Below, one piece after another: positions 1 to 64,000 of a stretch of DNA of 64,000 bases. The stretch's first letter is position 1. Each line of letters begins with the position of its first letter. The position numbers and the translations under genes were made by a program. The stretch lies in assembly GCF_016924755.1 (NCBI RefSeq), contig NZ_JAFFJX010000011.1:62001-126000 (forward strand). Reading direction: 5' to 3'. Under the pieces are notes generated by a model. That model was not told the DNA's origin, searched no databases, and worked only from the letters and a program-made list of their open reading frames with translations. The stretch is from Longitalea arenae. Its GTDB lineage: Bacteria > Bacteroidota > Bacteroidia > Chitinophagales > Chitinophagaceae.

Positions 1-635
1 ATGATGATGGTGTGGTCGTAGAATTGCACCTCCCCTGACGCCACATCATACATGGCTCCTGCAATGCCTATTTTACCCTGGTTAACCAGCTCCTGGATGA
101 TAGGGCTGCGTTTCAAAATCTCTTCGACGTTCCTTTCAACATTCATCCTTGCCACTTTTTCGACAAAGACCGCATTGGCGGATGTTCTGTTTTCCCGAAC
201 GCTTTGCTCGGCATCAATTACAGGTTCTATTTTCTGAAGCAGCCCGGAAAGATGCCCCAGCTTAACATGATCACATGCTCCCTTTACAGCCCCGCATTTC
301 GTATGGCCGAGTACTACAATGAATTTCGAACCGGCTACTTTACAGGCAAACTCCATGCTTCCAAGAATATCATCGTTAACAATATTTCCGGCAATACGTA
401 TACTGAAGATATCCCCTAAACCCTGGTCAAAGATCAACTCCGCAGAGGTCCTGCTGTCGATACAACTGAGTATTACGGCGAAGGGCCATTGCCCGTCGCG
501 GGTTTCATTAACCTGCTCGAGCAGGTTTCTGTTCACCTTTAAATTCTGCACAAAACGGCGATTGCCTTCCTGCAATATTTCCAAAGCCTGCCTGGGCGTG
601 ATGCGCTCTTGTAATTCCTTATTTAAGGTTCTCAT
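1..635 (-). CDS. Beta-class carbonic anhydrase (3' end outside window)
   Basis: Interconverts CO2 and bicarbonate with a zinc ion in the cytoplasm. About 211 codons are visible and the C-terminus runs off the left edge. The beta-class zinc ligands are clear: CIDSR at about residues 58-62 and HTKC at about 111-114, with the Asp/Arg dyad present. The start ATG (633-635) shares the tetranucleotide ATGA with the stop of the upstream SulP gene, which points to translational coupling. The pairing suggests that the enzyme works with bicarbonate or another anion moved by the transporter. That functional link is inferred; the family assignment is secure. Confidence 0.95.
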   Translation of the reverse strand, partial: MRTLNKELQERITPRQALEILQEGNRRFVQNLKVNRNLLEQVNETRDGQWPFAVILSCIDSRTSAELIFDQGLGDIFSIRIAGNIVNDDILGSMEFACKVAGSKFIVVLGHTKCGAVKGACDHVKLGHLSGLLQKIEPVIDAEQSVRENRTSANAVFVEKVARMNVERNVEEILKRSPIIQELVNQGKIGIAGAMYDVASGEVQFYDHTII

Positions 636-2218
636 ACGTTTGCGTATTTATTTGATTGAAGAATATTGTTTGTGAAGCCTGATGTAGGTCCAGAAGTCAC
701 CGCATATGTGTTGTTAATACCATAAGATTCTTTAAAGCCCGTCAATTGACAATCAATTTGTTTTTCGGGAGCCTGTATGTCTTTGAATTCCCTGATCAAT
801 TCCAGCACATCAAAATCGATGTATTTTGCTTTGCTGGCATCGATGATCACTTTGGAATGTTTTGGCAGGTGTTGCAGCGTCATCTTGATACTTGCTTTAT
901 TCAGGAACGAAACTTCTTCTGAAAGCAGGATCCTGATGATCTCTCCGTCGTGATATGTTTCTTTATGAAAATAATAGGCGTTCTTCATATTTAAATAAAG
1001 AATGCTCGCCGCACTGGTAGCGAGGCCTAATCCCACTCCCTTAAGCAGATCGGTGGCGATCACGCCGACAACGGTCACAATAAAAGGAAGGAACTGATAG
1101 ATGCCGCTGTGGTACATCTTTTTGAATATCTCAATGCGTGCGAGTTTATATCCTGTAATGATAAGGATAGCGGCTAATGCACCCAGCGGTATCATATTCA
1201 GCAGTTGGGGAACCAGCGCACAGGATGCCAGCAGCAGCACACCATGCATAATAGTAGATGCTTTGGTCTTAGCGCCTGCCTGTACGTTCGCTGAAGAACG
1301 CACGATCACACTTGTAAGAGGTAAGCCGCCGAGCAATCCAGAAACCATGTTACCGATACCTTGCGCCTTTAATTCGCGGTTTTGGCTGGTCACCCTGCGC
1401 AATGGGTCCATCTTATCTACCGCATCGATACAAAGTAATGTTTCAACAGAAGCCACTACAGCTATGGTGGCGGCTGTTATCCAAACATCTTTGTTCCATA
1501 TAGATGAAAATTCGGGAAGCGCAAAGAAATTGAGGAAGTCAGTCAACGTATCGGCCACGGGCACATTTACAAGATAGCGTCCTTTAAGGGCCATTTCGGG
1601 GTAAAGAAGAATGAATGCCTGGTTCACAATAATGCCCAATATAACGGCTGCCAGGGCGCCCGGTATCAGCCTGATCTTTTTTGCCAGCTTTTTCTCCCAT
1701 ATAATGAGCACAAGGAAGGCCAGTAGTGTGATAATGGTTACCCCAGGATGAAAGTTTGACAACAGACCACTAAAACTATTTATCGTATTCGTGCCTTCCT
1801 GGTTGTAACCCAAGGCATGCGGAACCTGTTTCATCATTATAATAATACCGATCCCGGTAAGCATTCCTTTGATAACGCTTCCCGGAAAATAATTTGCTAT
1901 ACTCCCCGCTTTTAGCAGACCAAGAATAAACTGCATAGCGCCTGCAAGAAATACCGCGCAAAGAAAGACCTGGAACGATCCAAGCGTGGCAATGCCTGCC
2001 AGAACCACAGCTGTTAAACCCGCTGCGGGACCACTCACACTCAGTGATGAATTGCTTATAGACCCAATAATGATACCCCCAACTATTCCAGCTATCATGC
2101 CACTAAAAAAGGGAGCTCCTGAGGCAAGCGCGATACCCAAACACAATGGCACCGCCACAAGAAATACGACTATACTTGAAGAAATGTCGTTTCTTATTGA
2201 ATTAAATACACCTTTCAT
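632..2218 (-). CDS. SulP-family anion transporter with STAS domain
   Basis: Inner-membrane SulP/SLC26-type permease of 528 residues. Many hydrophobic segments fill about residues 15-400, including the SGPAAGL motif near 60 typical of the family. A C-terminal STAS-like domain follows at about 430-500. Substrate is not readable from sequence; SulP proteins carry bicarbonate, sulfate or other anions. Its stop overlaps the start of a beta-carbonic anhydrase by 4 nt, so bicarbonate is the best guess. About 25 residues after the STAS domain look unstructured. A short decayed copy of this gene's 3' end plus the carbonic anhydrase start lies at 8208-8270. Confidence 0.93.
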   Translation of the reverse strand: MKGVFNSIRNDISSSIVVFLVAVPLCLGIALASGAPFFSGMIAGIVGGIIIGSISNSSLSVSGPAAGLTAVVLAGIATLGSFQVFLCAVFLAGAMQFILGLLKAGSIANYFPGSVIKGMLTGIGIIIMMKQVPHALGYNQEGTNTINSFSGLLSNFHPGVTIITLLAFLVLIIWEKKLAKKIRLIPGALAAVILGIIVNQAFILLYPEMALKGRYLVNVPVADTLTDFLNFFALPEFSSIWNKDVWITAATIAVVASVETLLCIDAVDKMDPLRRVTSQNRELKAQGIGNMVSGLLGGLPLTSVIVRSSANVQAGAKTKASTIMHGVLLLASCALVPQLLNMIPLGALAAILIITGYKLARIEIFKKMYHSGIYQFLPFIVTVVGVIATDLLKGVGLGLATSAASILYLNMKNAYYFHKETYHDGEIIRILLSEEVSFLNKASIKMTLQHLPKHSKVIIDASKAKYIDFDVLELIREFKDIQAPEKQIDCQLTGFKESYGINNTYAVTSGPTSGFTNNILQSNKYANV

Positions 2219-2276
2219 GTTTTACCGTATTTATGGTCAACAAAATATAGGAAAACAGCAGGTTGATCGAGGAACC

Positions 2277-2582
2277 TTATGAAGATCCTTTTTCATCAGG
2301 AGGCGGGCAGGACGGCTCCTTTTCATATGAAGAAAATGAACAATAAGAATGGAAATTATAGCTGGTACTTTTGGCGGAATTATTGTATGCTATAGTGCCT
2401 CCCGGCACAATGGCAGATTGCTCCTCGAACTTTTCCTTTGCATCAAATTGCTGGCATTTGGTATCACTTTCCTCAAACGGCATGGCAAAGACGCTGTACC
2501 GGTACTCACTGTATTGAGCCCAGCATCCTGTCACCTTAATTCCTATTGACAGGAAAAACAGGACAGCGATCAACTTCTTCAT
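2277..2582 (-). CDS. Small secreted protein, unknown function
   Basis: A 101-residue ORF with a clear N-terminal signal segment (MKK followed by a hydrophobic run to about residue 20). The mature part holds five cysteines and is rich in Ser and Tyr, suggesting an exported disulfide-bonded or lipid-modified protein. The Cys at about 20 could be a lipobox Cys, but the context VTGCWAQ is ambiguous. It lies upstream of SulP on the same strand with a 58-nt gap, so co-transcription is possible. I recognise no family. Confidence 0.6.
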   Translation of the reverse strand: MKKLIAVLFFLSIGIKVTGCWAQYSEYRYSVFAMPFEESDTKCQQFDAKEKFEEQSAIVPGGTIAYNNSAKSTSYNFHSYCSFSSYEKEPSCPPPDEKGSS

Positions 2583-3016
2583 GGTGGTCCGTTATAATAA
2601 GCGGCCCAACAAAAATCGTGCAAACCCGTTCGCACTTGGGTTGGTCCTTACAAAATGGCATTTCAGTGGTGGTTTTGCCATAAAAGAAGTTTGGTCCCCA
2701 TCAAAGAGCCTGCTTCTAATCCGGGTTTCAGCAATCCGGGATCAAAAGCAGGATCTGGTATACTTACAAAGTGAAATGAATTGATTATCAAAATCTTCTT
2801 TGCAGCGGTTAGAATGACGGCTATATCAGCACTTTCTCTCATGGCGAGCTTAGCAGTCAATTGGACAAAGACTGCTGCCCCGCCCTGGCAAACAGCACAC
2901 ATACCCTAAAAACTGAAAATTTTTCACGGTGTAAAGCGAAAAGATTTCACTGTTTTGTCAAAATTACAATTGGGATTGGCATAGGAATACTGTTTGATCC
3001 GGCCCTGAAAAAGCTT

Positions 3017-3241
3017 ATGAAAAATCAAGTTATTGAAAGCTGCCTTATGTTACTGGCAGTCTACCTTTTTGCCTGCATTTTTTCAGCCCTGATATTTATT
3101 GGCATGCTGCTGATGCCAATGGCATTTATAACCGTTTTAATACTTGCGCTGCGAGAGATCCTGATCTGGCCAATAAAGATCAGGACTGCCCGATCGGTTA
3201 CCCGACGCGGACACATAGGAAAAGACATTATTTACAATTAG
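3017..3241 (+). CDS. Possible small two-helix membrane protein
   Basis: A 74-codon reading frame starting at ATG 3017. It has two hydrophobic stretches (about residues 8-25 and 28-45) followed by a basic tail. The frame stays open upstream to 2861, but that part has no coding character. No family is recognised, and the convergent neighbour ends 4 nt downstream. The hydrophobic pattern and closely packed ends favour a real gene; the lack of any homology argument keeps confidence low. Confidence 0.35.
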   Translation: MKNQVIESCLMLLAVYLFACIFSALIFIGMLLMPMAFITVLILALREILIWPIKIRTARSVTRRGHIGKDIIYN

Positions 3242-3244
3242 TTG

Positions 3245-3694
3245 TTAAGAGGCCACCGTTTTTGTTGAGATCCCTATGCGGTTCAGAAAGTTGATGTGGC
3301 AGATGCAGACAATGATATCCGCTATCTCCTTACTATTAAAATGCGTTTTGATCTTTTCGTAGGTGGCGTCAGCAACGCCATGAACGGAAATATGCGTTAT
3401 TTCTTCGGCCATCTGAAGAACGCCTTTTTCCACATCGCTGAACAGGGGGCTTTCCTGCCAGGCTGTAAGGGCAAAGATCCTGCGGGGCGTTTCTCCCTGC
3501 TCTAAAGCTTCCAGGGTATGGTAGTCGATGCAAAAAACACATTTATTGATCTGTGAAACGCGGATCTTGATAAGCTCTATCAGGCTCCTGGGAATGGAAG
3601 AAGCATATAGCCGTTTGTCCATCGCGGCGATCTGATTCCAATACAAAGGTTCTTCTTTCCAAACATCTAAGCGGTGTTTAATAACATTAAGCAT
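3245..3694 (-). CDS. AhpD-like carboxymuconolactone decarboxylase family protein
   Basis: A 149-residue helical protein of the AhpD/CMD superfamily. The redox CxxC plus downstream His signature is present as CVFCIDYH near residue 55, typical of alkylhydroperoxidase-like members that reduce peroxides or act in general redox defence. I chose ATG 3694; an upstream TTG at 3721 adds nine residues without support. It lies 64 nt downstream of a Crp/Fnr-family regulator on the same strand, a common Bacteroidota pairing, so the regulator probably controls it. Confidence 0.88.
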   Translation of the reverse strand: MLNVIKHRLDVWKEEPLYWNQIAAMDKRLYASSIPRSLIELIKIRVSQINKCVFCIDYHTLEALEQGETPRRIFALTAWQESPLFSDVEKGVLQMAEEITHISVHGVADATYEKIKTHFNSKEIADIIVCICHINFLNRIGISTKTVAS

Positions 3695-3758
3695 AATTGA
3701 ACATTTTTGTTTACGACACAAAGCTCGTAAGCAGAAATGGAACGCTTCTTAAACTGGT

Positions 3759-4334
3759 TTAAGAAAGGTATTTCTTTCTGATCTCACTCAGGTATTCGGG
3801 GGTAAAACCGAGAAAAGAAGCCAACAGATACTGGGGAACACGCTGAACAAATTGAGGGAACTGCTCATAGAAGTTCCGGTATAATTCTTCTTTTGAGAAC
3901 TCGTATAAAAGCCGGAATCTTATTTGAGAAGCGGCGTATGCTTTTTGAAAGACCAGATGAAAATAGGCGTTCAGTTCCGGCACCTGTTTCAGCAATTCGC
4001 GCTGGCTGTTGGCCGTAATGCACAGCACCTGGGTAGTTTCTACAGCACGAATGGAAAACTGGGCCATGGAACCGGTTTGGAAAGCCATAAAATCCGAGGT
4101 CCACCAGTTCTCCAGTGCGAAGTCGGTCGTTTGTTCCACCCCGTTCTGCTTTAAGTAATACAGGTGTACACAGCCTTTGACAATGAAGTATTTCTCATGA
4201 CACCGTTGTCCTTCGCTTAGCAAAACCTCTTTCTTTCTATACGTCCGGTGCTCAAAGTAGGACTCGAGCAGGTGTATCTTTTCCGCTTCAATTGGACAGA
4301 ACTTTCTGATATGGTTTGTAAGATTTTCTATCAC
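3759..4334 (-). CDS. Crp/Fnr-family transcriptional regulator
   Basis: Cyclic-nucleotide-binding-like beta barrel (about residues 20-115) followed by a helical region and a C-terminal helix-turn-helix (about 160-190), where the VPQYLLASFLGFTPEYLSEI stretch is typical. I chose the GTG at 4334: it has AGGA eight bases upstream, and the protein then starts like family members. The frame extends to an ATG at 4448, which would add 38 residues of non-family character. It probably regulates the adjacent AhpD-like gene; the ligand is unknown. Confidence 0.85.
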   Translation of the reverse strand: MIENLTNHIRKFCPIEAEKIHLLESYFEHRTYRKKEVLLSEGQRCHEKYFIVKGCVHLYYLKQNGVEQTTDFALENWWTSDFMAFQTGSMAQFSIRAVETTQVLCITANSQRELLKQVPELNAYFHLVFQKAYAASQIRFRLLYEFSKEELYRNFYEQFPQFVQRVPQYLLASFLGFTPEYLSEIRKKYLS

Positions 4335-4452
4335 CGCATCCTGTTTGCGGGCAAAATTATTACAGTTCCAACTAAATCCTGGTATTATTAATCCCGTTTG
4401 CCCTGCCATTGGTTTCAGAACATGTGGTGTAATGGTGGTAGCAGGCATCGCC

Positions 4453-4758
4453 CTACCACACCTTATCTTTGGTAGTATTCAGTGTATCCTGGAGGTACTG
4501 GTCGACCTCATTGTAAGCAGGTTGCAGATTTTGTATTCTCCTTTTGAAATCGTTATCCCAGTCGCGCAAGGCCTCTTCTATAGATGTACCGCTTCCAAAA
4601 ATGCCTATTTCGGGATCAGGGCCCAGGATGCAGCAAAAACGGTCTGCTTCCCGAAAAACCATGGGCCTGAATTCTCTCACTGAGGCAGGAATATCCCCGG
4701 CATCGAAATCAATGGTAATAATATCTTCCTCTGGTACATGCATTTGTTGCATAAACAA
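4453..4758 (-). CDS. HicB-superfamily-like protein, stand-alone
   Basis: A 101-residue acidic protein. Its middle part (about residues 28-70) has the strand-strand-helix pattern seen in HicB-type antitoxin folds, with a GTSIEEALRDWDNDF helix start. No HicA-like toxin is adjacent on either side, so a toxin-antitoxin role is not supported. It sits just upstream of the Crp-family regulator on the same strand (the stop lies 5 nt before that frame's most upstream ATG). Fold assignment is by pattern only; treat it as a conserved hypothetical. Confidence 0.6.
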   Translation of the reverse strand: MFMQQMHVPEEDIITIDFDAGDIPASVREFRPMVFREADRFCCILGPDPEIGIFGSGTSIEEALRDWDNDFKRRIQNLQPAYNEVDQYLQDTLNTTKDKVW

Positions 4759-4934
4759 TGTTTATAATACTCGCTTCAATTTTTATGCCTTCCGAATGGA
4801 GAAAAAAAGAGTATTATAGCTGACACACCATAGAAGCGGCCCAAGCGATCACGGACATTACAACGCGGGTTGCAGATGAAATTGATTTTGCGGAGCGTAT
4901 TTATTATATGCCTCTAAATCACACGATCAGGGCA

Positions 4935-5183
4935 TTAAGAAACTAAGGCGGCGGAAGTTCTTTCTACTTTTATAAAGCAATTCATAAACCGGAAGTCATT
5001 GAGTTCTTCAATGGCTGATTGCCCTGCATTAAATTCCATTTCAACGATAGCTCTTCCTTCTGAAAAGCCGTTTTTGGTATTGATAACAAGCTGAGCCGAT
5101 TTTACCAGGCCAAAAGGAAGTAAGAGTGCTACGATTTGAGAGGTAGTGGTAAATTTGTTCAAGTTGCTGATGAATAGGCGCAT
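4935..5183 (-). CDS. Small RRM RNA-binding protein
   Basis: An 82-residue single RNA-recognition-motif protein. An RNP2-like LFISNL is at residues 3-8 and a divergent RNP1 (GRAIVEMEF) at about 43-51. The RNP1 aromatic positions are weak, so RNA affinity may differ from canonical proteins. Bacteroidota commonly encode such small RRM proteins, thought to act as RNA chaperones or post-transcriptional regulators. A cold-shock-domain gene is transcribed divergently from the 305-nt upstream spacer. Confidence 0.9.
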   Translation of the reverse strand: MRLFISNLNKFTTTSQIVALLLPFGLVKSAQLVINTKNGFSEGRAIVEMEFNAGQSAIEELNDFRFMNCFIKVERTSAALVS

Positions 5184-5488
5184 AGTAGATAATTTTAACT
5201 AATTATAAGAATTTGACCAGGTATGTGTATGGGAAAGAAATTCACGGCAGGATATTACACAATAAGCCATCGATTAAAGCTACGCTTAATAAAAATGAAA
5301 ATCTAATTTATTATTCGTATCTTTAAACTCTTATTTTCCTCCCTGCACCTGTTTTGAATCTTCACGACACTTAGTAAGGCAAGATCATAAGCTGCTTCTG
5401 AGCAATTCATTAGTATACATAAGCGGTATAATAACCGTCGGTTACGTAAACAATATTCCTGCTATGCAGGACGCATTAAATATTTATT
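5184..5488. other. AT-rich divergent intergenic region
   Basis: A 305-nt spacer between the RRM gene (minus) and the cold-shock-domain gene (plus). It must hold both promoters and the leader of the cold-shock gene. I see no clear TAnnTTTG box, no ORF with coding character and no strong hairpin. Confidence 0.5.
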
Positions 5489-5938
5489 ATGGCAAGATCC
5501 CAGGATACATTCGCAAAAAGAGAGCGCGAAAAACAGCGACAAAAAAAACAAGAGGACAAAAGACAGAAAATGAAAGAAAGGAAGGCCAATGAAAAAAGCA
5601 AAGGCCTCGAAGACATGATGGCCTATCTTGACGAAAACGGCAATCTTACTGACAGACCTCCAGATCCAAGGAAAAAGAAAACATTCCGCCAGGAAGACAT
5701 GGTTATCGGTGTACCAAAAGCCGAAGACAGAGTGGCAGATCTGCCACGGCAAGGCACAGTTTCCTTTTTTAATACCCAGAAAGGTTTTGGTTTTATCGTT
5801 GACGCCGAAACACGCGAAAGAATATTTGTTCATGCCAATGATCTTTCCTCGCCCATCCAGGAGAATGACAAGGTAACATTCATGGTACAGCATGGGCCGA
5901 AAGGGCTGATGGCAACGGATGTTGTGCATGTTAAATAA
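5489..5938 (+). CDS. Cold-shock-domain protein with charged N-terminal extension
   Basis: A 149-residue protein. The C-terminal 65 residues form a cold-shock domain with RNP1-like KGFGFIVD and RNP2-like RIFVHAND, binding single-stranded RNA or DNA. The first 45 residues are extremely Lys/Arg/Glu/Gln-rich and probably helical or coiled, giving extra nonspecific RNA affinity. This extended architecture is common in Bacteroidota. A GC-rich hairpin terminator follows at 5972. Confidence 0.92.
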   Translation: MARSQDTFAKREREKQRQKKQEDKRQKMKERKANEKSKGLEDMMAYLDENGNLTDRPPDPRKKKTFRQEDMVIGVPKAEDRVADLPRQGTVSFFNTQKGFGFIVDAETRERIFVHANDLSSPIQENDKVTFMVQHGPKGLMATDVVHVK

Positions 5939-5971
5939 CAGCCTCGTTGCGCCGTCCTTGTAAAAAACACC

Positions 5972-5999
5972 GTCCGCCAACTGGCGGACAGTCTTTTAT
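5972..5999 (+). terminator. Intrinsic terminator after cold-shock gene
   Basis: Perfect 7-bp stem GTCCGCC / GGCGGAC with loop AACT, followed by a T-rich run. The stem-loop is nearly identical to the 16-bp palindrome that replaces the D arm of the tRNA-Cys copy at 40091-40167. Confidence 0.75.
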
Positions 6000-6507
6000 T
6001 CCCAAAGACGTATAAAAATCTTTCTCAACGTATACCAATGAACGACCTGCATGATCCGTCGTTCATTCCCCCAGCAGCGATCGTTACCAAACCAATTCCA
6101 AATTGATTCACTTCATAGTTCTCAGCTACGCTCCATCCTCCCGGAGAGAAGTTGCTTGCACTGTGGGCAGATGCCATGGGCTTCCCTGCATTCAAAGAAG
6201 TCAGCCGCGATTTAGCCAGATCTTAATCCGCTTTTACAACACTTATACGAAGGCCGTCGGCCAACTGGAAGTGGCCATCCTGTTGCGCCATTTCTTGATC
6301 CTGCTGAAGTGGTTCCGCCGGTTTTCCGGGGTTAAACCTTGTTTTACCTTTGGATGTGCGCATTGGCGTTTCAACATTCACGTTAACTAGTACCCGATAA
6401 GTGAAAAGCGGTTAAAAAAGATTTCTAAATGTGTGAAATTTGGTGAATGACTTGCTCGTCAAAATTGGTAATTTTATTCTATTACCAACCATTTAAAACC
6501 TTACAGT
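6000..6507. other. Non-coding or decayed region
   Basis: About 500 nt without a convincing gene. On the minus strand one frame reads from about 6385 to 6058 with a single in-frame TAA near 6226. The two halves are 46 and about 56 codons long, and I recognise neither. It may be a decayed gene. The plus-strand 95-codon ORF here lacks coding character. Confidence 0.3.
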
Positions 6508-7278
6508 ATGATTACAAATCACATGAGAGAATTGAAAACCAATTCTATGCTTTTCCTAACCGCAACTTTACTACTGATCGCTTCCTGCTCTAAAAAATCT
6601 GTACAAACTGAAGACCCAGCCAATCAGGCGAACACGGAAGAAATTATCAGTTATCTTGCCAGCCAGGGATTTGACCAACAGCAGATCGTATTCGAGAACG
6701 ACCGGGTTATTGTAGAAAAAGACATTATTTTAAGTTTTCCCGAGTTGGAACAACGGATTGCCGAATGGAAGAGCGTTGCAACAGAACAGCGCCGGCACAA
6801 TTACATCGTTAGCAATTCGTACAACAGCAACATTACCATTTACATCGATCCTGCCGTTCCATCTAATTGGAGAACTGCGATTCAGGGTGCTGTAAATAAC
6901 TGGAATGCAGTTCCCTCATCGAGATTGGGCATGTCCATCGTATCCAGTCAGTCAGGTGCGCATTGCCGGGTATTTATGGGGTATGAGGCTGCCAATTGGA
7001 TTGCCAGGGCTTATCTGCCTTCTTCCAGCGGCCGGCCGGGTGTAAGCGTGGAGATCAACTCCAATTACAACAGCCTGGCAGCAAGCCAGAAACTGTTTGC
7101 CATTACACACGAATTTGGTCACACCATTGGGTTCCACCACACCAATCAAACTTCGGGCATACACATTCCGGGTACGCCCACCTCAGATCCAAACTCAGTG
7201 ATGAACTCATTTGTTCTTCCCTGGAATGGATTCACGTCCGCCGATGTGCTGGCTACACAGATCCTGTATCCGCAATAA
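6508..7278 (+). CDS. M57-type (HEIGH-like) zinc metalloprotease lipoprotein
   Basis: A 256-residue surface or periplasmic lipoprotein. The signal sequence ends in a lipobox (LIASC, Cys near residue 27). The C-terminal half carries the metzincin-type zinc motif HEFGHTIGFHH starting near residue 202, as in the dual-action HEIGH M57 peptidases. The three zinc-ligand histidines and the catalytic Glu are present, and a Met-turn candidate (SVMN) follows about 30 residues later. ATG 6508 is used; ATG 6523 gives an equally good signal peptide. A terminator follows directly, so it is probably monocistronic. Substrate unknown. Confidence 0.88.
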   Translation: MITNHMRELKTNSMLFLTATLLLIASCSKKSVQTEDPANQANTEEIISYLASQGFDQQQIVFENDRVIVEKDIILSFPELEQRIAEWKSVATEQRRHNYIVSNSYNSNITIYIDPAVPSNWRTAIQGAVNNWNAVPSSRLGMSIVSSQSGAHCRVFMGYEAANWIARAYLPSSSGRPGVSVEINSNYNSLAASQKLFAITHEFGHTIGFHHTNQTSGIHIPGTPTSDPNSVMNSFVLPWNGFTSADVLATQILYPQ

Positions 7279-7293
7279 TGCAGTTAATTCACT

Positions 7294-7332
7294 AAAAAAG
7301 GAAAGCTGTCCTTGGATGGCTTTCCTTTTTTT
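7294..7332 (+). terminator. Intrinsic terminator
   Basis: GGAAAGC / GCTTTCC stem (7300-7306 with 7319-7325), extended by A6/T7 tracts and followed by T7. It ends the metalloprotease transcript and is probably also usable from the minus strand because of its A tract. Confidence 0.85.
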
Positions 7333-7390
7333 ATTTGCTGGCCTGTCGGCTTACATGCTAAAGTTATTTTGCAGCCCAATGAGCAGACCG

Positions 7391-7744
7391 CTAATATTCC
7401 TGAAAATCGTAGTAAGAAACATTACTGCTGCCGGTTGGCCAAACCTGTACATAGGTATTTGCATTATCTACGGCATTACAATAAACGGGGGTAGACGGGG
7501 TAAGGAACGCATATCCATGTGCGGAATATACCGTGTAATTGCCGGAAGAAATATACAGGTAATTGCCCGACCAGCTTAAGCCCGGAACAGGACCATTGCC
7601 AAAAGCATATATGAAATTCCAGGCAAAAGCCGGCGCATGCGTGCCCTTTGCGGTATGAGAAGGGCTGAATGAGGAAGTGGCTTTGAAGCTAAAGCCACAG
7701 CTAAGAATAACGGCAGCAGTCAAAAGGAAAGTCCTCTGTGTCAT
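7391..7744 (-). CDS. Secreted hypothetical protein
   Basis: 117 residues with a signal peptide (hydrophobic residues 5-18, then a polar cleavage region) and a mature part rich in Tyr, Ser, Asn and Gly, compatible with a small extracellular beta protein. No family recognised. Only one cysteine occurs in the mature part. It is convergent with the M57 gene. Confidence 0.55.
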   Translation of the reverse strand: MTQRTFLLTAAVILSCGFSFKATSSFSPSHTAKGTHAPAFAWNFIYAFGNGPVPGLSWSGNYLYISSGNYTVYSAHGYAFLTPSTPVYCNAVDNANTYVQVWPTGSSNVSYYDFQEY

Positions 7745-7915
7745 TAGATAAATTTTAAATGGTTAATGTGAATAAACTATTTAAAAGTTATCGAAACTTC
7801 CCTAAAGCACTTTGTCAATACGTATCATTTTGTTGCCTATTTGTTTCATTTGATCAAAAACAAAAATGGGCCGGATAGATATCCAGCCCGTTCTCATCAG
7901 TATCTACTTATATTG

Positions 7916-8000
7916 CGGAGAGAGAAGGATTCGAACCCCCGGACCTGTTACGGTCAACGGTCTAGAAGACCGCCGCATTCGGCCACTCTGCCATCTCTCC
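7916..8000 (-). tRNA. Class II tRNA with serine-type body and UCU anticodon
   Basis: All parts of a tRNA fold. The 7-bp acceptor is GGAGAGA/TCTCTCC. The D arm follows. The 5-bp anticodon stem is GCGGT/ACCGT with a 7-nt loop CTTCTAG. The 16-nt variable arm has a 4-bp stem GACC/GGTC. The T arm has GTTCGAATC. The discriminator is G73 and CCA is not encoded. Positions 34-36 read TCT, which would decode AGA (Arg). The long variable arm and G73 are serine features, while tRNA-Leu and tRNA-Tyr usually have A73. An 8-bp hairpin lies just 5' of the gene at 8006-8034. Gene call certain; amino-acid identity in conflict. Confidence 0.9.
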
Positions 8001-8207
8001 AGGTGGTGTGTGGCGGTTCCATCCCACCACACACGCAACTCTTAATGAGTAACCAACCATTATGAAATTACATTATATTTCTCTATCAAATCAATGACAG
8101 TCATCAGCGTTTAAGATGATCCTGGGCAAGGTTTTCATTGGCGGATCCTTATAAATTACACAGTTCAGGCAAATGAATAATTGCTGTTTAAACCTTACCG
8201 TCTTTTG

Positions 8208-8270
8208 CCTTATTTAAGGTTCTCATACGTGCGTCTTGATTTGATGAACAACATTATTTGAAGGCTAGAA
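8208..8270 (-). pseudogene. Remnant of a SulP/carbonic anhydrase junction
   Basis: Positions 8208-8230 are identical over 23 bp to 617-639, the start of the carbonic anhydrase gene including its ATG and first six codons. The next 35-40 bp (to about 8270) still resemble the end of the SulP gene with small indels. Reading from the ATG gives only 12 codons. This looks like a truncated duplicate of the junction, placed just after the kdp-linked histidine kinase. Confidence 0.55.
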
Positions 8271-8272
8271 CT

Positions 8273-9976
8273 CTATTTTACCACCTTAAACCGACAAAAA
8301 AAGTAACTGCCCCTGCCCGGCTTTGATTCTACACCAATTTCGCCATCCATCGCCTCTGTAAAATCCTTGCTGATGGCCAAACCCAACCCAGTGCCTTTTT
8401 TTTCATGAATGCCTGGCACGCGGTAAAACCGGTCGAAGATCTTTTGCTGTAAGGAGAAGTCGATACCAATCCCAAAGTCCTGCACACCCAGCTCAATGTG
8501 CTGTTCGTCCCGCTTATGGGCTTTTATGATTACCTGATCGTTCCGGGCTGAATAGCGGATGGCATTGGTAAGAAAGTTATTGATGATCCAGCTTGCTTTT
8601 TCTGCATCGGCCAGCATGGCTGGCAAGTTGTCTGAGACCTCTTGCTTAATATGAATATTCTTTTCTTTGGCGGCATTCTGTACGGCGGCCAATGCTTTAC
8701 TGATAATATCTGTTATTACCACCGGCTGCAGGTTCAATTGTATTTTACCGCTTTCTACCTGCGACAGATCAAGTAATTCGCTAAGGATGCGCAAGAGCCG
8801 CTGGTTATCTTCCTTCAGGCTCTGCACCAGTTCCTTTTGTTCTGTGGTCAATGTGCCGATGCGCTCATCTTCCAGCAGGCGCAGACTGAAATCGGAAGAA
8901 GCCAGTGGCGTTTTCAGTTCATGCGAGATGGTAGCTATAAAATTGGTCTTTGCCACATCGAGTTCTTTATAAGGCGTTATGTTCTTCAATACTATCACGT
9001 GGCCTGTCGTCTGTTCTTCCTGCTTAATTTCAATCTGTTCCTTAGTAAAATAATTCTCCCTATCGTTCACCACGATCTTGAAGGGCATGGCGTTTTCTTC
9101 CTTTGTAAGGAAAGAGAAAAGGTCGTTGCGCTGTTGAACATCCTCTTCTTTTCTACCTATGATATCTGCTTCCTTTACATTCAAGAGCTGCAAAGCCTGT
9201 TGATTCGCAAACAATACAATGCCGCTTTTATCAATGCCGATACTGGCATCCTTCAAAGAGTTAATAACGGTCTCGGCCCGCTGTTTTTCAAACATGATCC
9301 TGGCCAGGTTGCTATGCTCGTATTCATTCAATTGTTCGGCCATATCGTTAAAAGCTTTGGCGAGGTCGCCGAACTCATCCTTGCGGTCGAGGTGAATACG
9401 CTGGCTGTAATCTTTGTTGGCAATGGCCTGAATACCTTCGGTGAGCTTTGAAATGGGATTGGCGATCAAGCCGGGAAAATTTACCATGAAGGTAAAACCG
9501 ATCAAGAGGCACATAGTAATGATCATGGTGATGATCACTTTGGCATTTTCTATCGCTTGCTGTGAGGTCGCATTCTTTTCGCTGATGGCATCCAGGTTGA
9601 TCCGGATAACGCTGTTGACGTTTTTCTGCAGGGCAATTTTCAGCCCCATAGAATCGTCGTGCTGCAGGAATTGGTTGTAATCATGACGCAGGGCGCTGGT
9701 GACCGTCGTTTCGCCATACTCGGTAATATTGTTTTCCTGGGCAGCCAGGTTCTGCTCAAATATTGTCCGGGCACTATCCCGCTCTTTTTCCCAGGTGTTT
9801 AATGCATCAAGCATCTTGCGGCCATACGCTACGCTTTCATAATTATCTTTTAGCAGATCGCTCGACTCAGTACTGATCTTGTTGAAATAATAAAAACTTA
9901 CCCCGCCTACCAGCAGCAGGAGCACAAACAGGAAACCAACACCCAGGGCCAGTTTTGTTTTAAGTTTGATTGCCAT
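8273..9976 (-). CDS. Membrane sensor histidine kinase linked to kdp
   Basis: 567 residues. It has TM1 (about 10-30), a periplasmic four-helix-type sensor region, TM2 (about 150-170), HAMP (about 170-225), a PAS-like domain (about 235-335), HisKA with phospho-acceptor His in ATISHELKTPL (near 350), and HATPase with N, G1 (DFGIGI) and G2 (GTGLGL) boxes. ATG 9976 overlaps the KdpD-like stop as TGATG, so the two are translationally coupled. It probably supplies the kinase half of a split KdpD and phosphorylates the sigma-54 response regulator at 17062; that pairing is inferred. Confidence 0.9.
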   Translation of the reverse strand: MAIKLKTKLALGVGFLFVLLLLVGGVSFYYFNKISTESSDLLKDNYESVAYGRKMLDALNTWEKERDSARTIFEQNLAAQENNITEYGETTVTSALRHDYNQFLQHDDSMGLKIALQKNVNSVIRINLDAISEKNATSQQAIENAKVIITMIITMCLLIGFTFMVNFPGLIANPISKLTEGIQAIANKDYSQRIHLDRKDEFGDLAKAFNDMAEQLNEYEHSNLARIMFEKQRAETVINSLKDASIGIDKSGIVLFANQQALQLLNVKEADIIGRKEEDVQQRNDLFSFLTKEENAMPFKIVVNDRENYFTKEQIEIKQEEQTTGHVIVLKNITPYKELDVAKTNFIATISHELKTPLASSDFSLRLLEDERIGTLTTEQKELVQSLKEDNQRLLRILSELLDLSQVESGKIQLNLQPVVITDIISKALAAVQNAAKEKNIHIKQEVSDNLPAMLADAEKASWIINNFLTNAIRYSARNDQVIIKAHKRDEQHIELGVQDFGIGIDFSLQQKIFDRFYRVPGIHEKKGTGLGLAISKDFTEAMDGEIGVESKPGRGSYFFCRFKVVK

Positions 9977-11124
9977 CACGATAATATAATTATATCAAGA
10001 TCCTTTACCGATAAGGTTTTTAACAATTGGTTGAACAGGTTGGTCTTCAAAATTACCTGAAATAAGTTCAAATGCGGTTTGCCAATACAAATGGTGGTTA
10101 TCTTCTTATCAATAGCGGTTCGAATGATCTCGTTTGAAATACTTTTGCTTTTGACCTGAATCACTTCGGCCCCCAATTCTGTGGCTAATTTTAAATTGTT
10201 TATGAGGTGCCGCTGGGCAGCGAGCGGAATTTTATCCAGCTCTTCTTTAGGCGTTTGTACGTACAGCACAAACCAGTCGGCATTGTAGTAAGATGCCAGG
10301 CGACCTGTTTTCCTTATAATGCGTTGCGCCGTTTCATGGGAAGAAGAAATGCAGGCCAGGAACCGCTCGTGTCGCCATGTTTTGTTCTTAATGACCGTAT
10401 AATCTACTTTTCGTTCCACCTGGCCTGCTACTTCTTTAAGGGCCAGCTCGCGCAATTGAAGTATTTTTTCGGGTTGAAAGAAGTTTGTCAGTGCCTGCTG
10501 CACTTTGTGGTGGTCATAAATCTTTCCTTCCTGCAGGCGGGTGATCAGCTCCTGTGCCGTAAGGTCGATATTCACCACTTCATCGGCCATCTGCAAAAGC
10601 TTGTCCGGCACCCTTTCCTTTACTTCAAGGCCTGTTATTTGTTTCACATTATCATTGATACTTTCAAGATGCTGAATATTAATGGCTGTGATCACATCAA
10701 TACCTGCATCCAGGATCTCGATCACATCCTGCCAGCGCTTTTCATTTTTGCTGCCGGGAATATTACTGTGCGCCAGCTCATCCACGATCACCACGTCAGG
10801 ATGTAACAGCAAAACCGCCTGCACATCCAGTTCATCCAATTGCTTTCCTTTGTAAAAGACCTGCCGCCGTGGGATCAGTGGCAGGCCTTCTATCAATGCA
10901 TGCGTTTCTTTACGATTATGGGTCTCCACATAACCGACCTTTATATTTACCCCTTTACGCAGCAGATCGTGTGCTTCCTGCAACATCCGGTAGGTTTTTC
11001 CCACACCGGCGCTCATACCAATGTAGATCTTCAGTTTGCCGCGTGACAGCTTATTGGCCATCTTAAGGAAAGGCTGAACCTGTTGGTCTTTATCGTTGGG
11101 CATGCTCGTATTTTTAGAGGCCAT
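9976..11124 (-). CDS. kdpD: KdpD N-terminal sensor/USP protein without kinase domain
   Basis: 382 residues matching only the cytosolic N-terminal part of KdpD. It has the KdpD domain with Walker A-like GMSAGVGKT near residue 40 and VDELAH near 115, then a universal-stress-protein-like domain (about 250-380). The membrane, HisKA and HATPase parts of classical KdpD are absent. A separate histidine kinase starts 1 nt inside its stop. Split KdpD genes of this kind are common in Bacteroidota. Probable role: cytosolic K+/ATP or nucleotide sensing for kdp control. Confidence 0.9.
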   Translation of the reverse strand: MASKNTSMPNDKDQQVQPFLKMANKLSRGKLKIYIGMSAGVGKTYRMLQEAHDLLRKGVNIKVGYVETHNRKETHALIEGLPLIPRRQVFYKGKQLDELDVQAVLLLHPDVVIVDELAHSNIPGSKNEKRWQDVIEILDAGIDVITAINIQHLESINDNVKQITGLEVKERVPDKLLQMADEVVNIDLTAQELITRLQEGKIYDHHKVQQALTNFFQPEKILQLRELALKEVAGQVERKVDYTVIKNKTWRHERFLACISSSHETAQRIIRKTGRLASYYNADWFVLYVQTPKEELDKIPLAAQRHLINNLKLATELGAEVIQVKSKSISNEIIRTAIDKKITTICIGKPHLNLFQVILKTNLFNQLLKTLSVKDLDIIILS

Positions 11125-11181
11125 TGAGATGTGCCGGAATTCCGCTTGCTCACCACGAATAGCATGGCACAGCTTCCTTAA

Positions 11182-12270
11182 TTAAAAGCTCACTGCCGCT
11201 GAAAAAGTTACAGCAGTATTGGCGCCCGTAAGGCTTTCATTACTTTTTAAAAAGATCTCGTCTTTGCTGTTGAACATTTTTCCTTCAATACGCAGGGCAA
11301 TGTACTTTGCCGGCTGGTAATCAACGTTGGCTGAAAAACCAGCCGTTTTAAAACCATTCGGTGTGCCGGTTTTAACAATGACACCATTTTCATCGCTATA
11401 ATACTCACCGCGAACGGCAAAAGCCCAGTGATCAACCGGTGTATACCGCAGAATAGCCAATGGTGAGTACCAGGTATTCATATTGCTTTCACCCTTAGTC
11501 TTTTGTTCCTGTCCAACATCGAAACCAAGGGTCAATCCAATTTGATCGGTCAACTGAAAGATCCCATACAGGTTATGAAAATACCTCCAAAGCCTGGCAC
11601 TGTCTGGTTTATCGGTTCCTAAAAAGCTGCTATAGTTCAGGGTCAGTTTGTCGGTTGGTTTGAATTGCACCTGCGTTCCCCAGTTCATCAATGAATTACC
11701 CGCCACCCGTTGAATTCGTTGCCAGCCATTCAGTGCAAGTACGCTGAACGACCATTTGCCATTATCTGTTCCATAGGTAAGTTTTGCACCGCTTTCGTAA
11801 TAGGGAGAAGTTTCAGCTACCAGGCTCCTAGTCAGCGCCCAGCAATCTTTACTAATGGCGCTTTCAAAACCAATATGCGACGGCATGATACCCATATCGA
11901 GCCATAGATTTTTGGTACGGCTTAGTTTATAGCCTACATTTGCTTCAAATACATTTTTTAATACCCCCGGTTCAGCAGCATAGTTTGCATTCATGTATGT
12001 TCCCACCGCCAGGGCAATATTGGCTCTTATACGTTCAGCAGTATAATTTCCCCTAACAAACGCAAGGTTCACATTGAATTCATTGCTGCGGTTATGACTG
12101 TAAATAAAGCCCGGCCGGTTGTGATCTTTCGGTTTTGCAAAATCATAACTATAATATACTTCTGCATAGCCACTAAAACTTACCTGTCCTTTGTTTTCGC
12201 TTTTTGTAGTATCCTGTGCAAATCCCGCAGCTGCATACAATAAAGCAGCTACCATTAAAATTCTTTTCAT
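11182..12270 (-). CDS. Outer-membrane beta-barrel porin in kdp operon
   Basis: 362 residues with a signal peptide cleaved after about residue 18 (AAAGFAQ). Repeated amphipathic strands follow, ending in a C-terminal aromatic (AVSF), typical of outer-membrane barrels of the BBP2/phosphate-porin type. It lies between kdpC and KdpD on the same strand with short spacers. In Bacteroidota such porins are often found in kdp operons; the likely job is K+ entry through the outer membrane when K+ is scarce. Ion selectivity cannot be read from sequence. Confidence 0.85.
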   Translation of the reverse strand: MKRILMVAALLYAAAGFAQDTTKSENKGQVSFSGYAEVYYSYDFAKPKDHNRPGFIYSHNRSNEFNVNLAFVRGNYTAERIRANIALAVGTYMNANYAAEPGVLKNVFEANVGYKLSRTKNLWLDMGIMPSHIGFESAISKDCWALTRSLVAETSPYYESGAKLTYGTDNGKWSFSVLALNGWQRIQRVAGNSLMNWGTQVQFKPTDKLTLNYSSFLGTDKPDSARLWRYFHNLYGIFQLTDQIGLTLGFDVGQEQKTKGESNMNTWYSPLAILRYTPVDHWAFAVRGEYYSDENGVIVKTGTPNGFKTAGFSANVDYQPAKYIALRIEGKMFNSKDEIFLKSNESLTGANTAVTFSAAVSF

Positions 12271-12300
12271 CTTTGTTGTTTCAGTTATTTATTTTACAAG

Positions 12301-12861
12301 CTATCTAAGCTCTTCCAAAGCTACATTCAATTTCAAAACGTTCACCTTAGAAGGGCCTAAGATTCCCAGTAATGGTTTTTCCACATGCGCATCTACAAGC
12401 GACTTCAGCTTCGCTTCAGACAACCCTCGAACGGCGGCCACCCGTTTCACCTGCACGTAAGCGGAGGCCGGTGAAATATCCGGGTCAAGACCGCTTCCGG
12501 AAGCTGTTACCAATTCTGCAGGTACCTCTCCCCTTTTTATTCCAGGGTTATGTACCAAAAAACTGTCGATCCTGTCCTCCACGGTTTCCAGGTAGCGGGG
12601 ATTGGTTGGCCCTTTGTTGGAACCGGCAGATCCGGCAGCATTATAATCTACCGCAGAAGGACGGCTCCAAAAGTATTTATCCGCGGTGAATTTCTGTCCA
12701 ACATTGGCATAACCTACTACCTTTCCTTTCACCGTAATTATTTCACCTTTACCGCGGCCTGGCGCCAGTTTACCAACGAGCGCAACGGTCAGCGGGAACA
12801 AGCCTGCGCAAATGATGATCAAAATAAGAGTGAGCTTTATAGAGACCAGAAATATTTTCAT
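12301..12861 (-). CDS. kdpC: K+-transporting ATPase subunit C
   Basis: 186 residues with one N-terminal membrane helix (about 8-30) and a periplasmic domain. Family hallmarks are present: FTADKYFWSRPSA near 60 and SGSGLDPDISPA near 125. It stabilises the KdpFABC complex and aids K+/ATP binding. It is spaced 21 nt from kdpB, in operon order A-B-C. Confidence 0.97.
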   Translation of the reverse strand: MKIFLVSIKLTLILIIICAGLFPLTVALVGKLAPGRGKGEIITVKGKVVGYANVGQKFTADKYFWSRPSAVDYNAAGSAGSNKGPTNPRYLETVEDRIDSFLVHNPGIKRGEVPAELVTASGSGLDPDISPASAYVQVKRVAAVRGLSEAKLKSLVDAHVEKPLLGILGPSKVNVLKLNVALEELR

Positions 12862-12882
12862 AATTACGTTATTATTTAATTT

Positions 12883-14946
12883 TTAAATAAACAGTCCCAG
12901 TAACATATCGATGAGTTTGATGCCGATGAAAGGTACTATCAGGCCACCTGCACCATAGATCAACAGGTTGCGGCGCAACAAGGCGCTGGCGCCAACCGGC
13001 TTATAGGCGACTCCTTTCAGTGCCAGCGGTATCAGCATTGGAATAATAACAGCATTAAAAATGATCGCTGAAAGAATGGCCGACTGCGGGCTTTTCAAAC
13101 CCATGATATTCAAATGTTGCAGGGCCGGGATAGAAGCAATGAACAATGCCGGAACAATAGCGAAATATTTAGCCACGTCATTGGCGATGGAAAACGTAGT
13201 TAAGGTACCCCTGGTGATCAGCAATTGTTTACCGATCTCCACTACTTCAATCAGTTTGGTAGGGTCATTATCAAGGTCTACCATGTTGCCGGCTTCCCTG
13301 GCAGCCTGAGTACCACTGTTCATGGCTACGCCTACATCAGCCTGTGCCAGTGCCGGAGCATCATTGGTTCCGTCTCCCATCATGGCAACCAGTTTGCCGG
13401 CAGCCTGTTCTTTACGGATGTAGTTCATTTTATCATCCGGTTTTGCCCCGGCAATAAAATCATCTACACCGGCTTTACTGGCAATGTATTTTGCGGTCAG
13501 TTCATTATCTCCGGTAACCATCACCGTTTTCACGCCCATTTTACGCAGGCGCTCAAACCTTTCCTGGATGCCCGGCTTAATAATATCCTGCAATTCTATA
13601 ACCCCTTTGATTTCGTTATTGACTGCCACCACCAGCGGGGTACCACCGGCACCCGAGATCAGTTTTACCCGTTCTTCGATTGCTGCAGGTACTATATAAC
13701 CGGCTGCAGTCGTCATATGTCGAATAGCGTCAAAAGCGCCTTTTCGGATCCTGGTGCCATTGGCCAGGTTCAGCCCGCTGCTTCTTGTTTCGGCAGTGAA
13801 TTTCACAAAGGTGGCATCGCTTTCTGAACGCAGGTTCGGGATGGCGGCGCCTTTTCTTTGCGCCAGTTCAATAATCGATCTTCCTTCAGGTGTTTCATCA
13901 GCAAGCGAAGCATACACTACCAGGTCGATAAACGCCTTTTCGCTTACGCCGTCGGCACTGTAAAAGTTCGTAGCTTTCCGGTTACCAATGGTAATGGTAC
14001 CCGTTTTATCGAGCAGCAACACATCCACATCACCGGCTGTCTCAACGGCCTTACCGCTTTTGGAGATCACATTCGCCCGCAAAGCCCGATCCATTCCCGC
14101 AATACCAATGGCCGATAACAGACCACCGATAGTGGTAGGTATCAAACAAACGAACAGTGAAATAAAGGCCGCTATGGTGATCGGCGTATTGGCGTAATCG
14201 GCAAAGGGTTTCAGGGTCACACACACGATAATGAAGATGAGGGTGAACGCCGCCAGCAGGATCGTCAATGCGATTTCATTAGGCGTTTTCTGCCGGCTGG
14301 CGCCTTCAACGAGTGCGATCATTTTATCGAGGAATGTTTCACCAGGATGAGTAGTTACCGCAACGACGATACGGTCGCTGAGTACCTTCGTACCGCCGGT
14401 TACAGACGATTTATCGCCACCGGCCTCCCGGATCACAGGAGCCGATTCACCGGTAATGGCCGATTCATCAATAGTCGCAATACCCTCAATGACCTCGCCA
14501 TCCATAGGGATCACATCGCCAGATTCACATACAAACCGGTCACCTAAGCGCAACTGCGAGGAAGGCACTATTTTTATTTCATTTACAAAGATGTCACCAG
14601 GAGCCATCACTTTTTTGGCGGGTGTTTCTTCTCTTGTTTTGCGCAGGCTTTCAGCCTGGGCTTTACCTCTTGCTTCCGCCAGCGCTTCAGCGAAGTTGGC
14701 AAACAGTACGGTTATAAAAAGAATTACAAATATTACTATATTATACCAAAGCGCACCTTGCGTTATATCATGTGTCGCCAGCTGCCAGATGACCACGGCC
14801 AGCATTACAAATGTGCCGATCTCTACGGTGAACATGACCGGGTTCTTTACCATTAGCCGGGGACTCAATTTTACAAAGGATTGTTTGATGGCGGTATTCA
14901 CCAAAGCAGGTTCAAACAATTTTATTTCGCGTTTTCTTTTTAACAT
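12883..14946 (-). CDS. kdpB: K+-transporting P-type ATPase subunit B
   Basis: 687 residues. P1A-type ATPase that powers high-affinity K+ import. The actuator TGES is at about 165-168, the phosphorylation motif DKTGT at about 313-317, and hinge [16 protein letters not shown] and the membrane segments are all intact. Size is normal for the family. Located 12 nt after kdpA. Confidence 0.98.
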
Positions 14947-14958
14947 ATTCAGTTCAGC

Positions 14959-16674
14959 TTATTTTATCGAGAAATATTCTGCCAGCGGACCCAGCGCCAA
15001 GGCTGGGAAGAACGACAGTGCATTTACCACCACAATGATCGCAAGGGTCATTGCGCCAAACGTAATAGAATCGGTTCGCAGGGTACCGGGCGATTCAGGT
15101 ATGAATTTCTTATTGGCCAGTAAACCCGCAATGGCGACCGGTCCGATGATGGGTATATAACGAGCAAGTATCAATACAAAACCCGTGGTAACGTTCCAGA
15201 AAATATTATTGTCGCTCAACCCTTCAAAACCGCTTCCGTTGTTGGCATTGGCTGAAGTAAATTCATACAACATCTCGGAAAAACCATGATAGGATGGATT
15301 ATTCAACCAGGCCGAAGGGTTTACCGACCAGGCCAGGTCAGGGTGGTGCGCCGCCATATATGCTGCCATTGCGGTTCCAGCTTTAACCAGGAAAGCCGTT
15401 AACAACCATACCAGCGTGGCAATTTTCACCTCCCTTGCTTCTACTTTATGGCCCATGAATTCGGGGGTACGGCCTACCATCAATCCGGAAATGAACACGG
15501 CGATGATGATGAAGATATAATAGTTCAACAAGCCCACACCTACACCGCCATACAGGGCATTGATCATCATGTCGAGCAATAGGATGCCACCCGATAGCGG
15601 CGTCAGACTATCGTGCATACCATTCACTGAGCCATTCGAGGAAGAAGTGGTGACCACGCTCCATAAAGCCGTTGCGGCTGAACCAAACCGGATCTCCTTT
15701 CCTTCCATACTGCCTATATGCTGGGCGATGCCCATTTTATCGATGGCCGGATTGCCCTTTGTTTCAAAATATACATTGAGGCCAATGAACAGCACACACA
15801 AAAATGTCATTACGCCAAATATTACATAGGCCAGTTTTTTGCGGTTGATATAAAATCCAAGCGCAAATACCAGCGCCATTGGAGTGAGGATAATGGCAAT
15901 GGTTTCAATAATGTTGGTAAAGTAGTTGGGGTTCTCCAACGGATGCGCTGAGTTTGCGCCAAACCATCCACCCCCATTTGTTCCTAATTGTTTAATAGCG
16001 ATCATACCGGCTGCAGGTCCGCGTGATACCTGCACGGTATCGCCCTGCAGTGTAGTAATGGTATCCTTTCCATCGAAGCCGGATGGTGTACCATTAAATG
16101 CCAGTATAATACCCATTACCAGCGATAATGGCAACAATATGCGTGTAATTGATCTTACAAGAATGGCCCAGAAATTACCCAGGTTATCGGTGTTTTTATC
16201 TTTCAGTCCATTGAAGACCGCCACCAGCGCAGCAATGCCGGTAGCAGCGCTTACAAATTGCAGAAATGTTACAACAAACAACTGGGTGAAATACGTTAAC
16301 CCGGTTTCGCCGGAATAATGCTGCAGGTTACAGTTGACCAGGAAACTGATAGCGGTGTTAAACGCCAGATCGGGTGTTTGGCCCGGATTGCCATCAGGGT
16401 TCAGCGGCAATTTGTTCTGGAAAATGAGGGCAAAGAATGCATACACAAACCACAGCATGTTAATGCTGAGCATGGCTTTCAGGAACTGTTTCCAGTTCAT
16501 GCCTTCCGCAGGATCTACACCGCTGAAGCGAAAGATCAGTCGTTCCAAGGGATTCATAAAATCGGTGATGGTGCGTTCACCTTTAAATACTTTGGCAATA
16601 TATTTTCCCAGCGGAAAAGCCAGTAATACCGACAGAAAGAATGTAATGATTACACCAAATAGTTCTGTATTCAT
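14959..16674 (-). CDS. kdpA: K+-transporting ATPase subunit A
   Basis: 571 residues with about ten membrane helices. It is the K+-channel-like subunit of KdpFABC. Recognisable selectivity-filter loops include TSSSNGSVNG near 345 and ANNGSGFEGL near 475. Starts at ATG 16674, 13 nt after the kdpF stop. Confidence 0.97.
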   Translation of the reverse strand: MNTELFGVIITFFLSVLLAFPLGKYIAKVFKGERTITDFMNPLERLIFRFSGVDPAEGMNWKQFLKAMLSINMLWFVYAFFALIFQNKLPLNPDGNPGQTPDLAFNTAISFLVNCNLQHYSGETGLTYFTQLFVVTFLQFVSAATGIAALVAVFNGLKDKNTDNLGNFWAILVRSITRILLPLSLVMGIILAFNGTPSGFDGKDTITTLQGDTVQVSRGPAAGMIAIKQLGTNGGGWFGANSAHPLENPNYFTNIIETIAIILTPMALVFALGFYINRKKLAYVIFGVMTFLCVLFIGLNVYFETKGNPAIDKMGIAQHIGSMEGKEIRFGSAATALWSVVTTSSSNGSVNGMHDSLTPLSGGILLLDMMINALYGGVGVGLLNYYIFIIIAVFISGLMVGRTPEFMGHKVEAREVKIATLVWLLTAFLVKAGTAMAAYMAAHHPDLAWSVNPSAWLNNPSYHGFSEMLYEFTSANANNGSGFEGLSDNNIFWNVTTGFVLILARYIPIIGPVAIAGLLANKKFIPESPGTLRTDSITFGAMTLAIIVVVNALSFFPALALGPLAEYFSIK

Positions 16675-16687
16675 GTGTAAGAGCTTG

Positions 16688-16768
16688 TCAAAATTTTTCG
16701 GGTTTGATTAATACATACAACAGGTAACCAAAAACCGCAATTGATAGAATGAATAATGCGTTGATCAT
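16688..16768 (-). CDS. kdpF: K+-transporting ATPase subunit F (26 aa)
   Basis: ATG at 16768, 26 codons, then TGA. One hydrophobic helix followed by the YVLIKPEKF ending, which is the KdpF signature. KdpF stabilises the complex in the membrane. Position directly before kdpA confirms the call. Confidence 0.92.
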   Translation of the reverse strand: MINALFILSIAVFGYLLYVLIKPEKF

Positions 16769-16772
16769 GATC

Positions 16773-16856
16773 TTATATTTTTTCAAAAAAATCAATGGAT
16801 TTAAAAAACAGGTAAAAGCAAATGAGTCCGGATAAAAAAAGGATCAGCGTTAGCAT
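16773..16856 (-). CDS. 27-aa single-helix membrane peptide upstream of kdpF
   Basis: ATG at 16856 and stop TAA at 16773-16775, four nt before the kdpF start. The peptide is one hydrophobic helix with the ending FFKSIDFFEKI. It is the first frame after the predicted sigma-54 start site. The tight spacing (5 nt between the two genes), codon-by-codon hydrophobic pattern and charged tail favour a real gene. It may be an extra small Kdp subunit, distinct from KdpF. Confidence 0.65.
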   Translation of the reverse strand: MLTLILFLSGLICFYLFFKSIDFFEKI

Positions 16857-16881
16857 TGTTTTACATTTTGTACATAGGAAA

Positions 16882-16897
16882 AGCCAACCAGATGCCA
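16882..16897 (-). promoter_or_regulatory. Sigma-54 (-24/-12) promoter for the kdp operon
   Basis: On the minus strand TGGCATCTGGTTGGCT matches the sigma-54 pattern TGGCAY-N5-TTGCW with one mismatch in the -12 box; GG and GC are separated by exactly 10 nt. Transcription would begin around 16870, about 15 nt before the 27-aa peptide. An NtrC-type activator gene and paired palindromes lie just upstream. Confidence 0.65.
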
Positions 16898-16990
16898 GTC
16901 CTGCAAAAAAATGAAGCGAATGCAACAAAGACCTAATAAACAGGGAGATATAAAAGATGCCGAACGGGCGTTCGATTTATAGAATAATTA

Positions 16991-17036
16991 AAACCCTTTC
17001 ATTTTGAAAGGGTGCTTTTTCAAAATGAAAGGGTTT
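16991..17036. promoter_or_regulatory. Twin palindromic sites, likely activator binding sites
   Basis: Perfect inverted repeat with 19-bp arms (16991-17009 and 17018-17036). Each arm contains its own 13-bp palindrome of form TTTCA-N3-TGAAA (16997-17009 and 17018-17030), with centres 21 bp apart, two helical turns. They lie 100-150 bp upstream of the sigma-54 promoter, the usual place for enhancer-binding-protein sites. The hairpin also lies just after the regulator's stop and could act as its terminator, but no T run follows. Confidence 0.6.
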
Positions 17037-17061
17037 GCGGCCGGCAGGCAGTAAATTCGAT

Positions 17062-18390
17062 TTAAAGAATCTTGTACTCTTCGATCTTTCTGTAAAGTGT
17101 GGTAAGGCCGATTGCCAGCAGCGCGGCTGTTCTTGTTTTATTGCCATTGGTATAGCGCAGTACTTTTACTATATGGTCCTTTTCAACGCTGGCGAGGGTT
17201 AAACTTGCAGAACCGGCAGACTGTTTCTGGATCTCAAAAGGCAAATGTTCCGGCTGGATCGTATCACCGTCAGTCATGATGGTGGCTCTTTCGAGCACAT
17301 TGCGTAATTCGCGAATATTACCTTTCCAGTTATGCTGTTTTAGCAGTTGCAAAGCTGCATTGCTGATATGTAAAACCGGTTTATTTTCCCTGGCTGCATA
17401 ATAAGCCAGGAAATGACGGGCCAGTTCAGGAATGTCTTCAGCATGATCCCGCAAGGGGGGTAATGAAATGGTAAACACATTTAACCGGTAATACAGATCT
17501 TCCCGGAAAGAAGCCTCCTCGATCATTTTTACCAGGTTCCTGTGAGTAGCAGCAATTATGCGCACATTAACTTTAGTGGTTTTCACATCACCGAGTTTTA
17601 TGAACTCGCCATTTTCGATCACCCGCAGGAGTTTAGCCTGCAGGTCGATATTCATTTCACCAATCTCATCGAGGAACAGGGTGCCGCCATCGGCCAGTTC
17701 AATCAAACCTTTTTTATCTTTTGTGGCGCCCGTGTAGGCGCCGGCTTTATGCCCGAACAATTCACCTTCCAGCAGGTCCCTGGCAAAGGCACTGCAGTTG
17801 ATGGCGACAATAGCTTTATCATTCCGGTTGCTGTGCGCATGAATAGCATTGGCAAACACTTCCTTGCCGGTACCGGTTTCTCCGAGGAGCAGCACATTGG
17901 CGTTTGTTGGGGCAATTTTCTGCGCCAATTGAACAGCATCTTTTATCAATGGGCCTGCGCCGATAATATCGTTAAATGTATATGCGCCCTTTACTTTGAT
18001 TTTTACAGCCGCCTTCTTTCCTGCTATTGCTTTTTCGTATGCCTGGTGCAACAGGGGGACTATACGGTCATTATCGTTGCCCTTGGTGATATAATCAAAA
18101 GCGCCGTTCTTGATAGCCTGCACACCGTCGGGGATATTGCCAAAAGCCGTTAACAAAATGATCTCGACCAGCGGATGCTTTTCCTTTAATTCCTTCACAA
18201 ACCGAACACCGTCCCCATCGGGCAATTTTACATCGCACAATACGATCTCGGGTTCCTGCCGGGCCAAGAGATCCCAGGCGACTTTCAGTGTGCCGGCCTG
18301 TTCAACGGCAAACCCTTCCAGTGAAATTATCCGGCTCAGTAGTTTCCGCAGCTGTTCTTCATCATCTATAATTAAAATATTGCCTGCCAT
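17062..18390 (-). CDS. NtrC-family sigma-54-dependent response regulator
   Basis: 442 residues from ATG 18390; a TTG six codons upstream is unlikely. Receiver domain residues 1-120 with phospho-acceptor Asp53 (CDVKLPDGDG). Sigma-54 AAA+ domain (about 140-375) with Walker A GETGTGKE, the sigma-54 contact loop GAYTGA, and Walker B LFLDEIGE. C-terminal Fis-type helix-turn-helix (last 30 residues). It lies upstream of kdp, which carries a -24/-12 promoter, so it probably activates kdp in place of an OmpR-type KdpE. The two-gene KdpD/histidine kinase pair downstream is the likely phosphate donor. Confidence 0.92.
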   Translation of the reverse strand: MAGNILIIDDEEQLRKLLSRIISLEGFAVEQAGTLKVAWDLLARQEPEIVLCDVKLPDGDGVRFVKELKEKHPLVEIILLTAFGNIPDGVQAIKNGAFDYITKGNDNDRIVPLLHQAYEKAIAGKKAAVKIKVKGAYTFNDIIGAGPLIKDAVQLAQKIAPTNANVLLLGETGTGKEVFANAIHAHSNRNDKAIVAINCSAFARDLLEGELFGHKAGAYTGATKDKKGLIELADGGTLFLDEIGEMNIDLQAKLLRVIENGEFIKLGDVKTTKVNVRIIAATHRNLVKMIEEASFREDLYYRLNVFTISLPPLRDHAEDIPELARHFLAYYAARENKPVLHISNAALQLLKQHNWKGNIRELRNVLERATIMTDGDTIQPEHLPFEIQKQSAGSASLTLASVEKDHIVKVLRYTNGNKTRTAALLAIGLTTLYRKIEEYKIL

Positions 18391-18558
18391 AGTTAGTATA
18401 ATGCACAAAGGTAGGATGCTGAAAGAAAACCCACCGTTTTTAGTTAGGGCGCTTTCTGCGGGTCATTGTTTCAAACCCGGTGAAAGCATAGGCCGGTGGC
18501 GGAACATGAATATAAAGACCCCGGGCATTGTTTTTTTATGAATATAAAAAAACGGTTT

Positions 18559-18738
18559 ATGACAAAGAGCACATCAAGAAAGCAAAAAAGCACAAACAAC
18601 AGCCACAAGGGAGAAACTGAACCCAGAAGACAAAAGGGCGCACCCAGTACAAGCAATAAAAGCAAGGCAAAACATGAGAAGGACGATTCGTCTGGCGCAG
18701 AAAAGAACACCACAAAAAAGCAAGGCAACAGCATCTGA
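18559..18738 (+). CDS. Possible small basic hydrophilic protein
   Basis: 59 codons from ATG 18559 (in-frame ATG also at 18538). Composition is almost entirely Lys, Ser, Thr, Asn, Gln and Glu, so probably disordered. Similar short Lys/Ser/Thr-rich peptides occur in Bacteroidota, but low complexity alone can produce such a frame. Function unknown. Confidence 0.35.
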   Translation: MTKSTSRKQKSTNNSHKGETEPRRQKGAPSTSNKSKAKHEKDDSSGAEKNTTKKQGNSI

Positions 18739-18765
18739 CGAACTCAAAGCGCCAAGCCGAGACCT

Positions 18766-18918
18766 TTAGCACCTGTAGTGTTTATTCATATTGAGGAACG
18801 GCCGCAGCCGCCTTTGGAGAGGCATGAGCTGCCCTGTCGCCATGTAAGCCTGTAGGCACCATCCGGTTGGTGCGTAACAGAGATTAAGCAATTCCTTAAC
18901 AAACTCATTTTGATTCAT
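18766..18918 (-). CDS. Candidate 50-aa Cys-containing peptide
   Basis: ATG at 18918 and TAA at 18766-18768. The peptide has a helical N-terminus, CYAPTGWC near residues 14-21, a basic PLQRRLRP stretch near 33-40, and a C-terminal Cys. No recognisable RBS and no neighbouring modification enzyme. Listed as a candidate only. Confidence 0.2.
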   Translation of the reverse strand: MNQNEFVKELLNLCYAPTGWCLQAYMATGQLMPLQRRLRPFLNMNKHYRC

Positions 18919-18968
18919 AGAATTTACATTAGTGGAAGAGTGTGGTAACGTTTAATTGGTATAAAACT

Positions 18969-18997
18969 AAAAAAAAACCGCGATTAAGCGATTTTTG
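18969..18997 (-). terminator. Terminator after the outer-membrane receptor gene
   Basis: On the minus strand AAAAATCGC-TTAATC-GCGGTTTTT forms an 8-9 bp stem with a T run. It lies about 120 nt after the receptor stop. The core ATCGC-TTAATC-GCGGT is identical to the terminator of the intact tRNA-Cys gene at 40277, and the adjacent 18998-19030 resembles the 3' half of tRNA-Cys. Confidence 0.6.
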
Positions 18998-19115
18998 ATC
19001 CCGAAGTGCCGAGCAGATCCGCGCAGCCGTATTATAAAATGCAATCAAGTGTCATATTATTTAGCCGCGTAATGGTCGTCATCTTTGGTCATGCCTTTAA
19101 TACTTACATTTAAAA

Positions 19116-21518
19116 CTAAAATTTGTAATTGTAGCCCAGTCTGAACACCTGCGTTTCATAGTAGTCTGTACTGATATACCGGAATCCATTGCCGTAGATC
19201 TCCTTTTTAAGCTGCAGTGTATTAGCTACGTCTGTTGCATTGAGGAACAATTCGCCCTGGCCGCGCTGGATGATCTTTTTTACACCAACGTCAATGGAAA
19301 AGCGGGAAAAGGTCTTGCCTTGCGGAACAAGATCCGGCGCCTGGTATATGGCGGTCATTTGCGCCTCTGTATGTTTTGGCAAACGAAATACTGCATTGAG
19401 CTTTATATTGCCAGAAAAGATCTTTGCTTTGGTTGCGTAATAAATATTGTCGGCTGGATATTTGTTAAATACCGTAAAAGAATCAATGATGTTTTTATAT
19501 CCATTCATATTAAGTCCAAGCATTGCCCATGACGCCAGGTTTTGCGAGATCAGCAGCTCCATACCGGAGCTATAACTTTTACCTGCATTTTGAAAAATAT
19601 TATAAATGAGCGTGCTGCCCGGTACAACAGAACCTATCCTGGTAATTGTTGCCTTCATGCGTTTATGGTAAGCGGAAGAAAAGAAGAAACCGCCTGTCCA
19701 TTCCGTTTTATAACCCAGTTCGAACGTATTGGTAAATTGGGGTCTGAGACCCGGATTGCCCACTTTGATGATCTCCGCATCATCATACTTTGGAAATATC
19801 CGGATATCCACTTCATTGGGCCGGTCGATGCGCCGGTTGTAAAAGAGGGAGAGTTTATTGTTGTCATCGATCTTATAACCCAGCCGTATATTTCCAAATG
19901 GCTGCAGGTAATGATAGCGGTCGCTTTTATAAACAGCATGGTGGGGATTTACGTTATATTCCACATGTACATACTCGAGCCGCATGCCGGCCTCTATTTC
20001 AAAACGACTGCTTTCGAGGATGTAATTGCCATAGAATGCAGGGATAGTTTCAGCGTAGTCGGCCCAGCCGCCGGCAGTGGTATCGAGGACAGAGTTGAAA
20101 CCTGGTTTAAAATGCATGTTCACCGGAATGAAGCGCCTGCGGAATTTGATACCTGTTTCAAACCGTCCGTACCGGAGCGGTTGTACATAATCAAGATTTA
20201 CGTCGGCAACATGCTCGTCGCTAATGAGAGCGAAGGAATCCCGTCCCGTGTAAGCAGGCATTATATTGGTAAAAAAGTACTTTTCATCTTCCCGGTGGAA
20301 TGTATAGTTAAAGTTCGCATTCAGCGATCTTCCGGGCCTTTCGAACTTGTGCTGCCAGCTTATAGACGCTGTAGCAGTTGTTTTTAGCTCATCTTCGAGG
20401 AACTGCCAAAGGCGGCGGCGTTCTTTCAGATCTGCGTTAAAAAATGGCTCATCGCCGCGGTCCAGGATCTTTTCACTGCTGAACAAGCCTGAAAGCGTAA
20501 AGGTATTCTTTGCATCGAAGAGCCAGTCGATACCCGATTTAACCGTAACGATATTGGTGCTGCGGTTCCTTTTTGTTTGCTGTTTTACCGTATCGCCATT
20601 ATCATAGTACCGGTCAACGAATTCATTCCTGTTCAGCGTTTTTGTATTTAAATTATCAGCTTGCAAAAAAATATTCGTTGTACGCTTACGGTAGTTGAGC
20701 GATACAGATGGATTGATCTTTGGTGTTGCGGTATACTGTGGTCTGATCGTTGGATAATTCTCCTTCTTTATCCATAATGCGCCTGCCCCTGCTGCAATTC
20801 CTACTTTTCCATTAAGACCTTCCCGGTTTTCTTTTTTGTAAATAATGTTAATGATGCCTGCATTGCCGTTGGCATCATATTTCGCAGAGGGGTTGTTGAT
20901 GATCTCGATCTTTTCAATGGCTGAAGCAGGAATATTTTCCAGACCGCTTTGGCTGCCAAATCCGGTGAGGGCAGTCTGTTTGCCATCTATGAGTATCATC
21001 ACCTTATCACTTCCCCGCAATTGTACTTTTCCATCTTCGGTGCTAATGCCCGGCAGGTTTTTGATAGCTTCGAGTACTGAGCCGCCAGACTGGCTCACAT
21101 TAGCGGCCAGGGAAAATGTCTTTTTATCCATTTTGGCGGTAATTGGCTCCCTCTGCGCGGTAACGGTTACGGCAGCCATGGATTTGTCATAAGCAGTTAA
21201 ATACAGGGCGCCCAGGTCAATGAAATTATTGAGTTTTCCAACCAGTAGCGGCTGCGTTTTTACTGCATAACCTATATAGCTGCATGTAAGAAGGTAATTT
21301 CCGGAGGGTATATTTTCAAATAGAAATCTTCCTTTGTCATTTGAGATCGTGCCCATGAATAAAGAGCTGTCATTGGCATGATGCAGGGTGATATTAACAT
21401 AAGCCAAAACCGCTTTGGTGCCGGAATCTCGCAAAACGCCCCCTACGCTCGCCCGGATCGACTGTGCATGCGATATAACCGTGGAAAGTAATAAAAGTAA
21501 CAAGAGCGAGTACTTCAT
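19116..21518 (-). CDS. TonB-dependent-type outer-membrane barrel receptor
   Basis: 800 residues. It has a signal peptide (1-18), a carboxypeptidase-regulatory-like beta domain (about 25-110), a plug domain (about 125-230, with the QLRGSDKVMILIDGKQ region), then a large beta barrel of the OMP_b-brl_3 type ending in an aromatic residue (YNYKF). It follows a response regulator and a histidine kinase on the same strand, 39 nt after the kinase, so its expression is probably tied to the signal sensed by that pair. Cargo unknown. Confidence 0.88.
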   Translation of the reverse strand: MKYSLLLLLLLSTVISHAQSIRASVGGVLRDSGTKAVLAYVNITLHHANDSSLFMGTISNDKGRFLFENIPSGNYLLTCSYIGYAVKTQPLLVGKLNNFIDLGALYLTAYDKSMAAVTVTAQREPITAKMDKKTFSLAANVSQSGGSVLEAIKNLPGISTEDGKVQLRGSDKVMILIDGKQTALTGFGSQSGLENIPASAIEKIEIINNPSAKYDANGNAGIINIIYKKENREGLNGKVGIAAGAGALWIKKENYPTIRPQYTATPKINPSVSLNYRKRTTNIFLQADNLNTKTLNRNEFVDRYYDNGDTVKQQTKRNRSTNIVTVKSGIDWLFDAKNTFTLSGLFSSEKILDRGDEPFFNADLKERRRLWQFLEDELKTTATASISWQHKFERPGRSLNANFNYTFHREDEKYFFTNIMPAYTGRDSFALISDEHVADVNLDYVQPLRYGRFETGIKFRRRFIPVNMHFKPGFNSVLDTTAGGWADYAETIPAFYGNYILESSRFEIEAGMRLEYVHVEYNVNPHHAVYKSDRYHYLQPFGNIRLGYKIDDNNKLSLFYNRRIDRPNEVDIRIFPKYDDAEIIKVGNPGLRPQFTNTFELGYKTEWTGGFFFSSAYHKRMKATITRIGSVVPGSTLIYNIFQNAGKSYSSGMELLISQNLASWAMLGLNMNGYKNIIDSFTVFNKYPADNIYYATKAKIFSGNIKLNAVFRLPKHTEAQMTAIYQAPDLVPQGKTFSRFSIDVGVKKIIQRGQGELFLNATDVANTLQLKKEIYGNGFRYISTDYYETQVFRLGYNYKF

Positions 21519-21557
21519 ATTACAGAGGTACCATCTGATTCTGAATAAAATTTGAAA

Positions 21558-22604
21558 TCAGAACCGCCAGCTAAACACATGGCAATTATCTGTAAAGCGA
21601 TAGTCGATCTTCCAATGATAGCGATTGCATATTTGTTGAACCAATGCGAGGCCCAGCCCGGTGCCCGGCGAATGTGCATTAGCCGTGGCAAAACGCTTGA
21701 ATAATTGATCTTTATCCAGTGGCATATTGCCTTTATTTGATATAACGAGCAGGTTTTCCTGTAAATTAATTTCTATAACGGTGCCGGGAGCACTATGGCG
21801 AATGGCGTTATTGACGAGGTTTTGCACTAAAAGTTCAACCAGGATCCTGTTGCATTCAATTAAAACATGGTCTTTGACCTGCACATTGACACTTATATCC
21901 CTGCCCTGGGAAAGACCGGCAAATACAGCGGCTGTTTGCCTCACCAGGCCCGAGCAATCAACGGATTCAGTATCACTATACTGACTGTTTTCTATTTTAG
22001 TGAGCAGCAGCAGATTTTTGTTGATCCGGTTAACGCGGGTCAGGGCCTTCATGGCATCTTCGATATATTCGTATTGTTCGCTGGTGAGCGGTTTGGTTTG
22101 AAGCAGTATTTCCATTTTGGATTGCGCAATAGCCAGGGGCGTCTGCAGCTCGTGCGAGGCGTTATCGGCAAATTCTTTTTGCTGACTGAAAGTGGATATG
22201 TTGGCCGATAACAATTTATCGAGGCTTTCATTGAGCTCATTGAATTCGGCGATATCTGTTGAATCAAAACGTATGTTTTGTTGCCGGTGCAGATCGAATT
22301 GCCTGATGCGGCCAAGGCTGTTATAAAATGGTTGCCATAGTTGCCGCGAGATCCTGCGGTTGATGAATATAAAGCCAACCAGTAAAAGCACGAAAAAAAC
22401 GACCGTTAACAGGGTTACCGCGCCGATGATCAGCAGGCTGTCTTCCCGGTTCGCTTCAGGAGTAAGAATGATGTTGTGCTCATGTTTCAGTTCATATTCC
22501 CACAGCAGGCTTATGGCAGTATAATAAACAGGTATGCTGATAGCAAGCACCAGTGCTGAATAAAGCAGTAATCTTTTTAAGGAATGATTCATTAGTTTTT
22601 TCAT
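21558..22604 (-). CDS. Sensor histidine kinase
   Basis: 348 residues from ATG 22604, which overlaps the regulator stop as ATGA (an in-frame ATG at 22613 adds three residues). Two membrane helices (about 10-30 and 55-80), a short periplasmic loop, linker, HisKA with His in NASHELQTPL near 150, and HATPase with an N box (LVQNLVNNAIRHS) and GTGLGL. The D box is degenerate (ISNKGNMP). The context is regulator-kinase-receptor in one transcription unit. Confidence 0.92.
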   Translation of the reverse strand: MKKLMNHSLKRLLLYSALVLAISIPVYYTAISLLWEYELKHEHNIILTPEANREDSLLIIGAVTLLTVVFFVLLLVGFIFINRRISRQLWQPFYNSLGRIRQFDLHRQQNIRFDSTDIAEFNELNESLDKLLSANISTFSQQKEFADNASHELQTPLAIAQSKMEILLQTKPLTSEQYEYIEDAMKALTRVNRINKNLLLLTKIENSQYSDTESVDCSGLVRQTAAVFAGLSQGRDISVNVQVKDHVLIECNRILVELLVQNLVNNAIRHSAPGTVIEINLQENLLVISNKGNMPLDKDQLFKRFATANAHSPGTGLGLALVQQICNRYHWKIDYRFTDNCHVFSWRF

Positions 22605-23275
22605 ACATCCCATTTATAACCGCTTCCGTATATGGTCTTTAAATAATTGGTACAGCCTGCGTCGGAAAGTTTCTTTTTAAGATTTTTGATATGCGCATAT
22701 ACAAAATCATAGTTGTCGAACATATCGGCCAGATCACCGGAAATATGTTCAGCAAGTGCATTCTTTGAGATCACGCGGTTCTTATTGCTGATAAAATACA
22801 AGAGCAGGTCAAATTCCTTTTTAGTGAGCGCAACATCTGTGCTGTTTACCGTGACCCTTTTTGCCAGCAGATCAATTTTCAGTTCATGTTGCTCTATGAC
22901 ATTCGAATGGCCAAAATATTTTCGCCTGATCACGGAATGTATACGGGCGGCCAGCTCAGGCAGGTGAAAAGGTTTGGCGAGATAATCATCAGCGCCTTCC
23001 TGTAAACCGGTGATCTTATCTTCCAGTGAATCTCTTGCGGAAATGATGATAACGGCGTCCTGTTTGTTCTCCGCTTTTAAATAGTGTAGTATTTTCATGC
23101 CATCGCCGCCGGGTAGCATCAGGTCGAGCAGGATGCAATCGTAGCAGTGAAGCTCTGTTTTCTCCAGGGCCTGTTGAAAGCTGGAAGCATGTTCACATAA
23201 GTACTGCTCGCTCGTCAGGTACGCTGCAATACTTCCTGCCAGTTCCGGTTCATCTTCTATGATCAGGATTTTCAT
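22601..23275 (-). CDS. OmpR-family response regulator
   Basis: 224 residues. Receiver domain 1-118 with Asp51 (LLDLMLPGGDG), Thr/Ser switch ISAR and Lys in LAKPF. C-terminal winged helix (about 130-222) with the VFVYAHIKNLKKKL-like recognition region, here YDFVYAHIKNLKKKLSD. Cognate to the overlapping kinase. Probably controls this operon and the receptor. Confidence 0.93.
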   Translation of the reverse strand: MKILIIEDEPELAGSIAAYLTSEQYLCEHASSFQQALEKTELHCYDCILLDLMLPGGDGMKILHYLKAENKQDAVIIISARDSLEDKITGLQEGADDYLAKPFHLPELAARIHSVIRRKYFGHSNVIEQHELKIDLLAKRVTVNSTDVALTKKEFDLLLYFISNKNRVISKNALAEHISGDLADMFDNYDFVYAHIKNLKKKLSDAGCTNYLKTIYGSGYKWDV

Positions 23276-23443
23276 CAGGCAACATAGGTTTAAATTCTGA
23301 ATTTATTCTGAATAGGGGTTGTTTGCTTATGGTTGCCGGCCGGCGCCAAAGCTGTGCCGCTATATGTCACAAAATTAGTATTTGTCACTGTAGTTTTAAC
23401 AATCAAGCAGCTCCAGCCTTTACGACCATCTTTGTAACAGGCA

Positions 23444-23469
23444 ATAAAAAAGGACCGCTTTCGCGATCC
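23444..23469 (-). terminator. Intrinsic terminator of the Sus/ABC operon
   Basis: Minus strand GGATCGC-GAAA-GCGGTCC followed by TTTTTT: a 7-bp stem with a G-U pair and a stable GAAA tetraloop. It lies about 27 nt after the permease stop. The stem sequence is the same as in the two tRNA-Cys terminators near 40 kb. Confidence 0.8.
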
Positions 23470-23495
23470 CTGGATGTAGGTAAGTTTCATGGCTA

Positions 23496-25814
23496 TTATT
23501 GTCTTCTTCGCCTGATCCATATGACCAGGTAACTGAGCAACATTATACCGGGAAGAACACCCGTAAATGCTACCCTGGAAACTTTGAAACCCGTTTTGCC
23601 GATATGAATATCGTTATCAGTGAAAGGAGGACGGGTCACATCCACAGGCGCCTGGTAGTCAGACAACCAGTTGAAGGTTCCCGCGATGAGCAAAAAATTG
23701 GCCGGGAATATGTCCTTGCGGGAATGGCCAAGTTCTCCATTGCTGATACAATCGGCATCACCCAGTACAATTATTTTTTGTTCTTTTCCATGCACCTTCC
23801 GGGTTAGCGCAATGGCAGTGGCGGTTCCAGCTGCTGCCGCTTCGCCAGCTGCAGGGTTCATCACGGCACTGTCGTCTACAAAATCAACGGTCTCCAATTC
23901 ATTCCATACCCCGGCCGAATCGGCTACCAGCAAAGGCGTAGCGGTATATCCTTTTGCAGCTGCGTCGTTGTAGAGCAGACCGGCTGCTGATGGCATTACC
24001 ACTACCTGCCTGTTTTCCCGGATCTGGCCAAATGCAGCGGCGATCTTACCGGCCTCTTTTGCAGGATGGGCAAACAGCAGGTCAGCCTGAAAGTCCTTAT
24101 TTGGTTTTACCAGCCTGCCTTCCATCACTTGCACCCCAAAAAGTGCGGTAACAGGATTCATGGTTTCCTGCCGCTTCGGTTCAGCGGCTATCAGCAGGTT
24201 TCCTCCCCGCTCAATATATTGTCGCAGATGCTGCTGATGTAATTCTGGCAGCGCCGTTTTCATATCCGCAATAACGAGGATGCTCACATGCGCCGGTACT
24301 TCCCTGTCAAGCGTAAGCTGCTCGAAGTCGAAGCCCTGGTTGATTAATGAATACCTAAAAGTATTTTCCCTGGCAAACTTGTTATAGTCGCGGTCGCCTT
24401 CTTTAATGCAATCGCGTTCCCCATGCCCGCCCACGAATCCTACTTTAGGTAATGTGGTAACCAGCCGTTTAATGGCTGCACTTATTTCCGCTTCGGAAGG
24501 AAAAAGCATGGGGTCATTAAAAATACGCAAGACCGACTGCTGCCCGCTGTCGCGTTGCAGCACTTTTACATGCCTGAAATCCTCGCCGGCCAGCGTTTCT
24601 TTGATGTTTTGTAAATCACTTACCGGCACAAACATCGTTGAATCCAGGCCAAAGGTCTGGGCGATCTTTCCCACCCGTTCTTTGTCGCTCAGTGTTGGAT
24701 AACGCATATTCAACGACTTCTCATTGTTGCCCTTCGCATAATAATGCACATATTTCATTTTGATCTCGGGCTTGAACCGCAGATATTCCCTGTACATGCG
24801 CAGGTCCTGCAGTTCAAACGGCGGTAAACCAAAGATCAGTAAGCGATCTTCATCTAATGCATTGCCATAGGTGGTAATGGTTAAACCGCCTTTCGCCTTA
24901 CTCACAATATCCTGGCTGGCCCTGGTGAGCGTACGCAATTTTGTTCGGGTGGCATCATAAAAGAACATCAATGCAGGGCGTGAGCTCATGTAACCGATAA
25001 GCACAGCGCTGCCAACCACGAACAGGTACCGCACCAGCGACGCCGCCGAACGCGTTTTCTGCCGAACTGAACGGAACCGCACTATGCTTAACCCGAGGAA
25101 GAGGCCGATAACGGCGAGGAAATAAATAACATCTTCACTGCTGATGATGCCGCCAATGAACTCATTCGTTCGGCCGCTGATCGACAGCCAGAACATTATA
25201 TCCCGCACAAATGGAACATTTTGCCACAGCTGGCTGGTATAACTCAGCACGGCAAAAACGGCAAAAGTGCCCATGGCGGCTACCACCTGGTATGATGTTA
25301 AGCCCGACATAAAAAGCCCTACAGCACCATACGCACAGATCAGCAGAAAAATGCCCAATAAACCGGTTAAAGTGGCGGGGAAATCGAAATTGTCTACCAC
25401 AAAGGCCCCGTACAGCGTAAAAAGGAACACGATGCCGGTCATCAACAGCGCATATACGGCAACGGACATAAATTTTCCGAAAATGATCTGGGCATCGCTG
25501 ATGGGCGAAGAATACAAAAGCTTGATAGAACCGCTGCTTAGCTCACGGCTCATCATACCCATTGTAAGCAGCGGTATATAGAAGTACAGGTAGCCCAGCA
25601 GCTTTGCATAAAATCCATTCCATTGATCGGTATATAAATTCAGGGTAACACTGTTCAGCTTGTATCCCAGTTCCTTCGTTGTGACGAACCCTTCGAGGGT
25701 GCCGGTAAAAACAAGACTGGCCTGGATGGTAAACACGATGAGGATCAACCAGGCAATGGGTGAATAAAAAAGCAGTTGTAATTCGGTACGGGCGATTCTT
25801 ATCGTTTGTTTCAT
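23496..25814 (-). CDS. GldF-like ABC permease fused to GldG-like auxiliary protein
   Basis: 772 residues. N-terminal about 260 residues form an ABC-2 permease with six membrane helices. The rest resembles GldG: a membrane helix near 275, a large periplasmic ABC-transporter-auxiliary domain (about 300-730, with FVGGHGE near 455 and IVLGDADCISN near 690), and a final membrane helix before the RRRRQ tail. In gliding Flavobacteriia, GldF and GldG are separate. With the ATPase upstream it should form one inner-membrane ABC complex. Actual substrate unknown; gliding is not implied. Confidence 0.88.
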   Translation of the reverse strand: MKQTIRIARTELQLLFYSPIAWLILIVFTIQASLVFTGTLEGFVTTKELGYKLNSVTLNLYTDQWNGFYAKLLGYLYFYIPLLTMGMMSRELSSGSIKLLYSSPISDAQIIFGKFMSVAVYALLMTGIVFLFTLYGAFVVDNFDFPATLTGLLGIFLLICAYGAVGLFMSGLTSYQVVAAMGTFAVFAVLSYTSQLWQNVPFVRDIMFWLSISGRTNEFIGGIISSEDVIYFLAVIGLFLGLSIVRFRSVRQKTRSAASLVRYLFVVGSAVLIGYMSSRPALMFFYDATRTKLRTLTRASQDIVSKAKGGLTITTYGNALDEDRLLIFGLPPFELQDLRMYREYLRFKPEIKMKYVHYYAKGNNEKSLNMRYPTLSDKERVGKIAQTFGLDSTMFVPVSDLQNIKETLAGEDFRHVKVLQRDSGQQSVLRIFNDPMLFPSEAEISAAIKRLVTTLPKVGFVGGHGERDCIKEGDRDYNKFARENTFRYSLINQGFDFEQLTLDREVPAHVSILVIADMKTALPELHQQHLRQYIERGGNLLIAAEPKRQETMNPVTALFGVQVMEGRLVKPNKDFQADLLFAHPAKEAGKIAAAFGQIRENRQVVVMPSAAGLLYNDAAAKGYTATPLLVADSAGVWNELETVDFVDDSAVMNPAAGEAAAAGTATAIALTRKVHGKEQKIIVLGDADCISNGELGHSRKDIFPANFLLIAGTFNWLSDYQAPVDVTRPPFTDNDIHIGKTGFKVSRVAFTGVLPGIMLLSYLVIWIRRRRQ

Positions 25815-25831
25815 TATTTCAATTTCTACGT

Positions 25832-26764
25832 TCAGGAACGGGTTTGTTTTTTAGACAATGTGGCAAAAATGCTGTCCATGGAATTTTTCTCTGCACTGAT
25901 CTCCTTAAGGCGCCAGCCACGTTGTACACTGTGGCCGATGATCGTTTCCAGCATCTCGTCGGCGCCGTCTACCTTCACCCGGTAGCGGAAGCCGCCGAGT
26001 GATTCCACGTCGAGTACATTGGCAAGGCCTTTCAGTTCTTCTGCTGCCCGTGGCTCCAGCATCGTGAGCATAATGGTGCCGGGCGCCGCATAATGATCAA
26101 ATTCATCCATGCTGCCAGAGAACACCACGCGTCCTTCCGCCAGCATGAGTATGTAGCTGCAGGCTGCCTGTACTTCCGAAAGCATGTGGGTACTGAGGAT
26201 GACCGTTCTTTGCCGGGCGATCTCTTTGATAAGGTTACGGATCTCCAGGATCTGGTTTGGGTCGAGCCCATTGGTTGGTTCATCCAATACCACCAGTTCA
26301 GGGTTATGAATGATCGCCTGTGCAATGCCTACCCGTTGCTGGTAGCCGCCCGATAAATTTCGTATCAGCCGTTTTCTGAAATGCGCAATACCACAGAGGT
26401 CAAGCACCTTCTTCACTGCCTGCGCCTGTTCTTTGCGCGGTATCAATCGCAGGCCGGCACAATGTGTCAGGTATTCTTCAATATTGAGATCTATATGCAG
26501 CGGCGGCCGCTGCGGAAGAAATCCTATCAAACTTTTGGCGGCAATAGGTTCCTTGCGAATATCGATACCATTAATAAACACTTCGCCTTTGGAAGGCTTC
26601 AATACACCACATATAATATTCATCATGGTCGACTTGCCCGAACCGTTGGACCCTAACAAGCCATAGATCCCTTTAACGGGTATTTCAAAATCGATATCGC
26701 GGATAGCCCATTGTGCAGTATACCGATGCGACAGCTGAACCGCTTTTATTATTGGATGATTCAT
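25832..26764 (-). CDS. GldA-like ABC transporter ATPase
   Basis: 310 residues from ATG 26764; an ORF extension to 26791 would overlap the upstream gene. Walker A GSNGSGKST near 45, signature LSGGYQQR near 135, Walker B LVVLDEP near 158, switch His in STHML. The C-terminal 90 residues form the extra domain common in ABC-2 exporters of this type. Partner of the fused permease 17 nt downstream. Confidence 0.93.
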   Translation of the reverse strand: MNHPIIKAVQLSHRYTAQWAIRDIDFEIPVKGIYGLLGSNGSGKSTMMNIICGVLKPSKGEVFINGIDIRKEPIAAKSLIGFLPQRPPLHIDLNIEEYLTHCAGLRLIPRKEQAQAVKKVLDLCGIAHFRKRLIRNLSGGYQQRVGIAQAIIHNPELVVLDEPTNGLDPNQILEIRNLIKEIARQRTVILSTHMLSEVQAACSYILMLAEGRVVFSGSMDEFDHYAAPGTIMLTMLEPRAAEELKGLANVLDVESLGGFRYRVKVDGADEMLETIIGHSVQRGWRLKEISAEKNSMDSIFATLSKKQTRS

Positions 26765-26771
26765 ACGTTGT

Positions 26772-28298
26772 TTACATTTGATAATAGCCAAATCCTGTTT
26801 TGTACATACCGCTCACCGGCAGGCCCTGGTTCAGCACGATTTTCTTTATAAGGCGTTTTGAGGGATCGGCCAGCTGATCTGATAAAATGCCAAGAATATA
26901 AACATCACCGTTCTCCAACGCTACCATTAGCTGGTCATGCGTATTTATGCCCATGATATTGTTTTGTGCTGCAGTTATGATCTTAATGGGTGAATCAAAG
27001 GTGAAATATTCCGAGCTCATGCCTGGACCCTGCTCGTGCAGGTAAAGCGTTTTATTGCCGCTGCCGCCGGAATAGAACATATAATTTTCGATACGCGGCA
27101 ACTGACAAAATACACTTTGCGCATTGGCGGTACCTGCACCCAGGGGAGTCTCCCCCATAAACAAAGCGCTCACTGTAAAGCGCTGGTCCATGATCATGAC
27201 CTTTTGCTGATAATACTTCGTTCCATCGAAAAATACCAGGTAGTAAGAAGAGGTGAACCGGCCCTGCTGCAACCTGCCCACATACACCAGTTCTTTATCC
27301 ATGGCATTGATCAGTGTTGTGCCGGGTGGTACCGGCGGTCCGGGCATATAGTTCACCGGCAGTACCGCGCCCCCATTGTCGGAAGCAAGGAAAAGCTTAC
27401 CCTGTGTTTTATCGTAGAGCAGGGTTTGACCGCTCAGGAAAGTGCCATCCCAGCCTTTATCGAATTGCACACCGCCCCCAATGAACATGGGTTTATTGGG
27501 ATATACACCGGATTGAGTAAGGCTGTTGTCCACGTGCTTGCGCATATAAATATTGCCGTTATCATCCAGCATTAGGGTGTAGTCCCACATATAAAACTCA
27601 CCGCGCGGACGAAAATCGGGCGGAAGCGTATTTCCCAGAAAAAAGTTATTGCTATTGGAAATGGCATTCAGGGTGATGCCATCCAGCTCTATATTACCGC
27701 CGCCATCGTTCCTTACAATCAGGATATTTCCCGGGTTGGTGATCCCGGCGCCTGCCCAGATCTCTTTTAGCTCCATTGCGTTTGGACCAAGCTCTTTTTC
27801 AGAGACCGTGGTATAAAAATCGGCATTCACCTCAAAACTTACCGGGTCAATAAAAGAAATGATGCTGCGGTTATCCTTTTTTGTTAGCACCACCCATCCG
27901 GTAAGATAGGCAGGTATGGCATCTACGGTAACGCCGTCGAGGAAAGTAGACGCGTCATTTTTATTCACCACTTTGAGCTTCAGGTAAGGTCTTGCCCCGG
28001 TGAGCTTGCGCACGGGGTAGTCCAGGACCGGCGAACTGCTTATCTGCTCGTCGTTGCAATACCAGGTGAATGCAAAGGTTTCGGTAAGTGTGCTGGCGCG
28101 CAGCGTATCGCCCCTGTAAATCAACCGCGGATCGATGTGCAGCGTATCGGCCACCCGGGGCGTGATATAGTTTGCATCCCCATCAATGAGGATTGTTACT
28201 TTGTTCAGCGTTGCATAGTCATAATTGCCTTTGTCTTTATAACAGGAAGACAATAAAAGAAGGCCCGATAGGAGACTATAGATGGTTATCTGTTTCAT
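26772..28298 (-). CDS. PKD-like family lipoprotein
   Basis: 508 residues with a lipoprotein signal (LLLLSSC, Cys near 19) and the CYKDKGNYDY start typical of Bacteroidota PKD-like lipoproteins found after SusC/SusD/DUF4843. The body is beta-rich with repeated Gly/Asn turns. Probably an outer-leaflet surface lipoprotein that works with the SusCD pair. Stop lies 8 nt before the ATPase start. Confidence 0.8.
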   Translation of the reverse strand: MKQITIYSLLSGLLLLSSCYKDKGNYDYATLNKVTILIDGDANYITPRVADTLHIDPRLIYRGDTLRASTLTETFAFTWYCNDEQISSSPVLDYPVRKLTGARPYLKLKVVNKNDASTFLDGVTVDAIPAYLTGWVVLTKKDNRSIISFIDPVSFEVNADFYTTVSEKELGPNAMELKEIWAGAGITNPGNILIVRNDGGGNIELDGITLNAISNSNNFFLGNTLPPDFRPRGEFYMWDYTLMLDDNGNIYMRKHVDNSLTQSGVYPNKPMFIGGGVQFDKGWDGTFLSGQTLLYDKTQGKLFLASDNGGAVLPVNYMPGPPVPPGTTLINAMDKELVYVGRLQQGRFTSSYYLVFFDGTKYYQQKVMIMDQRFTVSALFMGETPLGAGTANAQSVFCQLPRIENYMFYSGGSGNKTLYLHEQGPGMSSEYFTFDSPIKIITAAQNNIMGINTHDQLMVALENGDVYILGILSDQLADPSKRLIKKIVLNQGLPVSGMYKTGFGYYQM

Positions 28299-28301
28299 GT
28301 G

Positions 28302-29006
28302 TCAGAGTAAGTTCGGTGATACATTGATCTGGCCATGCTCATCTACATATACTTCGCCATTTTCGCGGCCACGTGCCAGAAAATCGCGAAAAATGATGGC
28401 GTAGGCGCGCTTTTCGGTTTCGGTTGCACCAGTGAGGTCGGCAATACCTGTAGCTTCAATGAAGAGCCGGTACTTGGTATCGGAATAGGCATCCAGGAAA
28501 AGTCTTTCCATATCCTCGTTCCACCATTTGGGGCGGGCGATCATGTCTGAAAAAGTAATGTCGATGTACCTGTTGCCGGGAGGCCCCAGCCGGAAAAACG
28601 TGCTTTCATTAAGAAAGAGCCTGAGTTTGAATTTCCCGGTTTTGAGGCGGTCTGAATTGTGCAACACCAGCGCAATGGTATCGAAAGCGCGCCGTGAACG
28701 CAATACGTTAGGACCAGGCAACTCGTAATCGCCGGGCAAAGCGGTCGTATTCGATGCATCTACCGCCAGTTCCACTGGCCTGTCCTCATCACTCAGCCTG
28801 CCTATCAGCTTTATCAGCAGGGGTATGGTATCTTTGTTTGCTCCTGGATGGAAGGCAAAAGAATATTCGATGGGCTTTACGCTGCTACTATCACTAAGAT
28901 TATTGGCGAGGTATACGTAACTCGTTTCGCCGAATGCATCCACCGCATCCTTCTTACAGCTCATCAGCCAGCAGCCTAACAGGGTTATGAGATAAAAATG
29001 TTTCAT
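28302..29006 (-). CDS. DUF4843-type lipoprotein
   Basis: 234 residues from ATG 29006, where the lipoprotein signal begins (MKHFYLITLLGCWLMSC); the longer frame to 29207 lacks a signal and overlaps SusD. The mature part is beta-sandwich-like, with residues such as RPKWWNEDMERLFLDAYS near the end as in DUF4843 proteins. It sits in the usual SusC-SusD-DUF4843-PKD order. Likely a surface accessory of the importer. Confidence 0.82.
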   Translation of the reverse strand: MKHFYLITLLGCWLMSCKKDAVDAFGETSYVYLANNLSDSSSVKPIEYSFAFHPGANKDTIPLLIKLIGRLSDEDRPVELAVDASNTTALPGDYELPGPNVLRSRRAFDTIALVLHNSDRLKTGKFKLRLFLNESTFFRLGPPGNRYIDITFSDMIARPKWWNEDMERLFLDAYSDTKYRLFIEATGIADLTGATETEKRAYAIIFRDFLARGRENGEVYVDEHGQINVSPNLL

Positions 29007-29011
29007 GTCAT

Positions 29012-30427
29012 TTATCTTTCGGTTACGGGCAATACAAATTTGTCGGTCAGTGTCTGGTTGCCATTGGTTTCGTCGAGTATGGTCTTGTTCAATCGCTTGT
29101 ACATAAAGAACAATTTGCCTTCTCCCATGAACTCCCGGCGGGCATCGTTGATAATGGCATCCACAAAGGCGGCTTTGTTCTGGAATGGCGACAACGGAAT
29201 AGTGCATCCGCGTTTGGTGCGCAGGGTATTCAGCAGGTCCAGGGCGCCATTGGGATCGGTATCGTACCGGGTTTCGGCGGCAATATGATACAGCTCACTC
29301 AACCTTATTACGGGGATCAGCGAAGTGACGTCTTTTTCACGTTTGTCGCCCTGGCCGGTCTTATACTTCAGCAATTGTTTTCCGTCGGCGGTGAGGTAAC
29401 ATTTCTTCCTGTAATCGGAATTCAGGTCTGCACCGAAGATCTGGTTGGTGTTAGGCAATAAAAAGGTTACATTGTTGAAGCCTTCTTCTTCATAATCTAT
29501 CCGGTATAAGGCAAACAACAGATCGTCTGACAATAGCCGGTTATATTCTCCTACATCGATGTTGGTGCCTGGTGTAAAATTGATGACAGGTTCATTGCCG
29601 GGCATTTTATCATTGATCACTTCCATGGCGTTATCGAGCGCCAGCCGGTTATTGCCGGCATACAGGGCAACGCGCGCCAGCAAGGCGGTGGTGGCGTAAA
29701 AGCCCATACGAAAACCTCGTTTGCTTGATCCAAAGTATAACTGGCCGGGGCCTTTAAAGGCAAAGCGAAAGTCTTTGTGAAAATAGGTTTTGGCCTCTAT
29801 GTGGGTATCGAAAGGCTTTTGCAGTTTTTTACTCAGCTCGAGATCGGCGATGATCAATTGCAGTATTTCGCTGGTGAGCCTTTCTGGCATGGGGGTGTTG
29901 CTAAGCGTTGTGTAATAGGGAATGGCCGCCACATCTTTTACAATGGGCGCCGGTGCAAACAGGCGAAGCAGGTCAAAATGCAAGAGGGCGCGTATCGATA
30001 ACAGCTCTCCTTCCAGCCGGGCCCGCTCTTCGGGTTTGAAGAATCCGTCGCCCTTTTTATTCATCTCATCCAGCAATCCGTTGCAATTGGCAATGGTGCT
30101 GTAGGCCCGGGCCCAGATGCCGTTGATCTTCCGCTCCATATCAAGGGATACATAATCATAATTCTTCAGGCCATCGTACAGCGTATTCTTTGTTTCGTAC
30201 ACGCGGGCCAATACATCTACCAGGTTAAACGCCAGTTCGCCGCCATACAAAGGGTCGGAAGACAGGTTGGTATAAATGCCGTTGAGCGCTACCGAAAAAC
30301 CTTCCGGTGTTGACAGCAATACATCTGAAGACACTTCTGATTTGGGCTCCAGCTCAAGCCACTTCTTCACGCAGCCCGTGTTCATGAACAGTATGGCCGC
30401 TAAGATCAAAGAGAATACGTTTTTCAT
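29012..30427 (-). CDS. SusD/RagB-family surface lipoprotein
   Basis: 471 residues with a lipoprotein signal (Cys near 19, MNTGCVKKWLELEP). The N-terminal SusD_RagB helical region includes the typical LNGIYTNLSSDPLYGG. A C-terminal part carries IPVIRLSELYHIAAE, the hallmark TPR-like SusD helix. It is the lid that binds substrate on top of its SusC partner. Its start lies 1 nt after the SusC stop. Confidence 0.93.
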   Translation of the reverse strand: MKNVFSLILAAILFMNTGCVKKWLELEPKSEVSSDVLLSTPEGFSVALNGIYTNLSSDPLYGGELAFNLVDVLARVYETKNTLYDGLKNYDYVSLDMERKINGIWARAYSTIANCNGLLDEMNKKGDGFFKPEERARLEGELLSIRALLHFDLLRLFAPAPIVKDVAAIPYYTTLSNTPMPERLTSEILQLIIADLELSKKLQKPFDTHIEAKTYFHKDFRFAFKGPGQLYFGSSKRGFRMGFYATTALLARVALYAGNNRLALDNAMEVINDKMPGNEPVINFTPGTNIDVGEYNRLLSDDLLFALYRIDYEEEGFNNVTFLLPNTNQIFGADLNSDYRKKCYLTADGKQLLKYKTGQGDKREKDVTSLIPVIRLSELYHIAAETRYDTDPNGALDLLNTLRTKRGCTIPLSPFQNKAAFVDAIINDARREFMGEGKLFFMYKRLNKTILDETNGNQTLTDKFVLPVTER

Positions 30428-30428
30428 T

Positions 30429-33400
30429 TTAAATGCCGATGTTTAAAGTAAGGTTGAGGGTTCTGGCGTAAGGATAATCGGTTCCTCGTTCGGTGTCAAC
30501 AGACGAGATACGTCCCAGTTCATTACTGGTTACCTGCACCCTGCAGTTATTTACTTTCCACCTGCTGAGTAAGCGCTGGGGAAGGTCGTAGCCAATGGTA
30601 ACGGAATTGAAGTCGATGTAATTATTGCGCTGTACAAAGCGGGAGGTCACCTGTGTGGTCTCATTCCATAAACGCACGTCTTTTAAATAGGTAACATCGC
30701 CCGCCTTCTGCCAGCGATCTGAAAATACCCTGTTGTCTACATTCCAGTATACGTTTGCATTTTCTACTTTGCTCACAAGCGTGTTGTTGTACATGTCGCC
30801 GCCCACTTCATACAGGAATCCGGTAAACACAAAGAAGTTCTTATAACTGAAGTTACATCCGAATGATCCCCGCCAATCGGGCTCGGTATCGCCTACTACC
30901 ACATGCTGGGTCTGATTCCAGGTGTAAGTAACATCGCCGTTGCGGTTTAGAAAAACTTCCCTGCCATCTGCAGGATTGATGCCCAGCGACTGCATGGCAT
31001 ATATAGCCGTTAGCGATGCGCCTTCGAAATATTTATTCAGCGGTTTATTTACCACATCGTGATCCGCATAATATTTTTCTACGCGCTTATTGTACTCTTT
31101 GAGCGCGTCGCCGATCTTAAGAAATTTATTACTGTTGCGCGCGGCAGTAGCATACAGGTTCAGGTTCACCGAGCGGGAACTGAGCACCTGGTACCGCATA
31201 TTGAACTCATACCCCTTGTTCAGGATCTCCCCCAGGTTACTTTTATACGATTTGAAACCGGTGGAGAAAGGCAAAGTGATATCCCCTATGAGGTCGACTG
31301 TATTTTTATTGTAGTAATTGAAGGTAACGCTAAGCCTGTTAAAAACGGTAATGTCGACGCCACAATCGAACATGGTTGTTTTTTCCCACTTCAGGTCCGG
31401 ATTGGCGAGTGTCACCAGGTTAGCGCCTATACCGAACGCATACCAGTCTTCAAAATTATAACCGTAGGTACTTTTAGATACGCTTTGTGAAAACCCGGCT
31501 TTGCCAACCTGTCCGTAGTTGGAACGCAGTTTCAGGTTGTTCAACCAGGGATAGTTTTGTTTTATCCCTGCATAATTATGCACGTTGATCCCGGCGCCCA
31601 GCGACCAAAAAGGTGCAAACCGCACATTGGAGCCAAATTGCGAAGCGCCATCGTAACGGCCGGAAACATCCAGCAGGTAAATATTATTATAGCTGTAATT
31701 CGCAGACGCCAGGAAGCCGAGCAGCCGCGATCTCTCATTGTCGCCGGTGGGTTTATTCAGGATCTCAGCGGCGAAATTAACATCATCGGTATTACCTGTA
31801 AGAAAGCCCTGAACGGAATAGCCGGACCGTATCATTTCTTTCTGGTTGGCATTTGCCCCCAGGGTCATATTGAGAAAGTGCTTTCCATAGCCCCTGCCAT
31901 ACAACAGCAGGGCGTTCAGATCCCAGGTGCGCATCTCATCATCCAGAATACTTTTCGTTCCCCTTTTCGTGAAATCCATATTGTTGAATTGCGAGGAAGC
32001 CGGGTCTTTAAAGTTTTGCTGCTGGCTTTTTTGCAGCATTACGGAAAGGCGGGTATCCAGCCGTAAGCCATCTGCGATGGTCCAGCGCAGATTGAAGTTG
32101 TTTGAAAAATCGTTGTGCGTCGTACGGTTGTAGCTTTTCAGATGCGCATCGTAGAGCGGATTCCCCTCCCCACCGGGATGTCCCCAGTCGGTCAACAGTT
32201 TCTTGTAAGCCCCGTCCTCATCCCATAGATCATCATAGGGGTTCATCATTGCATAGGTAGCAAAGGAACCAAAGGGAGATTCCTGAGATTGAATATTATT
32301 CCACTGGATATAATTCCTGAACATCAGGTTATTTTTCCTGTAGGAAATAGAAAAGCCAAGGGAATTATTATTGCGTTCCGAACCTTTCATTACACCCTGC
32401 GTGCGCGCAAAATTCAGGTCGGCGCCGAAGATAAATTCTTTGGAACCGCCTTCTACCAGTATATTATGACGTTGATTTAAACCGGTGCGCAGCGGTTGTG
32501 ACAGCCAGTCTGTTTCCACCCCGCGATTGATCTCTGCCAGCTTACCGTAGTATGTTTGTTCGCGTTGCAATGACTGATCAGGCGGCTCATTGGGGCGGGG
32601 TTCAAACACACCCGCGATCCGTTCCAGCTCCAGTTTTTCCCTTGCGTTCAACAAGTGGTAACTCGAAAGGTCAGGTGCTGTAACGCTTCCGTTCAATGAA
32701 TAGTTTACCCGCAATTTTCCGCTCACCGGTTTTACCGTTTCTACCACAACTACTCCATTAGCAGCGCGCGACCCGTAGATGGCGGTAGAAGCCGCATCCT
32801 TGAGAATGGTGATAGACTCCACACGTGTGGGGTCAAGGTCAAAAATCCTTTGTGCCGGCACCTCGTAACCATCTAGGATAAAGGTCGGCAGGTTGGGATC
32901 ATTGCGAAGCTGTGTCGGGGTCAGGGCCGCTTCATCATCCGGCAGGGTGACATCGCCAATGCCTGAACGGCCGCGAATATAGATGGGGTTAATGTTATTG
33001 GGATCGGAACCGAGGCTATTGTTATCGATCACTTTGAAAGAAGGATCGAACAGCTGCAGACTGCGCAGCACATTGGCAGGCGCTACTTTCAACAGCTCGT
33101 CGCGTTTGATAGTGAGGGCCGAGCCGGTAAAGTTGCTTTTGTTGATATTGGAATAGCCGTTGACGATCACCTGGTCCATCTGGCTGTTGCTGTTCTCCAA
33201 CGCGATGTCGATGATGAGCAGTTTGCCCGGCGTGGCTTTTACGTTATCAACCTGGTCTCTTTTAAGAGCAACTGCGGTATAACCTTCCGGTACTTCGTTA
33301 ATGACCACTTCGATGGTTTCATAACCGATGCTGGAAATTTGCAGGATGGTTTTTGCGGGTATGTTGCGCAGGTTAAAATTACCCTGTGCATCGGTGATCG

Positions 33401-33833
33401 TACCTGATTGCAGCCCCTTTAACCTGACCGATGCGCCCGGCAGCAATTCGCCCTTGCGCGAACGGATGGTGCCCGTAATGATCGCCAGCGGAAAAGGAGC
33501 AGGAGTGCCTGTCACCGATAGTTCAGCTTTGGTTGATGGGTCCTTGCTTCGGGAAAGAAAGACGTTTTTCCCGCGAATGCGATAAGCGATATGCTGGTCC
33601 CTGAAGATCAGGTACAGGAACTGATCCAGCGGTACATTGCTGACAGCTACACTTACAGGTTTGGCAGAAGTAAGTATACTCTTATCGCCGGAGATCACAT
33701 AACCGGTTTGTTGTTCGATCGCTTCGAACACTTTGTTCATGGCTATGTCTTTTCCCGAGATAGTGATGCTTTGGGCTATAGAAGGCCCTTGTGCCAGGAG
33801 CAACCCGGCAATCAATAAAACAGTCAATCTCAT
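30429..33833 (-). CDS. SusC/RagA-family TonB-linked outer-membrane protein with STN domain
   Basis: 1134 residues from ATG 33833. It has a signal peptide, an STN (secretin/TonB N-terminal) domain at about 25-95, a carboxypeptidase-like domain (about 115-200), a plug domain (about 215-370, with ILKDAASTAIYGSRAANGVV) and a barrel to the C-terminus. The STN domain signals through the adjacent FecR to an ECF sigma factor in this family. It imports a ligand with the SusD partner; ligand type is not readable, as no glycosidase or protease set is attached. Confidence 0.94.
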   Translation of the reverse strand: MRLTVLLIAGLLLAQGPSIAQSITISGKDIAMNKVFEAIEQQTGYVISGDKSILTSAKPVSVAVSNVPLDQFLYLIFRDQHIAYRIRGKNVFLSRSKDPSTKAELSVTGTPAPFPLAIITGTIRSRKGELLPGASVRLKGLQSGTITDAQGNFNLRNIPAKTILQISSIGYETIEVVINEVPEGYTAVALKRDQVDNVKATPGKLLIIDIALENSNSQMDQVIVNGYSNINKSNFTGSALTIKRDELLKVAPANVLRSLQLFDPSFKVIDNNSLGSDPNNINPIYIRGRSGIGDVTLPDDEAALTPTQLRNDPNLPTFILDGYEVPAQRIFDLDPTRVESITILKDAASTAIYGSRAANGVVVVETVKPVSGKLRVNYSLNGSVTAPDLSSYHLLNAREKLELERIAGVFEPRPNEPPDQSLQREQTYYGKLAEINRGVETDWLSQPLRTGLNQRHNILVEGGSKEFIFGADLNFARTQGVMKGSERNNNSLGFSISYRKNNLMFRNYIQWNNIQSQESPFGSFATYAMMNPYDDLWDEDGAYKKLLTDWGHPGGEGNPLYDAHLKSYNRTTHNDFSNNFNLRWTIADGLRLDTRLSVMLQKSQQQNFKDPASSQFNNMDFTKRGTKSILDDEMRTWDLNALLLYGRGYGKHFLNMTLGANANQKEMIRSGYSVQGFLTGNTDDVNFAAEILNKPTGDNERSRLLGFLASANYSYNNIYLLDVSGRYDGASQFGSNVRFAPFWSLGAGINVHNYAGIKQNYPWLNNLKLRSNYGQVGKAGFSQSVSKSTYGYNFEDWYAFGIGANLVTLANPDLKWEKTTMFDCGVDITVFNRLSVTFNYYNKNTVDLIGDITLPFSTGFKSYKSNLGEILNKGYEFNMRYQVLSSRSVNLNLYATAARNSNKFLKIGDALKEYNKRVEKYYADHDVVNKPLNKYFEGASLTAIYAMQSLGINPADGREVFLNRNGDVTYTWNQTQHVVVGDTEPDWRGSFGCNFSYKNFFVFTGFLYEVGGDMYNNTLVSKVENANVYWNVDNRVFSDRWQKAGDVTYLKDVRLWNETTQVTSRFVQRNNYIDFNSVTIGYDLPQRLLSRWKVNNCRVQVTSNELGRISSVDTERGTDYPYARTLNLTLNIGI

Positions 33834-33885
33834 TGTCAACAGTGTTTTGGTTGGGTCATGGCTTTTGGTAAGCCTATAGTAACTA

Positions 33886-35109
33886 TTATTCGACGCCCGT
33901 AATGATCACCTTTCTTCCTTCCATTCTGAAGCGAACGCCCCAGTCTTTCAACCCCTCCATAAAATCAAATAAGGAAAGGTCCCTGTTCACTTTTCCGAAA
34001 AACGTTTTCACCGGAATCCCATGCTCGTACACCACTTCTACGTCATACCAGCGTTCCACCTCGCGCATCAATGCTGACAGCGACAGATCGTCCAGGCTGA
34101 AAAAGCCATCCTTCCACCCCATTACTTTGCTGATATTGGTATGATGAACCGCGATGCCGGCAGTGTGTGCATTTATTTGCGCCTGTTCTCCGGGTTTCAG
34201 GATCACCGGTTTACCGGATTCCTCCTGCATCAGCTGAATGCTCACCCTTCCTTCCAGCAGGGTGGTGCGAAGCGATGTTTCATTGTTATACGCATTCACA
34301 TTAAAGTGCGTGCCCAGCACGTTGATCATAGCGCGTTGATCGGCTATTACCTCAAAAGGCATCTTTTCCCCCGAGGCAAGCCGTACAGCCGCTACTTCAA
34401 AATACACTTCACCGGTTATTTCCACGCTTCGGCGGTTCTCTGTAAATGCTGTAGGAAAGCGTATTGAACTTGCCGCATTCAACCAGACCTTCGAACTATC
34501 AGGCAACAACAGTTTATAGATCTTACCCCTGGGCGTAGATAAGGTGTTGTACAAAACTGTATTACCAGTTTTGTTATTGTTGTATGATAACAGGCCTCCC
34601 TGTTTCATAACTTCTGCATTCCCCTGTATGGCCACTGCACCATTTTGCACACTGTCAAGGATGATCTCTTTTCCATCAGCCAGCTTCAAGACAGCGCCTT
34701 CCGATGCCGGATGCCCGTTATAGGCTGGCTGTACGGTCGCAGCTTCAGTAAGTTGCTTTTCTTTTTTATTTACATTCCACCACACCAGTGCGCCACCAGC
34801 TATTATAACGGAAGCCGCTACGGCCGTAAGTTTTCGCGGGTTTAACCACCAGATCATCCGGGCCTTTGACCTTGACTGATCTTCAAAGGTGATCGCTTCT
34901 TTTATCTTACTTAAAACGATGCCTTGGCTTGTTTCATACTCTTCCAATGTTGCAGCGAACGCTTCTTCGTCAGTGAACTGCCGGAAAAAATGGCGATGAT
35001 CTTCGGATTGCTGCACCCATTCATCCAATTCCTGTTTCTCCTGATCATTCAGTTCATCGTTCAGATATTTTGAAATAAGCTGAGCTATCCTGTTTGGCAA
35101 GTTGTTCAT
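33886..35109 (-). CDS. FecR-family anti-sigma/signal transducer
   Basis: 407 residues. Cytoplasmic N-terminal helical anti-sigma region (1-75), a membrane helix near 95-112, a FecR periplasmic domain (about 185-290, with SSIRFPTAF and GEVYFEV motifs) and a C-terminal DUF4974-type domain (last about 70 residues, DLSLSALMREVERWYDVEV). It transmits occupancy of the STN-containing SusC to an ECF sigma factor. Unusually, no sigma gene is next to it; the nearest is at 38104 on the other strand beyond two MutS-like genes. Confidence 0.93.
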   Translation of the reverse strand: MNNLPNRIAQLISKYLNDELNDQEKQELDEWVQQSEDHRHFFRQFTDEEAFAATLEEYETSQGIVLSKIKEAITFEDQSRSKARMIWWLNPRKLTAVAASVIIAGGALVWWNVNKKEKQLTEAATVQPAYNGHPASEGAVLKLADGKEIILDSVQNGAVAIQGNAEVMKQGGLLSYNNNKTGNTVLYNTLSTPRGKIYKLLLPDSSKVWLNAASSIRFPTAFTENRRSVEITGEVYFEVAAVRLASGEKMPFEVIADQRAMINVLGTHFNVNAYNNETSLRTTLLEGRVSIQLMQEESGKPVILKPGEQAQINAHTAGIAVHHTNISKVMGWKDGFFSLDDLSLSALMREVERWYDVEVVYEHGIPVKTFFGKVNRDLSLFDFMEGLKDWGVRFRMEGRKVIITGVE

Positions 35110-35371
35110 AACTTTTCCGTTGCACCTTTGATCCTATATAACCCGTGAGCATCCCGCTTTGTCCCGAACATTTAGAAAAAAAATCAGCTGTTGCACCGGT
35201 CTTTTTTTTGCGTTGCGCAACCTGACAGTTACCGCATTCTTTTTCAGACTATTAAAACAACGGTCATCGTTATCAGTATATCGTGGTTTACCCCAGCTGT
35301 TTACTCGACCAGACGTATTTTACCTTGCCATGTTTTATTTTGGGTAGTATATTCGCCGTTGTACTCAAAAC

Positions 35372-36730
35372 ATGCACATGTCGTTCACTACAGATAAACA
35401 AAGCCTGGAAGACCTGAACATTTTCGGCAAACAAGGCGGAGATTCCATTTACAACATCTTCAATCGCTGCACAACAAGAGGCGGGGCGGCCATTTTGGAA
35501 GAACTGTTCCGGTATCCGCTTGCTGACTATGAAGCTATAAACAAACGCAGCGGCATTATACAATCGTTTGCGTTAGCGGGAACTTCCTTCCCTTTTAAAA
35601 GTTCGGACTTCGATGCGGCTGAAGCATATTTAGCCAACACTGATGAGCGCTCGAAACTAACCGTGCAGGAAAATACGGTGACCCGGAAACTGACGAACAT
35701 GATCGCTATGGACATCGAGACCCAGCAGATCTATAAAGGTGTTGAGTCACTGGTGGAGTTGATGAAGAATGCACAGGAATTGATGCAAGCGCTGAATGGG
35801 CATCCCTTCTATAAAGAAGAAAAAGAGGAAATACGCACCATTCTGAATGATCCGGCTTTCGCTGTAATGTATGAGAGTAAGGGAAAGCTTTCGCACGCAC
35901 AGGTAGCAGCGTTTGATGTGATCCTGCGGTTCCGCCACCGGAACCTGGTTGAAAAGCTGTTGCAACATATTTATTACCTCGACGTTTACCTGGCGATCGC
36001 AAAAGTGGCAAACGACAAAAAGTTTGTTTTTCCGAAAGCCCTGCCCGCAGGCCAGTCAAATTTGCTAAAGCTGGAGGGAGTATACCATCCCCAGGTAAAA
36101 AACGCTGTACCGAACAATATCCATGTTACCACCGATAACAATGTTATTTTTCTTACCGGCGCCAATATGGCCGGTAAATCAACTTTTATGAAGTCGATTA
36201 GCATTGCCATGTTCCTGGCGCATATGGGTTTTCCCGTGGCGGCGCAGCAAATGGAATTCGCCGTGCTCGATGGCGTTTATACCACGATCAACCTTCCCGA
36301 TAACCTGGGTATGGGCGCCAGTCACTTTTACGCAGAAGTATTGCGTGTAAAGAAAATGGCTGGGGAACTGCAGGCAAAAAAAGATCTCTTTATTGTATTT
36401 GATGAACTGTTTCGGGGAACGAATGTGAAAGATGCTTACGAAGCCACGATTGCCATTACCTCGGCCTTCGCAAAGAAAAGAAGGAGCATATTTTTGATCT
36501 CCACACATATTATCGAGGCCGGGGATGTGCTGAAAGAAAAATGCAACAATATTAATTTCCTTTACCTGCCTACGCGCATGAGCGGCCATCAACCGGTATA
36601 TACTTATAAATTAGAACAGGGAATTACCGGCGACCGGCACGGCATGGTGATCATCAACAACGAAAAAATACTGCAGATCCTGCAAAACGGAAAAAAGCAA
36701 TTACGAAAAACTACTGCATATGGGATTTAA
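35372..36730 (+). CDS. MutS-like ATPase, first of a pair
   Basis: 452 residues. Contains MutS core/lever helices (about 1-240) and the ABC-type ATPase domain with Walker A TGANMAGKST at about 262-271, DELFRGTN near 342 and STHIIE near 377. The N-terminal mismatch-recognition domain and connector of true MutS are absent, as is a Smr nuclease domain. The 3' end overlaps the next gene by 11 nt. Start ATG 35372 or 35378. Role not established; DNA-structure recognition or recombination control is possible from the fold. Confidence 0.88.
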   Translation: MHMSFTTDKQSLEDLNIFGKQGGDSIYNIFNRCTTRGGAAILEELFRYPLADYEAINKRSGIIQSFALAGTSFPFKSSDFDAAEAYLANTDERSKLTVQENTVTRKLTNMIAMDIETQQIYKGVESLVELMKNAQELMQALNGHPFYKEEKEEIRTILNDPAFAVMYESKGKLSHAQVAAFDVILRFRHRNLVEKLLQHIYYLDVYLAIAKVANDKKFVFPKALPAGQSNLLKLEGVYHPQVKNAVPNNIHVTTDNNVIFLTGANMAGKSTFMKSISIAMFLAHMGFPVAAQQMEFAVLDGVYTTINLPDNLGMGASHFYAEVLRVKKMAGELQAKKDLFIVFDELFRGTNVKDAYEATIAITSAFAKKRRSIFLISTHIIEAGDVLKEKCNNINFLYLPTRMSGHQPVYTYKLEQGITGDRHGMVIINNEKILQILQNGKKQLRKTTAYGI

Positions 36731-38033
36731 AACGGATAAGCAAACGCTTGACGATCTGAATATAACCGGGAAGTATAAAGCACATTCTTTATTCAGCCTG
36801 TTCAATGATACGCATACGGGAGGCGGTGAAAAGCTGCTGGAACTTATGTTTCAACAGCCTTTGTCTGATGCTCTTGCTATAAACCAGCGCAGCGATGTGT
36901 TTAAATTTTTTCATAACAAAAAATTGTCGTTCCCTTTCAACCCATCAACCATCCAGGCAGCAGAAACATACCTGGGCGAAGGAACCGCGCATTCGTACGT
37001 GGTAGTTGCGGGCGGGCATTTACGAAAGAAGTTCCTGCAAATGGCCATGAAAGACGAACACTATGCCCAGTTGCAGAGCGGGCTGCTGGCAACCATCGAT
37101 ATGTTGAAGGGCTTGCAGCAATTCCTTGCATTATTGGAAGGACATCCTTCCACCGAACTGTTCGAAACCGTTGCCGGCGCTTTTTCAGGCGATACAATGA
37201 AATGGCTGAGGGAGCTGCGGATCGATCAACCGCTTAGGCTGTTACAACTGGCGCGATATGATCATCTTATCCGCCATGTACTCCGGGGCGAGATGGAAAA
37301 CATACTCCGGTTTATTTATCATCTCGACGTCTGTATTGCGGTAAGCAATGTGGCCCGCGACAGGAACTTCTCATATGCACAGGCTCTTCCAAAAGGTGAG
37401 CATATATTTAAGACAACTGCATTACACCATCCGGCCCTGAAAAATGGCGTGGCCAACCCGCTTCACCTGCACGAAGAACAGAATGTGCTGTTCCTTACCG
37501 GCGCGAATATGGCCGGCAAATCTACATTGATGAAGTCGATCGGTATTGCCGTATATCTGGCTCATATGGGATTTCCTGTTGCAGCTAAGGAGATGGTGTT
37601 TTCTGTGAGGGACGGGCTTTATACATCGATCAATGTATCGGATAATCTGAACCTGGGCTACAGCCATTTTTATGCGGAAGTGCTGCGTGTAAAGAAGGTA
37701 GCGGAGGAAGTGGCGGAAGGCAGGGACCTGGTGGTCATCTTCGACGAGCTTTTTAAAGGCACCAATGTGAAAGATGCATACGATGCAACGCTGGCTGTTA
37801 CCAAAGAATTTTCCACCTACCGCAATAGCTTTTTTGTTATTTCCACTCATATCATTGAAGTGGGCGAAGCGCTGAAAACAGCATGTGACAATCTGCAATT
37901 TTCTTACCTGCCCACCATTATGGAAGGCAGCGTGCCCAGGTATCCTTATACGCTTCAGGCCGGCATAACCAGCGACCGCCATGGCATGATCATCATTGAA
38001 AATGAAAGGATACTTGAAATGATAGATGAGTAA
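36720..38033 (+). CDS. MutS-like ATPase, second of a pair
   Basis: 437 residues, clearly paralogous to the preceding protein, especially in the ATPase part (TGANMAGKST, SHFYAEVLRVKK, DELFKGTN, STHIIE all shared). It also lacks the mismatch-binding domain. Overlap of 11 nt with its partner implies coupled translation and a heterodimer, since MutS ATPases work as composite-site dimers. The N-terminal halves are more diverged than the ATPase domains. Confidence 0.88.
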   Translation: MGFKTDKQTLDDLNITGKYKAHSLFSLFNDTHTGGGEKLLELMFQQPLSDALAINQRSDVFKFFHNKKLSFPFNPSTIQAAETYLGEGTAHSYVVVAGGHLRKKFLQMAMKDEHYAQLQSGLLATIDMLKGLQQFLALLEGHPSTELFETVAGAFSGDTMKWLRELRIDQPLRLLQLARYDHLIRHVLRGEMENILRFIYHLDVCIAVSNVARDRNFSYAQALPKGEHIFKTTALHHPALKNGVANPLHLHEEQNVLFLTGANMAGKSTLMKSIGIAVYLAHMGFPVAAKEMVFSVRDGLYTSINVSDNLNLGYSHFYAEVLRVKKVAEEVAEGRDLVVIFDELFKGTNVKDAYDATLAVTKEFSTYRNSFFVISTHIIEVGEALKTACDNLQFSYLPTIMEGSVPRYPYTLQAGITSDRHGMIIIENERILEMIDE

Positions 38034-38103
38034 ACAGAAAGTTGAGCCTTAATAGAGGTAATATGGGTGACGAAATAATAAATCTAATACCAACGATGGT
38101 CTT

Positions 38104-38697
38104 ATGTCGGCTATAGAACTTGACTATGACACGATATTAAAATTCAGAAAAGGGGATGAATCGGCTTTTACCGTCGTTTACAATCATTTCTACAACAGCA
38201 TATTTTCATTTTGTAAGTATCTGCTACCTGGCATCGAGGATGCGCGGGATATGACGGCGCAACTTTTTATCCTGTTATGGGAAAAAAGAGACCGGTTCGA
38301 TTCCTACAAAAATCTCCGGGGCTTTCTGTTCTTAAATGCACGGAATAAATGCTTCAATTACCTGCGCAACCAAAAGGCGCGGTCGGCCATCGATAAACAG
38401 ATCGGCGATTTTACCATTGCAGAAGAAAGGTCTGTTCTCTTTGCCGAGATCGAGTCGGAGCTGATCACCCATATCCGCGAAGAAGTGGAAAAGCTGCCAG
38501 ATTACTACAGGAATATTTTGAAGCTGGCTTATTTCCAGGGATATGATAACCAGGAGATCGCCGACAAACTTCAGATCAGCGAAAAAACCGTACGCAATGC
38601 GAAGTCTATTGCCTTGAAGACAGTCAAAATGGCTTTTCTGAACAGGAACGCAAAAATGAGCTTTTACCTGTATTTGAGTTGCTGTTATTTCAATTAA
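38104..38697 (+). CDS. ECF sigma-70 factor
   Basis: 197 residues. Region 2 (about 20-95, with DARDMTAQLFILLWEKR and the RGFLFLNARNKCFNYLR stretch) and region 4 (about 125-180, with a helix-turn-helix in NQEIADKLQISEKTVRNAKS). Matches the Bacteroidota-type ECF factors paired with FecR and STN-containing SusC. No FecR is adjacent; the orphan FecR at 33886 lacks a neighbour sigma, so these two may be partners split by the MutS-like pair. Confidence 0.9.
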   Translation: MSAIELDYDTILKFRKGDESAFTVVYNHFYNSIFSFCKYLLPGIEDARDMTAQLFILLWEKRDRFDSYKNLRGFLFLNARNKCFNYLRNQKARSAIDKQIGDFTIAEERSVLFAEIESELITHIREEVEKLPDYYRNILKLAYFQGYDNQEIADKLQISEKTVRNAKSIALKTVKMAFLNRNAKMSFYLYLSCCYFN

Positions 38698-38825
38698 GCA
38701 CCTTAGCGTTTTGCGACCGCTGCCCGCCCGCCAACAGGCAAATCCATAACCGTTATAAAATGAGCCCAACTTTCCCTCCTGCTGATGAGATTAAGCATTA
38801 GCTTTAAAGTAAACATTCAGCCATT

Positions 38826-40016
38826 ATGAAAAGATCAGCAGTCAGGAAAGCGCGGAACCTCTTAACCGCCGGCGCGCTCTTCTTATTAACCAATCCGCTA
38901 TTCGCACAACGCACACCGGAGCCATCAGGCGCGGCGCCAACCGAAATCTGGCAATTTCGCGACTACAGCTCACAACGCATCTCCAGTTACGACACCAGCG
39001 GTGCCAACGATGACGGCAACTGGAAGAACAAGATCAAACCGGGGGAAACACGCACCATTGGGAATGTAACAGGCCCGGGCATTATCAAACACATGTGGTT
39101 TACGATCGCCAGCAACGAAACAAATCACCTGAAAAAGATCGTCCTCAGAATCTATTGGGAAGGAAACAGCACACCAAGCGTCGAAGCGCCTATTGGAGAT
39201 TTCTTCGGGCTCGGGCTCGCCAAATATTTTCTCTACGAATCGAAATACCTCTCCGTGGGATCGCAGCGTGCGCTGAACTGTTATTTCCCGATGCCATTCC
39301 GTAGATCGGCAAAGATCACGATCACCAATGAGGGCGAACATGCAATCGACGCATTTTACTATAATATCGACTGGGAAAAACATGCATCGCTGCCTCAGAA
39401 CATGACCTACTTCCACGCACAATACCGCCAGGCAATACCAACGGATGGCTGGTCGGCAGATTGGAAACAGAACGGCGATGAAAAGATCAACAACAAACAA
39501 AACAAGAACGGAGAAGGAAATTATGTGATCCTTGAAGCCCGGGGCAAAGGTTTTTTTCTCGGCGTTACCCATAGCATTGTGCAAAACCAGGGCGACTGGT
39601 GGGGCGAAGGAGATGAAATGATCTTTATCGATGGCGACAAAAATCCGGCTATTCATGGAACAGGAGCAGAAGACTATTACCTCGGCGCATGGTGCTATGG
39701 AGGTTGTGGGATCAATCCGTTTGGAAATAATCAACCGACATTCAGCTACTCCGGTTATGGCAATCCCAGAAATGGCGGAGATAATCGCGGCGCCGAATGG
39801 ACAGTATACCGCTTTCACAGCGAGTCGCCGATTGTGTTTAACAAGTCAATCAAAATGACCATTGAACACGGTCATGCCAATCACCGATCTGATAATTATT
39901 ATACAGTTGCCTATTGGTATCAGACAGAACCGCATGGCCCCTTCCCTGCTCTACCGGCGGTTAAAGATCGCATTCCGCGCATGGTGAACACGGAAGGACC
40001 AACGAATGGTAAATGA
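38826..40016 (+). CDS. Secreted DUF2961/GH172-type glycoside hydrolase
   Basis: 396 residues with a signal peptide cleaved after about 27 (NPLFAQ). The rest matches DUF2961, now GH172, whose members include difructose-dianhydride synthase/hydrolase and D-arabinofuranosidases that form ring-like hexamers. Recognisable parts are GPGIIKHMWFTI near 80, the ADWKQNGDE region, and the EARGKGFFLGVTH...GTGAEDYYLGAW core. Bounded downstream by a bidirectional terminator. Exact substrate unknown. Confidence 0.85.
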   Translation: MKRSAVRKARNLLTAGALFLLTNPLFAQRTPEPSGAAPTEIWQFRDYSSQRISSYDTSGANDDGNWKNKIKPGETRTIGNVTGPGIIKHMWFTIASNETNHLKKIVLRIYWEGNSTPSVEAPIGDFFGLGLAKYFLYESKYLSVGSQRALNCYFPMPFRRSAKITITNEGEHAIDAFYYNIDWEKHASLPQNMTYFHAQYRQAIPTDGWSADWKQNGDEKINNKQNKNGEGNYVILEARGKGFFLGVTHSIVQNQGDWWGEGDEMIFIDGDKNPAIHGTGAEDYYLGAWCYGGCGINPFGNNQPTFSYSGYGNPRNGGDNRGAEWTVYRFHSESPIVFNKSIKMTIEHGHANHRSDNYYTVAYWYQTEPHGPFPALPAVKDRIPRMVNTEGPTNGK

Positions 40017-40055
40017 TTGCAGCGGATCGCACCGAATATAGAACCATCATAAAAA

Positions 40056-40088
40056 CAAAAAAGGACCGCCTTAAGCGATCCTTTTTTT
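40056..40088. terminator. Bidirectional terminator (after altered tRNA-Cys copy and after GH172 gene)
   Basis: Stem GGACCGC (40063-40069) with GCGATCC (40075-40081), flanked by A6 on the left and T7 on the right, so it can stop transcription from both strands. Confidence 0.8.
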
Positions 40089-40090
40089 CG

Positions 40091-40167
40091 AGGTTCCGAG
40101 CAGATTCGAACTGCTGTAAAAGGTTTTGCAGACCTCTGCCTATCCGCCAGCTGGCGGACACGGAACC
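40091..40167 (-). pseudogene. tRNA-Cys copy with D arm replaced by a palindrome
   Basis: Acceptor stem, anticodon arm with GCA, T arm and U73 are all identical to the intact copy. The ten bases GCCGAGTGGC that form the 5' side of the D arm are replaced by the perfect 16-bp palindrome TCCGCCAGCTGGCGGA. The D stem and G18-G19 contacts are therefore lost, so normal tRNA folding is unlikely. It is downstream of the intact copy and could be co-transcribed unless the terminator between them is fully efficient. Confidence 0.75.
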
Positions 40168-40238
40168 ATGTTTTATTTTCCGCTGCAAAGGTTTTTCGAC
40201 CTCTGCCGCTTTAGTGAACACAAAACCATCATAAAAAC

Positions 40239-40274
40239 AAAAAAAGGACCGCGATTAAGCGATCCTTTTTTTTC
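40239..40274. terminator. Terminator after intact tRNA-Cys
   Basis: Stem GGACCGC (40246-40252) with GCGATCC (40259-40265), loop GATTAA, A-rich left and T9 right flanks. On the minus strand it follows the tRNA by three bases. Confidence 0.8.
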
Positions 40275-40276
40275 GG

Positions 40277-40347
40277 AGGTTCCGAGCAGATTCGAACTGC
40301 TGTAAAAGGTTTTGCAGACCTCTGCCTAGCCACTCGGCCACGGAACC
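40277..40347 (-). tRNA. tRNA-Cys (GCA)
   Basis: Complete class I cloverleaf: acceptor GGTTCCG/CGGAACC, D arm GCCGAGTGGCTAGGC, anticodon loop CTGCAAA with GCA at 34-36, T arm with GTTCGAATC, discriminator U73 as required for cysteine. CCA is not encoded. Confidence 0.95.
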
Positions 40348-40427
40348 ATATTTCACTCGTTTAGAACGAGGTGTGCAAAAGTAGGATATTTGTCGGATAT
40401 TTGAAACAACCTTTTTAATCCTTTTTT

Positions 40428-41303
40428 ATGCAACGTATCCAGGAATCGGAACTTATTATCAATAAACGGGGGGCTGTATACCACCTCGACCTGCGGCCCG
40501 AAGAAATTGCACCTACTATTATTACGGTTGGCGACCCCGAACGGGTGACGGCCGTCAGTAAATACTTCGACCGTATTGAACATAAACGCAACCAGCGCGA
40601 GTTCATCTCCCATACCGGCTTCCTGGGCAAAACAAGGCTGACCGTCATTTCTACCGGCATCGGTCCGGATAATATTGATATTGTACTAAACGAGCTCGAC
40701 GCCCTGGTGAATATCGACCTCGAGAACCGTACCATCAGGCCCCAGCTCAGTCCCCTCAACATCATCCGGGTGGGTACCGCCGGCGCCCTCCAGGCCGATA
40801 TCCCTACCGACAGTTTCGTGGTTTCCACCCATGGCCTGGGCATCGATAACCTGTTGAACTTCTACCGGTACGACGAAAATGAGGAAGAAAAGGCCTTATT
40901 GCAATCCTTCATTACCCAAACCCAGCTCAACCACCGCATTTCCCAACCCTATATCTGCGGCAGCAGCGCCCATCTTATTAAACATTTCGTCAATAACTTC
41001 CACCACGGCATTACGGTCACCTGTCCGGGCTTTTATGGCCCCCAGGGCCGCATTTTACGGCTCGGGCTGAGCCATCCCCAGCTCATTGACCGCCTTACCC
41101 AGTTCAGTTTCGGTCCACATCGTATAACCAACTTCGAAATGGAGACCTCCGCTATTTACGGCCTGGGCAAACTGCTGGGGCATCATTGCCTTTCCATCAG
41201 CGCGATTGTGGCCAACCGTGTTACCAAACAATTCTCGAAAGACAGCCAGGCAACCATTGAAAAACTGATCAAAAGAACGCTGGATGTCATAAGTGCATGG
41301 TAA
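40428..41303 (+). CDS. Nucleoside phosphorylase family protein (uridine-phosphorylase-like)
   Basis: 291 residues of the PNP/UDP family 1. GDPERV near residue 35 (phosphate binding), STGIGPDN near 75, RVGTAGAL near 115, and NFEMETSAIYGL near 235, which holds the Met-Glu pair contacting ribose. It cleaves nucleosides with phosphate to sugar-1-phosphate and base in salvage. Base specificity is not certain, though uridine/purine types are both possible. Confidence 0.88.
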   Translation: MQRIQESELIINKRGAVYHLDLRPEEIAPTIITVGDPERVTAVSKYFDRIEHKRNQREFISHTGFLGKTRLTVISTGIGPDNIDIVLNELDALVNIDLENRTIRPQLSPLNIIRVGTAGALQADIPTDSFVVSTHGLGIDNLLNFYRYDENEEEKALLQSFITQTQLNHRISQPYICGSSAHLIKHFVNNFHHGITVTCPGFYGPQGRILRLGLSHPQLIDRLTQFSFGPHRITNFEMETSAIYGLGKLLGHHCLSISAIVANRVTKQFSKDSQATIEKLIKRTLDVISAW

Positions 41304-41396
41304 TTGAAACAAAGTAAATAACAATCTGTTATAATAGGACAGGCCATTATGGTTCTAAACCAGTTTGTAGTAATATTGCAAGAGGAACAATCAATT

Positions 41397-42191
41397 ATGG
41401 AATTAGTATTTCACAAATACCAGGGAACAGGAAACGACTTTGTTATTCTGGACAACCGCGATGAACGTTACAATGGATTAACTGTAGAACAGGTGCGCTT
41501 TATGTGCAACCGCCGTTTCGGGATCGGCGCCGATGGACTCATGTTACTGAACAATGCCAACGGATACGATTTCGAAATGAAATATTATAATGCCGATGGC
41601 CGGGAAAGCACTATGTGCGGCAATGGCGGCCGCTGCCTGGTGAAATTTGCCTATAATATCGGCATCCGTAAGGATAAATATAATTTCATAGCCGTAGATG
41701 GCCCCCATGAAGCCGAGATCGACGATGACGGCACGGTGAGCCTTAAAATGAAAGATGTGAAAGGCGTGAAAGACTATCACAGCGATTTTATTGTGGATAC
41801 CGGTTCGCCCCACTATATCAAACTCACGCCCAATGTATGGGATTATGATGTTTACAAAAAAGGAAAAGATATCCGCTACAGCAATGCCTTCGCCAAAGAA
41901 GGCATCAATGTGAACTTCGTAGAACAGAAAAATAACGATGAAATAATAGTGCGCACCTACGAACGCGGTGTGGAAGATGAGACCCTCTCCTGCGGTACCG
42001 GCGTTACCGCCAGCGCCCTGGTATGTTATCATAACGAACGGGGTTTCAACGATGTAACCGTTCAAACCCGCGGTGGTAAACTAACCGTTGAGTTTGACCG
42101 GATCGACGACGATACCTACGAGAACATCTGGTTATGCGGCCCCGCTGAAAAAGTATTTGAAGGCGCTGTAACACTGGGCAATAAGCAATAG
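41397..42191 (+). CDS. dapF: Diaminopimelate epimerase
   Basis: 264 residues from ATG 41397; an upstream in-frame ATG at 41349 adds 16 non-family residues. Converts LL- to meso-diaminopimelate for lysine and peptidoglycan synthesis. Both catalytic Cys motifs are present: MCGNGGRC (Cys74) and SCGTG (Cys199). The N-terminal KYQGTGNDFV is diagnostic. The 42-bp repeat array begins inside its last four codons. Confidence 0.97.
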   Translation: MELVFHKYQGTGNDFVILDNRDERYNGLTVEQVRFMCNRRFGIGADGLMLLNNANGYDFEMKYYNADGRESTMCGNGGRCLVKFAYNIGIRKDKYNFIAVDGPHEAEIDDDGTVSLKMKDVKGVKDYHSDFIVDTGSPHYIKLTPNVWDYDVYKKGKDIRYSNAFAKEGINVNFVEQKNNDEIIVRTYERGVEDETLSCGTGVTASALVCYHNERGFNDVTVQTRGGKLTVEFDRIDDDTYENIWLCGPAEKVFEGAVTLGNKQ

Positions 42192-42327
42192 ACAAGAGGC
42201 AAAAGGCAATAGACAACCGGCAATAAGCAACAGACAAGAGGCAACAGGCAATAGACAACCGGCAATAAGCAACAGACAAGAGGCAAAAGGCAATAGACAA
42301 CCGGCAATAAGCAACAGGCAAAAGGGA
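42180..42327. repeat. Three and a half 42-bp tandem repeats
   Basis: Units 42180-42221, 42222-42263, 42264-42305 and a partial copy to about 42327. Each is built of shorter GGCAATAGACAA-like and GGCAATAAGCAA-like words of about 20 bp. Only single-base differences separate units. The array starts within the dapF stop region and ends before corA. Because 42 is divisible by three, it stays open on the minus strand, producing an artefactual ORF. Confidence 0.9.
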
Positions 42328-42428
42328 GATCCGCGATTGATAAGGAAGCCTGAATATCCGGCAATCCTTGCCAATTGCCGATTGCCAATGGCAAAATTGG
42401 TTTCCCTTGCCAATTGGCATTTGTCTAT

Positions 42429-42436
42429 TACCTTTG
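42429..42436 (+). promoter_or_regulatory. Bacteroidota -7 box for corA
   Basis: TACCTTTG matches the TAnnTTTG -7 consensus. It lies 8 nt before ATG 42445, so the transcript would be leaderless or nearly so. The -33 element is not clear. Confidence 0.4.
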
Positions 42437-42444
42437 CGCCGCCT

Positions 42445-43383
42445 ATGATCCAGTACTTCAAAAATATCAATAAACAAACCATAGCGATCGATAAGCCCGA
42501 TAACGGGGCCTGGGTGAACATTCTTCCGCCGCTGAAACAGGAGGAGTTCTCGGAATTGGCCAATAGCCTGGATATTCCGCTCGACTTCCTCACCGACTCG
42601 CTGGATATTGATGAAAGAACCCGTTTTGAAGAGGCTGACAATGTAAAACTGGTGGTCATAAAGACCCCTACCGAAAACAACTCATTTAACGAAAGCGACG
42701 CCTACTATATCACCATTCCCATCTGTATCATCATTACCCACAACCAGATCGTAACGGTGAACTCCTTCGAGAATGGCGCTATCAAAAAATTCCTGAACAC
42801 CTTTCAGAACCGGCATCCCGATAACCGCAAAATGATGGTGCTGAAGATCATTGAAAAGATCATTCAGACCTATCTCGAATTCCTGAAAGAGATCAATCAA
42901 CGCCGGAATATATTGGAGCAGAAACTGTATGCCGCCAGCCGTAATGAACAACTCCTGCAGCTGATGCGCATCCAGAAAAGCCTGGTGTATTTCGTAACGG
43001 CGCTTCGCTCGAACGAAATGCTGCTGATGAAAATCGAACGCACCAATTTCCTTGGACTGAACGAAGATGAGAAAGAGTTCCTGAATGACCTTATTGTAGA
43101 TAATGCCCAGGCGCTGGAAATGTCGAACATCTATACCAATATCCTCAGCAGTACCCTCGATGCTTTTGCAAGTATCATTGCCAATAACCAGAACGAAGTA
43201 TTGAAACGGTTATCGGTAATAACCATCGTATTGACCCTGCCCGTACTGGTGGCCAGTATATATGGAATGAATGTGCCCATCCCCTACGCACATTCCCCTT
43301 TTGCCTTTTACATACCTGTATTTTTATCACTGGTGATATCGCTGGTGATCGGCTGGTTCTTTTTGAAAAAGAAGATCTTTTAG
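42445..43383 (+). CDS. corA: CorA-type magnesium/cobalt transporter
   Basis: 312 residues from ATG 42445; an in-frame ATG at 42337 lies in non-coding sequence. Large cytoplasmic domain (1-240) with long helices, then two membrane helices; the filter motif YGMN lies near residue 275 and the C-terminus is basic (FLKKKIF). Mediates Mg2+ (or Co2+/Ni2+) influx as a pentamer. Confidence 0.93.
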   Translation: MIQYFKNINKQTIAIDKPDNGAWVNILPPLKQEEFSELANSLDIPLDFLTDSLDIDERTRFEEADNVKLVVIKTPTENNSFNESDAYYITIPICIIITHNQIVTVNSFENGAIKKFLNTFQNRHPDNRKMMVLKIIEKIIQTYLEFLKEINQRRNILEQKLYAASRNEQLLQLMRIQKSLVYFVTALRSNEMLLMKIERTNFLGLNEDEKEFLNDLIVDNAQALEMSNIYTNILSSTLDAFASIIANNQNEVLKRLSVITIVLTLPVLVASIYGMNVPIPYAHSPFAFYIPVFLSLVISLVIGWFFLKKKIF

Positions 43384-43442
43384 CAAAACGCTTTACGCTT
43401 ATTGCGTAACGAGCATAAACAAAAACCGATAACCAATTCCTT

Positions 43443-43898
43443 ATGTTCAGTATCAGAGTATATGGCATCCTGATCGGCGAAAACAAACAGGTGCTCGTTA
43501 GTGATGAATTGATCCGCGGTGGTAAATACACCAAATTCCCCGGTGGCGGACTGGAATTCGGTGAGGGCACCCGCGATTGTTTGAAAAGAGAGTTCAAAGA
43601 AGAAATGGATCTCGACATCCGGGTGGGCGATCATATTTACACCACCGATTATTTCCAGATCAGCGCATTCAACCCCAGCCACCAGATCATCTCTATCTAC
43701 TATTACGCACATCCGCTGGAACCTATAAAAGCCCCCCTTCGTCAGAAACCATTTGATTTTGACGAACAGCAAATGGCAGTATATAAAGAAAAAGGAGAAA
43801 CAGAAACATTCCGCTTCATCGACTGGGACGATTTCTCAGAAGCCTCTGTTTCCCTGCCGATCGACAAGATCGTTGCCAAAATGCTGAAATCCCTGTAA
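43443..43898 (+). CDS. Nudix hydrolase
   Basis: 151 residues. The Nudix box is present at about 38-60 (GGLEFGE...REFKEEMDL), with the catalytic RE..EE intact but Asp in place of the usual Gly of the EExG element. Hydrolyses a nucleoside-diphosphate-linked compound; substrate unknown. It is 59 nt downstream of corA and may be co-transcribed. Confidence 0.87.
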   Translation: MFSIRVYGILIGENKQVLVSDELIRGGKYTKFPGGGLEFGEGTRDCLKREFKEEMDLDIRVGDHIYTTDYFQISAFNPSHQIISIYYYAHPLEPIKAPLRQKPFDFDEQQMAVYKEKGETETFRFIDWDDFSEASVSLPIDKIVAKMLKSL

Positions 43899-43957
43899 TG
43901 CCTGGTTGGGTCACCTGGTGGGTTGGGTCACTTCCTGTTTAAATCAACTGCAAGCGC

Positions 43958-44854
43958 TCAGGCAGGAAAAATGCCTGCGAAATAAGTTGCCGTCTTCTTT
44001 AGCTTACCTGGTTGTGAAGAGTGCATTTTCTTCACAAATCGAATTGGTAAAGTTGCCAGCACCCCTTTTTTATCATAGATATAAATAAAGCCCCCGTTCT
44101 TTATCCCAAATACATAACCGGTTCCCTCACCGACCGCTTCCTGGTCCTGCCGCGAAGGGCCCTGCACATAATTGATCAACCGGCGGGAACTGGTTTGTGC
44201 AAATTGCACGCGGTTATGCTGATGTGCACTGTTGCGGTCACTGTGTAATGCTTCTTCTACATATCCTTCCGGATGACTATGATAATATACCAGGGCTTTT
44301 TCTTTGATCGTCAATGTGGCGCCCTGCAACCACCGGGGATCTGACAATTCCCCGCTGATACAGGTGACGGTGCCATCGGGAAATACCACTCCGCCATGTT
44401 CTTTTTGCTGCGCACCGGGGCCCGAACAACGCACCACAATGTTTTCATACATCCGGCGCATAATTCGTTTGTCCAATACAGGTATAATATTTTCCAATAC
44501 AAGCGGATCATTGATCCTGCCCTGTTTTATCAATTTTGCTACTTTTCTCGCCAGTGGTCTTGTAATATTGGCCACAGCCGCAGTATTATACCCGGCGCTC
44601 AGCTGTTTGGTTGAATCGTCTTTTGGTATCTCGTCAAATATTTCGTCATAGCTCTTTTTGGTTCTGATAATATAGTTGCCTGCTTTTTCTGCATGCACAT
44701 CCTGCCACAGCAATTTGCCGCGTTCATTATAATAATAAGCTGTGTCAGTTAAACCGACGGTTGCGAGAACGAGATCGGGGTGCAGGATTGAAAAGAATAC
44801 GAGAATATAAAAGATGGGCTTGACGGAGATACATGAAAAAAGATACTTTTTCAT
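43958..44854 (-). CDS. Secreted protein with JAMM/JAB-like metal-site motif
   Basis: 298 residues from ATG 44854, which gives a signal peptide (MKKYLFSC, hydrophobic to about 30); the frame is open to 45034 without coding character. The middle and C-terminal part carry YYHSHPEG near 212 and, about 38 residues later, QGPSRQD, then YVFG and YIYDKKGVLATLP. This HxHP...PSxxD order matches JAB1/MPN-type metalloprotease domains of the kind found in RHS-linked and secreted Bacteroidota proteins. A conserved Glu upstream is not obvious. Role unknown: peptidase or toxin-like. Confidence 0.6.
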   Translation of the reverse strand: MKKYLFSCISVKPIFYILVFFSILHPDLVLATVGLTDTAYYYNERGKLLWQDVHAEKAGNYIIRTKKSYDEIFDEIPKDDSTKQLSAGYNTAAVANITRPLARKVAKLIKQGRINDPLVLENIIPVLDKRIMRRMYENIVVRCSGPGAQQKEHGGVVFPDGTVTCISGELSDPRWLQGATLTIKEKALVYYHSHPEGYVEEALHSDRNSAHQHNRVQFAQTSSRRLINYVQGPSRQDQEAVGEGTGYVFGIKNGGFIYIYDKKGVLATLPIRFVKKMHSSQPGKLKKTATYFAGIFPA

Positions 44855-45227
44855 ATAGATAAGGTTTACAATGAAAAATAAGATACAATTACCAATCCGG
44901 GAATAAGTGACTTCAACAAAGGGCTGGATAGAAATAAAATAAATCCTGGTAGTGCGGCAAATCCTGGCTAAGCAATCAAACAGTGCAGTATAACAACAAA
45001 CGGGCTGCAATAATAAGCTGTATAAATTGTTCAACCAAATTTACAGGTTGGAGAAAACACTTATGTGACTTAATCTTTTCTTAAACTTTATATAAGGAAC
45101 TGATAACTATTTATTAATTGAACAAGATAGAAAGAGCAGCAGGGTCTTCCAGCAACCGCTGCGCGCATTTTTGCGTAGAAGTTATAACAGCAAAACAGTT
45201 TCACCTTTTAAAACATGATGCAGATCA
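44855..45227. other. Divergent intergenic region
   Basis: 373 nt, AT-rich, between the JAMM-like gene (minus) and the ABC exporter (plus). A 10-codon frame (ATG 45215) overlaps the exporter start. A short CAACC/GGTTG hairpin is visible near 45040. No other feature recognised. Confidence 0.4.
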
Positions 45228-46907
45228 GTGATAGCTATCCTTACTAAAACGCTGAACATTTTAACCGCTCACGAAAAAAAACAGTGGGGCTGGTTAACCG
45301 GCCTTTCGCTGGTGATCAGCCTCGCCGATATCGCATCCCTTGCCCTCTTATTATACATCATTCATTTTTATACACAACCGGTAGATGCCGTTAGCACCTT
45401 CGCTCCACTTGTAGGCGAACCGCTCGCCAAAAGCCTCTTCACCCATTCATCATTACTGCTGATCATAGTATTCTTTCTTTTGTTCAGCATGAAGAACCTG
45501 GCGGCCTATCTTATCAATAGCTGGCAAAGCCGGTTCGTGCACCAGGTGGCATCCCGCATTTCACGTAATAATATGCGGCAATATCTGGAAGGCCATTACA
45601 TGGATTATATTCATACCGACTCCGCGCAATTCACCCGCACCATCAGCCTGCAACCACTGGAATTCAGTCAGCATGTGCTGGCGCCTCTGCAACAGTTATT
45701 TACAGAATTGATGTTGATCCTGTTATCCATCACGGCCATCCTGCTTTTCAATGCCAAACTGTTCCTGTTATTGTTGATCATCCTGCTGCCGCCGGTGATC
45801 CTTGCCAGCTCGTTCACTAAAAGAAAACTGCATACTGCCCGCAATTATATTAAAAGCAGCCGCACGGGCATGTGGCAACGCCTGCATGAATCCATCACCG
45901 GCTATGTAGAAAGTAATATTTATAAGCGGAATGCATTTTTTACCGAACGGTATGCTGCCGCCCAGGAAACACTTAACCACCATCAATCTACCCTGGTATC
46001 GTTACAGGCTTTGCCTGCCCGGCTGGCAGAAGTATTTGCGGTATTTGGCCTGCTGGTATTAATTGTGATCAGTAGCCTGGCGGGTGACGCAAACAATGCT
46101 ACCCAGCTCGTAACCCTGGGTGCTTTCATGGCTGCTGCCTATAAGATCATTCCGGGTATTGCACGCATGTTGAATGCGACCGGACAGATCCGCACCTATG
46201 CCTTTACTATCAATGACCTGGTACAAGAAAATAAAACGACAAAAGTGCCAGGCAGTCAAACACCGCCGCCCATACATACAATAACACTCGAGCAGCTGAA
46301 TTTTACCTATGGGCAGCAGGCCATTCTTACTGATCTTTCCTGCCAGCTGCAGCAAGGTGAACTGGTTGGCATCGATGGCGCTTCCGGGAAAGGAAAGACC
46401 ACCCTGTTGAATATTCTATTGGGATTTATTACGCCCGAAAGCGGACGGTTATACATTAATCAACAGCCAGTGAGCCATGAACAATGTAAAGCATACTGGC
46501 CGCAGATCGCCTATGTTAAACAGCAGCCGTTTTTTATGTACGATACCTTGCTGGCCAATATTACCCTGAACGGCGGGCAGTATCATCATCAAAGGCTGCA
46601 TCAGGCGCTTGAGATGGCCGGCCTTTCGGAATGGCTGCCGTTTTTACCAGCCGGCCTTCATACCCAGCTTACAGAGAATGCAAAGAATATCAGCGGCGGA
46701 CAGCGCCAACGCATTGCCCTGGCCCGCGCATTGTATAAAGAAGCAAGTGTGCTCATCCTGGATGAACCTTTTAGTGAACTGGATGAAAAAGCAGAAGAGA
46801 AGCTTTTACACCATCTGCATCAATTAGCCGCCGCAGGTAAGATCATTATCCTGATCACCCATAACAAAAAAAGCCTGCAGGCCTGTAATAAGATCATAAA
46901 GCTCTGA
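45228..46907 (+). CDS. ABC exporter, fused membrane and ATPase domains
   Basis: 559 residues from GTG 45228; no in-frame ATG is available nearby. Type IV (exporter) fold: six membrane helices within 25-310, then an ATPase domain with Walker A GASGKGKTT near 385, signature ISGGQRQR near 487, Walker B VLILDEPFSELD near 508. Works as a dimer. As first gene of the glycosyltransferase/radical SAM region it is a candidate exporter or flippase for the product. Confidence 0.9.
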   Translation: MIAILTKTLNILTAHEKKQWGWLTGLSLVISLADIASLALLLYIIHFYTQPVDAVSTFAPLVGEPLAKSLFTHSSLLLIIVFFLLFSMKNLAAYLINSWQSRFVHQVASRISRNNMRQYLEGHYMDYIHTDSAQFTRTISLQPLEFSQHVLAPLQQLFTELMLILLSITAILLFNAKLFLLLLIILLPPVILASSFTKRKLHTARNYIKSSRTGMWQRLHESITGYVESNIYKRNAFFTERYAAAQETLNHHQSTLVSLQALPARLAEVFAVFGLLVLIVISSLAGDANNATQLVTLGAFMAAAYKIIPGIARMLNATGQIRTYAFTINDLVQENKTTKVPGSQTPPPIHTITLEQLNFTYGQQAILTDLSCQLQQGELVGIDGASGKGKTTLLNILLGFITPESGRLYINQQPVSHEQCKAYWPQIAYVKQQPFFMYDTLLANITLNGGQYHHQRLHQALEMAGLSEWLPFLPAGLHTQLTENAKNISGGQRQRIALARALYKEASVLILDEPFSELDEKAEEKLLHHLHQLAAAGKIIILITHNKKSLQACNKIIKL

Positions 46908-46981
46908 GCGGCTGGTGGCCCCCCCACTGGCAACCCACCCTCTGTTTCCAGCGTATTATTCTTCACAAATATTTCCTGCCA

Positions 46982-48166
46982 GTGCAATTACCAGCCAACC
47001 GAAAACTAGATAAATACCTTGGTTACTGCCTGATCGCTTTTTTGCTTCCGCTAACCCGGTTGCTGGGAATTCTCATGCGCAGGGATCACCATCTGCAGGA
47101 ACCGCCCCGGTACCTGCTCTTTGTAAAATTGCTGGGCCTGGGCAGCCTGGTCATAGCCACAGGATCCATTCAGGCACTGCGCCAAAAAATGCCCAACACC
47201 CGTTTTATTTTGCTCACCGATGCCAATATCGCTGCCGGCATTGAACCATTCGGGGTATTCGATGAGATCTGGCCGGTTCATACCAGCAGCCTCTTTATCA
47301 CGATCACCAATTCAATAAGATATATCATACGGTCCTGGCGGCTTAAAAAATTATGGGTGGCGGACCTGGAAGTCTATTCAAAACTAACCACCGTATACGC
47401 TTTACTCACCATGGCCAGGAACCGGTTTGGATTTCATTTACCGCCCGTATTCTTCCGGAAATTTCTCAACACCCATAATATTCCCTTCGAACAGGGCACC
47501 TGCCTGGAAGATAATTATCTACATATGGCACAGGTGATCGCCAACACGAATCTGCTTCCACGATTGGAACAAAACAGGTTTCGGTCAAATGAATGGGAAA
47601 AGCCTTATATCCTGGTGAACAATACCTGCAGTAAACTGGCGCTTGTGCGCAAGCTGCCCGATGAAACCGTTGCAGCCATTTGCCACTGGATCCTGAACCA
47701 TACCCTTTATCGCATTGCTTTCCTCGGTGCCGCTAATGATAGAAACGATATTAACCGGTTCATAGATCAATACCTGCCAGCTTATACACAGCATGGACTA
47801 GTAACCAATATGGCTGGTGTCCTTGATTTCAAGGCCTATTACCGGTTTATAAGCGAAAAAGCCGCCTGCATCGTGACCATAGATAGCGGCCCTTTACATC
47901 TTGCCCGCAAACTGGGTTTGCCTACGATCTCTGTCTGGGGGCCCACCAACCCCGCGCATTATTTAAAAATGCAAGCCGGTGAAGAAAACCGTCATTTGTA
48001 TTGCTATAATAAAACAGCCTGTTCTCCCTGCGTGCATCGTTTTGAACAGTTGCCCTGCAAGGGCAATAATGTTTGTATGAAAGAAATACCTGCTGAACGG
48101 ATCATTGAAAGGATCAGCCGCTTATTGGAGTATCATTCTGCAACTTTCAGTCTGCGCAATGTGTAA
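46982..48166 (+). CDS. Glycosyltransferase family 9 (heptosyltransferase-like)
   Basis: 394 residues from GTG 46982. GT-B fold with an N-terminal membrane-associated helix. The family motif IDSGPLHLARKLGLPTISVWGPTNP appears near 300-325 (split here: DSGPLHLARKLGLP then WGPTNP). A C-terminal Cys cluster (CSPCVHRFEQLPC) resembles other GT9 proteins. Transfers heptose or a related sugar to a lipid-linked acceptor. Its 3' end overlaps the convergent GT87 gene by 34 nt. Confidence 0.88.
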   Translation: MQLPANRKLDKYLGYCLIAFLLPLTRLLGILMRRDHHLQEPPRYLLFVKLLGLGSLVIATGSIQALRQKMPNTRFILLTDANIAAGIEPFGVFDEIWPVHTSSLFITITNSIRYIIRSWRLKKLWVADLEVYSKLTTVYALLTMARNRFGFHLPPVFFRKFLNTHNIPFEQGTCLEDNYLHMAQVIANTNLLPRLEQNRFRSNEWEKPYILVNNTCSKLALVRKLPDETVAAICHWILNHTLYRIAFLGAANDRNDINRFIDQYLPAYTQHGLVTNMAGVLDFKAYYRFISEKAACIVTIDSGPLHLARKLGLPTISVWGPTNPAHYLKMQAGEENRHLYCYNKTACSPCVHRFEQLPCKGNNVCMKEIPAERIIERISRLLEYHSATFSLRNV

Positions 48167-49695
48167 AAACCAAAGCCCCGGTTCTTATCGGAGAGATAAA
48201 TAATTTCTTTTCCATTCACCAGCATGGCCTGGCGTTTACGGTCCGGGCTGTCAGTAAGCTGTTTATCCTTAAAATACAGCTGGTTGTTTTCGATCTGCAC
48301 CTCCCGGGTGGTAAAACTGTTTACAGCATAACCGGTGACGCTTTCATGGTCGCCCTTTTCATCCCAGTAATAATACACCAGTTTATTATTTTTAATGGTA
48401 TAGTCATATACCAGCGGCAGGTCTGCCGGCAGTAAATAATTGCTGTTATCGGATCGGTCTTTGAATTTACCGGCGTCTGCCACGAACAACAATATAGCTA
48501 TTGCAATAAATGGCTTGGCCGCCACCTGTATCCTCGCTTCCCAGATCAATATGCCGAACAGGAACAACAAGAGGTATAAACGTGGGTATTGTAACAACAA
48601 TGGCCAGCCGCCCAATGCCTGTACCGGGATAAGACCCATTAAAAACACCAGCACCATAGCTGTATACAGGTAAACCGCTTTGTTATAGGTCAGTGCCAGC
48701 AAGGGTATCAGCAGCAGGACCAAAGAATAGGTGCTGCCATTGGGCGACAATAAAAGGCTTGCGGTTATCCAGGCCGCAAAAGCGGTAAAACCCGAAACTT
48801 TCTTTTGTAATGTAATACCAATACAGCCGGCGAGTACCAGGGCTTTGAAGAATACCATGCAACTAATGAACAAGGGAGTACTGTTAATTATTACCTGCGG
48901 GTTCTGCACAGCATCATAGACAAACCCGTTTTTCAGCAACATATATGCGGACTGGAACATCCAGGTATAACTATCATTGAGTTCACCACTGTTGGCGCGG
49001 GGAAAAATGGTGAACACATAATAACGCCAGGGCGCCCAACCGTTTACGATCAGCGAAAGCGATCCAAACAATAAACACGCGGCTGTACAATACAGGAGCT
49101 GTTCGTATTGTTTCTTTATCAATAGAAAGAAAAGGATCAGCAAGGGGAATAACTTAAAACAGATAGCTGCCGCCCATAACAAGGCAGCTCCTACCGTTCT
49201 TCCTTTTTTGTAGGCCAGGTAGCCTTCCAGCAGTAAGGCCGTCAATAACAGGTATGCCTGTCCAAAATAGATATTGTTGCGTAAGGGAATAAAGAATAGC
49301 AGGGGTAAAAGCCAGCTTACCCATGGAGGAACAGCCAGGTATTTAATGGCCCGCGCCACTGCGATCACAAATAAGGCGGCCGACAGGATATTAAACACCA
49401 CTTTGGCCCATGCCACCGGCAGGAGCAGGAAAGGCGCCAGCACAATAGAACTAAATGGCGGAAACGGCGTATAGGATACAAAAACGCCGCTATAGCCTTC
49501 CCGGGCGATCAGTTCGTTCAGCGACCAGGTATCATATACGGTCTGATAATTCCTCTGTAACAATTCCCTGCTTCCGAAATAATAACCTGCAAAATCAGAG
49601 AAAGGTGCAGCAGCGGCTTTAAAAATAAAATAGCCCAGCAAGGCCGTAAGGAAGAAGATGGGGTAATATGAATTATTCAGTTTAATGTTAATCAA
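48133..49695 (-). CDS. GT87/DUF2029-type membrane mannosyltransferase-like protein
   Basis: 520 residues with about ten membrane helices (1-420) and a C-terminal periplasmic part (about 420-520). The N-terminal loop SDFAGYYFGSRELLQ carries the acidic residue typical of GT-C catalytic loops, as in DUF2029. Uses a polyprenyl-phosphate sugar donor on the periplasmic face. Convergent with GT9 and divergent from GT2. Confidence 0.8.
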   Translation of the reverse strand: MINIKLNNSYYPIFFLTALLGYFIFKAAAAPFSDFAGYYFGSRELLQRNYQTVYDTWSLNELIAREGYSGVFVSYTPFPPFSSIVLAPFLLLPVAWAKVVFNILSAALFVIAVARAIKYLAVPPWVSWLLPLLFFIPLRNNIYFGQAYLLLTALLLEGYLAYKKGRTVGAALLWAAAICFKLFPLLILFFLLIKKQYEQLLYCTAACLLFGSLSLIVNGWAPWRYYVFTIFPRANSGELNDSYTWMFQSAYMLLKNGFVYDAVQNPQVIINSTPLFISCMVFFKALVLAGCIGITLQKKVSGFTAFAAWITASLLLSPNGSTYSLVLLLIPLLALTYNKAVYLYTAMVLVFLMGLIPVQALGGWPLLLQYPRLYLLLFLFGILIWEARIQVAAKPFIAIAILLFVADAGKFKDRSDNSNYLLPADLPLVYDYTIKNNKLVYYYWDEKGDHESVTGYAVNSFTTREVQIENNQLYFKDKQLTDSPDRKRQAMLVNGKEIIYLSDKNRGFGFYTLRRLKVAE

Positions 49696-49740
49696 TACGG
49701 CGAAGGTATCTGGAAGGTTGTTTAGGGGATTAAGAAATGG

Positions 49741-49856
49741 TTGCAGGTTACAGGAAATACTGTTACCGGTTACCAGTTACCGGTTGCCGGGCAAAAGGCA
49801 GGACAGCATGAAATTCAGGGCCTGGAAACCGGTGACCTGAAACCGGTAACCTGCAA
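49741..49856. repeat. 116-bp imperfect inverted repeat
   Basis: Outer arms TTGCAGGTTAC (49741-49751) and GTAACCTGCAA (49846-49856) are perfect. Inner arms made of TTACCGGTT / AACCGGTAA words pair with some mismatches. The element lies between the divergent GT87 and GT2 genes. Confidence 0.75.
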
Positions 49857-49930
49857 CACATACCTAGTAACTGGTATCATTCACCATACAGAAAAGCAAC
49901 GATACGCCAACATTACTCGTATTTACTCGC

Positions 49931-50803
49931 ATGGTAAGCGTCATTCTCACTACATATAACCGGGCGCATTTGGTTATAGAAAGCATCTACAGCGTACTGA
50001 ATCAAACCTTTACCGACCTGGAACTCATCATTGCCGATGATGGGTCTAATGACAATACCGAAGAGCAGGTAAGGGCCATTCCGGATCCCCGTATCCGCTA
50101 TTATAAATTAACCCACACCGGCCGCACCGCCATCCTGAAAAATTTTGCCATCCGCCAGGCAAACGGATCGCTCATCGCCTTTAATGATTCGGATGATAGC
50201 TGGACGGAAAGCAAACTGGAAAAACAGGTGGCCTTATTAACTGAACAGCCTGAACTAGGCTTTTCCATTACCGATGCCATCACTTATAAAGCCGGCGAGG
50301 TGCTGACGCCGCGCACCTATACCAGGCGCCGTGGCATAGAATGCACGAATATTTTTGACCGCCTGAAAGAAAACCGCTTTGTGGTGTATAACCCAACCCT
50401 GGTGCTGCATCGCTCCTGTTTTGAGAAAACAGGTTGGTTCAATGAAGATATGCCTTTCGGCTCCGATTATCATTTCAATATGCGCCTGGCCTGGCATTAT
50501 GATGCAGGTATTATTTATGAACCGCTGTTATGGCGCCTTCTGCATGAAAGCAATGAAAGCAGCCAGATCCCCGTTGAAAATTATAACGGGTTTCTTGAGA
50601 CCTTTGAATACCTGTACCGCCACAAGATGGTTTCCAGGAAACACCTGCACAAAGCGAAAAGCCATGCCTATTTACATATCGGCCATGTGTTTAAGCAACA
50701 ACGGAACCTGCCCGCCGCCCGGTTTCATTACCGCTTGTCTTTGAAATACAATTTATTGCAACCACAATGCTACTGGCAGTTATTGAAAACCCTGGGAGCC
50801 TAA
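49931..50803 (+). CDS. Glycosyltransferase family 2
   Basis: 290 residues, GT-A fold. VSVILTTYNRAHLV start, donor-site ADDGSNDNT near 37, DDSWT near 95 (metal-binding DxD-like FNDSDD). Cytosolic or membrane-associated; adds sugars to a glycolipid or polysaccharide precursor. Start ATG 49931. Confidence 0.92.
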   Translation: MVSVILTTYNRAHLVIESIYSVLNQTFTDLELIIADDGSNDNTEEQVRAIPDPRIRYYKLTHTGRTAILKNFAIRQANGSLIAFNDSDDSWTESKLEKQVALLTEQPELGFSITDAITYKAGEVLTPRTYTRRRGIECTNIFDRLKENRFVVYNPTLVLHRSCFEKTGWFNEDMPFGSDYHFNMRLAWHYDAGIIYEPLLWRLLHESNESSQIPVENYNGFLETFEYLYRHKMVSRKHLHKAKSHAYLHIGHVFKQQRNLPAARFHYRLSLKYNLLQPQCYWQLLKTLGA

Positions 50804-50860
50804 GATGCGTTTGATCAGCTTATCACTGCGATTTTTTGCATGAACGTATTAGTTTCTGCG

Positions 50861-51250
50861 AGATATGGTCAACTTTTATGGATCGTTGCCAAAACTTGTT
50901 GCTCGTTATTGCTTTATACAGCATATTATTAAGCTTTACGCATCCTTGCCAAATTTTGGGAAGTTTTACAAGATTTTAGTCTTTCATATCAAATTCAATA
51001 AAATTTTACCAGCATAACAAAAATGTTGTCAAGTTTTATTGATTGTTGCCAAAAGTCATAAAATGTTGTCAGTAGTTGGAGAACATTGTCAACTTCCAGG
51101 AATTTTCGTCAAACTGCATTGAATTTTATCAGTCTTTGCAAGATGTTGTCAAATTTTATCAGATCTTGTCAAATGCTTCAGCGTATTATCAGATTTTAAG
51201 AATTGTTGTCAACTTTATCAATTCTTATCAACTTCTTCAGGATATTAATA
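50861..51250. repeat. Degenerate 20-bp phased repeat (about 19 units)
   Basis: Words of type TTGTC, TTGCC or TTATC end at 50870, 50890, 50950, 50990, 51010, 51030, 51050, 51070, 51090, 51110, 51130, 51150, 51170, 51190 and 51210, an exact 20-bp register. Each is followed by AA and often a TTTTA tract half a unit later, giving a 10-bp alternation of A-starting and T-rich stretches. No protein-coding frame fits a 20-bp period. The element fills the 590-nt gap before the first radical SAM gene. Confidence 0.8.
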
Positions 51251-51393
51251 ACTCTTAAAGAGCTATTCAGCCTTTTCGCTTTCCGCAGTCAGCACTATAT
51301 TCCCCGCGAGGCAACTCCACCACTCAATTATTCGTATGATCCTCAATGACCTGACGGCCTGAACCAGAAGCCGCCCGGTTTAACCGGTTTTAC

Positions 51394-52893
51394 ATGAATA
51401 AAGTATTATTGTTCAACCCGCGCAGCGCCAGAACCAAACCCAGGATCCCCAATTCTATTCTTTCCATAGCAGCCGCTTTGGAAGGAATCTATGGTTATGC
51501 GATCATTGATGGAAATCTGGAAACAGATCCCTGGCAAAAGATAAATAGCTACCTCGCCAGCGGAGAATTCGCCTATTTCGGCTGTACATGTATGCCCGGA
51601 CCGCAACTACGGCAAGCCATTCCTTTCTCAAAACAGATCCGTGAACTATATCCGGATGTCAGGATCATTTGGGGCGGTTATTTTCCATCCAATCAGCCGA
51701 AAGTGGTGCTGTATTCCGGCTTTGTAGATTTTATAGTGAACGGCCCCGGCGAAAAATGTTTCCCGGCTTTATTACAGGCCCTCGACAAAGGCCAATCATA
51801 TACCAGCATTCCCAACCTTATCTATCGCGGGGCGCAGGGAATTATAAAAACCGGGAAAGACGAATTGTACGACCAGGATGCCCTGCCGCGCCTGCCTTAC
51901 GAAACACTCAACCAGTTTTACCCGCTGCGGCGCTACCTGGGAAAGACCTACCTCGGCACGCGTACCATCGCTTATCACAGCAGTGTGGGTTGTCCGTTCA
52001 AGTGTTCCTTTTGTGCAGTCGTGCCCATTTACAATGCCCGCTGGCGCGGAAAAAGTGCAGCAGGCATTTACCAGGACATTAAATTCCTGAAGGATAATTA
52101 CGGCGGCAATGCCATTGAATTCCACGACAATAATTTTTTTGTTTCTGAAAAAAGAACCGTTGCCTTTTCCAAACTCATAAAGGATGAGAACATGGTATGG
52201 TGGGGCGAAGGCAGGATCGATACGATCGATAAATACAGCGATGAGTCATTGGAACTGATGCGTGCTTCCGGTTGCAAAATGATCTTCTTTGGCGCCGAAA
52301 CGGGAAACGATGAGATCTTGCAACGTATGGATAAAGGCGGCACACAAAGCAGTGCACAGATCAGGGCTTTCGCCGCCCGCATGGCCAAATTCGATATCAT
52401 ACCGGAATATTCATTTGTCCTGGGCACACCTGCCGATACGCCCGAACAGGTGATGAAACAGATTGACCAGGACATCGCCTTCATTAAAGAGATCAAAAGC
52501 ATTAATCCCAAAACGGAGATCATCATCTATTTATACAGCCCGGTACCTACTGAAGGTTCTGAACTCTATAAAAAAGTGCTGGCAAGCGGATTTCATTTCC
52601 CCGAGCAACTGGAAGACTGGATCAGTCCGCACTGGGAAAATTTCGATCTGCGCAAGAACCCTTTGACGCCCTGGTTAACACCCGAAATGGTTGACAAAAT
52701 AAAGGATTTTGAAACGGTGCTGAATGGTTATTATCCTACGGTATCGGACATCCGGTTAAGCGCTTTTAAACGGGGCGTCATGCGGACTGTCTCGGCTATT
52801 CGCTATAAAACCGGCGTATACTGGAAGCCTTATGAATTAAAGCTGTTACAGCTCTTGTGGAAATACCGGCAACCTGAAATTGAAGGATTTTAA
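51394..52893 (+). CDS. Cobalamin-binding-type radical SAM protein (1)
   Basis: 499 residues. An N-terminal Rossmann-like B12-binding-type domain (1-150; no clear DxHxxG) is followed by a radical SAM domain with CxxxCxxC at Cys200, Cys204 and Cys207 (GCPFKCSFC), and a C-terminal extension. Class B-type radical SAM enzymes use methylcobalamin to methylate unreactive carbons or catalyse rearrangements; without DxHxxG the cobalamin may bind base-off. Overlaps the following methyltransferase by 14 nt. Confidence 0.87.
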   Translation: MNKVLLFNPRSARTKPRIPNSILSIAAALEGIYGYAIIDGNLETDPWQKINSYLASGEFAYFGCTCMPGPQLRQAIPFSKQIRELYPDVRIIWGGYFPSNQPKVVLYSGFVDFIVNGPGEKCFPALLQALDKGQSYTSIPNLIYRGAQGIIKTGKDELYDQDALPRLPYETLNQFYPLRRYLGKTYLGTRTIAYHSSVGCPFKCSFCAVVPIYNARWRGKSAAGIYQDIKFLKDNYGGNAIEFHDNNFFVSEKRTVAFSKLIKDENMVWWGEGRIDTIDKYSDESLELMRASGCKMIFFGAETGNDEILQRMDKGGTQSSAQIRAFAARMAKFDIIPEYSFVLGTPADTPEQVMKQIDQDIAFIKEIKSINPKTEIIIYLYSPVPTEGSELYKKVLASGFHFPEQLEDWISPHWENFDLRKNPLTPWLTPEMVDKIKDFETVLNGYYPTVSDIRLSAFKRGVMRTVSAIRYKTGVYWKPYELKLLQLLWKYRQPEIEGF

Positions 52894-53572
52894 GGAAAAC
52901 ACATTGAAACAAACCATCAAAAAAATAACGACCCGCTTATACAAACCGCTGCTGGTAAAATACCTGTCGGCCACCCGCACTTATTCGTACAAAGGGATAA
53001 AGCTGGTAATACCCCCGGCTGTTTTTCATCCGGGCTTTTTCTTCAGCACCCGTTTACTATTGCGATACATTGCATCACTGCCTTTAAAAAATAAATTGTT
53101 CCTGGAACTCGGCGCAGGCAGCGGACTCATCGCCATGTATGCAGCGCGGCAGGGCGCAACAGCTACCGCAACCGATATCAATCCGGTAGCTGTACATGCC
53201 CTGGAAATGAACCGGCGAAGCAATCGTACTCCCCTGACCGTTATCCAGTCGGACCTGTTCAGAAATATTCCCCAACAGGCATTCGACATTATTGCAATTA
53301 ATCCACCTTATTATAAAAAGCAACCCCAGACCCCGGCGGAGTATGCCTGGTATTGCGGCGAAGCGGGTGAGTATTTCCAGCAATTGTTCTGCGGATTACA
53401 AAACTATATGCATGCACAGTCCATGGTGCTGATGATCCTGTGCGATGGCTGTGATATACCCATGATCAAAGAAATGGCCCGGGCGAATGGGTTTAGATTG
53501 TATTGCGTGTTTGAGAAGAAGAATTGGATTGAAACTAATTTCATTTTTATGATTGAGAAGTTGACTGGTTGA
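52880..53572 (+). CDS. SAM-dependent methyltransferase with NPPY motif
   Basis: 230 residues, Rossmann class I. SAM motif ELGAGSG near 76-82, acidic motif II ATDINP near 98, and NPPY near 141, typical of N-methyltransferases acting on planar amides or nucleobases such as HemK. Start is TTG 52880 or TTG 52904; both lie within or just after the upstream gene. Target unknown. Confidence 0.85.
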   Translation: MKDFKENTLKQTIKKITTRLYKPLLVKYLSATRTYSYKGIKLVIPPAVFHPGFFFSTRLLLRYIASLPLKNKLFLELGAGSGLIAMYAARQGATATATDINPVAVHALEMNRRSNRTPLTVIQSDLFRNIPQQAFDIIAINPPYYKKQPQTPAEYAWYCGEAGEYFQQLFCGLQNYMHAQSMVLMILCDGCDIPMIKEMARANGFRLYCVFEKKNWIETNFIFMIEKLTG

Positions 53573-53630
53573 CGAGTTGACGAGTTGAAAAGTTGACAAG
53601 GTTGACAAGTTGATAAAGGATAAAGAAGGT
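53570..53630. repeat. GTTGACAA-type short repeats
   Basis: Seven or so units of 8-9 bp of the form GTTGACGA/GTTGACAA/GTTGATAA starting within the stop region of the methyltransferase. Low-complexity word array. Confidence 0.75.
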
Positions 53631-53686
53631 GATGAAGTAATAAGTAGTATGAGATCAGAAAAAATGTAGTGAGGCTTGAAATTTGG

Positions 53687-53750
53687 GCCATTGACCATTC
53701 ACCATTGACCATTCACCATTGACCATTCACCAATGACCATTCACCAATGA
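53687..53750. repeat. 14-bp tandem repeats abutting a start codon
   Basis: Four units of CACCATTGACCATT-like 14-mers, the last running directly into the ATG at 53747. The same 13-mer ATTGACCATTCAC appears again at 54940-54952, just upstream of the next radical SAM gene. Confidence 0.85.
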
Positions 53751-54793
53751 AACTAACCGAACTATATCACACCTACCAGCGTTACCGGACGCTACAGACC
53801 GATGTCATCAGCGCATTGCCGGTGGTGATCCTGATGCCGCACAGCGCCTGTAACTGCCGCTGTGTAATGTGTGATATCTGGAAGGGCAACAATCACCTGA
53901 AGCAATTGACCGAGGCAGATATTAGCAGCTTGCTGGGCGCTTTCCGAAAATTTGGTACAAAGGTAGTCGTGATGTCGGGCGGTGAAGCATTGCTGAATCC
54001 CCATTTCTTCCGGTTCTGTGAGATGCTGAAACAGGAAGGCATTGCAGTTACCTTATTATCGACCGGTATTGCCATGGATAAAAAAGTTGACCAGTTATTG
54101 GAATGGGTGAACGACATTATCGTGTCACTCGATGGCGATGAAGCCCTGCACGATCAGATCAGGCAGCTACCCGGCGCCTTTCAGAAAATGCAAAAAAGCG
54201 TGCAATTGATCAAAGCCATTGACCCGAAGTACCGGATCACCGCGCGCACGGTGATCCACCGGTTGAATTTTCGGCACTGGATCCAGATCGTACACAGCGC
54301 TATGGAGATGGGGCTCGATCAGATCAGCTTTTTACCGGCGGATGTCAGCAGTCATGCATTTAACCGTTCCACTTTGTGGGATGCTGACCGGCAACAGGAA
54401 GTACTGGTGCATGAAGAAGAGCTGCCGGCCTTACAGGAAGCGGTAGCGGAACTGATCAGAGATCATCATCCCGCTATCAAAACGCATTTTATTGCCGAAT
54501 CGCCGGAGAAACTGCAAAAGATCTATGGTTATTATGCGGCTTTTTATGGTAAGCAGCCTTTTCCTTATAAGAAATGTAATGCTCCCTGGGTGTCAACGGT
54601 GATTGAAGCCGATGGTACGGTGAGGCCCTGCTTTTTTCATGACCCCTTTGGCAATATTCATCAGCAAAAGCTGGAAACGATCATTAACAGTAAGGCAGCG
54701 ATCGCCTTCCGGAAAAACCTGGATATGGATAAAGATGAGACCTGTGTGAGGTGTGTATGTTATTTGAATTTGTCACCCCGTGCAGACCTGTAA
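53747..54793 (+). CDS. Radical SAM/SPASM-type protein
   Basis: 348 residues. Radical SAM cluster Cys35, Cys39 and Cys42 (CNCRCVMC), then GGEALL near 80. The C-terminal auxiliary region has Cys in KKCNAPW, RPCFFHDPFGNI and CVRCVC, a SPASM-like set for extra Fe-S clusters. SPASM proteins modify peptides, sugars (such as dehydrogenases) or cofactors. No precursor peptide is nearby, which favours a small-molecule or sugar substrate. Start ATG 53747 sits inside a repeat array. Confidence 0.88.
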   Translation: MKLTELYHTYQRYRTLQTDVISALPVVILMPHSACNCRCVMCDIWKGNNHLKQLTEADISSLLGAFRKFGTKVVVMSGGEALLNPHFFRFCEMLKQEGIAVTLLSTGIAMDKKVDQLLEWVNDIIVSLDGDEALHDQIRQLPGAFQKMQKSVQLIKAIDPKYRITARTVIHRLNFRHWIQIVHSAMEMGLDQISFLPADVSSHAFNRSTLWDADRQQEVLVHEEELPALQEAVAELIRDHHPAIKTHFIAESPEKLQKIYGYYAAFYGKQPFPYKKCNAPWVSTVIEADGTVRPCFFHDPFGNIHQQKLETIINSKAAIAFRKNLDMDKDETCVRCVCYLNLSPRADL

Positions 54794-54835
54794 GGCGCCT
54801 CATTTGAGTTTGCCTTTGCAGTTGGTCGTTTGGCA

Positions 54836-54924
54836 CCTGACAGGTCGAGCCATACATAGATATGGACCTGTCAGGATCGCGTAAACATTTTCAACGCAAG
54901 CCTCTGCCGTGAACCTGACAGGTC
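54836..54924. repeat. Three copies of CCTGACAGGTC (two direct, one inverted)
   Basis: Direct copies at 54836-54846 and 54914-54924; inverted copy GACCTGTCAGG at 54865-54875, forming an 11-bp perfect hairpin with an 18-nt loop. A degenerate relative (GACCTGTAAGG) lies near 54786. The set lies in the spacer between two radical SAM genes. Confidence 0.85.
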
Positions 54925-54968
54925 CTGGATCGATTCAACATTGACCATTCACGATACAAAGAACAAGA

Positions 54969-56432
54969 ATGAATAAGACCATCCTTTTCTCGCACTCCTA
55001 CTTTCTCCGCTTCGATCCCAAACAATGGGCTACCGGGCAACCCTATCCGCCGCTGGCCACCTTATATGCCGCCGCGCTGATGCGCGACAAAGGTTATGCC
55101 GTGTCTTTATTCGATACCATGTTTGCCCATAGCGCCGGTGACCTGCTGCCGGCCCTTACCCAATACCAGCCCCGCTTCTTCGTATTATATGATGACGGCT
55201 TCAACTACCTCACCAAAATGTGCCTCACCAATATGCGGGAAGCTGCTTTTGCCATGATGAAACTGGCCAAAGCCAATGGCTGCACTGTCATCGTGTCCAG
55301 CTCAGACAGTACGGATCATTTTGAACAATATTGCCGGGAAGGCGCCGACTTCGTGATTATCGGCGAAGGCGAAATGACCCTGCTGGAACTGGCAGAGGCC
55401 ATCGGTAAGGATCAAAACGATTTTCAGCAAATACCGGGACTAGCATATATGCATAAGGGCACAGTGATCAAAACGCCCCGCCGCCTGGTCATGAAAGACC
55501 TCGATCTGCTGCCCCAACCCGCCTGGGACCTGGTTGATATTAGGCCTTACAGATCCATGTGGCTCAAAAGCAGCGGTTATTTCTCGCTGAATATGGTAAC
55601 CACCAGGGGTTGTCCCTTCAAATGTAACTGGTGCGCCAAACCGATCTATGGCAATCGCTACAATGCCCGCTCACCGGAAAAGGTAGTGCAGGAACTATTA
55701 TGGCTGAAAGAAAAATTCCGGTTCGATCATATCTGGTTTTGCGACGACATCTTTGGACTGAAACCAGGTTGGGTGCATGCTTTTGCCAACGAAGTAGAAC
55801 GGTCGCAATTGTCGTTCCGCTTCAAGATCCAGGCACGCGCCGATCTCTTATTACAGGAAGATACCATTAAAGACCTGGCCCGGGCGGGTTGTTTCAATAT
55901 CTGGATGGGCGCCGAAAGCGGTTCTCAAAAAATCCTCGACGCCATGGATAAAGGCACTACCGTTGAACAGATCTACCAGGCCACCCGCTTATTAAAACAA
56001 CATGGCATTCATCCGTCTTTTTTTATACAGTTTGGTTATCCGGGCGAAACCAGGGAAGATATCGCAAAAACCATCCGGATGATCAAAGATCTGCTGCCAT
56101 TTGAAATGGGTATCTCGGTCTCCTATCCATTACCCGGTACGCCATTTTACGAACGGGTAAAAGCCGAGCTCAATAACAAATCGAACTGGACAGATTCTGA
56201 TGAGTTATTGCTGATGTTCCGGAATACCTATCCGCCCCGCTTTTATAAAAAGCTGCACCGCTATGTGCACCATGTCTTCCGCAAACAACAGGGCTGGGTA
56301 GCTTTCCGGCAACTTATAAAAAATCCTTTCGCAGTGTCCATCAGCGATTGTAAAAAAATAGCGTCTGCCTGTTGGCATATGCCTTCCCTGCTGATAGAAC
56401 GTATGCAATTAAACCGGTATGCGCATGAGTAG
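54969..56432 (+). CDS. Cobalamin-binding-type radical SAM protein (2)
   Basis: 487 residues. B12-binding-like N-terminal domain (1-160; Rossmann with IIGEGE near 133), then a radical SAM domain with CxxxCxxC at Cys215, Cys219 and Cys222 (GCPFKCNWC), and GYPGETREDI near 360. Same architecture as the other two. Its stop overlaps the next gene. Confidence 0.9.
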   Translation: MNKTILFSHSYFLRFDPKQWATGQPYPPLATLYAAALMRDKGYAVSLFDTMFAHSAGDLLPALTQYQPRFFVLYDDGFNYLTKMCLTNMREAAFAMMKLAKANGCTVIVSSSDSTDHFEQYCREGADFVIIGEGEMTLLELAEAIGKDQNDFQQIPGLAYMHKGTVIKTPRRLVMKDLDLLPQPAWDLVDIRPYRSMWLKSSGYFSLNMVTTRGCPFKCNWCAKPIYGNRYNARSPEKVVQELLWLKEKFRFDHIWFCDDIFGLKPGWVHAFANEVERSQLSFRFKIQARADLLLQEDTIKDLARAGCFNIWMGAESGSQKILDAMDKGTTVEQIYQATRLLKQHGIHPSFFIQFGYPGETREDIAKTIRMIKDLLPFEMGISVSYPLPGTPFYERVKAELNNKSNWTDSDELLLMFRNTYPPRFYKKLHRYVHHVFRKQQGWVAFRQLIKNPFAVSISDCKKIASACWHMPSLLIERMQLNRYAHE

Positions 56433-57234
56433 AGCAAGCACCTTCGATGTACTGGCAGCTGACTATGATGCTGTGTTCACCGAAAGCCTTATTGGCCAGG
56501 CCCAGCGCCGGATAACACACAAATGGTTGCGTCCCCTGCTGAGCGGCCAAACAGTTTTACAACTGCTCGAGATTAACTGCGGTACCGGCGCCGATGCCTG
56601 CTGGATGGCAGAACAAGGCCATTATGTAACGGCCACCGATGGCTCCGCTGCCATGATCTTCAAAGCACAGCAAAGAACAGCGATCACTGCTTTACCGCAC
56701 GCACCGGTATTTCAAACCTGCTCGTTTGATGAATTGCAAACGGCCTTCCAGGGCCGCCGCTTCGATTGTATCGTTTCCAATTTTGCAGGTTTGAACTGTG
56801 TATCGCCTGCAGCGATGAAGGATTTGTCGGTCCAGCTACAATCGTTATTAAAACCAGGCGGTTACCTGGCCATCGTCTTATTCGGCAAATATTGTTGGTG
56901 GGATACTTTGTATTACCTCTTCAAAGCCCGGCCGGCCCAGGCATTCAGAAGATGGACTAACAAAGAAGTATTGGTGCCGCTTTCCCCAACAGTGAAACAA
57001 CCGGTTTATTATTATTCCGTAAAAACATTCACCCGGTTCTTGTCGCCTTTACAGTTGATCCGGAAAAAACCGGTGGGGCTATGCATCCCCCCTTCCTGGC
57101 TGGAACTGTACATACAGCAACATCCCCGCTTTTTCCAGACCCTGGTAAAAGGCGAAGATATCCTGGGAAGTATGACCCTGTTTGCCAGTTTGGCCGATCA
57201 CGTTTTCCTGTTATTTAAAAAAGAGCTGACATGA
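56425..57234 (+). CDS. Class I SAM-dependent methyltransferase
   Basis: 269 residues from ATG 56425 (ATG 56419 also possible). Motif I LEINCGTGADA near 50, motif II ATDGSAAM near 73. The C-terminal half is basic and aromatic, typical of small-molecule or lipid O/N/C-methyltransferases. It overlaps the upstream radical SAM by 8 nt and the downstream one by ATGA, so three genes are tightly coupled. Confidence 0.87.
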   Translation: MSRASTFDVLAADYDAVFTESLIGQAQRRITHKWLRPLLSGQTVLQLLEINCGTGADACWMAEQGHYVTATDGSAAMIFKAQQRTAITALPHAPVFQTCSFDELQTAFQGRRFDCIVSNFAGLNCVSPAAMKDLSVQLQSLLKPGGYLAIVLFGKYCWWDTLYYLFKARPAQAFRRWTNKEVLVPLSPTVKQPVYYYSVKTFTRFLSPLQLIRKKPVGLCIPPSWLELYIQQHPRFFQTLVKGEDILGSMTLFASLADHVFLLFKKELT

Positions 57235-58637
57235 AGATTCTGCTAACACACGGATATTTTTTAGAAGAAGACGCCAAAGAACAAGCCATCATGCGGCCCT
57301 ATGTTCCGCTGGGCATCCTGTATATTTCCGCCTATCTCGAGCAATACGGGTATGAAAATGATGTATTCGATAGCACTTTTTCTTCATTCGATAAACTCTG
57401 CCTGCGGTTACTAGAGCAACCACCGCAGGTCATTGGCATTTACACCAACCTGATGACGAAACTGAACGTACTGTGCATTATCCGGTTCATCAAAAGCACT
57501 ACCGCATTACAACATACGAAGATCATCCTGGGCGGACCAGAAGTAAGGAATCATGCCCTGAAATTCCTGGAGCATGGCGCCGATTTCATTGTTTCAGGCG
57601 AAGGGGAACAGACCATGCTGGAGCTGGTGCAATTTATAGAAGGTACATTTCCCGGTGATCTGGCTGATATTGAAGGGATCTCATACCTCGATACAGCAAA
57701 GAACCTGCTACAAAATAAAGAACGCACTAGACTAAAGAACCTCGACGTTTTGCCTTTTCCCAACCGGCATAAAGTAATCCTCTCTTATTATTTCGATGCC
57801 TGGAAAGGCCGCCATGGCACCAGCACCATCTCGGTAAGTACTATGCGCGGCTGCCCCTATAGTTGTAAATGGTGCAGCCGGGCGGTATACGGACAAAGCT
57901 ACCGGCGCAGAACCCCGGCAAAAGTGGTGGATGAGATCGAGCAGATCAAAGCCAACTATGCGGTGGACAGCCTCTGGTTTGTAGATGATGTTTTTACGGT
58001 CAGTCATGTCTGGCTTGAACAGTTTACCGAGGAGATAACCCGCCGTGATCTAGTGATGCCTTACGAATGTATTACCCGGGCAGATAGAATGAATGAAGAA
58101 GTGATCATCAACTTAAAGAAAAGTGGTTGTTTCCGGGTATGGATAGGCGCAGAAAGCGGTTCTCAAAAAATAATTGATCTCATGGATCGCCGCGTGGAAG
58201 TGCAGCAGGTGCAGCAAATGATACAGCTGGCGCGCAAATATGGGCTGCAGGCCGGCACCTTCATTATGGTGGGTTATCCCGGCGAAACGAATGAGGATAT
58301 TTATGCCACCGTACAACATTTAAAAAATGCCGATCCCGACCTGTTCACCATTACAGTGGCCTACCCCATTAAAGGAACGCCCCTCTATGCAGAAGTGGAA
58401 GACCGCTTTATTACCCACCTGCCCTGGGACAGCAGTACCGACCGGGACATTGACTTTACCAGAACCTATAACAGGAAGTATTACGACTATGCGATACAAA
58501 TGATCAACCTGGAAGTGAACTACCACAAGGCGTTGAAGAAACCAGTTGCTAATTTGTTCAGGCTGCCAATGCTCAAACTAAGGTCTACCCTGGCCAAAGG
58601 GCATATGTGGCTGGAAGCAAGGAAGCCGATTAGCTAA
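57231..58637 (+). CDS. Cobalamin-binding-type radical SAM protein (3)
   Basis: 468 residues. B12-binding-like domain (1-150, with VSGEGEQTM near 124), radical SAM CxxxCxxC at Cys208, Cys212 and Cys215 (GCPYSCKWC), GYPGETNEDI near 345. Most similar in layout to protein (2); the WIGAESGSQKI / WMGAESGSQKI stretches match. Its start shares ATGA with the methyltransferase stop. Ends at a repeat array. Confidence 0.9.
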   Translation: MKILLTHGYFLEEDAKEQAIMRPYVPLGILYISAYLEQYGYENDVFDSTFSSFDKLCLRLLEQPPQVIGIYTNLMTKLNVLCIIRFIKSTTALQHTKIILGGPEVRNHALKFLEHGADFIVSGEGEQTMLELVQFIEGTFPGDLADIEGISYLDTAKNLLQNKERTRLKNLDVLPFPNRHKVILSYYFDAWKGRHGTSTISVSTMRGCPYSCKWCSRAVYGQSYRRRTPAKVVDEIEQIKANYAVDSLWFVDDVFTVSHVWLEQFTEEITRRDLVMPYECITRADRMNEEVIINLKKSGCFRVWIGAESGSQKIIDLMDRRVEVQQVQQMIQLARKYGLQAGTFIMVGYPGETNEDIYATVQHLKNADPDLFTITVAYPIKGTPLYAEVEDRFITHLPWDSSTDRDIDFTRTYNRKYYDYAIQMINLEVNYHKALKKPVANLFRLPMLKLRSTLAKGHMWLEARKPIS

Positions 58638-58705
58638 TTTGCTGATGTGCTAATTTGCTGATGTGCTAATTTGAGAATGTGATGATGTGACAATGTGATA
58701 ATGAA
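58634..58705. repeat. GCTAATTTGCTGATGT-type repeats
   Basis: Sixteen-bp units GCTAATTTGCTGATGT repeated then decaying to shorter GATGATGTGACAATGTG words. Begins inside the stop region of the third radical SAM gene. Confidence 0.85.
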
Positions 58706-58768
58706 ATACACCGGTATCGGATGACATTACTATTGAGAATGTGAACGTATATCCTAAAGCTTAAAAAT

Positions 58769-58868
58769 CAGAACTATGAACCGAAAACTTTGAACTTGGA
58801 ACCATGAACTGAGAACTGTGAACTTAGAACCTTGAACCTAGAACTTTGAACTATGAACAGAGAACTGG
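58769..58868. repeat. Seven-bp (tg/ag)AACnn repeats
   Basis: About twelve 7-bp units of the form TGAACTT, AGAACTG, TGAACCT and similar. The right end lies inside the nucleotidyltransferase gene and encodes its last residues (FSVHSSKF). Confidence 0.85.
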
Positions 58869-59752
58869 TTTAACTTGGTGGCATAAGTTTCCAGCACTTT
58901 TTTCTGAAAGAAGTTGGGGTTTGGTTTTGAAAAATGCTTTCCGGTTTCTAATCCCATAAGATCTCCATGTGTATTGGTCCTTTTCAATAGTTCTTTTTTC
59001 TTCCAGCGGCGGGAGGTGATATGCATTAAAAAAGAGTCAAGGGCATCGCCAAGCCGGTTATCCAGCATCCATTCCAGCGCTTTTTTAAACCAGCCGGAAC
59101 GGGTCGTTAGCATAGATGGTTTACCGATGGACTGATTGGGAAAATATTCTACAGTCCAATTGTTCTGATTGTAAAATGTATCCATGGTACCATTGCCGCA
59201 AACCGGCAAGAGGGTTATGAGTTCAGTGGCGGTGAAGATATTCTGTTCATGAATGCACATGGCTTCTTCATCAATATAATAGTTCATGCAGTACCAGTGT
59301 TGATGTCCTGTGATATAGGTCAGTTTTTTGAAAAGGTGCATGAGTGTTCGGGCTATCCACAAGCGATTTCTGCAGGTAATTATAAAAAAATCAATATCGG
59401 TATCCTGGTCAGCGAAGTTCTTTGATAAGGAGCCGGAAATACCGATCCCACGCACAAAAGGGAACTGGTATAAAAAGCCGCCAACACGGTAAGCCGTCTT
59501 TAACAATTGCGCCGCCTTATGATTACCATCAGTTCTTCTTGTACACAAAGCCGGATCAGCTTGTAAAGAGTAAAAATTACCCAATTGAAAAAGGCGCTGA
59601 TCCTGTACCAGTTGTTTCAATGCCCGCGCTACTGCATCCATTGCTACCGGTTGATCCAGAAAATAGTAGATCTCTTCCCTGGTTAGCGGATAATTAAAAA
59701 TATCAAAATACGCTAATGCTTTTATGATGCTTTGTTCAGCTTGTACAGGCAT
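58838..59752 (-). CDS. Nucleotidyltransferase-fold protein with winged-helix N-terminus
   Basis: 304 residues. N-terminal winged-helix-like part (1-65, DIFNYPLTREEIYYFL), then a Pol-beta-type nucleotidyltransferase core with GSLSKN near 108 and DTDIDFFIIT near 117, the metal-binding DxD motif. Substrate unknown; no MNT/HEPN partner is present. Its C-terminal residues are encoded by a 7-bp repeat array that has run into the gene. Convergent with the radical SAM operon. Confidence 0.75.
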   Translation of the reverse strand: MPVQAEQSIIKALAYFDIFNYPLTREEIYYFLDQPVAMDAVARALKQLVQDQRLFQLGNFYSLQADPALCTRRTDGNHKAAQLLKTAYRVGGFLYQFPFVRGIGISGSLSKNFADQDTDIDFFIITCRNRLWIARTLMHLFKKLTYITGHQHWYCMNYYIDEEAMCIHEQNIFTATELITLLPVCGNGTMDTFYNQNNWTVEYFPNQSIGKPSMLTTRSGWFKKALEWMLDNRLGDALDSFLMHITSRRWKKKELLKRTNTHGDLMGLETGKHFSKPNPNFFQKKVLETYATKLNQFSVHSSKF

Positions 59753-59819
59753 TCAATAAGTATTTAATGAAAAAGCAACTGTATAAATATATTGGCCGTA
59801 TAGTTGTATTAAGAATACT

Positions 59820-60626
59820 ATGATTCGTGAAAAAAGGTTGCCTGCATTGAAAAGGACCATCCTGCGCAAATACGTTGATACCAAAAAGGGTTATTTCGTT
59901 TGCAAACGAATAGTGGATGTATTGTTTGCAACGGTCGTAATCATTACTATACTTAGTTGGTTATTACCGGTGCTGGCATTACTGATAAAATGTACATCTA
60001 AAGGTCCTGCATTCTTCCTGCAAAAAAGAACCGGCCGTGGGGGCAGATCATTCACCTGCTATAAGCTGCGTACACTCGTTCATAACCCGGCCGCGCAGCC
60101 TAAGCACATGGCCGTACATGAGGAGCCTGTTACAGCCCTGGGGCGGTTCCTGCGGCAGTCGAACCTTGACGAACTGCCCCAGTTCTTTAATGTGCTGGCA
60201 GGCAGTATGAGCATTGTTGGTCCGCGCCCCCATATGCATGCCGATTGTGATGCTTTTGGGGAATTAATTCCCGGGTACAAATTCCGCAACCTGGTAAAAC
60301 CAGGCATTACCGGGCTGGCCCAGGTAAAAGGATATCATGGTAAAGTGGTAAGCCGCGACTGTATCTTTAAAAGATTTGAATGGGATGCCTGGTATGTTCA
60401 GCACGCCAGCCTTTCACTGGACATATATATAATAAATGCTACCGCCTGGAACCTGCTGCTTTTCCTGGCAGGAAAGAAAAAAAGCCAGCCTCAACCACTG
60501 GAGACAGAAGAAGATACCATGCTGCAGGCGCCTGGGTTTAGCCCGGCCCTGATGAGCCGGGCCGATGGACTGCCGGCCATTGCAGAAAAAGAACTGCAAA
60601 CCAGGAATTCCGAACTTTCCAACTGA
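59820..60626 (+). CDS. Initiating sugar phosphotransferase (WbaP/WcaJ-type C-terminal)
   Basis: 268 residues. One membrane helix or re-entrant helix near 27-55, then the catalytic domain of polyprenyl-phosphate sugar-1-phosphate transferases: KRTGRGGRSFTCYKLRT, the DELPQ motif near 118 and SIVGPRP. It transfers a phospho-sugar to undecaprenyl phosphate, the first step of polysaccharide assembly. About 45 residues at the C-terminus are extra and unstructured. A terminator follows. Confidence 0.92.
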   Translation: MIREKRLPALKRTILRKYVDTKKGYFVCKRIVDVLFATVVIITILSWLLPVLALLIKCTSKGPAFFLQKRTGRGGRSFTCYKLRTLVHNPAAQPKHMAVHEEPVTALGRFLRQSNLDELPQFFNVLAGSMSIVGPRPHMHADCDAFGELIPGYKFRNLVKPGITGLAQVKGYHGKVVSRDCIFKRFEWDAWYVQHASLSLDIYIINATAWNLLLFLAGKKKSQPQPLETEEDTMLQAPGFSPALMSRADGLPAIAEKELQTRNSELSN

Positions 60627-60650
60627 TGCGTGATACCGCTTGAAGGCAGG

Positions 60651-60682
60651 GCCTTTGCCGCCGGCAAAGGCTCATCTTTTTT
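60651..60682 (+). terminator. Intrinsic terminator after sugar transferase
   Basis: Nine-bp stem GCCTTTGCC (60651-60659) / GGCAAAGGC (60663-60671), tight GCC loop, then TCATCTTTTTT. Confidence 0.8.
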
Positions 60683-60860
60683 ATAATATCATCTATGGAG
60701 GCTGGTCAGAAGTGCTGGCTGAGGTAGTTAGGGACTTAAAAGCCATGCTTTTATAGTAATTTTGAACTGAAATCGGGGATATCGGGGTAAGGATGCTGGC
60801 TGTTGCAGCTATTTTTGCCATTTTTTTGCGATAAGCTTTAGCTGTTTGCCTGAGAATCCC

Positions 60861-60868
60861 TACCTTTG
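60861..60868 (+). promoter_or_regulatory. -7 box for yceD-rpmF-plsX
   Basis: TACCTTTG fits the Bacteroidota -7 consensus TAnnTTTG, 23 nt before the yceD ATG. A -33 TTTG is not placed with certainty. Confidence 0.55.
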
Positions 60869-60891
60869 CAAACTCTTTAAAAGGGTAGTTC

Positions 60892-61440
60892 ATGAATAGC
60901 CGTCGGAATTATGATATTGCTTTTGTAGGATTGAAACCGGGCCTTCATGAGTTTGAATATACCGTCGACGATAAGTTCTTTGTAGAATACCAGGAACAGG
61001 ACTTCCGGAATTGCACGGCGCACGTTAAACTGGCGCTGGAAAAGCAAAACGGCTTTATGCTGTTGAAATTTGAGATCGGCGGCAAACTGGAAGTTAGCTG
61101 TGATCGCTGTGGCAATAACCTGCCGCTGGAATTGTGGGACGAGTTCAACATTGTTGTAAAAATGGTGGATGAGCCCGATGTAATGAACGAACAGGAAGAA
61201 GATCCCGACGTGTATTACATCTCAAAGGGTGAAAGCCATTTGCACATTGCCGACTGGATATATGAATTTGTGAACCTGAGTATTCCTATGCAACGGATGT
61301 GTTCTGAAGATGAATTGGGCGGACCGCATTGCAACAAAGAAGTGCTGGAGATGCTTAAAAAACTCGAGGAGCAGAAACAAACATCCAACAATCCTTTATG
61401 GAAGGGATTGGAGAAATTTAAAGATCTGGAAGACAGTTGA
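60892..61440 (+). CDS. YceD/DUF177 family protein
   Basis: 182 residues. The conserved CDRCGN motif near 62 and DWIYEFVNLSIPM near 122 are diagnostic of the DUF177 family. It is found directly before rpmF across bacteria; in E. coli and plants it is linked to rRNA maturation. Precedes rpmF by 33 nt. Confidence 0.9.
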   Translation: MNSRRNYDIAFVGLKPGLHEFEYTVDDKFFVEYQEQDFRNCTAHVKLALEKQNGFMLLKFEIGGKLEVSCDRCGNNLPLELWDEFNIVVKMVDEPDVMNEQEEDPDVYYISKGESHLHIADWIYEFVNLSIPMQRMCSEDELGGPHCNKEVLEMLKKLEEQKQTSNNPLWKGLEKFKDLEDS

Positions 61441-61473
61441 TTTTTTTAAAATTGAAGTTATAAATCTGAGTGT

Positions 61474-61656
61474 ATGCCTAATCCAAAACGGAGACATTCC
61501 CAACAACGGGGTGCTAAAAGAAGAACACACTATAAGGCTGAAAAAGTAACCTTGAGCAAAGACAGCACTACAGGTGAAACGCATGTTCGCCATCGCGCTC
61601 ACGTAAGTGAAGGTAAATTATATTATAAAGGGAAAGTAGTTATTGAAAAGGCTTAA
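61474..61656 (+). CDS. rpmF: Ribosomal protein bL32
   Basis: 60 residues, MPNPKRRHSQQR start and HRAHVSEGKLYYKGK end typical of the zinc-free type (no Cys). Structural protein of the 50S subunit. It uses AGA for Arg three times in its first 17 codons, relevant to the UCU tRNA at 7916. Confidence 0.97.
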   Translation: MPNPKRRHSQQRGAKRRTHYKAEKVTLSKDSTTGETHVRHRAHVSEGKLYYKGKVVIEKA

Positions 61657-61724
61657 TGGAATACGTTAAGCTCCTTTGTAATCTCCTTTATTCATTATAA
61701 TATAATAAGCCTCGTTGCCGGAAA

Positions 61725-62672
61725 ATGACTATCTGTTTAGACATGATGGGCGGAGACTTCGCACCGCTGGAAGCAGTAAAGGGCATCCGGGACTACCTGG
61801 CAGAAGCTGAAAATCCGGCTCTGTTGTTTCTGGTGGGTGATGAAGCGCAGATCAATCCTTTGCTGCAGCAATATCAGATCCCGGCCGATAAGGTACGCGT
61901 TTTTCACGCCCCACAGGTAATTGATTATAACGAATCTCCTACCAAAGCGCTGAAAGAAAAGCAGCAATCATCCATTGCTGTTGGTTTTCACCTGCTGGCA
62001 TCTGGGAAAGCGGGCGCTTTTATCAGCGCCGGAAATACCGGGGCCATGCTGGTTGGTGCTATGTATAGCATTAAACCCATCGAAGGTGTTCAGCGCCCCA
62101 CTATCTCAACCATCATTCCAAAAGACAACGGAAACACCGGTCTGTTGCTCGATGTTGGCCTCAATGCCGACTGTAAACCCGAGCACCTGAACCAGTTCGC
62201 CCTCCTGGGTTCGCTGTATGCGAAGCATATCCTGGGCATTGATAATCCGCGTGTTGCTTTGCTGAATATCGGTGAAGAAGAAGGTAAGGGTAACCTGTTG
62301 GCGCAAGGTACCTATCCCCTGCTGAAAGAAAATGAGCAGATCAATTTCGTAGGCAATGTGGAAGGACGGGATATCCTGCTCGATAAAGCCGATGTAATGG
62401 TGTGCGATGGATTTACCGGAAATGTGATCCTGAAAATGGCTGAATCATTATACGAGATCACGCACCGCAAAGAGATCAAACACGATTACCTCGATCGCTT
62501 TAATTTTGAGCTCTATGGCGGAACCCCCGTGCTGGGTGTTGCCAAACCGGTGATCATTGGCCATGGCATTTCTCACGCCAAAGCCTTCAGTAATATGATC
62601 CACCTGGCGCAGAAAATGATCGCCACCGACCTGCTGGGTAAAATGAAGACCAGTATCACGCCGAACGCTTAA
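61725..62672 (+). CDS. plsX: Phosphate acyltransferase
   Basis: 315 residues. Makes acyl-phosphate from acyl-ACP, the first step of phospholipid synthesis with PlsY. Hallmarks: DMMGGDFAP start, SAGNTGAML near 105, LLDVGLNADCKPEHL near 145, VCDGFTGNV near 228. Follows rpmF in the standard order. Confidence 0.97.
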   Translation: MTICLDMMGGDFAPLEAVKGIRDYLAEAENPALLFLVGDEAQINPLLQQYQIPADKVRVFHAPQVIDYNESPTKALKEKQQSSIAVGFHLLASGKAGAFISAGNTGAMLVGAMYSIKPIEGVQRPTISTIIPKDNGNTGLLLDVGLNADCKPEHLNQFALLGSLYAKHILGIDNPRVALLNIGEEEGKGNLLAQGTYPLLKENEQINFVGNVEGRDILLDKADVMVCDGFTGNVILKMAESLYEITHRKEIKHDYLDRFNFELYGGTPVLGVAKPVIIGHGISHAKAFSNMIHLAQKMIATDLLGKMKTSITPNA

Positions 62673-62718
62673 CGCGGAACGCAAAACGCCGAACACGCCA
62701 ACTATATCATTTAATATA

Positions 62719-62758
62719 AACGCCCATCCTGGTGTAACCGGGATGGGCGTTGTTTTTT
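62719..62758 (+). terminator. Intrinsic terminator after plsX
   Basis: Eleven-bp stem AACGCCCATCC / GGATGGGCGTT with an 11-nt loop, followed by GTTTTTT. Confidence 0.9.
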
Positions 62759-62875
62759 GGTTCAATGGTTAATTGTGGTTCTACTGGTGCCAGCTGCGCC
62801 GGCCGGCAGCTTATTTTTGGCTTTTGTGATTTTTGTAGATACCTTCCGCAGCCAACACACAATTGATATTTACAG

Positions 62876-63850
62876 ATGAATGAGATCATTGGTTACCTGA
62901 AGAACTACTTCCAATCCATCAACCGCACCGTTTTCCTGCTCATTACCCTGCTTGTAGCCATCGCCATCACCTGCAATTATACCCTTGGCATTGAACGTGC
63001 TATCGTTGCGTTTCAATCCTGGCCCCTGCGAATCGCCGGCTTTTTCCTGCTCTTTGCCTTTATCTTTTCCCTGGCCTGGCTGCTGCAATTTCTTCTGGCC
63101 CCGGAAACCATACCACTTTCCGCTGGCAGGCTCCCCATGCCCGCAGGACCGGAATCCGCCGGAAGCCGGATCTTTTTCATGCTGCTAATGGCAGCACCAG
63201 CTATTTTTGCCCTGAAGATCAGCTTTGACGTGGTCTCGCGTACCCTTACGGCGCCGTTAGCGTTTCCCTGGAACCAATATTGGTACAAGGTGCTCGACTG
63301 GCCATTAAAATTGTTGGTAGTAGCCCTGCCCGTGGTCGCCATCTGGCGCCTGGGCCGTTTTGATGATCCAATGGCCGGTTTGCAGGGCAAAGGGTTCCAG
63401 CTTCGGCCTTATCTGTTGTTATTGCTGTGTATGGTGCCGCTGATCGCCTTTGCGGCCACCCAGCCTGATTTCCTGCACACCTATCCCAAGGTGCAGCGCA
63501 TTGATGTGCTGGATCAATACGTGACCAATAGCCTTCCCTGGAAAGTGTTGTACGAGCTTTCTTATGGGATCGACTTTTTGACCATCGAATTCTTCTTTCG
63601 CGGATTTTTGGTGCTTGCATTTGCACGCTTTGCCGGTAAACATGCCATACTACCGGTAGCGGCATTCTACTGTGCTATACATTTCGGAAAGCCCCTGTTT
63701 GAATGTATCACCTCTTATTTCGGGGGCATCATTCTTGGCGCTGTAGTGTACAATACACGTAGTATCTGGGGAGGATTAATACTTCACCTCGGTATTGCCT
63801 GGCTCATGGAGCTGGCAGGCTACCTGGGGCATGTTTATAAAGGAGTGTAA
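62876..63850 (+). CDS. CPBP-family (Abi/CAAX protease-like) membrane protein
   Basis: 324 residues with about eight membrane helices. The C-terminal third carries the CPBP signature: EFFFRGFL near 241 (an ExxxR variant of EExxxR), FYCAIHFGKP near 262, and the SIWGGLILHLGIAW helix near 300. Such proteins cleave prenylated or other membrane substrates, or act in bacteriocin immunity. The double Glu of the first motif is reduced to one; activity therefore uncertain. Confidence 0.85.
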   Translation: MNEIIGYLKNYFQSINRTVFLLITLLVAIAITCNYTLGIERAIVAFQSWPLRIAGFFLLFAFIFSLAWLLQFLLAPETIPLSAGRLPMPAGPESAGSRIFFMLLMAAPAIFALKISFDVVSRTLTAPLAFPWNQYWYKVLDWPLKLLVVALPVVAIWRLGRFDDPMAGLQGKGFQLRPYLLLLLCMVPLIAFAATQPDFLHTYPKVQRIDVLDQYVTNSLPWKVLYELSYGIDFLTIEFFFRGFLVLAFARFAGKHAILPVAAFYCAIHFGKPLFECITSYFGGIILGAVVYNTRSIWGGLILHLGIAWLMELAGYLGHVYKGV

Positions 63851-63865
63851 AGCACCTATGCTGGA

Positions 63866-64000
63866 TTACAGCAAATAAAGATTTTTCTGTTTAATATAAG
63901 CACAAAATGGATATTCCCGGGCAATGGCGTTTAAACGGGCCACTGTTTCTTCGCTGGGCGGAGTGGGTTGTACATTCTCACGCAGGAGCTTATCTGCAAT
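63866..64000 (-). CDS. C-terminus of an unidentified protein (partial)
   Basis: Last 44 codons of a minus-strand gene running in from the right edge, ending with TAA at 63866-63868. The visible tail includes ARLNAIAREYPFCAYIK. Coding character is good (charged helix, no stop), but the family cannot be named from this piece. Confidence 0.6.
   Translation of the reverse strand: MADKLLRENVQPTPPSEETVARLNAIAREYPFCAYIKQKNLYLL

What the first reader, a model, noticed from the sequence alone, without database searches (positions are those of the whole stretch)
7916..8000. Serine-type tRNA body carrying an arginine (UCU) anticodon
The gene has a long variable arm and G73, which are serine identity features. 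Its seven-base anticodon loop CTTCTAG gives UCU, which reads AGA. AGA is an ordinary Arg codon here: rpmF in this window uses it three times near its start. If SerRS charges this tRNA (SerRS reads the variable arm, not the anticodon), AGA codons would be partly mistranslated as Ser, unless the tRNA is silent, conditionally expressed or used for another purpose.
Basis: partly seen in the sequence, partly recalled or inferred. Interest (0 to 1): 0.72.

Follow-up and report, generated by a model that had tools for sequence, protein, structure and literature searches.

The report
Serine tRNA copy with arginine anticodon
This bacterium carries a spare copy of one of its serine tRNA genes whose three-letter reading head has changed to read an arginine codon, so it could slip serine in place of arginine, but the signs are that it is weak or silent.

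Summary
In detail: window 7915-8000 (-) is an intact class II tRNA with anticodon UCU and G73. It is a 7-substitution copy (92% identical) of the genome's own tRNA-Ser(UGA). Eight congeners have only the UGA gene; a ninth, incomplete genome gave no match. The genome at first seemed to lack an ordinary tRNA-Arg(UCU). That gene is present, split by a ~650-nt group I-type intron with a homing-endonuclease-like ORF, so tRNA finders miss it. AGA therefore has a normal arginine tRNA, and AGA sites align with Arg or Lys, not Ser. The copy lacks A20 (main ArgRS determinant) and keeps the SerRS determinants, so serine charging is likely if it is transcribed. It lacks its parent's promoter, lies 3' of a kdp-linked kinase gene ahead of a good terminator, and its G38 lets the anticodon loop close by C32-G38. 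AGA is not depleted in orthologs (166 vs 167 codons). Best reading: a young, weak or silent potential AGA-to-Ser missense tRNA. Class II UCU tRNAs were found in four other genomes of about 85,000 species scanned, all unrelated; the scan's recall is unknown. Unusual, of a known kind, untested.

The parts
7915..8000 (-). class II (serine-type) tRNA gene with UCU anticodon; full CCA not encoded (7915 is a single C after G73)
   Evidence: ARAGORN; RF00005 50.5 bits; parent comparison
7964..7966 (-). anticodon UCU (nt 34-36); in the parent UGA, so nt 35 G>C and nt 36 A>U
7962..7968 (-). anticodon loop CUUCUAG; A38>G lets C32-G38 (and U33-A37) pair; arm alone -8.5 vs -4.1 kcal/mol for the parent arm
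7942..7955 (-). long variable arm GACCGUAACAGGUC (4-bp stem); U.G of the parent is now C-G
7982..7982 (-). D-loop nt 20 = C (U in the parent; A in this genome's tRNA-Arg(UCU)); numbering by hand
   Evidence: sequence; identity rules from PMC9976931
7868..7889 (-). intrinsic-terminator-like hairpin followed by ATTTTTGTTT, downstream of the tRNA
   Evidence: 1 found; shuffles mean 0.4, sd 0.7
8002..8034 (-). strong hairpin (arms 8006-8016 and 8024-8034) ending 5 nt before the tRNA; no T run; one copy in the genome at up to 3 mismatches
   Evidence: (z -3.7)
8273..9979 (-). HAMP-PAS histidine kinase gene beside a KdpD-sensor gene, a porin and kdpC, a P-type ATPase (kdpB by position) and kdpA; same strand, 272 bp upstream of the tRNA, no terminator found in between

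Best explanation
The gene is a duplicate of tRNA-Ser(UGA) that acquired an arginine anticodon (UCU). SHOWN: an intact fold, the parentage, no such copy in eight congeners (a ninth is 61% complete and gave no match), and a canonical tRNA-Arg(UCU) with an intron elsewhere in the genome. INFERRED: if transcribed, it is charged with serine by the single SerRS, because SerRS reads the variable arm, G73 and tertiary shape but not the anticodon, while ArgRS finds no A20. INFERRED: it is transcribed little, mostly by read-through from the kinase gene upstream to the terminator just after it, and it decodes poorly because the loop is partly closed by C32-G38. The net effect is at most a low level of serine at AGA codons, in competition with the normal arginine tRNA; under standard conditions it may be nil.
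For: Parent 92% identical, the 24 stem pairs kept. Random sets of 7 substitutions keep all pairs and chosen conserved sites with probability 0.009 (detection favours intact copies, so weak). No A20; SerRS/ArgRS rules from PMC9976931. One SerRS over the cut-off. Yeast tRNASer(UCU) gave no transformants undamped (PMC6827378); with G26A it put Ser at Arg codons at 3.0% (control about 0.2%), primarily AGA (PMC8473984). The parent's TATTTTTG box is absent upstream of the copy, whose best score, 7 of 9, was reached by 495 of 1000 shuffles. Terminator after the tRNA, none found between kinase and tRNA. Loop closure -8.5 vs -4.1 kcal/mol. AGA in 88 ortholog pairs: 166 in G000, 167 in G007. AGA sites in congener alignments: R 37, K 24, S 0 of 68 cells.
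Against: No transcript, charging or proteome data. 41 of 59 tRNA upstream regions here, this one included, score 7 or less for the promoter, so the missing box is weak evidence of low expression. The fold energies ignore tRNA modification (t6A37, recalled, would oppose U33-A37 pairing), and a G38 loop may decode normally. Lack of AGA depletion is also what a very young active tRNA would give. Hints the other way: AGA/(AGA+AGG) in the 400-kb samples is lowest in G000 (0.439 against 0.480, 0.517, 0.487), and AGA-to-Lys differences against G007 are 34 with Lys in G000 and 21 with Lys in G007; neither was tested for significance.
Confidence: 0.55

Rival explanations
1. Dead duplicate: a copied tRNA-Ser gene that landed without its promoter, is not transcribed or not processed, and is drifting. 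The UCU anticodon is an accident of drift.
For: No parental promoter; similarity to the parent stops about 3 nt from the gene; found in one species only in the material searched; no AGA depletion in orthologs; closed anticodon loop.
Against: The 24 pairs and the checked conserved sites are kept despite 7 substitutions (probability 0.009, with detection bias; 0.14 if only the four changes outside the loop are counted). One G-U pair was gained in the T stem and one lost in the variable arm, so the number of G-U pairs is unchanged. Terminator right after it.
Confidence: 0.3
2. Conditional mistranslator: the tRNA is expressed with the kdp-linked kinase gene (for example in potassium limitation) and raises Ser-for-Arg substitution at AGA on purpose.
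For: Same strand as the kinase, no terminator found between, terminator after the tRNA; natural hybrid-identity tRNAs are known in bacteria (review PMC11415595).
Against: None of the seven kinase loci of congeners has a tRNA within the fetched 1.5-kb flanks; one species only; no expression data.
Confidence: 0.08
3. Real arginine tRNA: ArgRS accepts it through C35 and U36, so it simply adds AGA capacity beside the intron-bearing gene.
For: C35, U36 and G73 fit the arginine set (PMC9976931); the canonical gene needs intron splicing.
Against: [quoted passage not shown] the body is that of tRNA-Ser.
Confidence: 0.04
4. Not for translation: integration scar of a mobile element, or a source of a small RNA.
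For: Copied unit is almost exactly the tRNA gene; strong hairpin just upstream.
Against: No integrase or phage family among the twelve window proteins that I scanned (seven, five); most window ORFs were not scanned. The hairpin is single-copy.
Confidence: 0.03

Closest known systems
Engineered yeast tRNASer(UCU), with G9A or G26A damping (PMC6827378, PMC8473984; passages read)
   Same: Serine body, UCU anticodon, AGA as the main target codon; needs damping to be tolerated
   Different: Made in the laboratory, in a eukaryote; the damping change is at 9 or 26, here the candidate damping change is G38
Allo-tRNAs of bacteria (Mukai 2017, seen only through the review PMC7609411, section 7 read)
   Same: Natural serine-type tRNAs, most with non-serine anticodons, Arg ones included; Ser insertion shown in E. 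coli for some
   Different: Allo-tRNAs have 8/4 or 9/3 acceptor branches; this one is an ordinary 7/5 copy of the genome's own tRNA-Ser; allo-tRNAs reported from Clostridia, Proteobacteria, Acidobacteria
tRNAProX family of Streptomyces and Kitasatospora (PMC11415595, passages read)
   Same: Natural bacterial tRNA with the body of one amino acid and the anticodon of another; rare anticodon-loop change
   Different: Proline body; a family, described together with a ProRSx; A33, not G38
Nematode nev-tRNAs (PMC4033280, passages read)
   Same: Class II body with a class I anticodon; low expression reported
   Different: Decodes as leucine, over 100 genes, eukaryotic; Gly and Ile anticodons named
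Class II UCU tRNAs found here in four unrelated MAGs and one viral contig
   Same: Long variable arm plus UCU; a normal tRNA-Arg(UCU) also found in 3 of the 4 MAGs
   Different: The four are at most 68-74% identical to the Ser tRNAs found in their genomes, so not fresh copies; loop CTTCTAA with A38

Membership tests
tRNA-Ser (class II, SerRS substrate) | long variable arm, G73, 7/5 branch, Ser-type body | tested here: met
   92% identical to tRNA-Ser(UGA)
tRNA-Ser (class II, SerRS substrate) | serine anticodon | tested here: not met
   UCU
tRNA-Ser (class II, SerRS substrate) | charged with serine | not testable with these tools
   needs an aminoacylation assay
tRNA-Arg(UCU) | UCU anticodon with C35, U36 | tested here: met
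tRNA-Arg(UCU) | A20 in the D loop, short variable loop | tested here: not met
   C20 and a 14-nt variable stem-loop; the canonical gene has A20
allo-tRNA | 8/4 or 9/3 acceptor branch | tested here: not met
   7/5
allo-tRNA | serine identity elements with non-serine anticodon | tested here: met
   sequence features only
natural mistranslating tRNA | inserts the wrong amino acid in vivo | not testable with these tools
   needs proteomics or a reporter; AGA not depleted in orthologs

The most novel reading that the evidence does not exclude
A natural, self-damped missense tRNA in a bacterium: tRNA-Ser(UCU), expressed with the kdp-linked kinase gene and held in check by a C32-G38-closed anticodon loop and by competition from an intron-processed tRNA-Arg(UCU), inserts serine at a fraction of AGA codons under some condition.
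Probability: 0.1. Interest if true: 0.8.

Novelty: new member of a known kind. Interest (0 to 1): 0.42.

Why it matters
If the tRNA works, it would be a natural case of an ordinary-shaped bacterial serine tRNA that makes a sense codon ambiguous while the normal tRNA is still present, which is the intermediate state that ambiguity models of codon reassignment require. It also shows a trap for annotation: an isotype mismatch looked like loss of the arginine tRNA only because the real gene is hidden by an intron.

Tried and rejected
AGA reassigned to serine, or tRNA-Arg(UCU) lost: this looked possible after the tRNA census (150 of 298 candidates were scored) showed no canonical UCU gene. It was rejected when a search with the congener gene hit its 5' half and, separately, its 3' half at G000:C35, and reading the stretch showed two exons 654 nt apart. 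The same intron in the congener G007 matches the group I family (RF00028, E 3.1e-9, 40.6 bits, below the gathering score of 50). The longer G000 intron itself gave no group I match up to E 1, and the default-threshold scan of five loci found nothing. Its ORF is PDDEXK_5, E 2.7e-28. Splicing is not shown.

Selection against AGA: not seen in 88 ortholog pairs; the sample-wide ratio is lowest in G000 but the samples are not orthologous and G+C differs.

Spurious matches dropped: one of five genome-contig hits (L161) has no tRNA; three of four class-wide hits (L177, L178, L179) have no class II UCU tRNA; L125, L131 and L175 have no tRNA. A first version of the substitution simulation had wrong D-stem pairs and was redone. 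Descent from tRNA-Ser(GCU), one mutation from UCU, was rejected: 75% against 92% identity. Terminators close behind the kinase were found in two of seven congeners (G001, G006) by my own simple scan, so their absence in G000 is not unusual.

Papers: search listings; no listing named a bacterial 7/5 tRNASer(UCU), but ten searches of an open-licence library, read as titles and abstract openings, do not show that none is in print. Passages read: PMC9976931, PMC4033280, PMC3868979, PMC11415595 (section 18), PMC8473984, PMC12869077, PMC6827378, PMC7609411 (section 7).

Full report
1. A tRNA gene lies at 7915-8000 on the minus strand with anticodon UCU and matches the Rfam tRNA family with 50.5 bits. 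It has a long variable arm, G73 and a normal 7/5 acceptor branch, and the 24 cloverleaf pairs that I drew are all standard. The organism's name was not given; that it belongs to the Bacteroidota is my inference from its promoter type (recalled) and gene content.

2. Origin. The genome's tRNA-Ser(UGA) (G000:C9:987-1072) is 92% identical and differs at seven places: nt 16, 20, 35, 36, 38, one in the variable arm and one in the T stem (tRNA numbers assigned by hand). The GCU and CGA genes are 75% identical. Similarity to the parent stops about 3 nt beyond the gene, so the flanks were not copied or have been replaced. The parent is identical in the close congener G007.

3. Rarity. Of nine congeners, eight have exactly one Ser(UGA)-like gene of 85% identity or more, and all eight read UGA; the ninth, G008 (61% complete), gave no match. 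In 294 genomes of the family, 227 matched a Ser-body pattern with up to three mismatches; every listed match other than the window gene ends in CTTGAAA, the UGA loop, but the listing was cut before its end. In 395 genomes of the class an exact class II UCU pattern hit four, of which only the window is a tRNA. A pattern scan of one genome for each of 84,980 species gave five matches, four of them class II UCU tRNAs: a Bdellovibrionales, an alphaproteobacterial, a Pseudomonadales and a Peregrinibacteria MAG. The recall of that pattern was not measured, so these are lower bounds. One of 2.9 million viral contigs also matched, with a class II UCU tRNA among 11 tRNAs. In three of the four MAGs a normal tRNA-Arg(UCU) was found; none was found by that pattern in the fourth, a 1.4-Mb genome. 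The four are at most 68-74% identical to the Ser tRNAs found in their own genomes.

4. The missing arginine tRNA. A census of the genome gave 56 tRNA matches and no canonical UCU gene. Five congeners have an intronless gene. Using one as a query I found both halves in G000, at C35:139385-139419 and about C35:140074-140112, interrupted after nt 34 (ends read by eye). G007, G005 and G009 have the same arrangement on reading the sequence, and G004 by its split match. In G007 the insert matches the group I intron family below its gathering score; the G000 insert did not match by itself but carries an intact 138-aa PDDEXK_5 ORF, a family that includes intron homing endonucleases (recalled). So AGA has an ordinary tRNA, provided it splices.

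5. What AGA means here. Seven genes had alignable congener orthologs (of eight tried); their 14 AGA sites, in six genes, give 68 aligned residues: R 37, K 24, H 4, and Q, N, V one each, with no S. Over 88 ortholog pairs with G007, one AGA of 166 faces a Ser codon. The L32 gene has AGA at codons 7, 16 and 17. AGA is still arginine.

6. Which amino acid. Serine identity rests on the variable arm, with G73 and shape, not on the anticodon; bacterial arginine identity rests mainly on A20 with C35 (PMC9976931, passages). The copy has C20 where the genome's own tRNA-Arg(UCU) has A20. There is one SerRS over the cut-off. In yeast, a tRNASer(UCU) gave no transformants until weakened by G9A (PMC6827378); with G26A it put Ser at Arg codons at 3.0%, primarily AGA, against about 0.2% in the control (PMC8473984). 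Serine charging is therefore the likely outcome, not a shown one.

7. How strong. Signs of weakness: the parent's TATTTTTG box 4 nt upstream is absent, and the best promoter score upstream of the copy, 7 of 9, was reached by 495 of 1000 shuffles; but 41 of 59 tRNA upstream regions, this one included, score 7 or less, and 21 of 59 have an exact TAnnTTTG within 80 bp. G38 allows C32-G38 pairing, so the arm alone folds with a 3-nt loop at -8.5 kcal/mol, against -4.1 with an open loop in the parent; modified bases are not modelled. A review notes that a 32:38 change alters decoding by a tRNA-Ala and that G33 seems to curtail decoding by a natural mistranslating tRNASer (PMC11415595, passages); applying this to G38 is my inference. 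Signs of use: a terminator right after the gene and none found between it and the kinase gene upstream, so a read-through transcript would end just after the tRNA. All pairs are kept; random sets of seven changes do so with probability 0.009, the four changes outside the loop alone with 0.14, and broken copies would not have been noticed, so this is weak.

8. Trace in the genome. Over the 88 ortholog pairs, AGA occurs 166 times in G000 and 167 times in G007. AGA in G000 faces AGG in G007 29 times, the reverse 20 times; AGA in G000 faces Lys in G007 21 times, the reverse 34 times. In 400-kb samples AGA per 1000 codons is 4.74, 5.10, 5.67 and 5.25 in G000, G007, G003 and G005, and AGA/(AGA+AGG) is 0.439, 0.480, 0.517 and 0.487; G000 also has the highest G+C, and the samples are not orthologous. 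I see no clear sign that AGA has been avoided.

9. Verdict. A genuine hybrid-identity tRNA gene, private to this species in the material searched, probably serine-accepting, probably weak or silent. It belongs to a known kind (serine-type tRNAs with foreign anticodons) but has ordinary 7/5 architecture, unlike allo-tRNAs.

Noticed in passing
L152 11386-12113 (G000:C35:139385-140112): tRNA-Arg(UCU) interrupted after nt 34 by a 654-nt group I-type intron with a PDDEXK_5 ORF; intron also in G004, G005, G007, G009, while G001, G002, G003, G006, G008 of the same genus have an intronless gene. Missed by ARAGORN and Infernal.
   Followed up: partly
L126 about 2108-2147 (G003:C15): Downstream of the intact intronless tRNA-Arg(UCU), behind a small ORF, lies a second copy of the tRNA's 3' half, like a scar of an integration at the tRNA.
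   Followed up: no
window 40090-40161: Second tRNA-Cys copy whose D arm is replaced by a palindrome (TCCGCCAGCTGGCGGA), beside an intact tRNA-Cys at 40275-40347. A tRNA-Phe remnant holds a similar palindrome, and tRNA-Ala and tRNA-Lys remnants next to intact tRNAs hold another, TCCCGA...TCGGGA.
   Followed up: partly
L158 1-480 (G001:C63): Tandem degenerate tRNA-Arg-like fragments with the anticodon arm replaced by a TCCCGAC...GTCGGGA palindrome, just before the intact UCU gene.
   Followed up: no
L082 (G000:C11:482600-483700) and L083 (C11:117500-118100): Compact arrays of nine and three divergent tRNAs, phage-like in look, including a second ACG tRNA-Arg.
   Followed up: no
L164 429-525: Viral contig of 135,821 bases with a class II UCU tRNA whose discriminator is U by my reading, among 11 tRNAs.
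   Followed up: no
window 8208-8260 and 617-672: A 53-56 bp repeat (86% identical) at the 3' ends of two genes.
   Followed up: no
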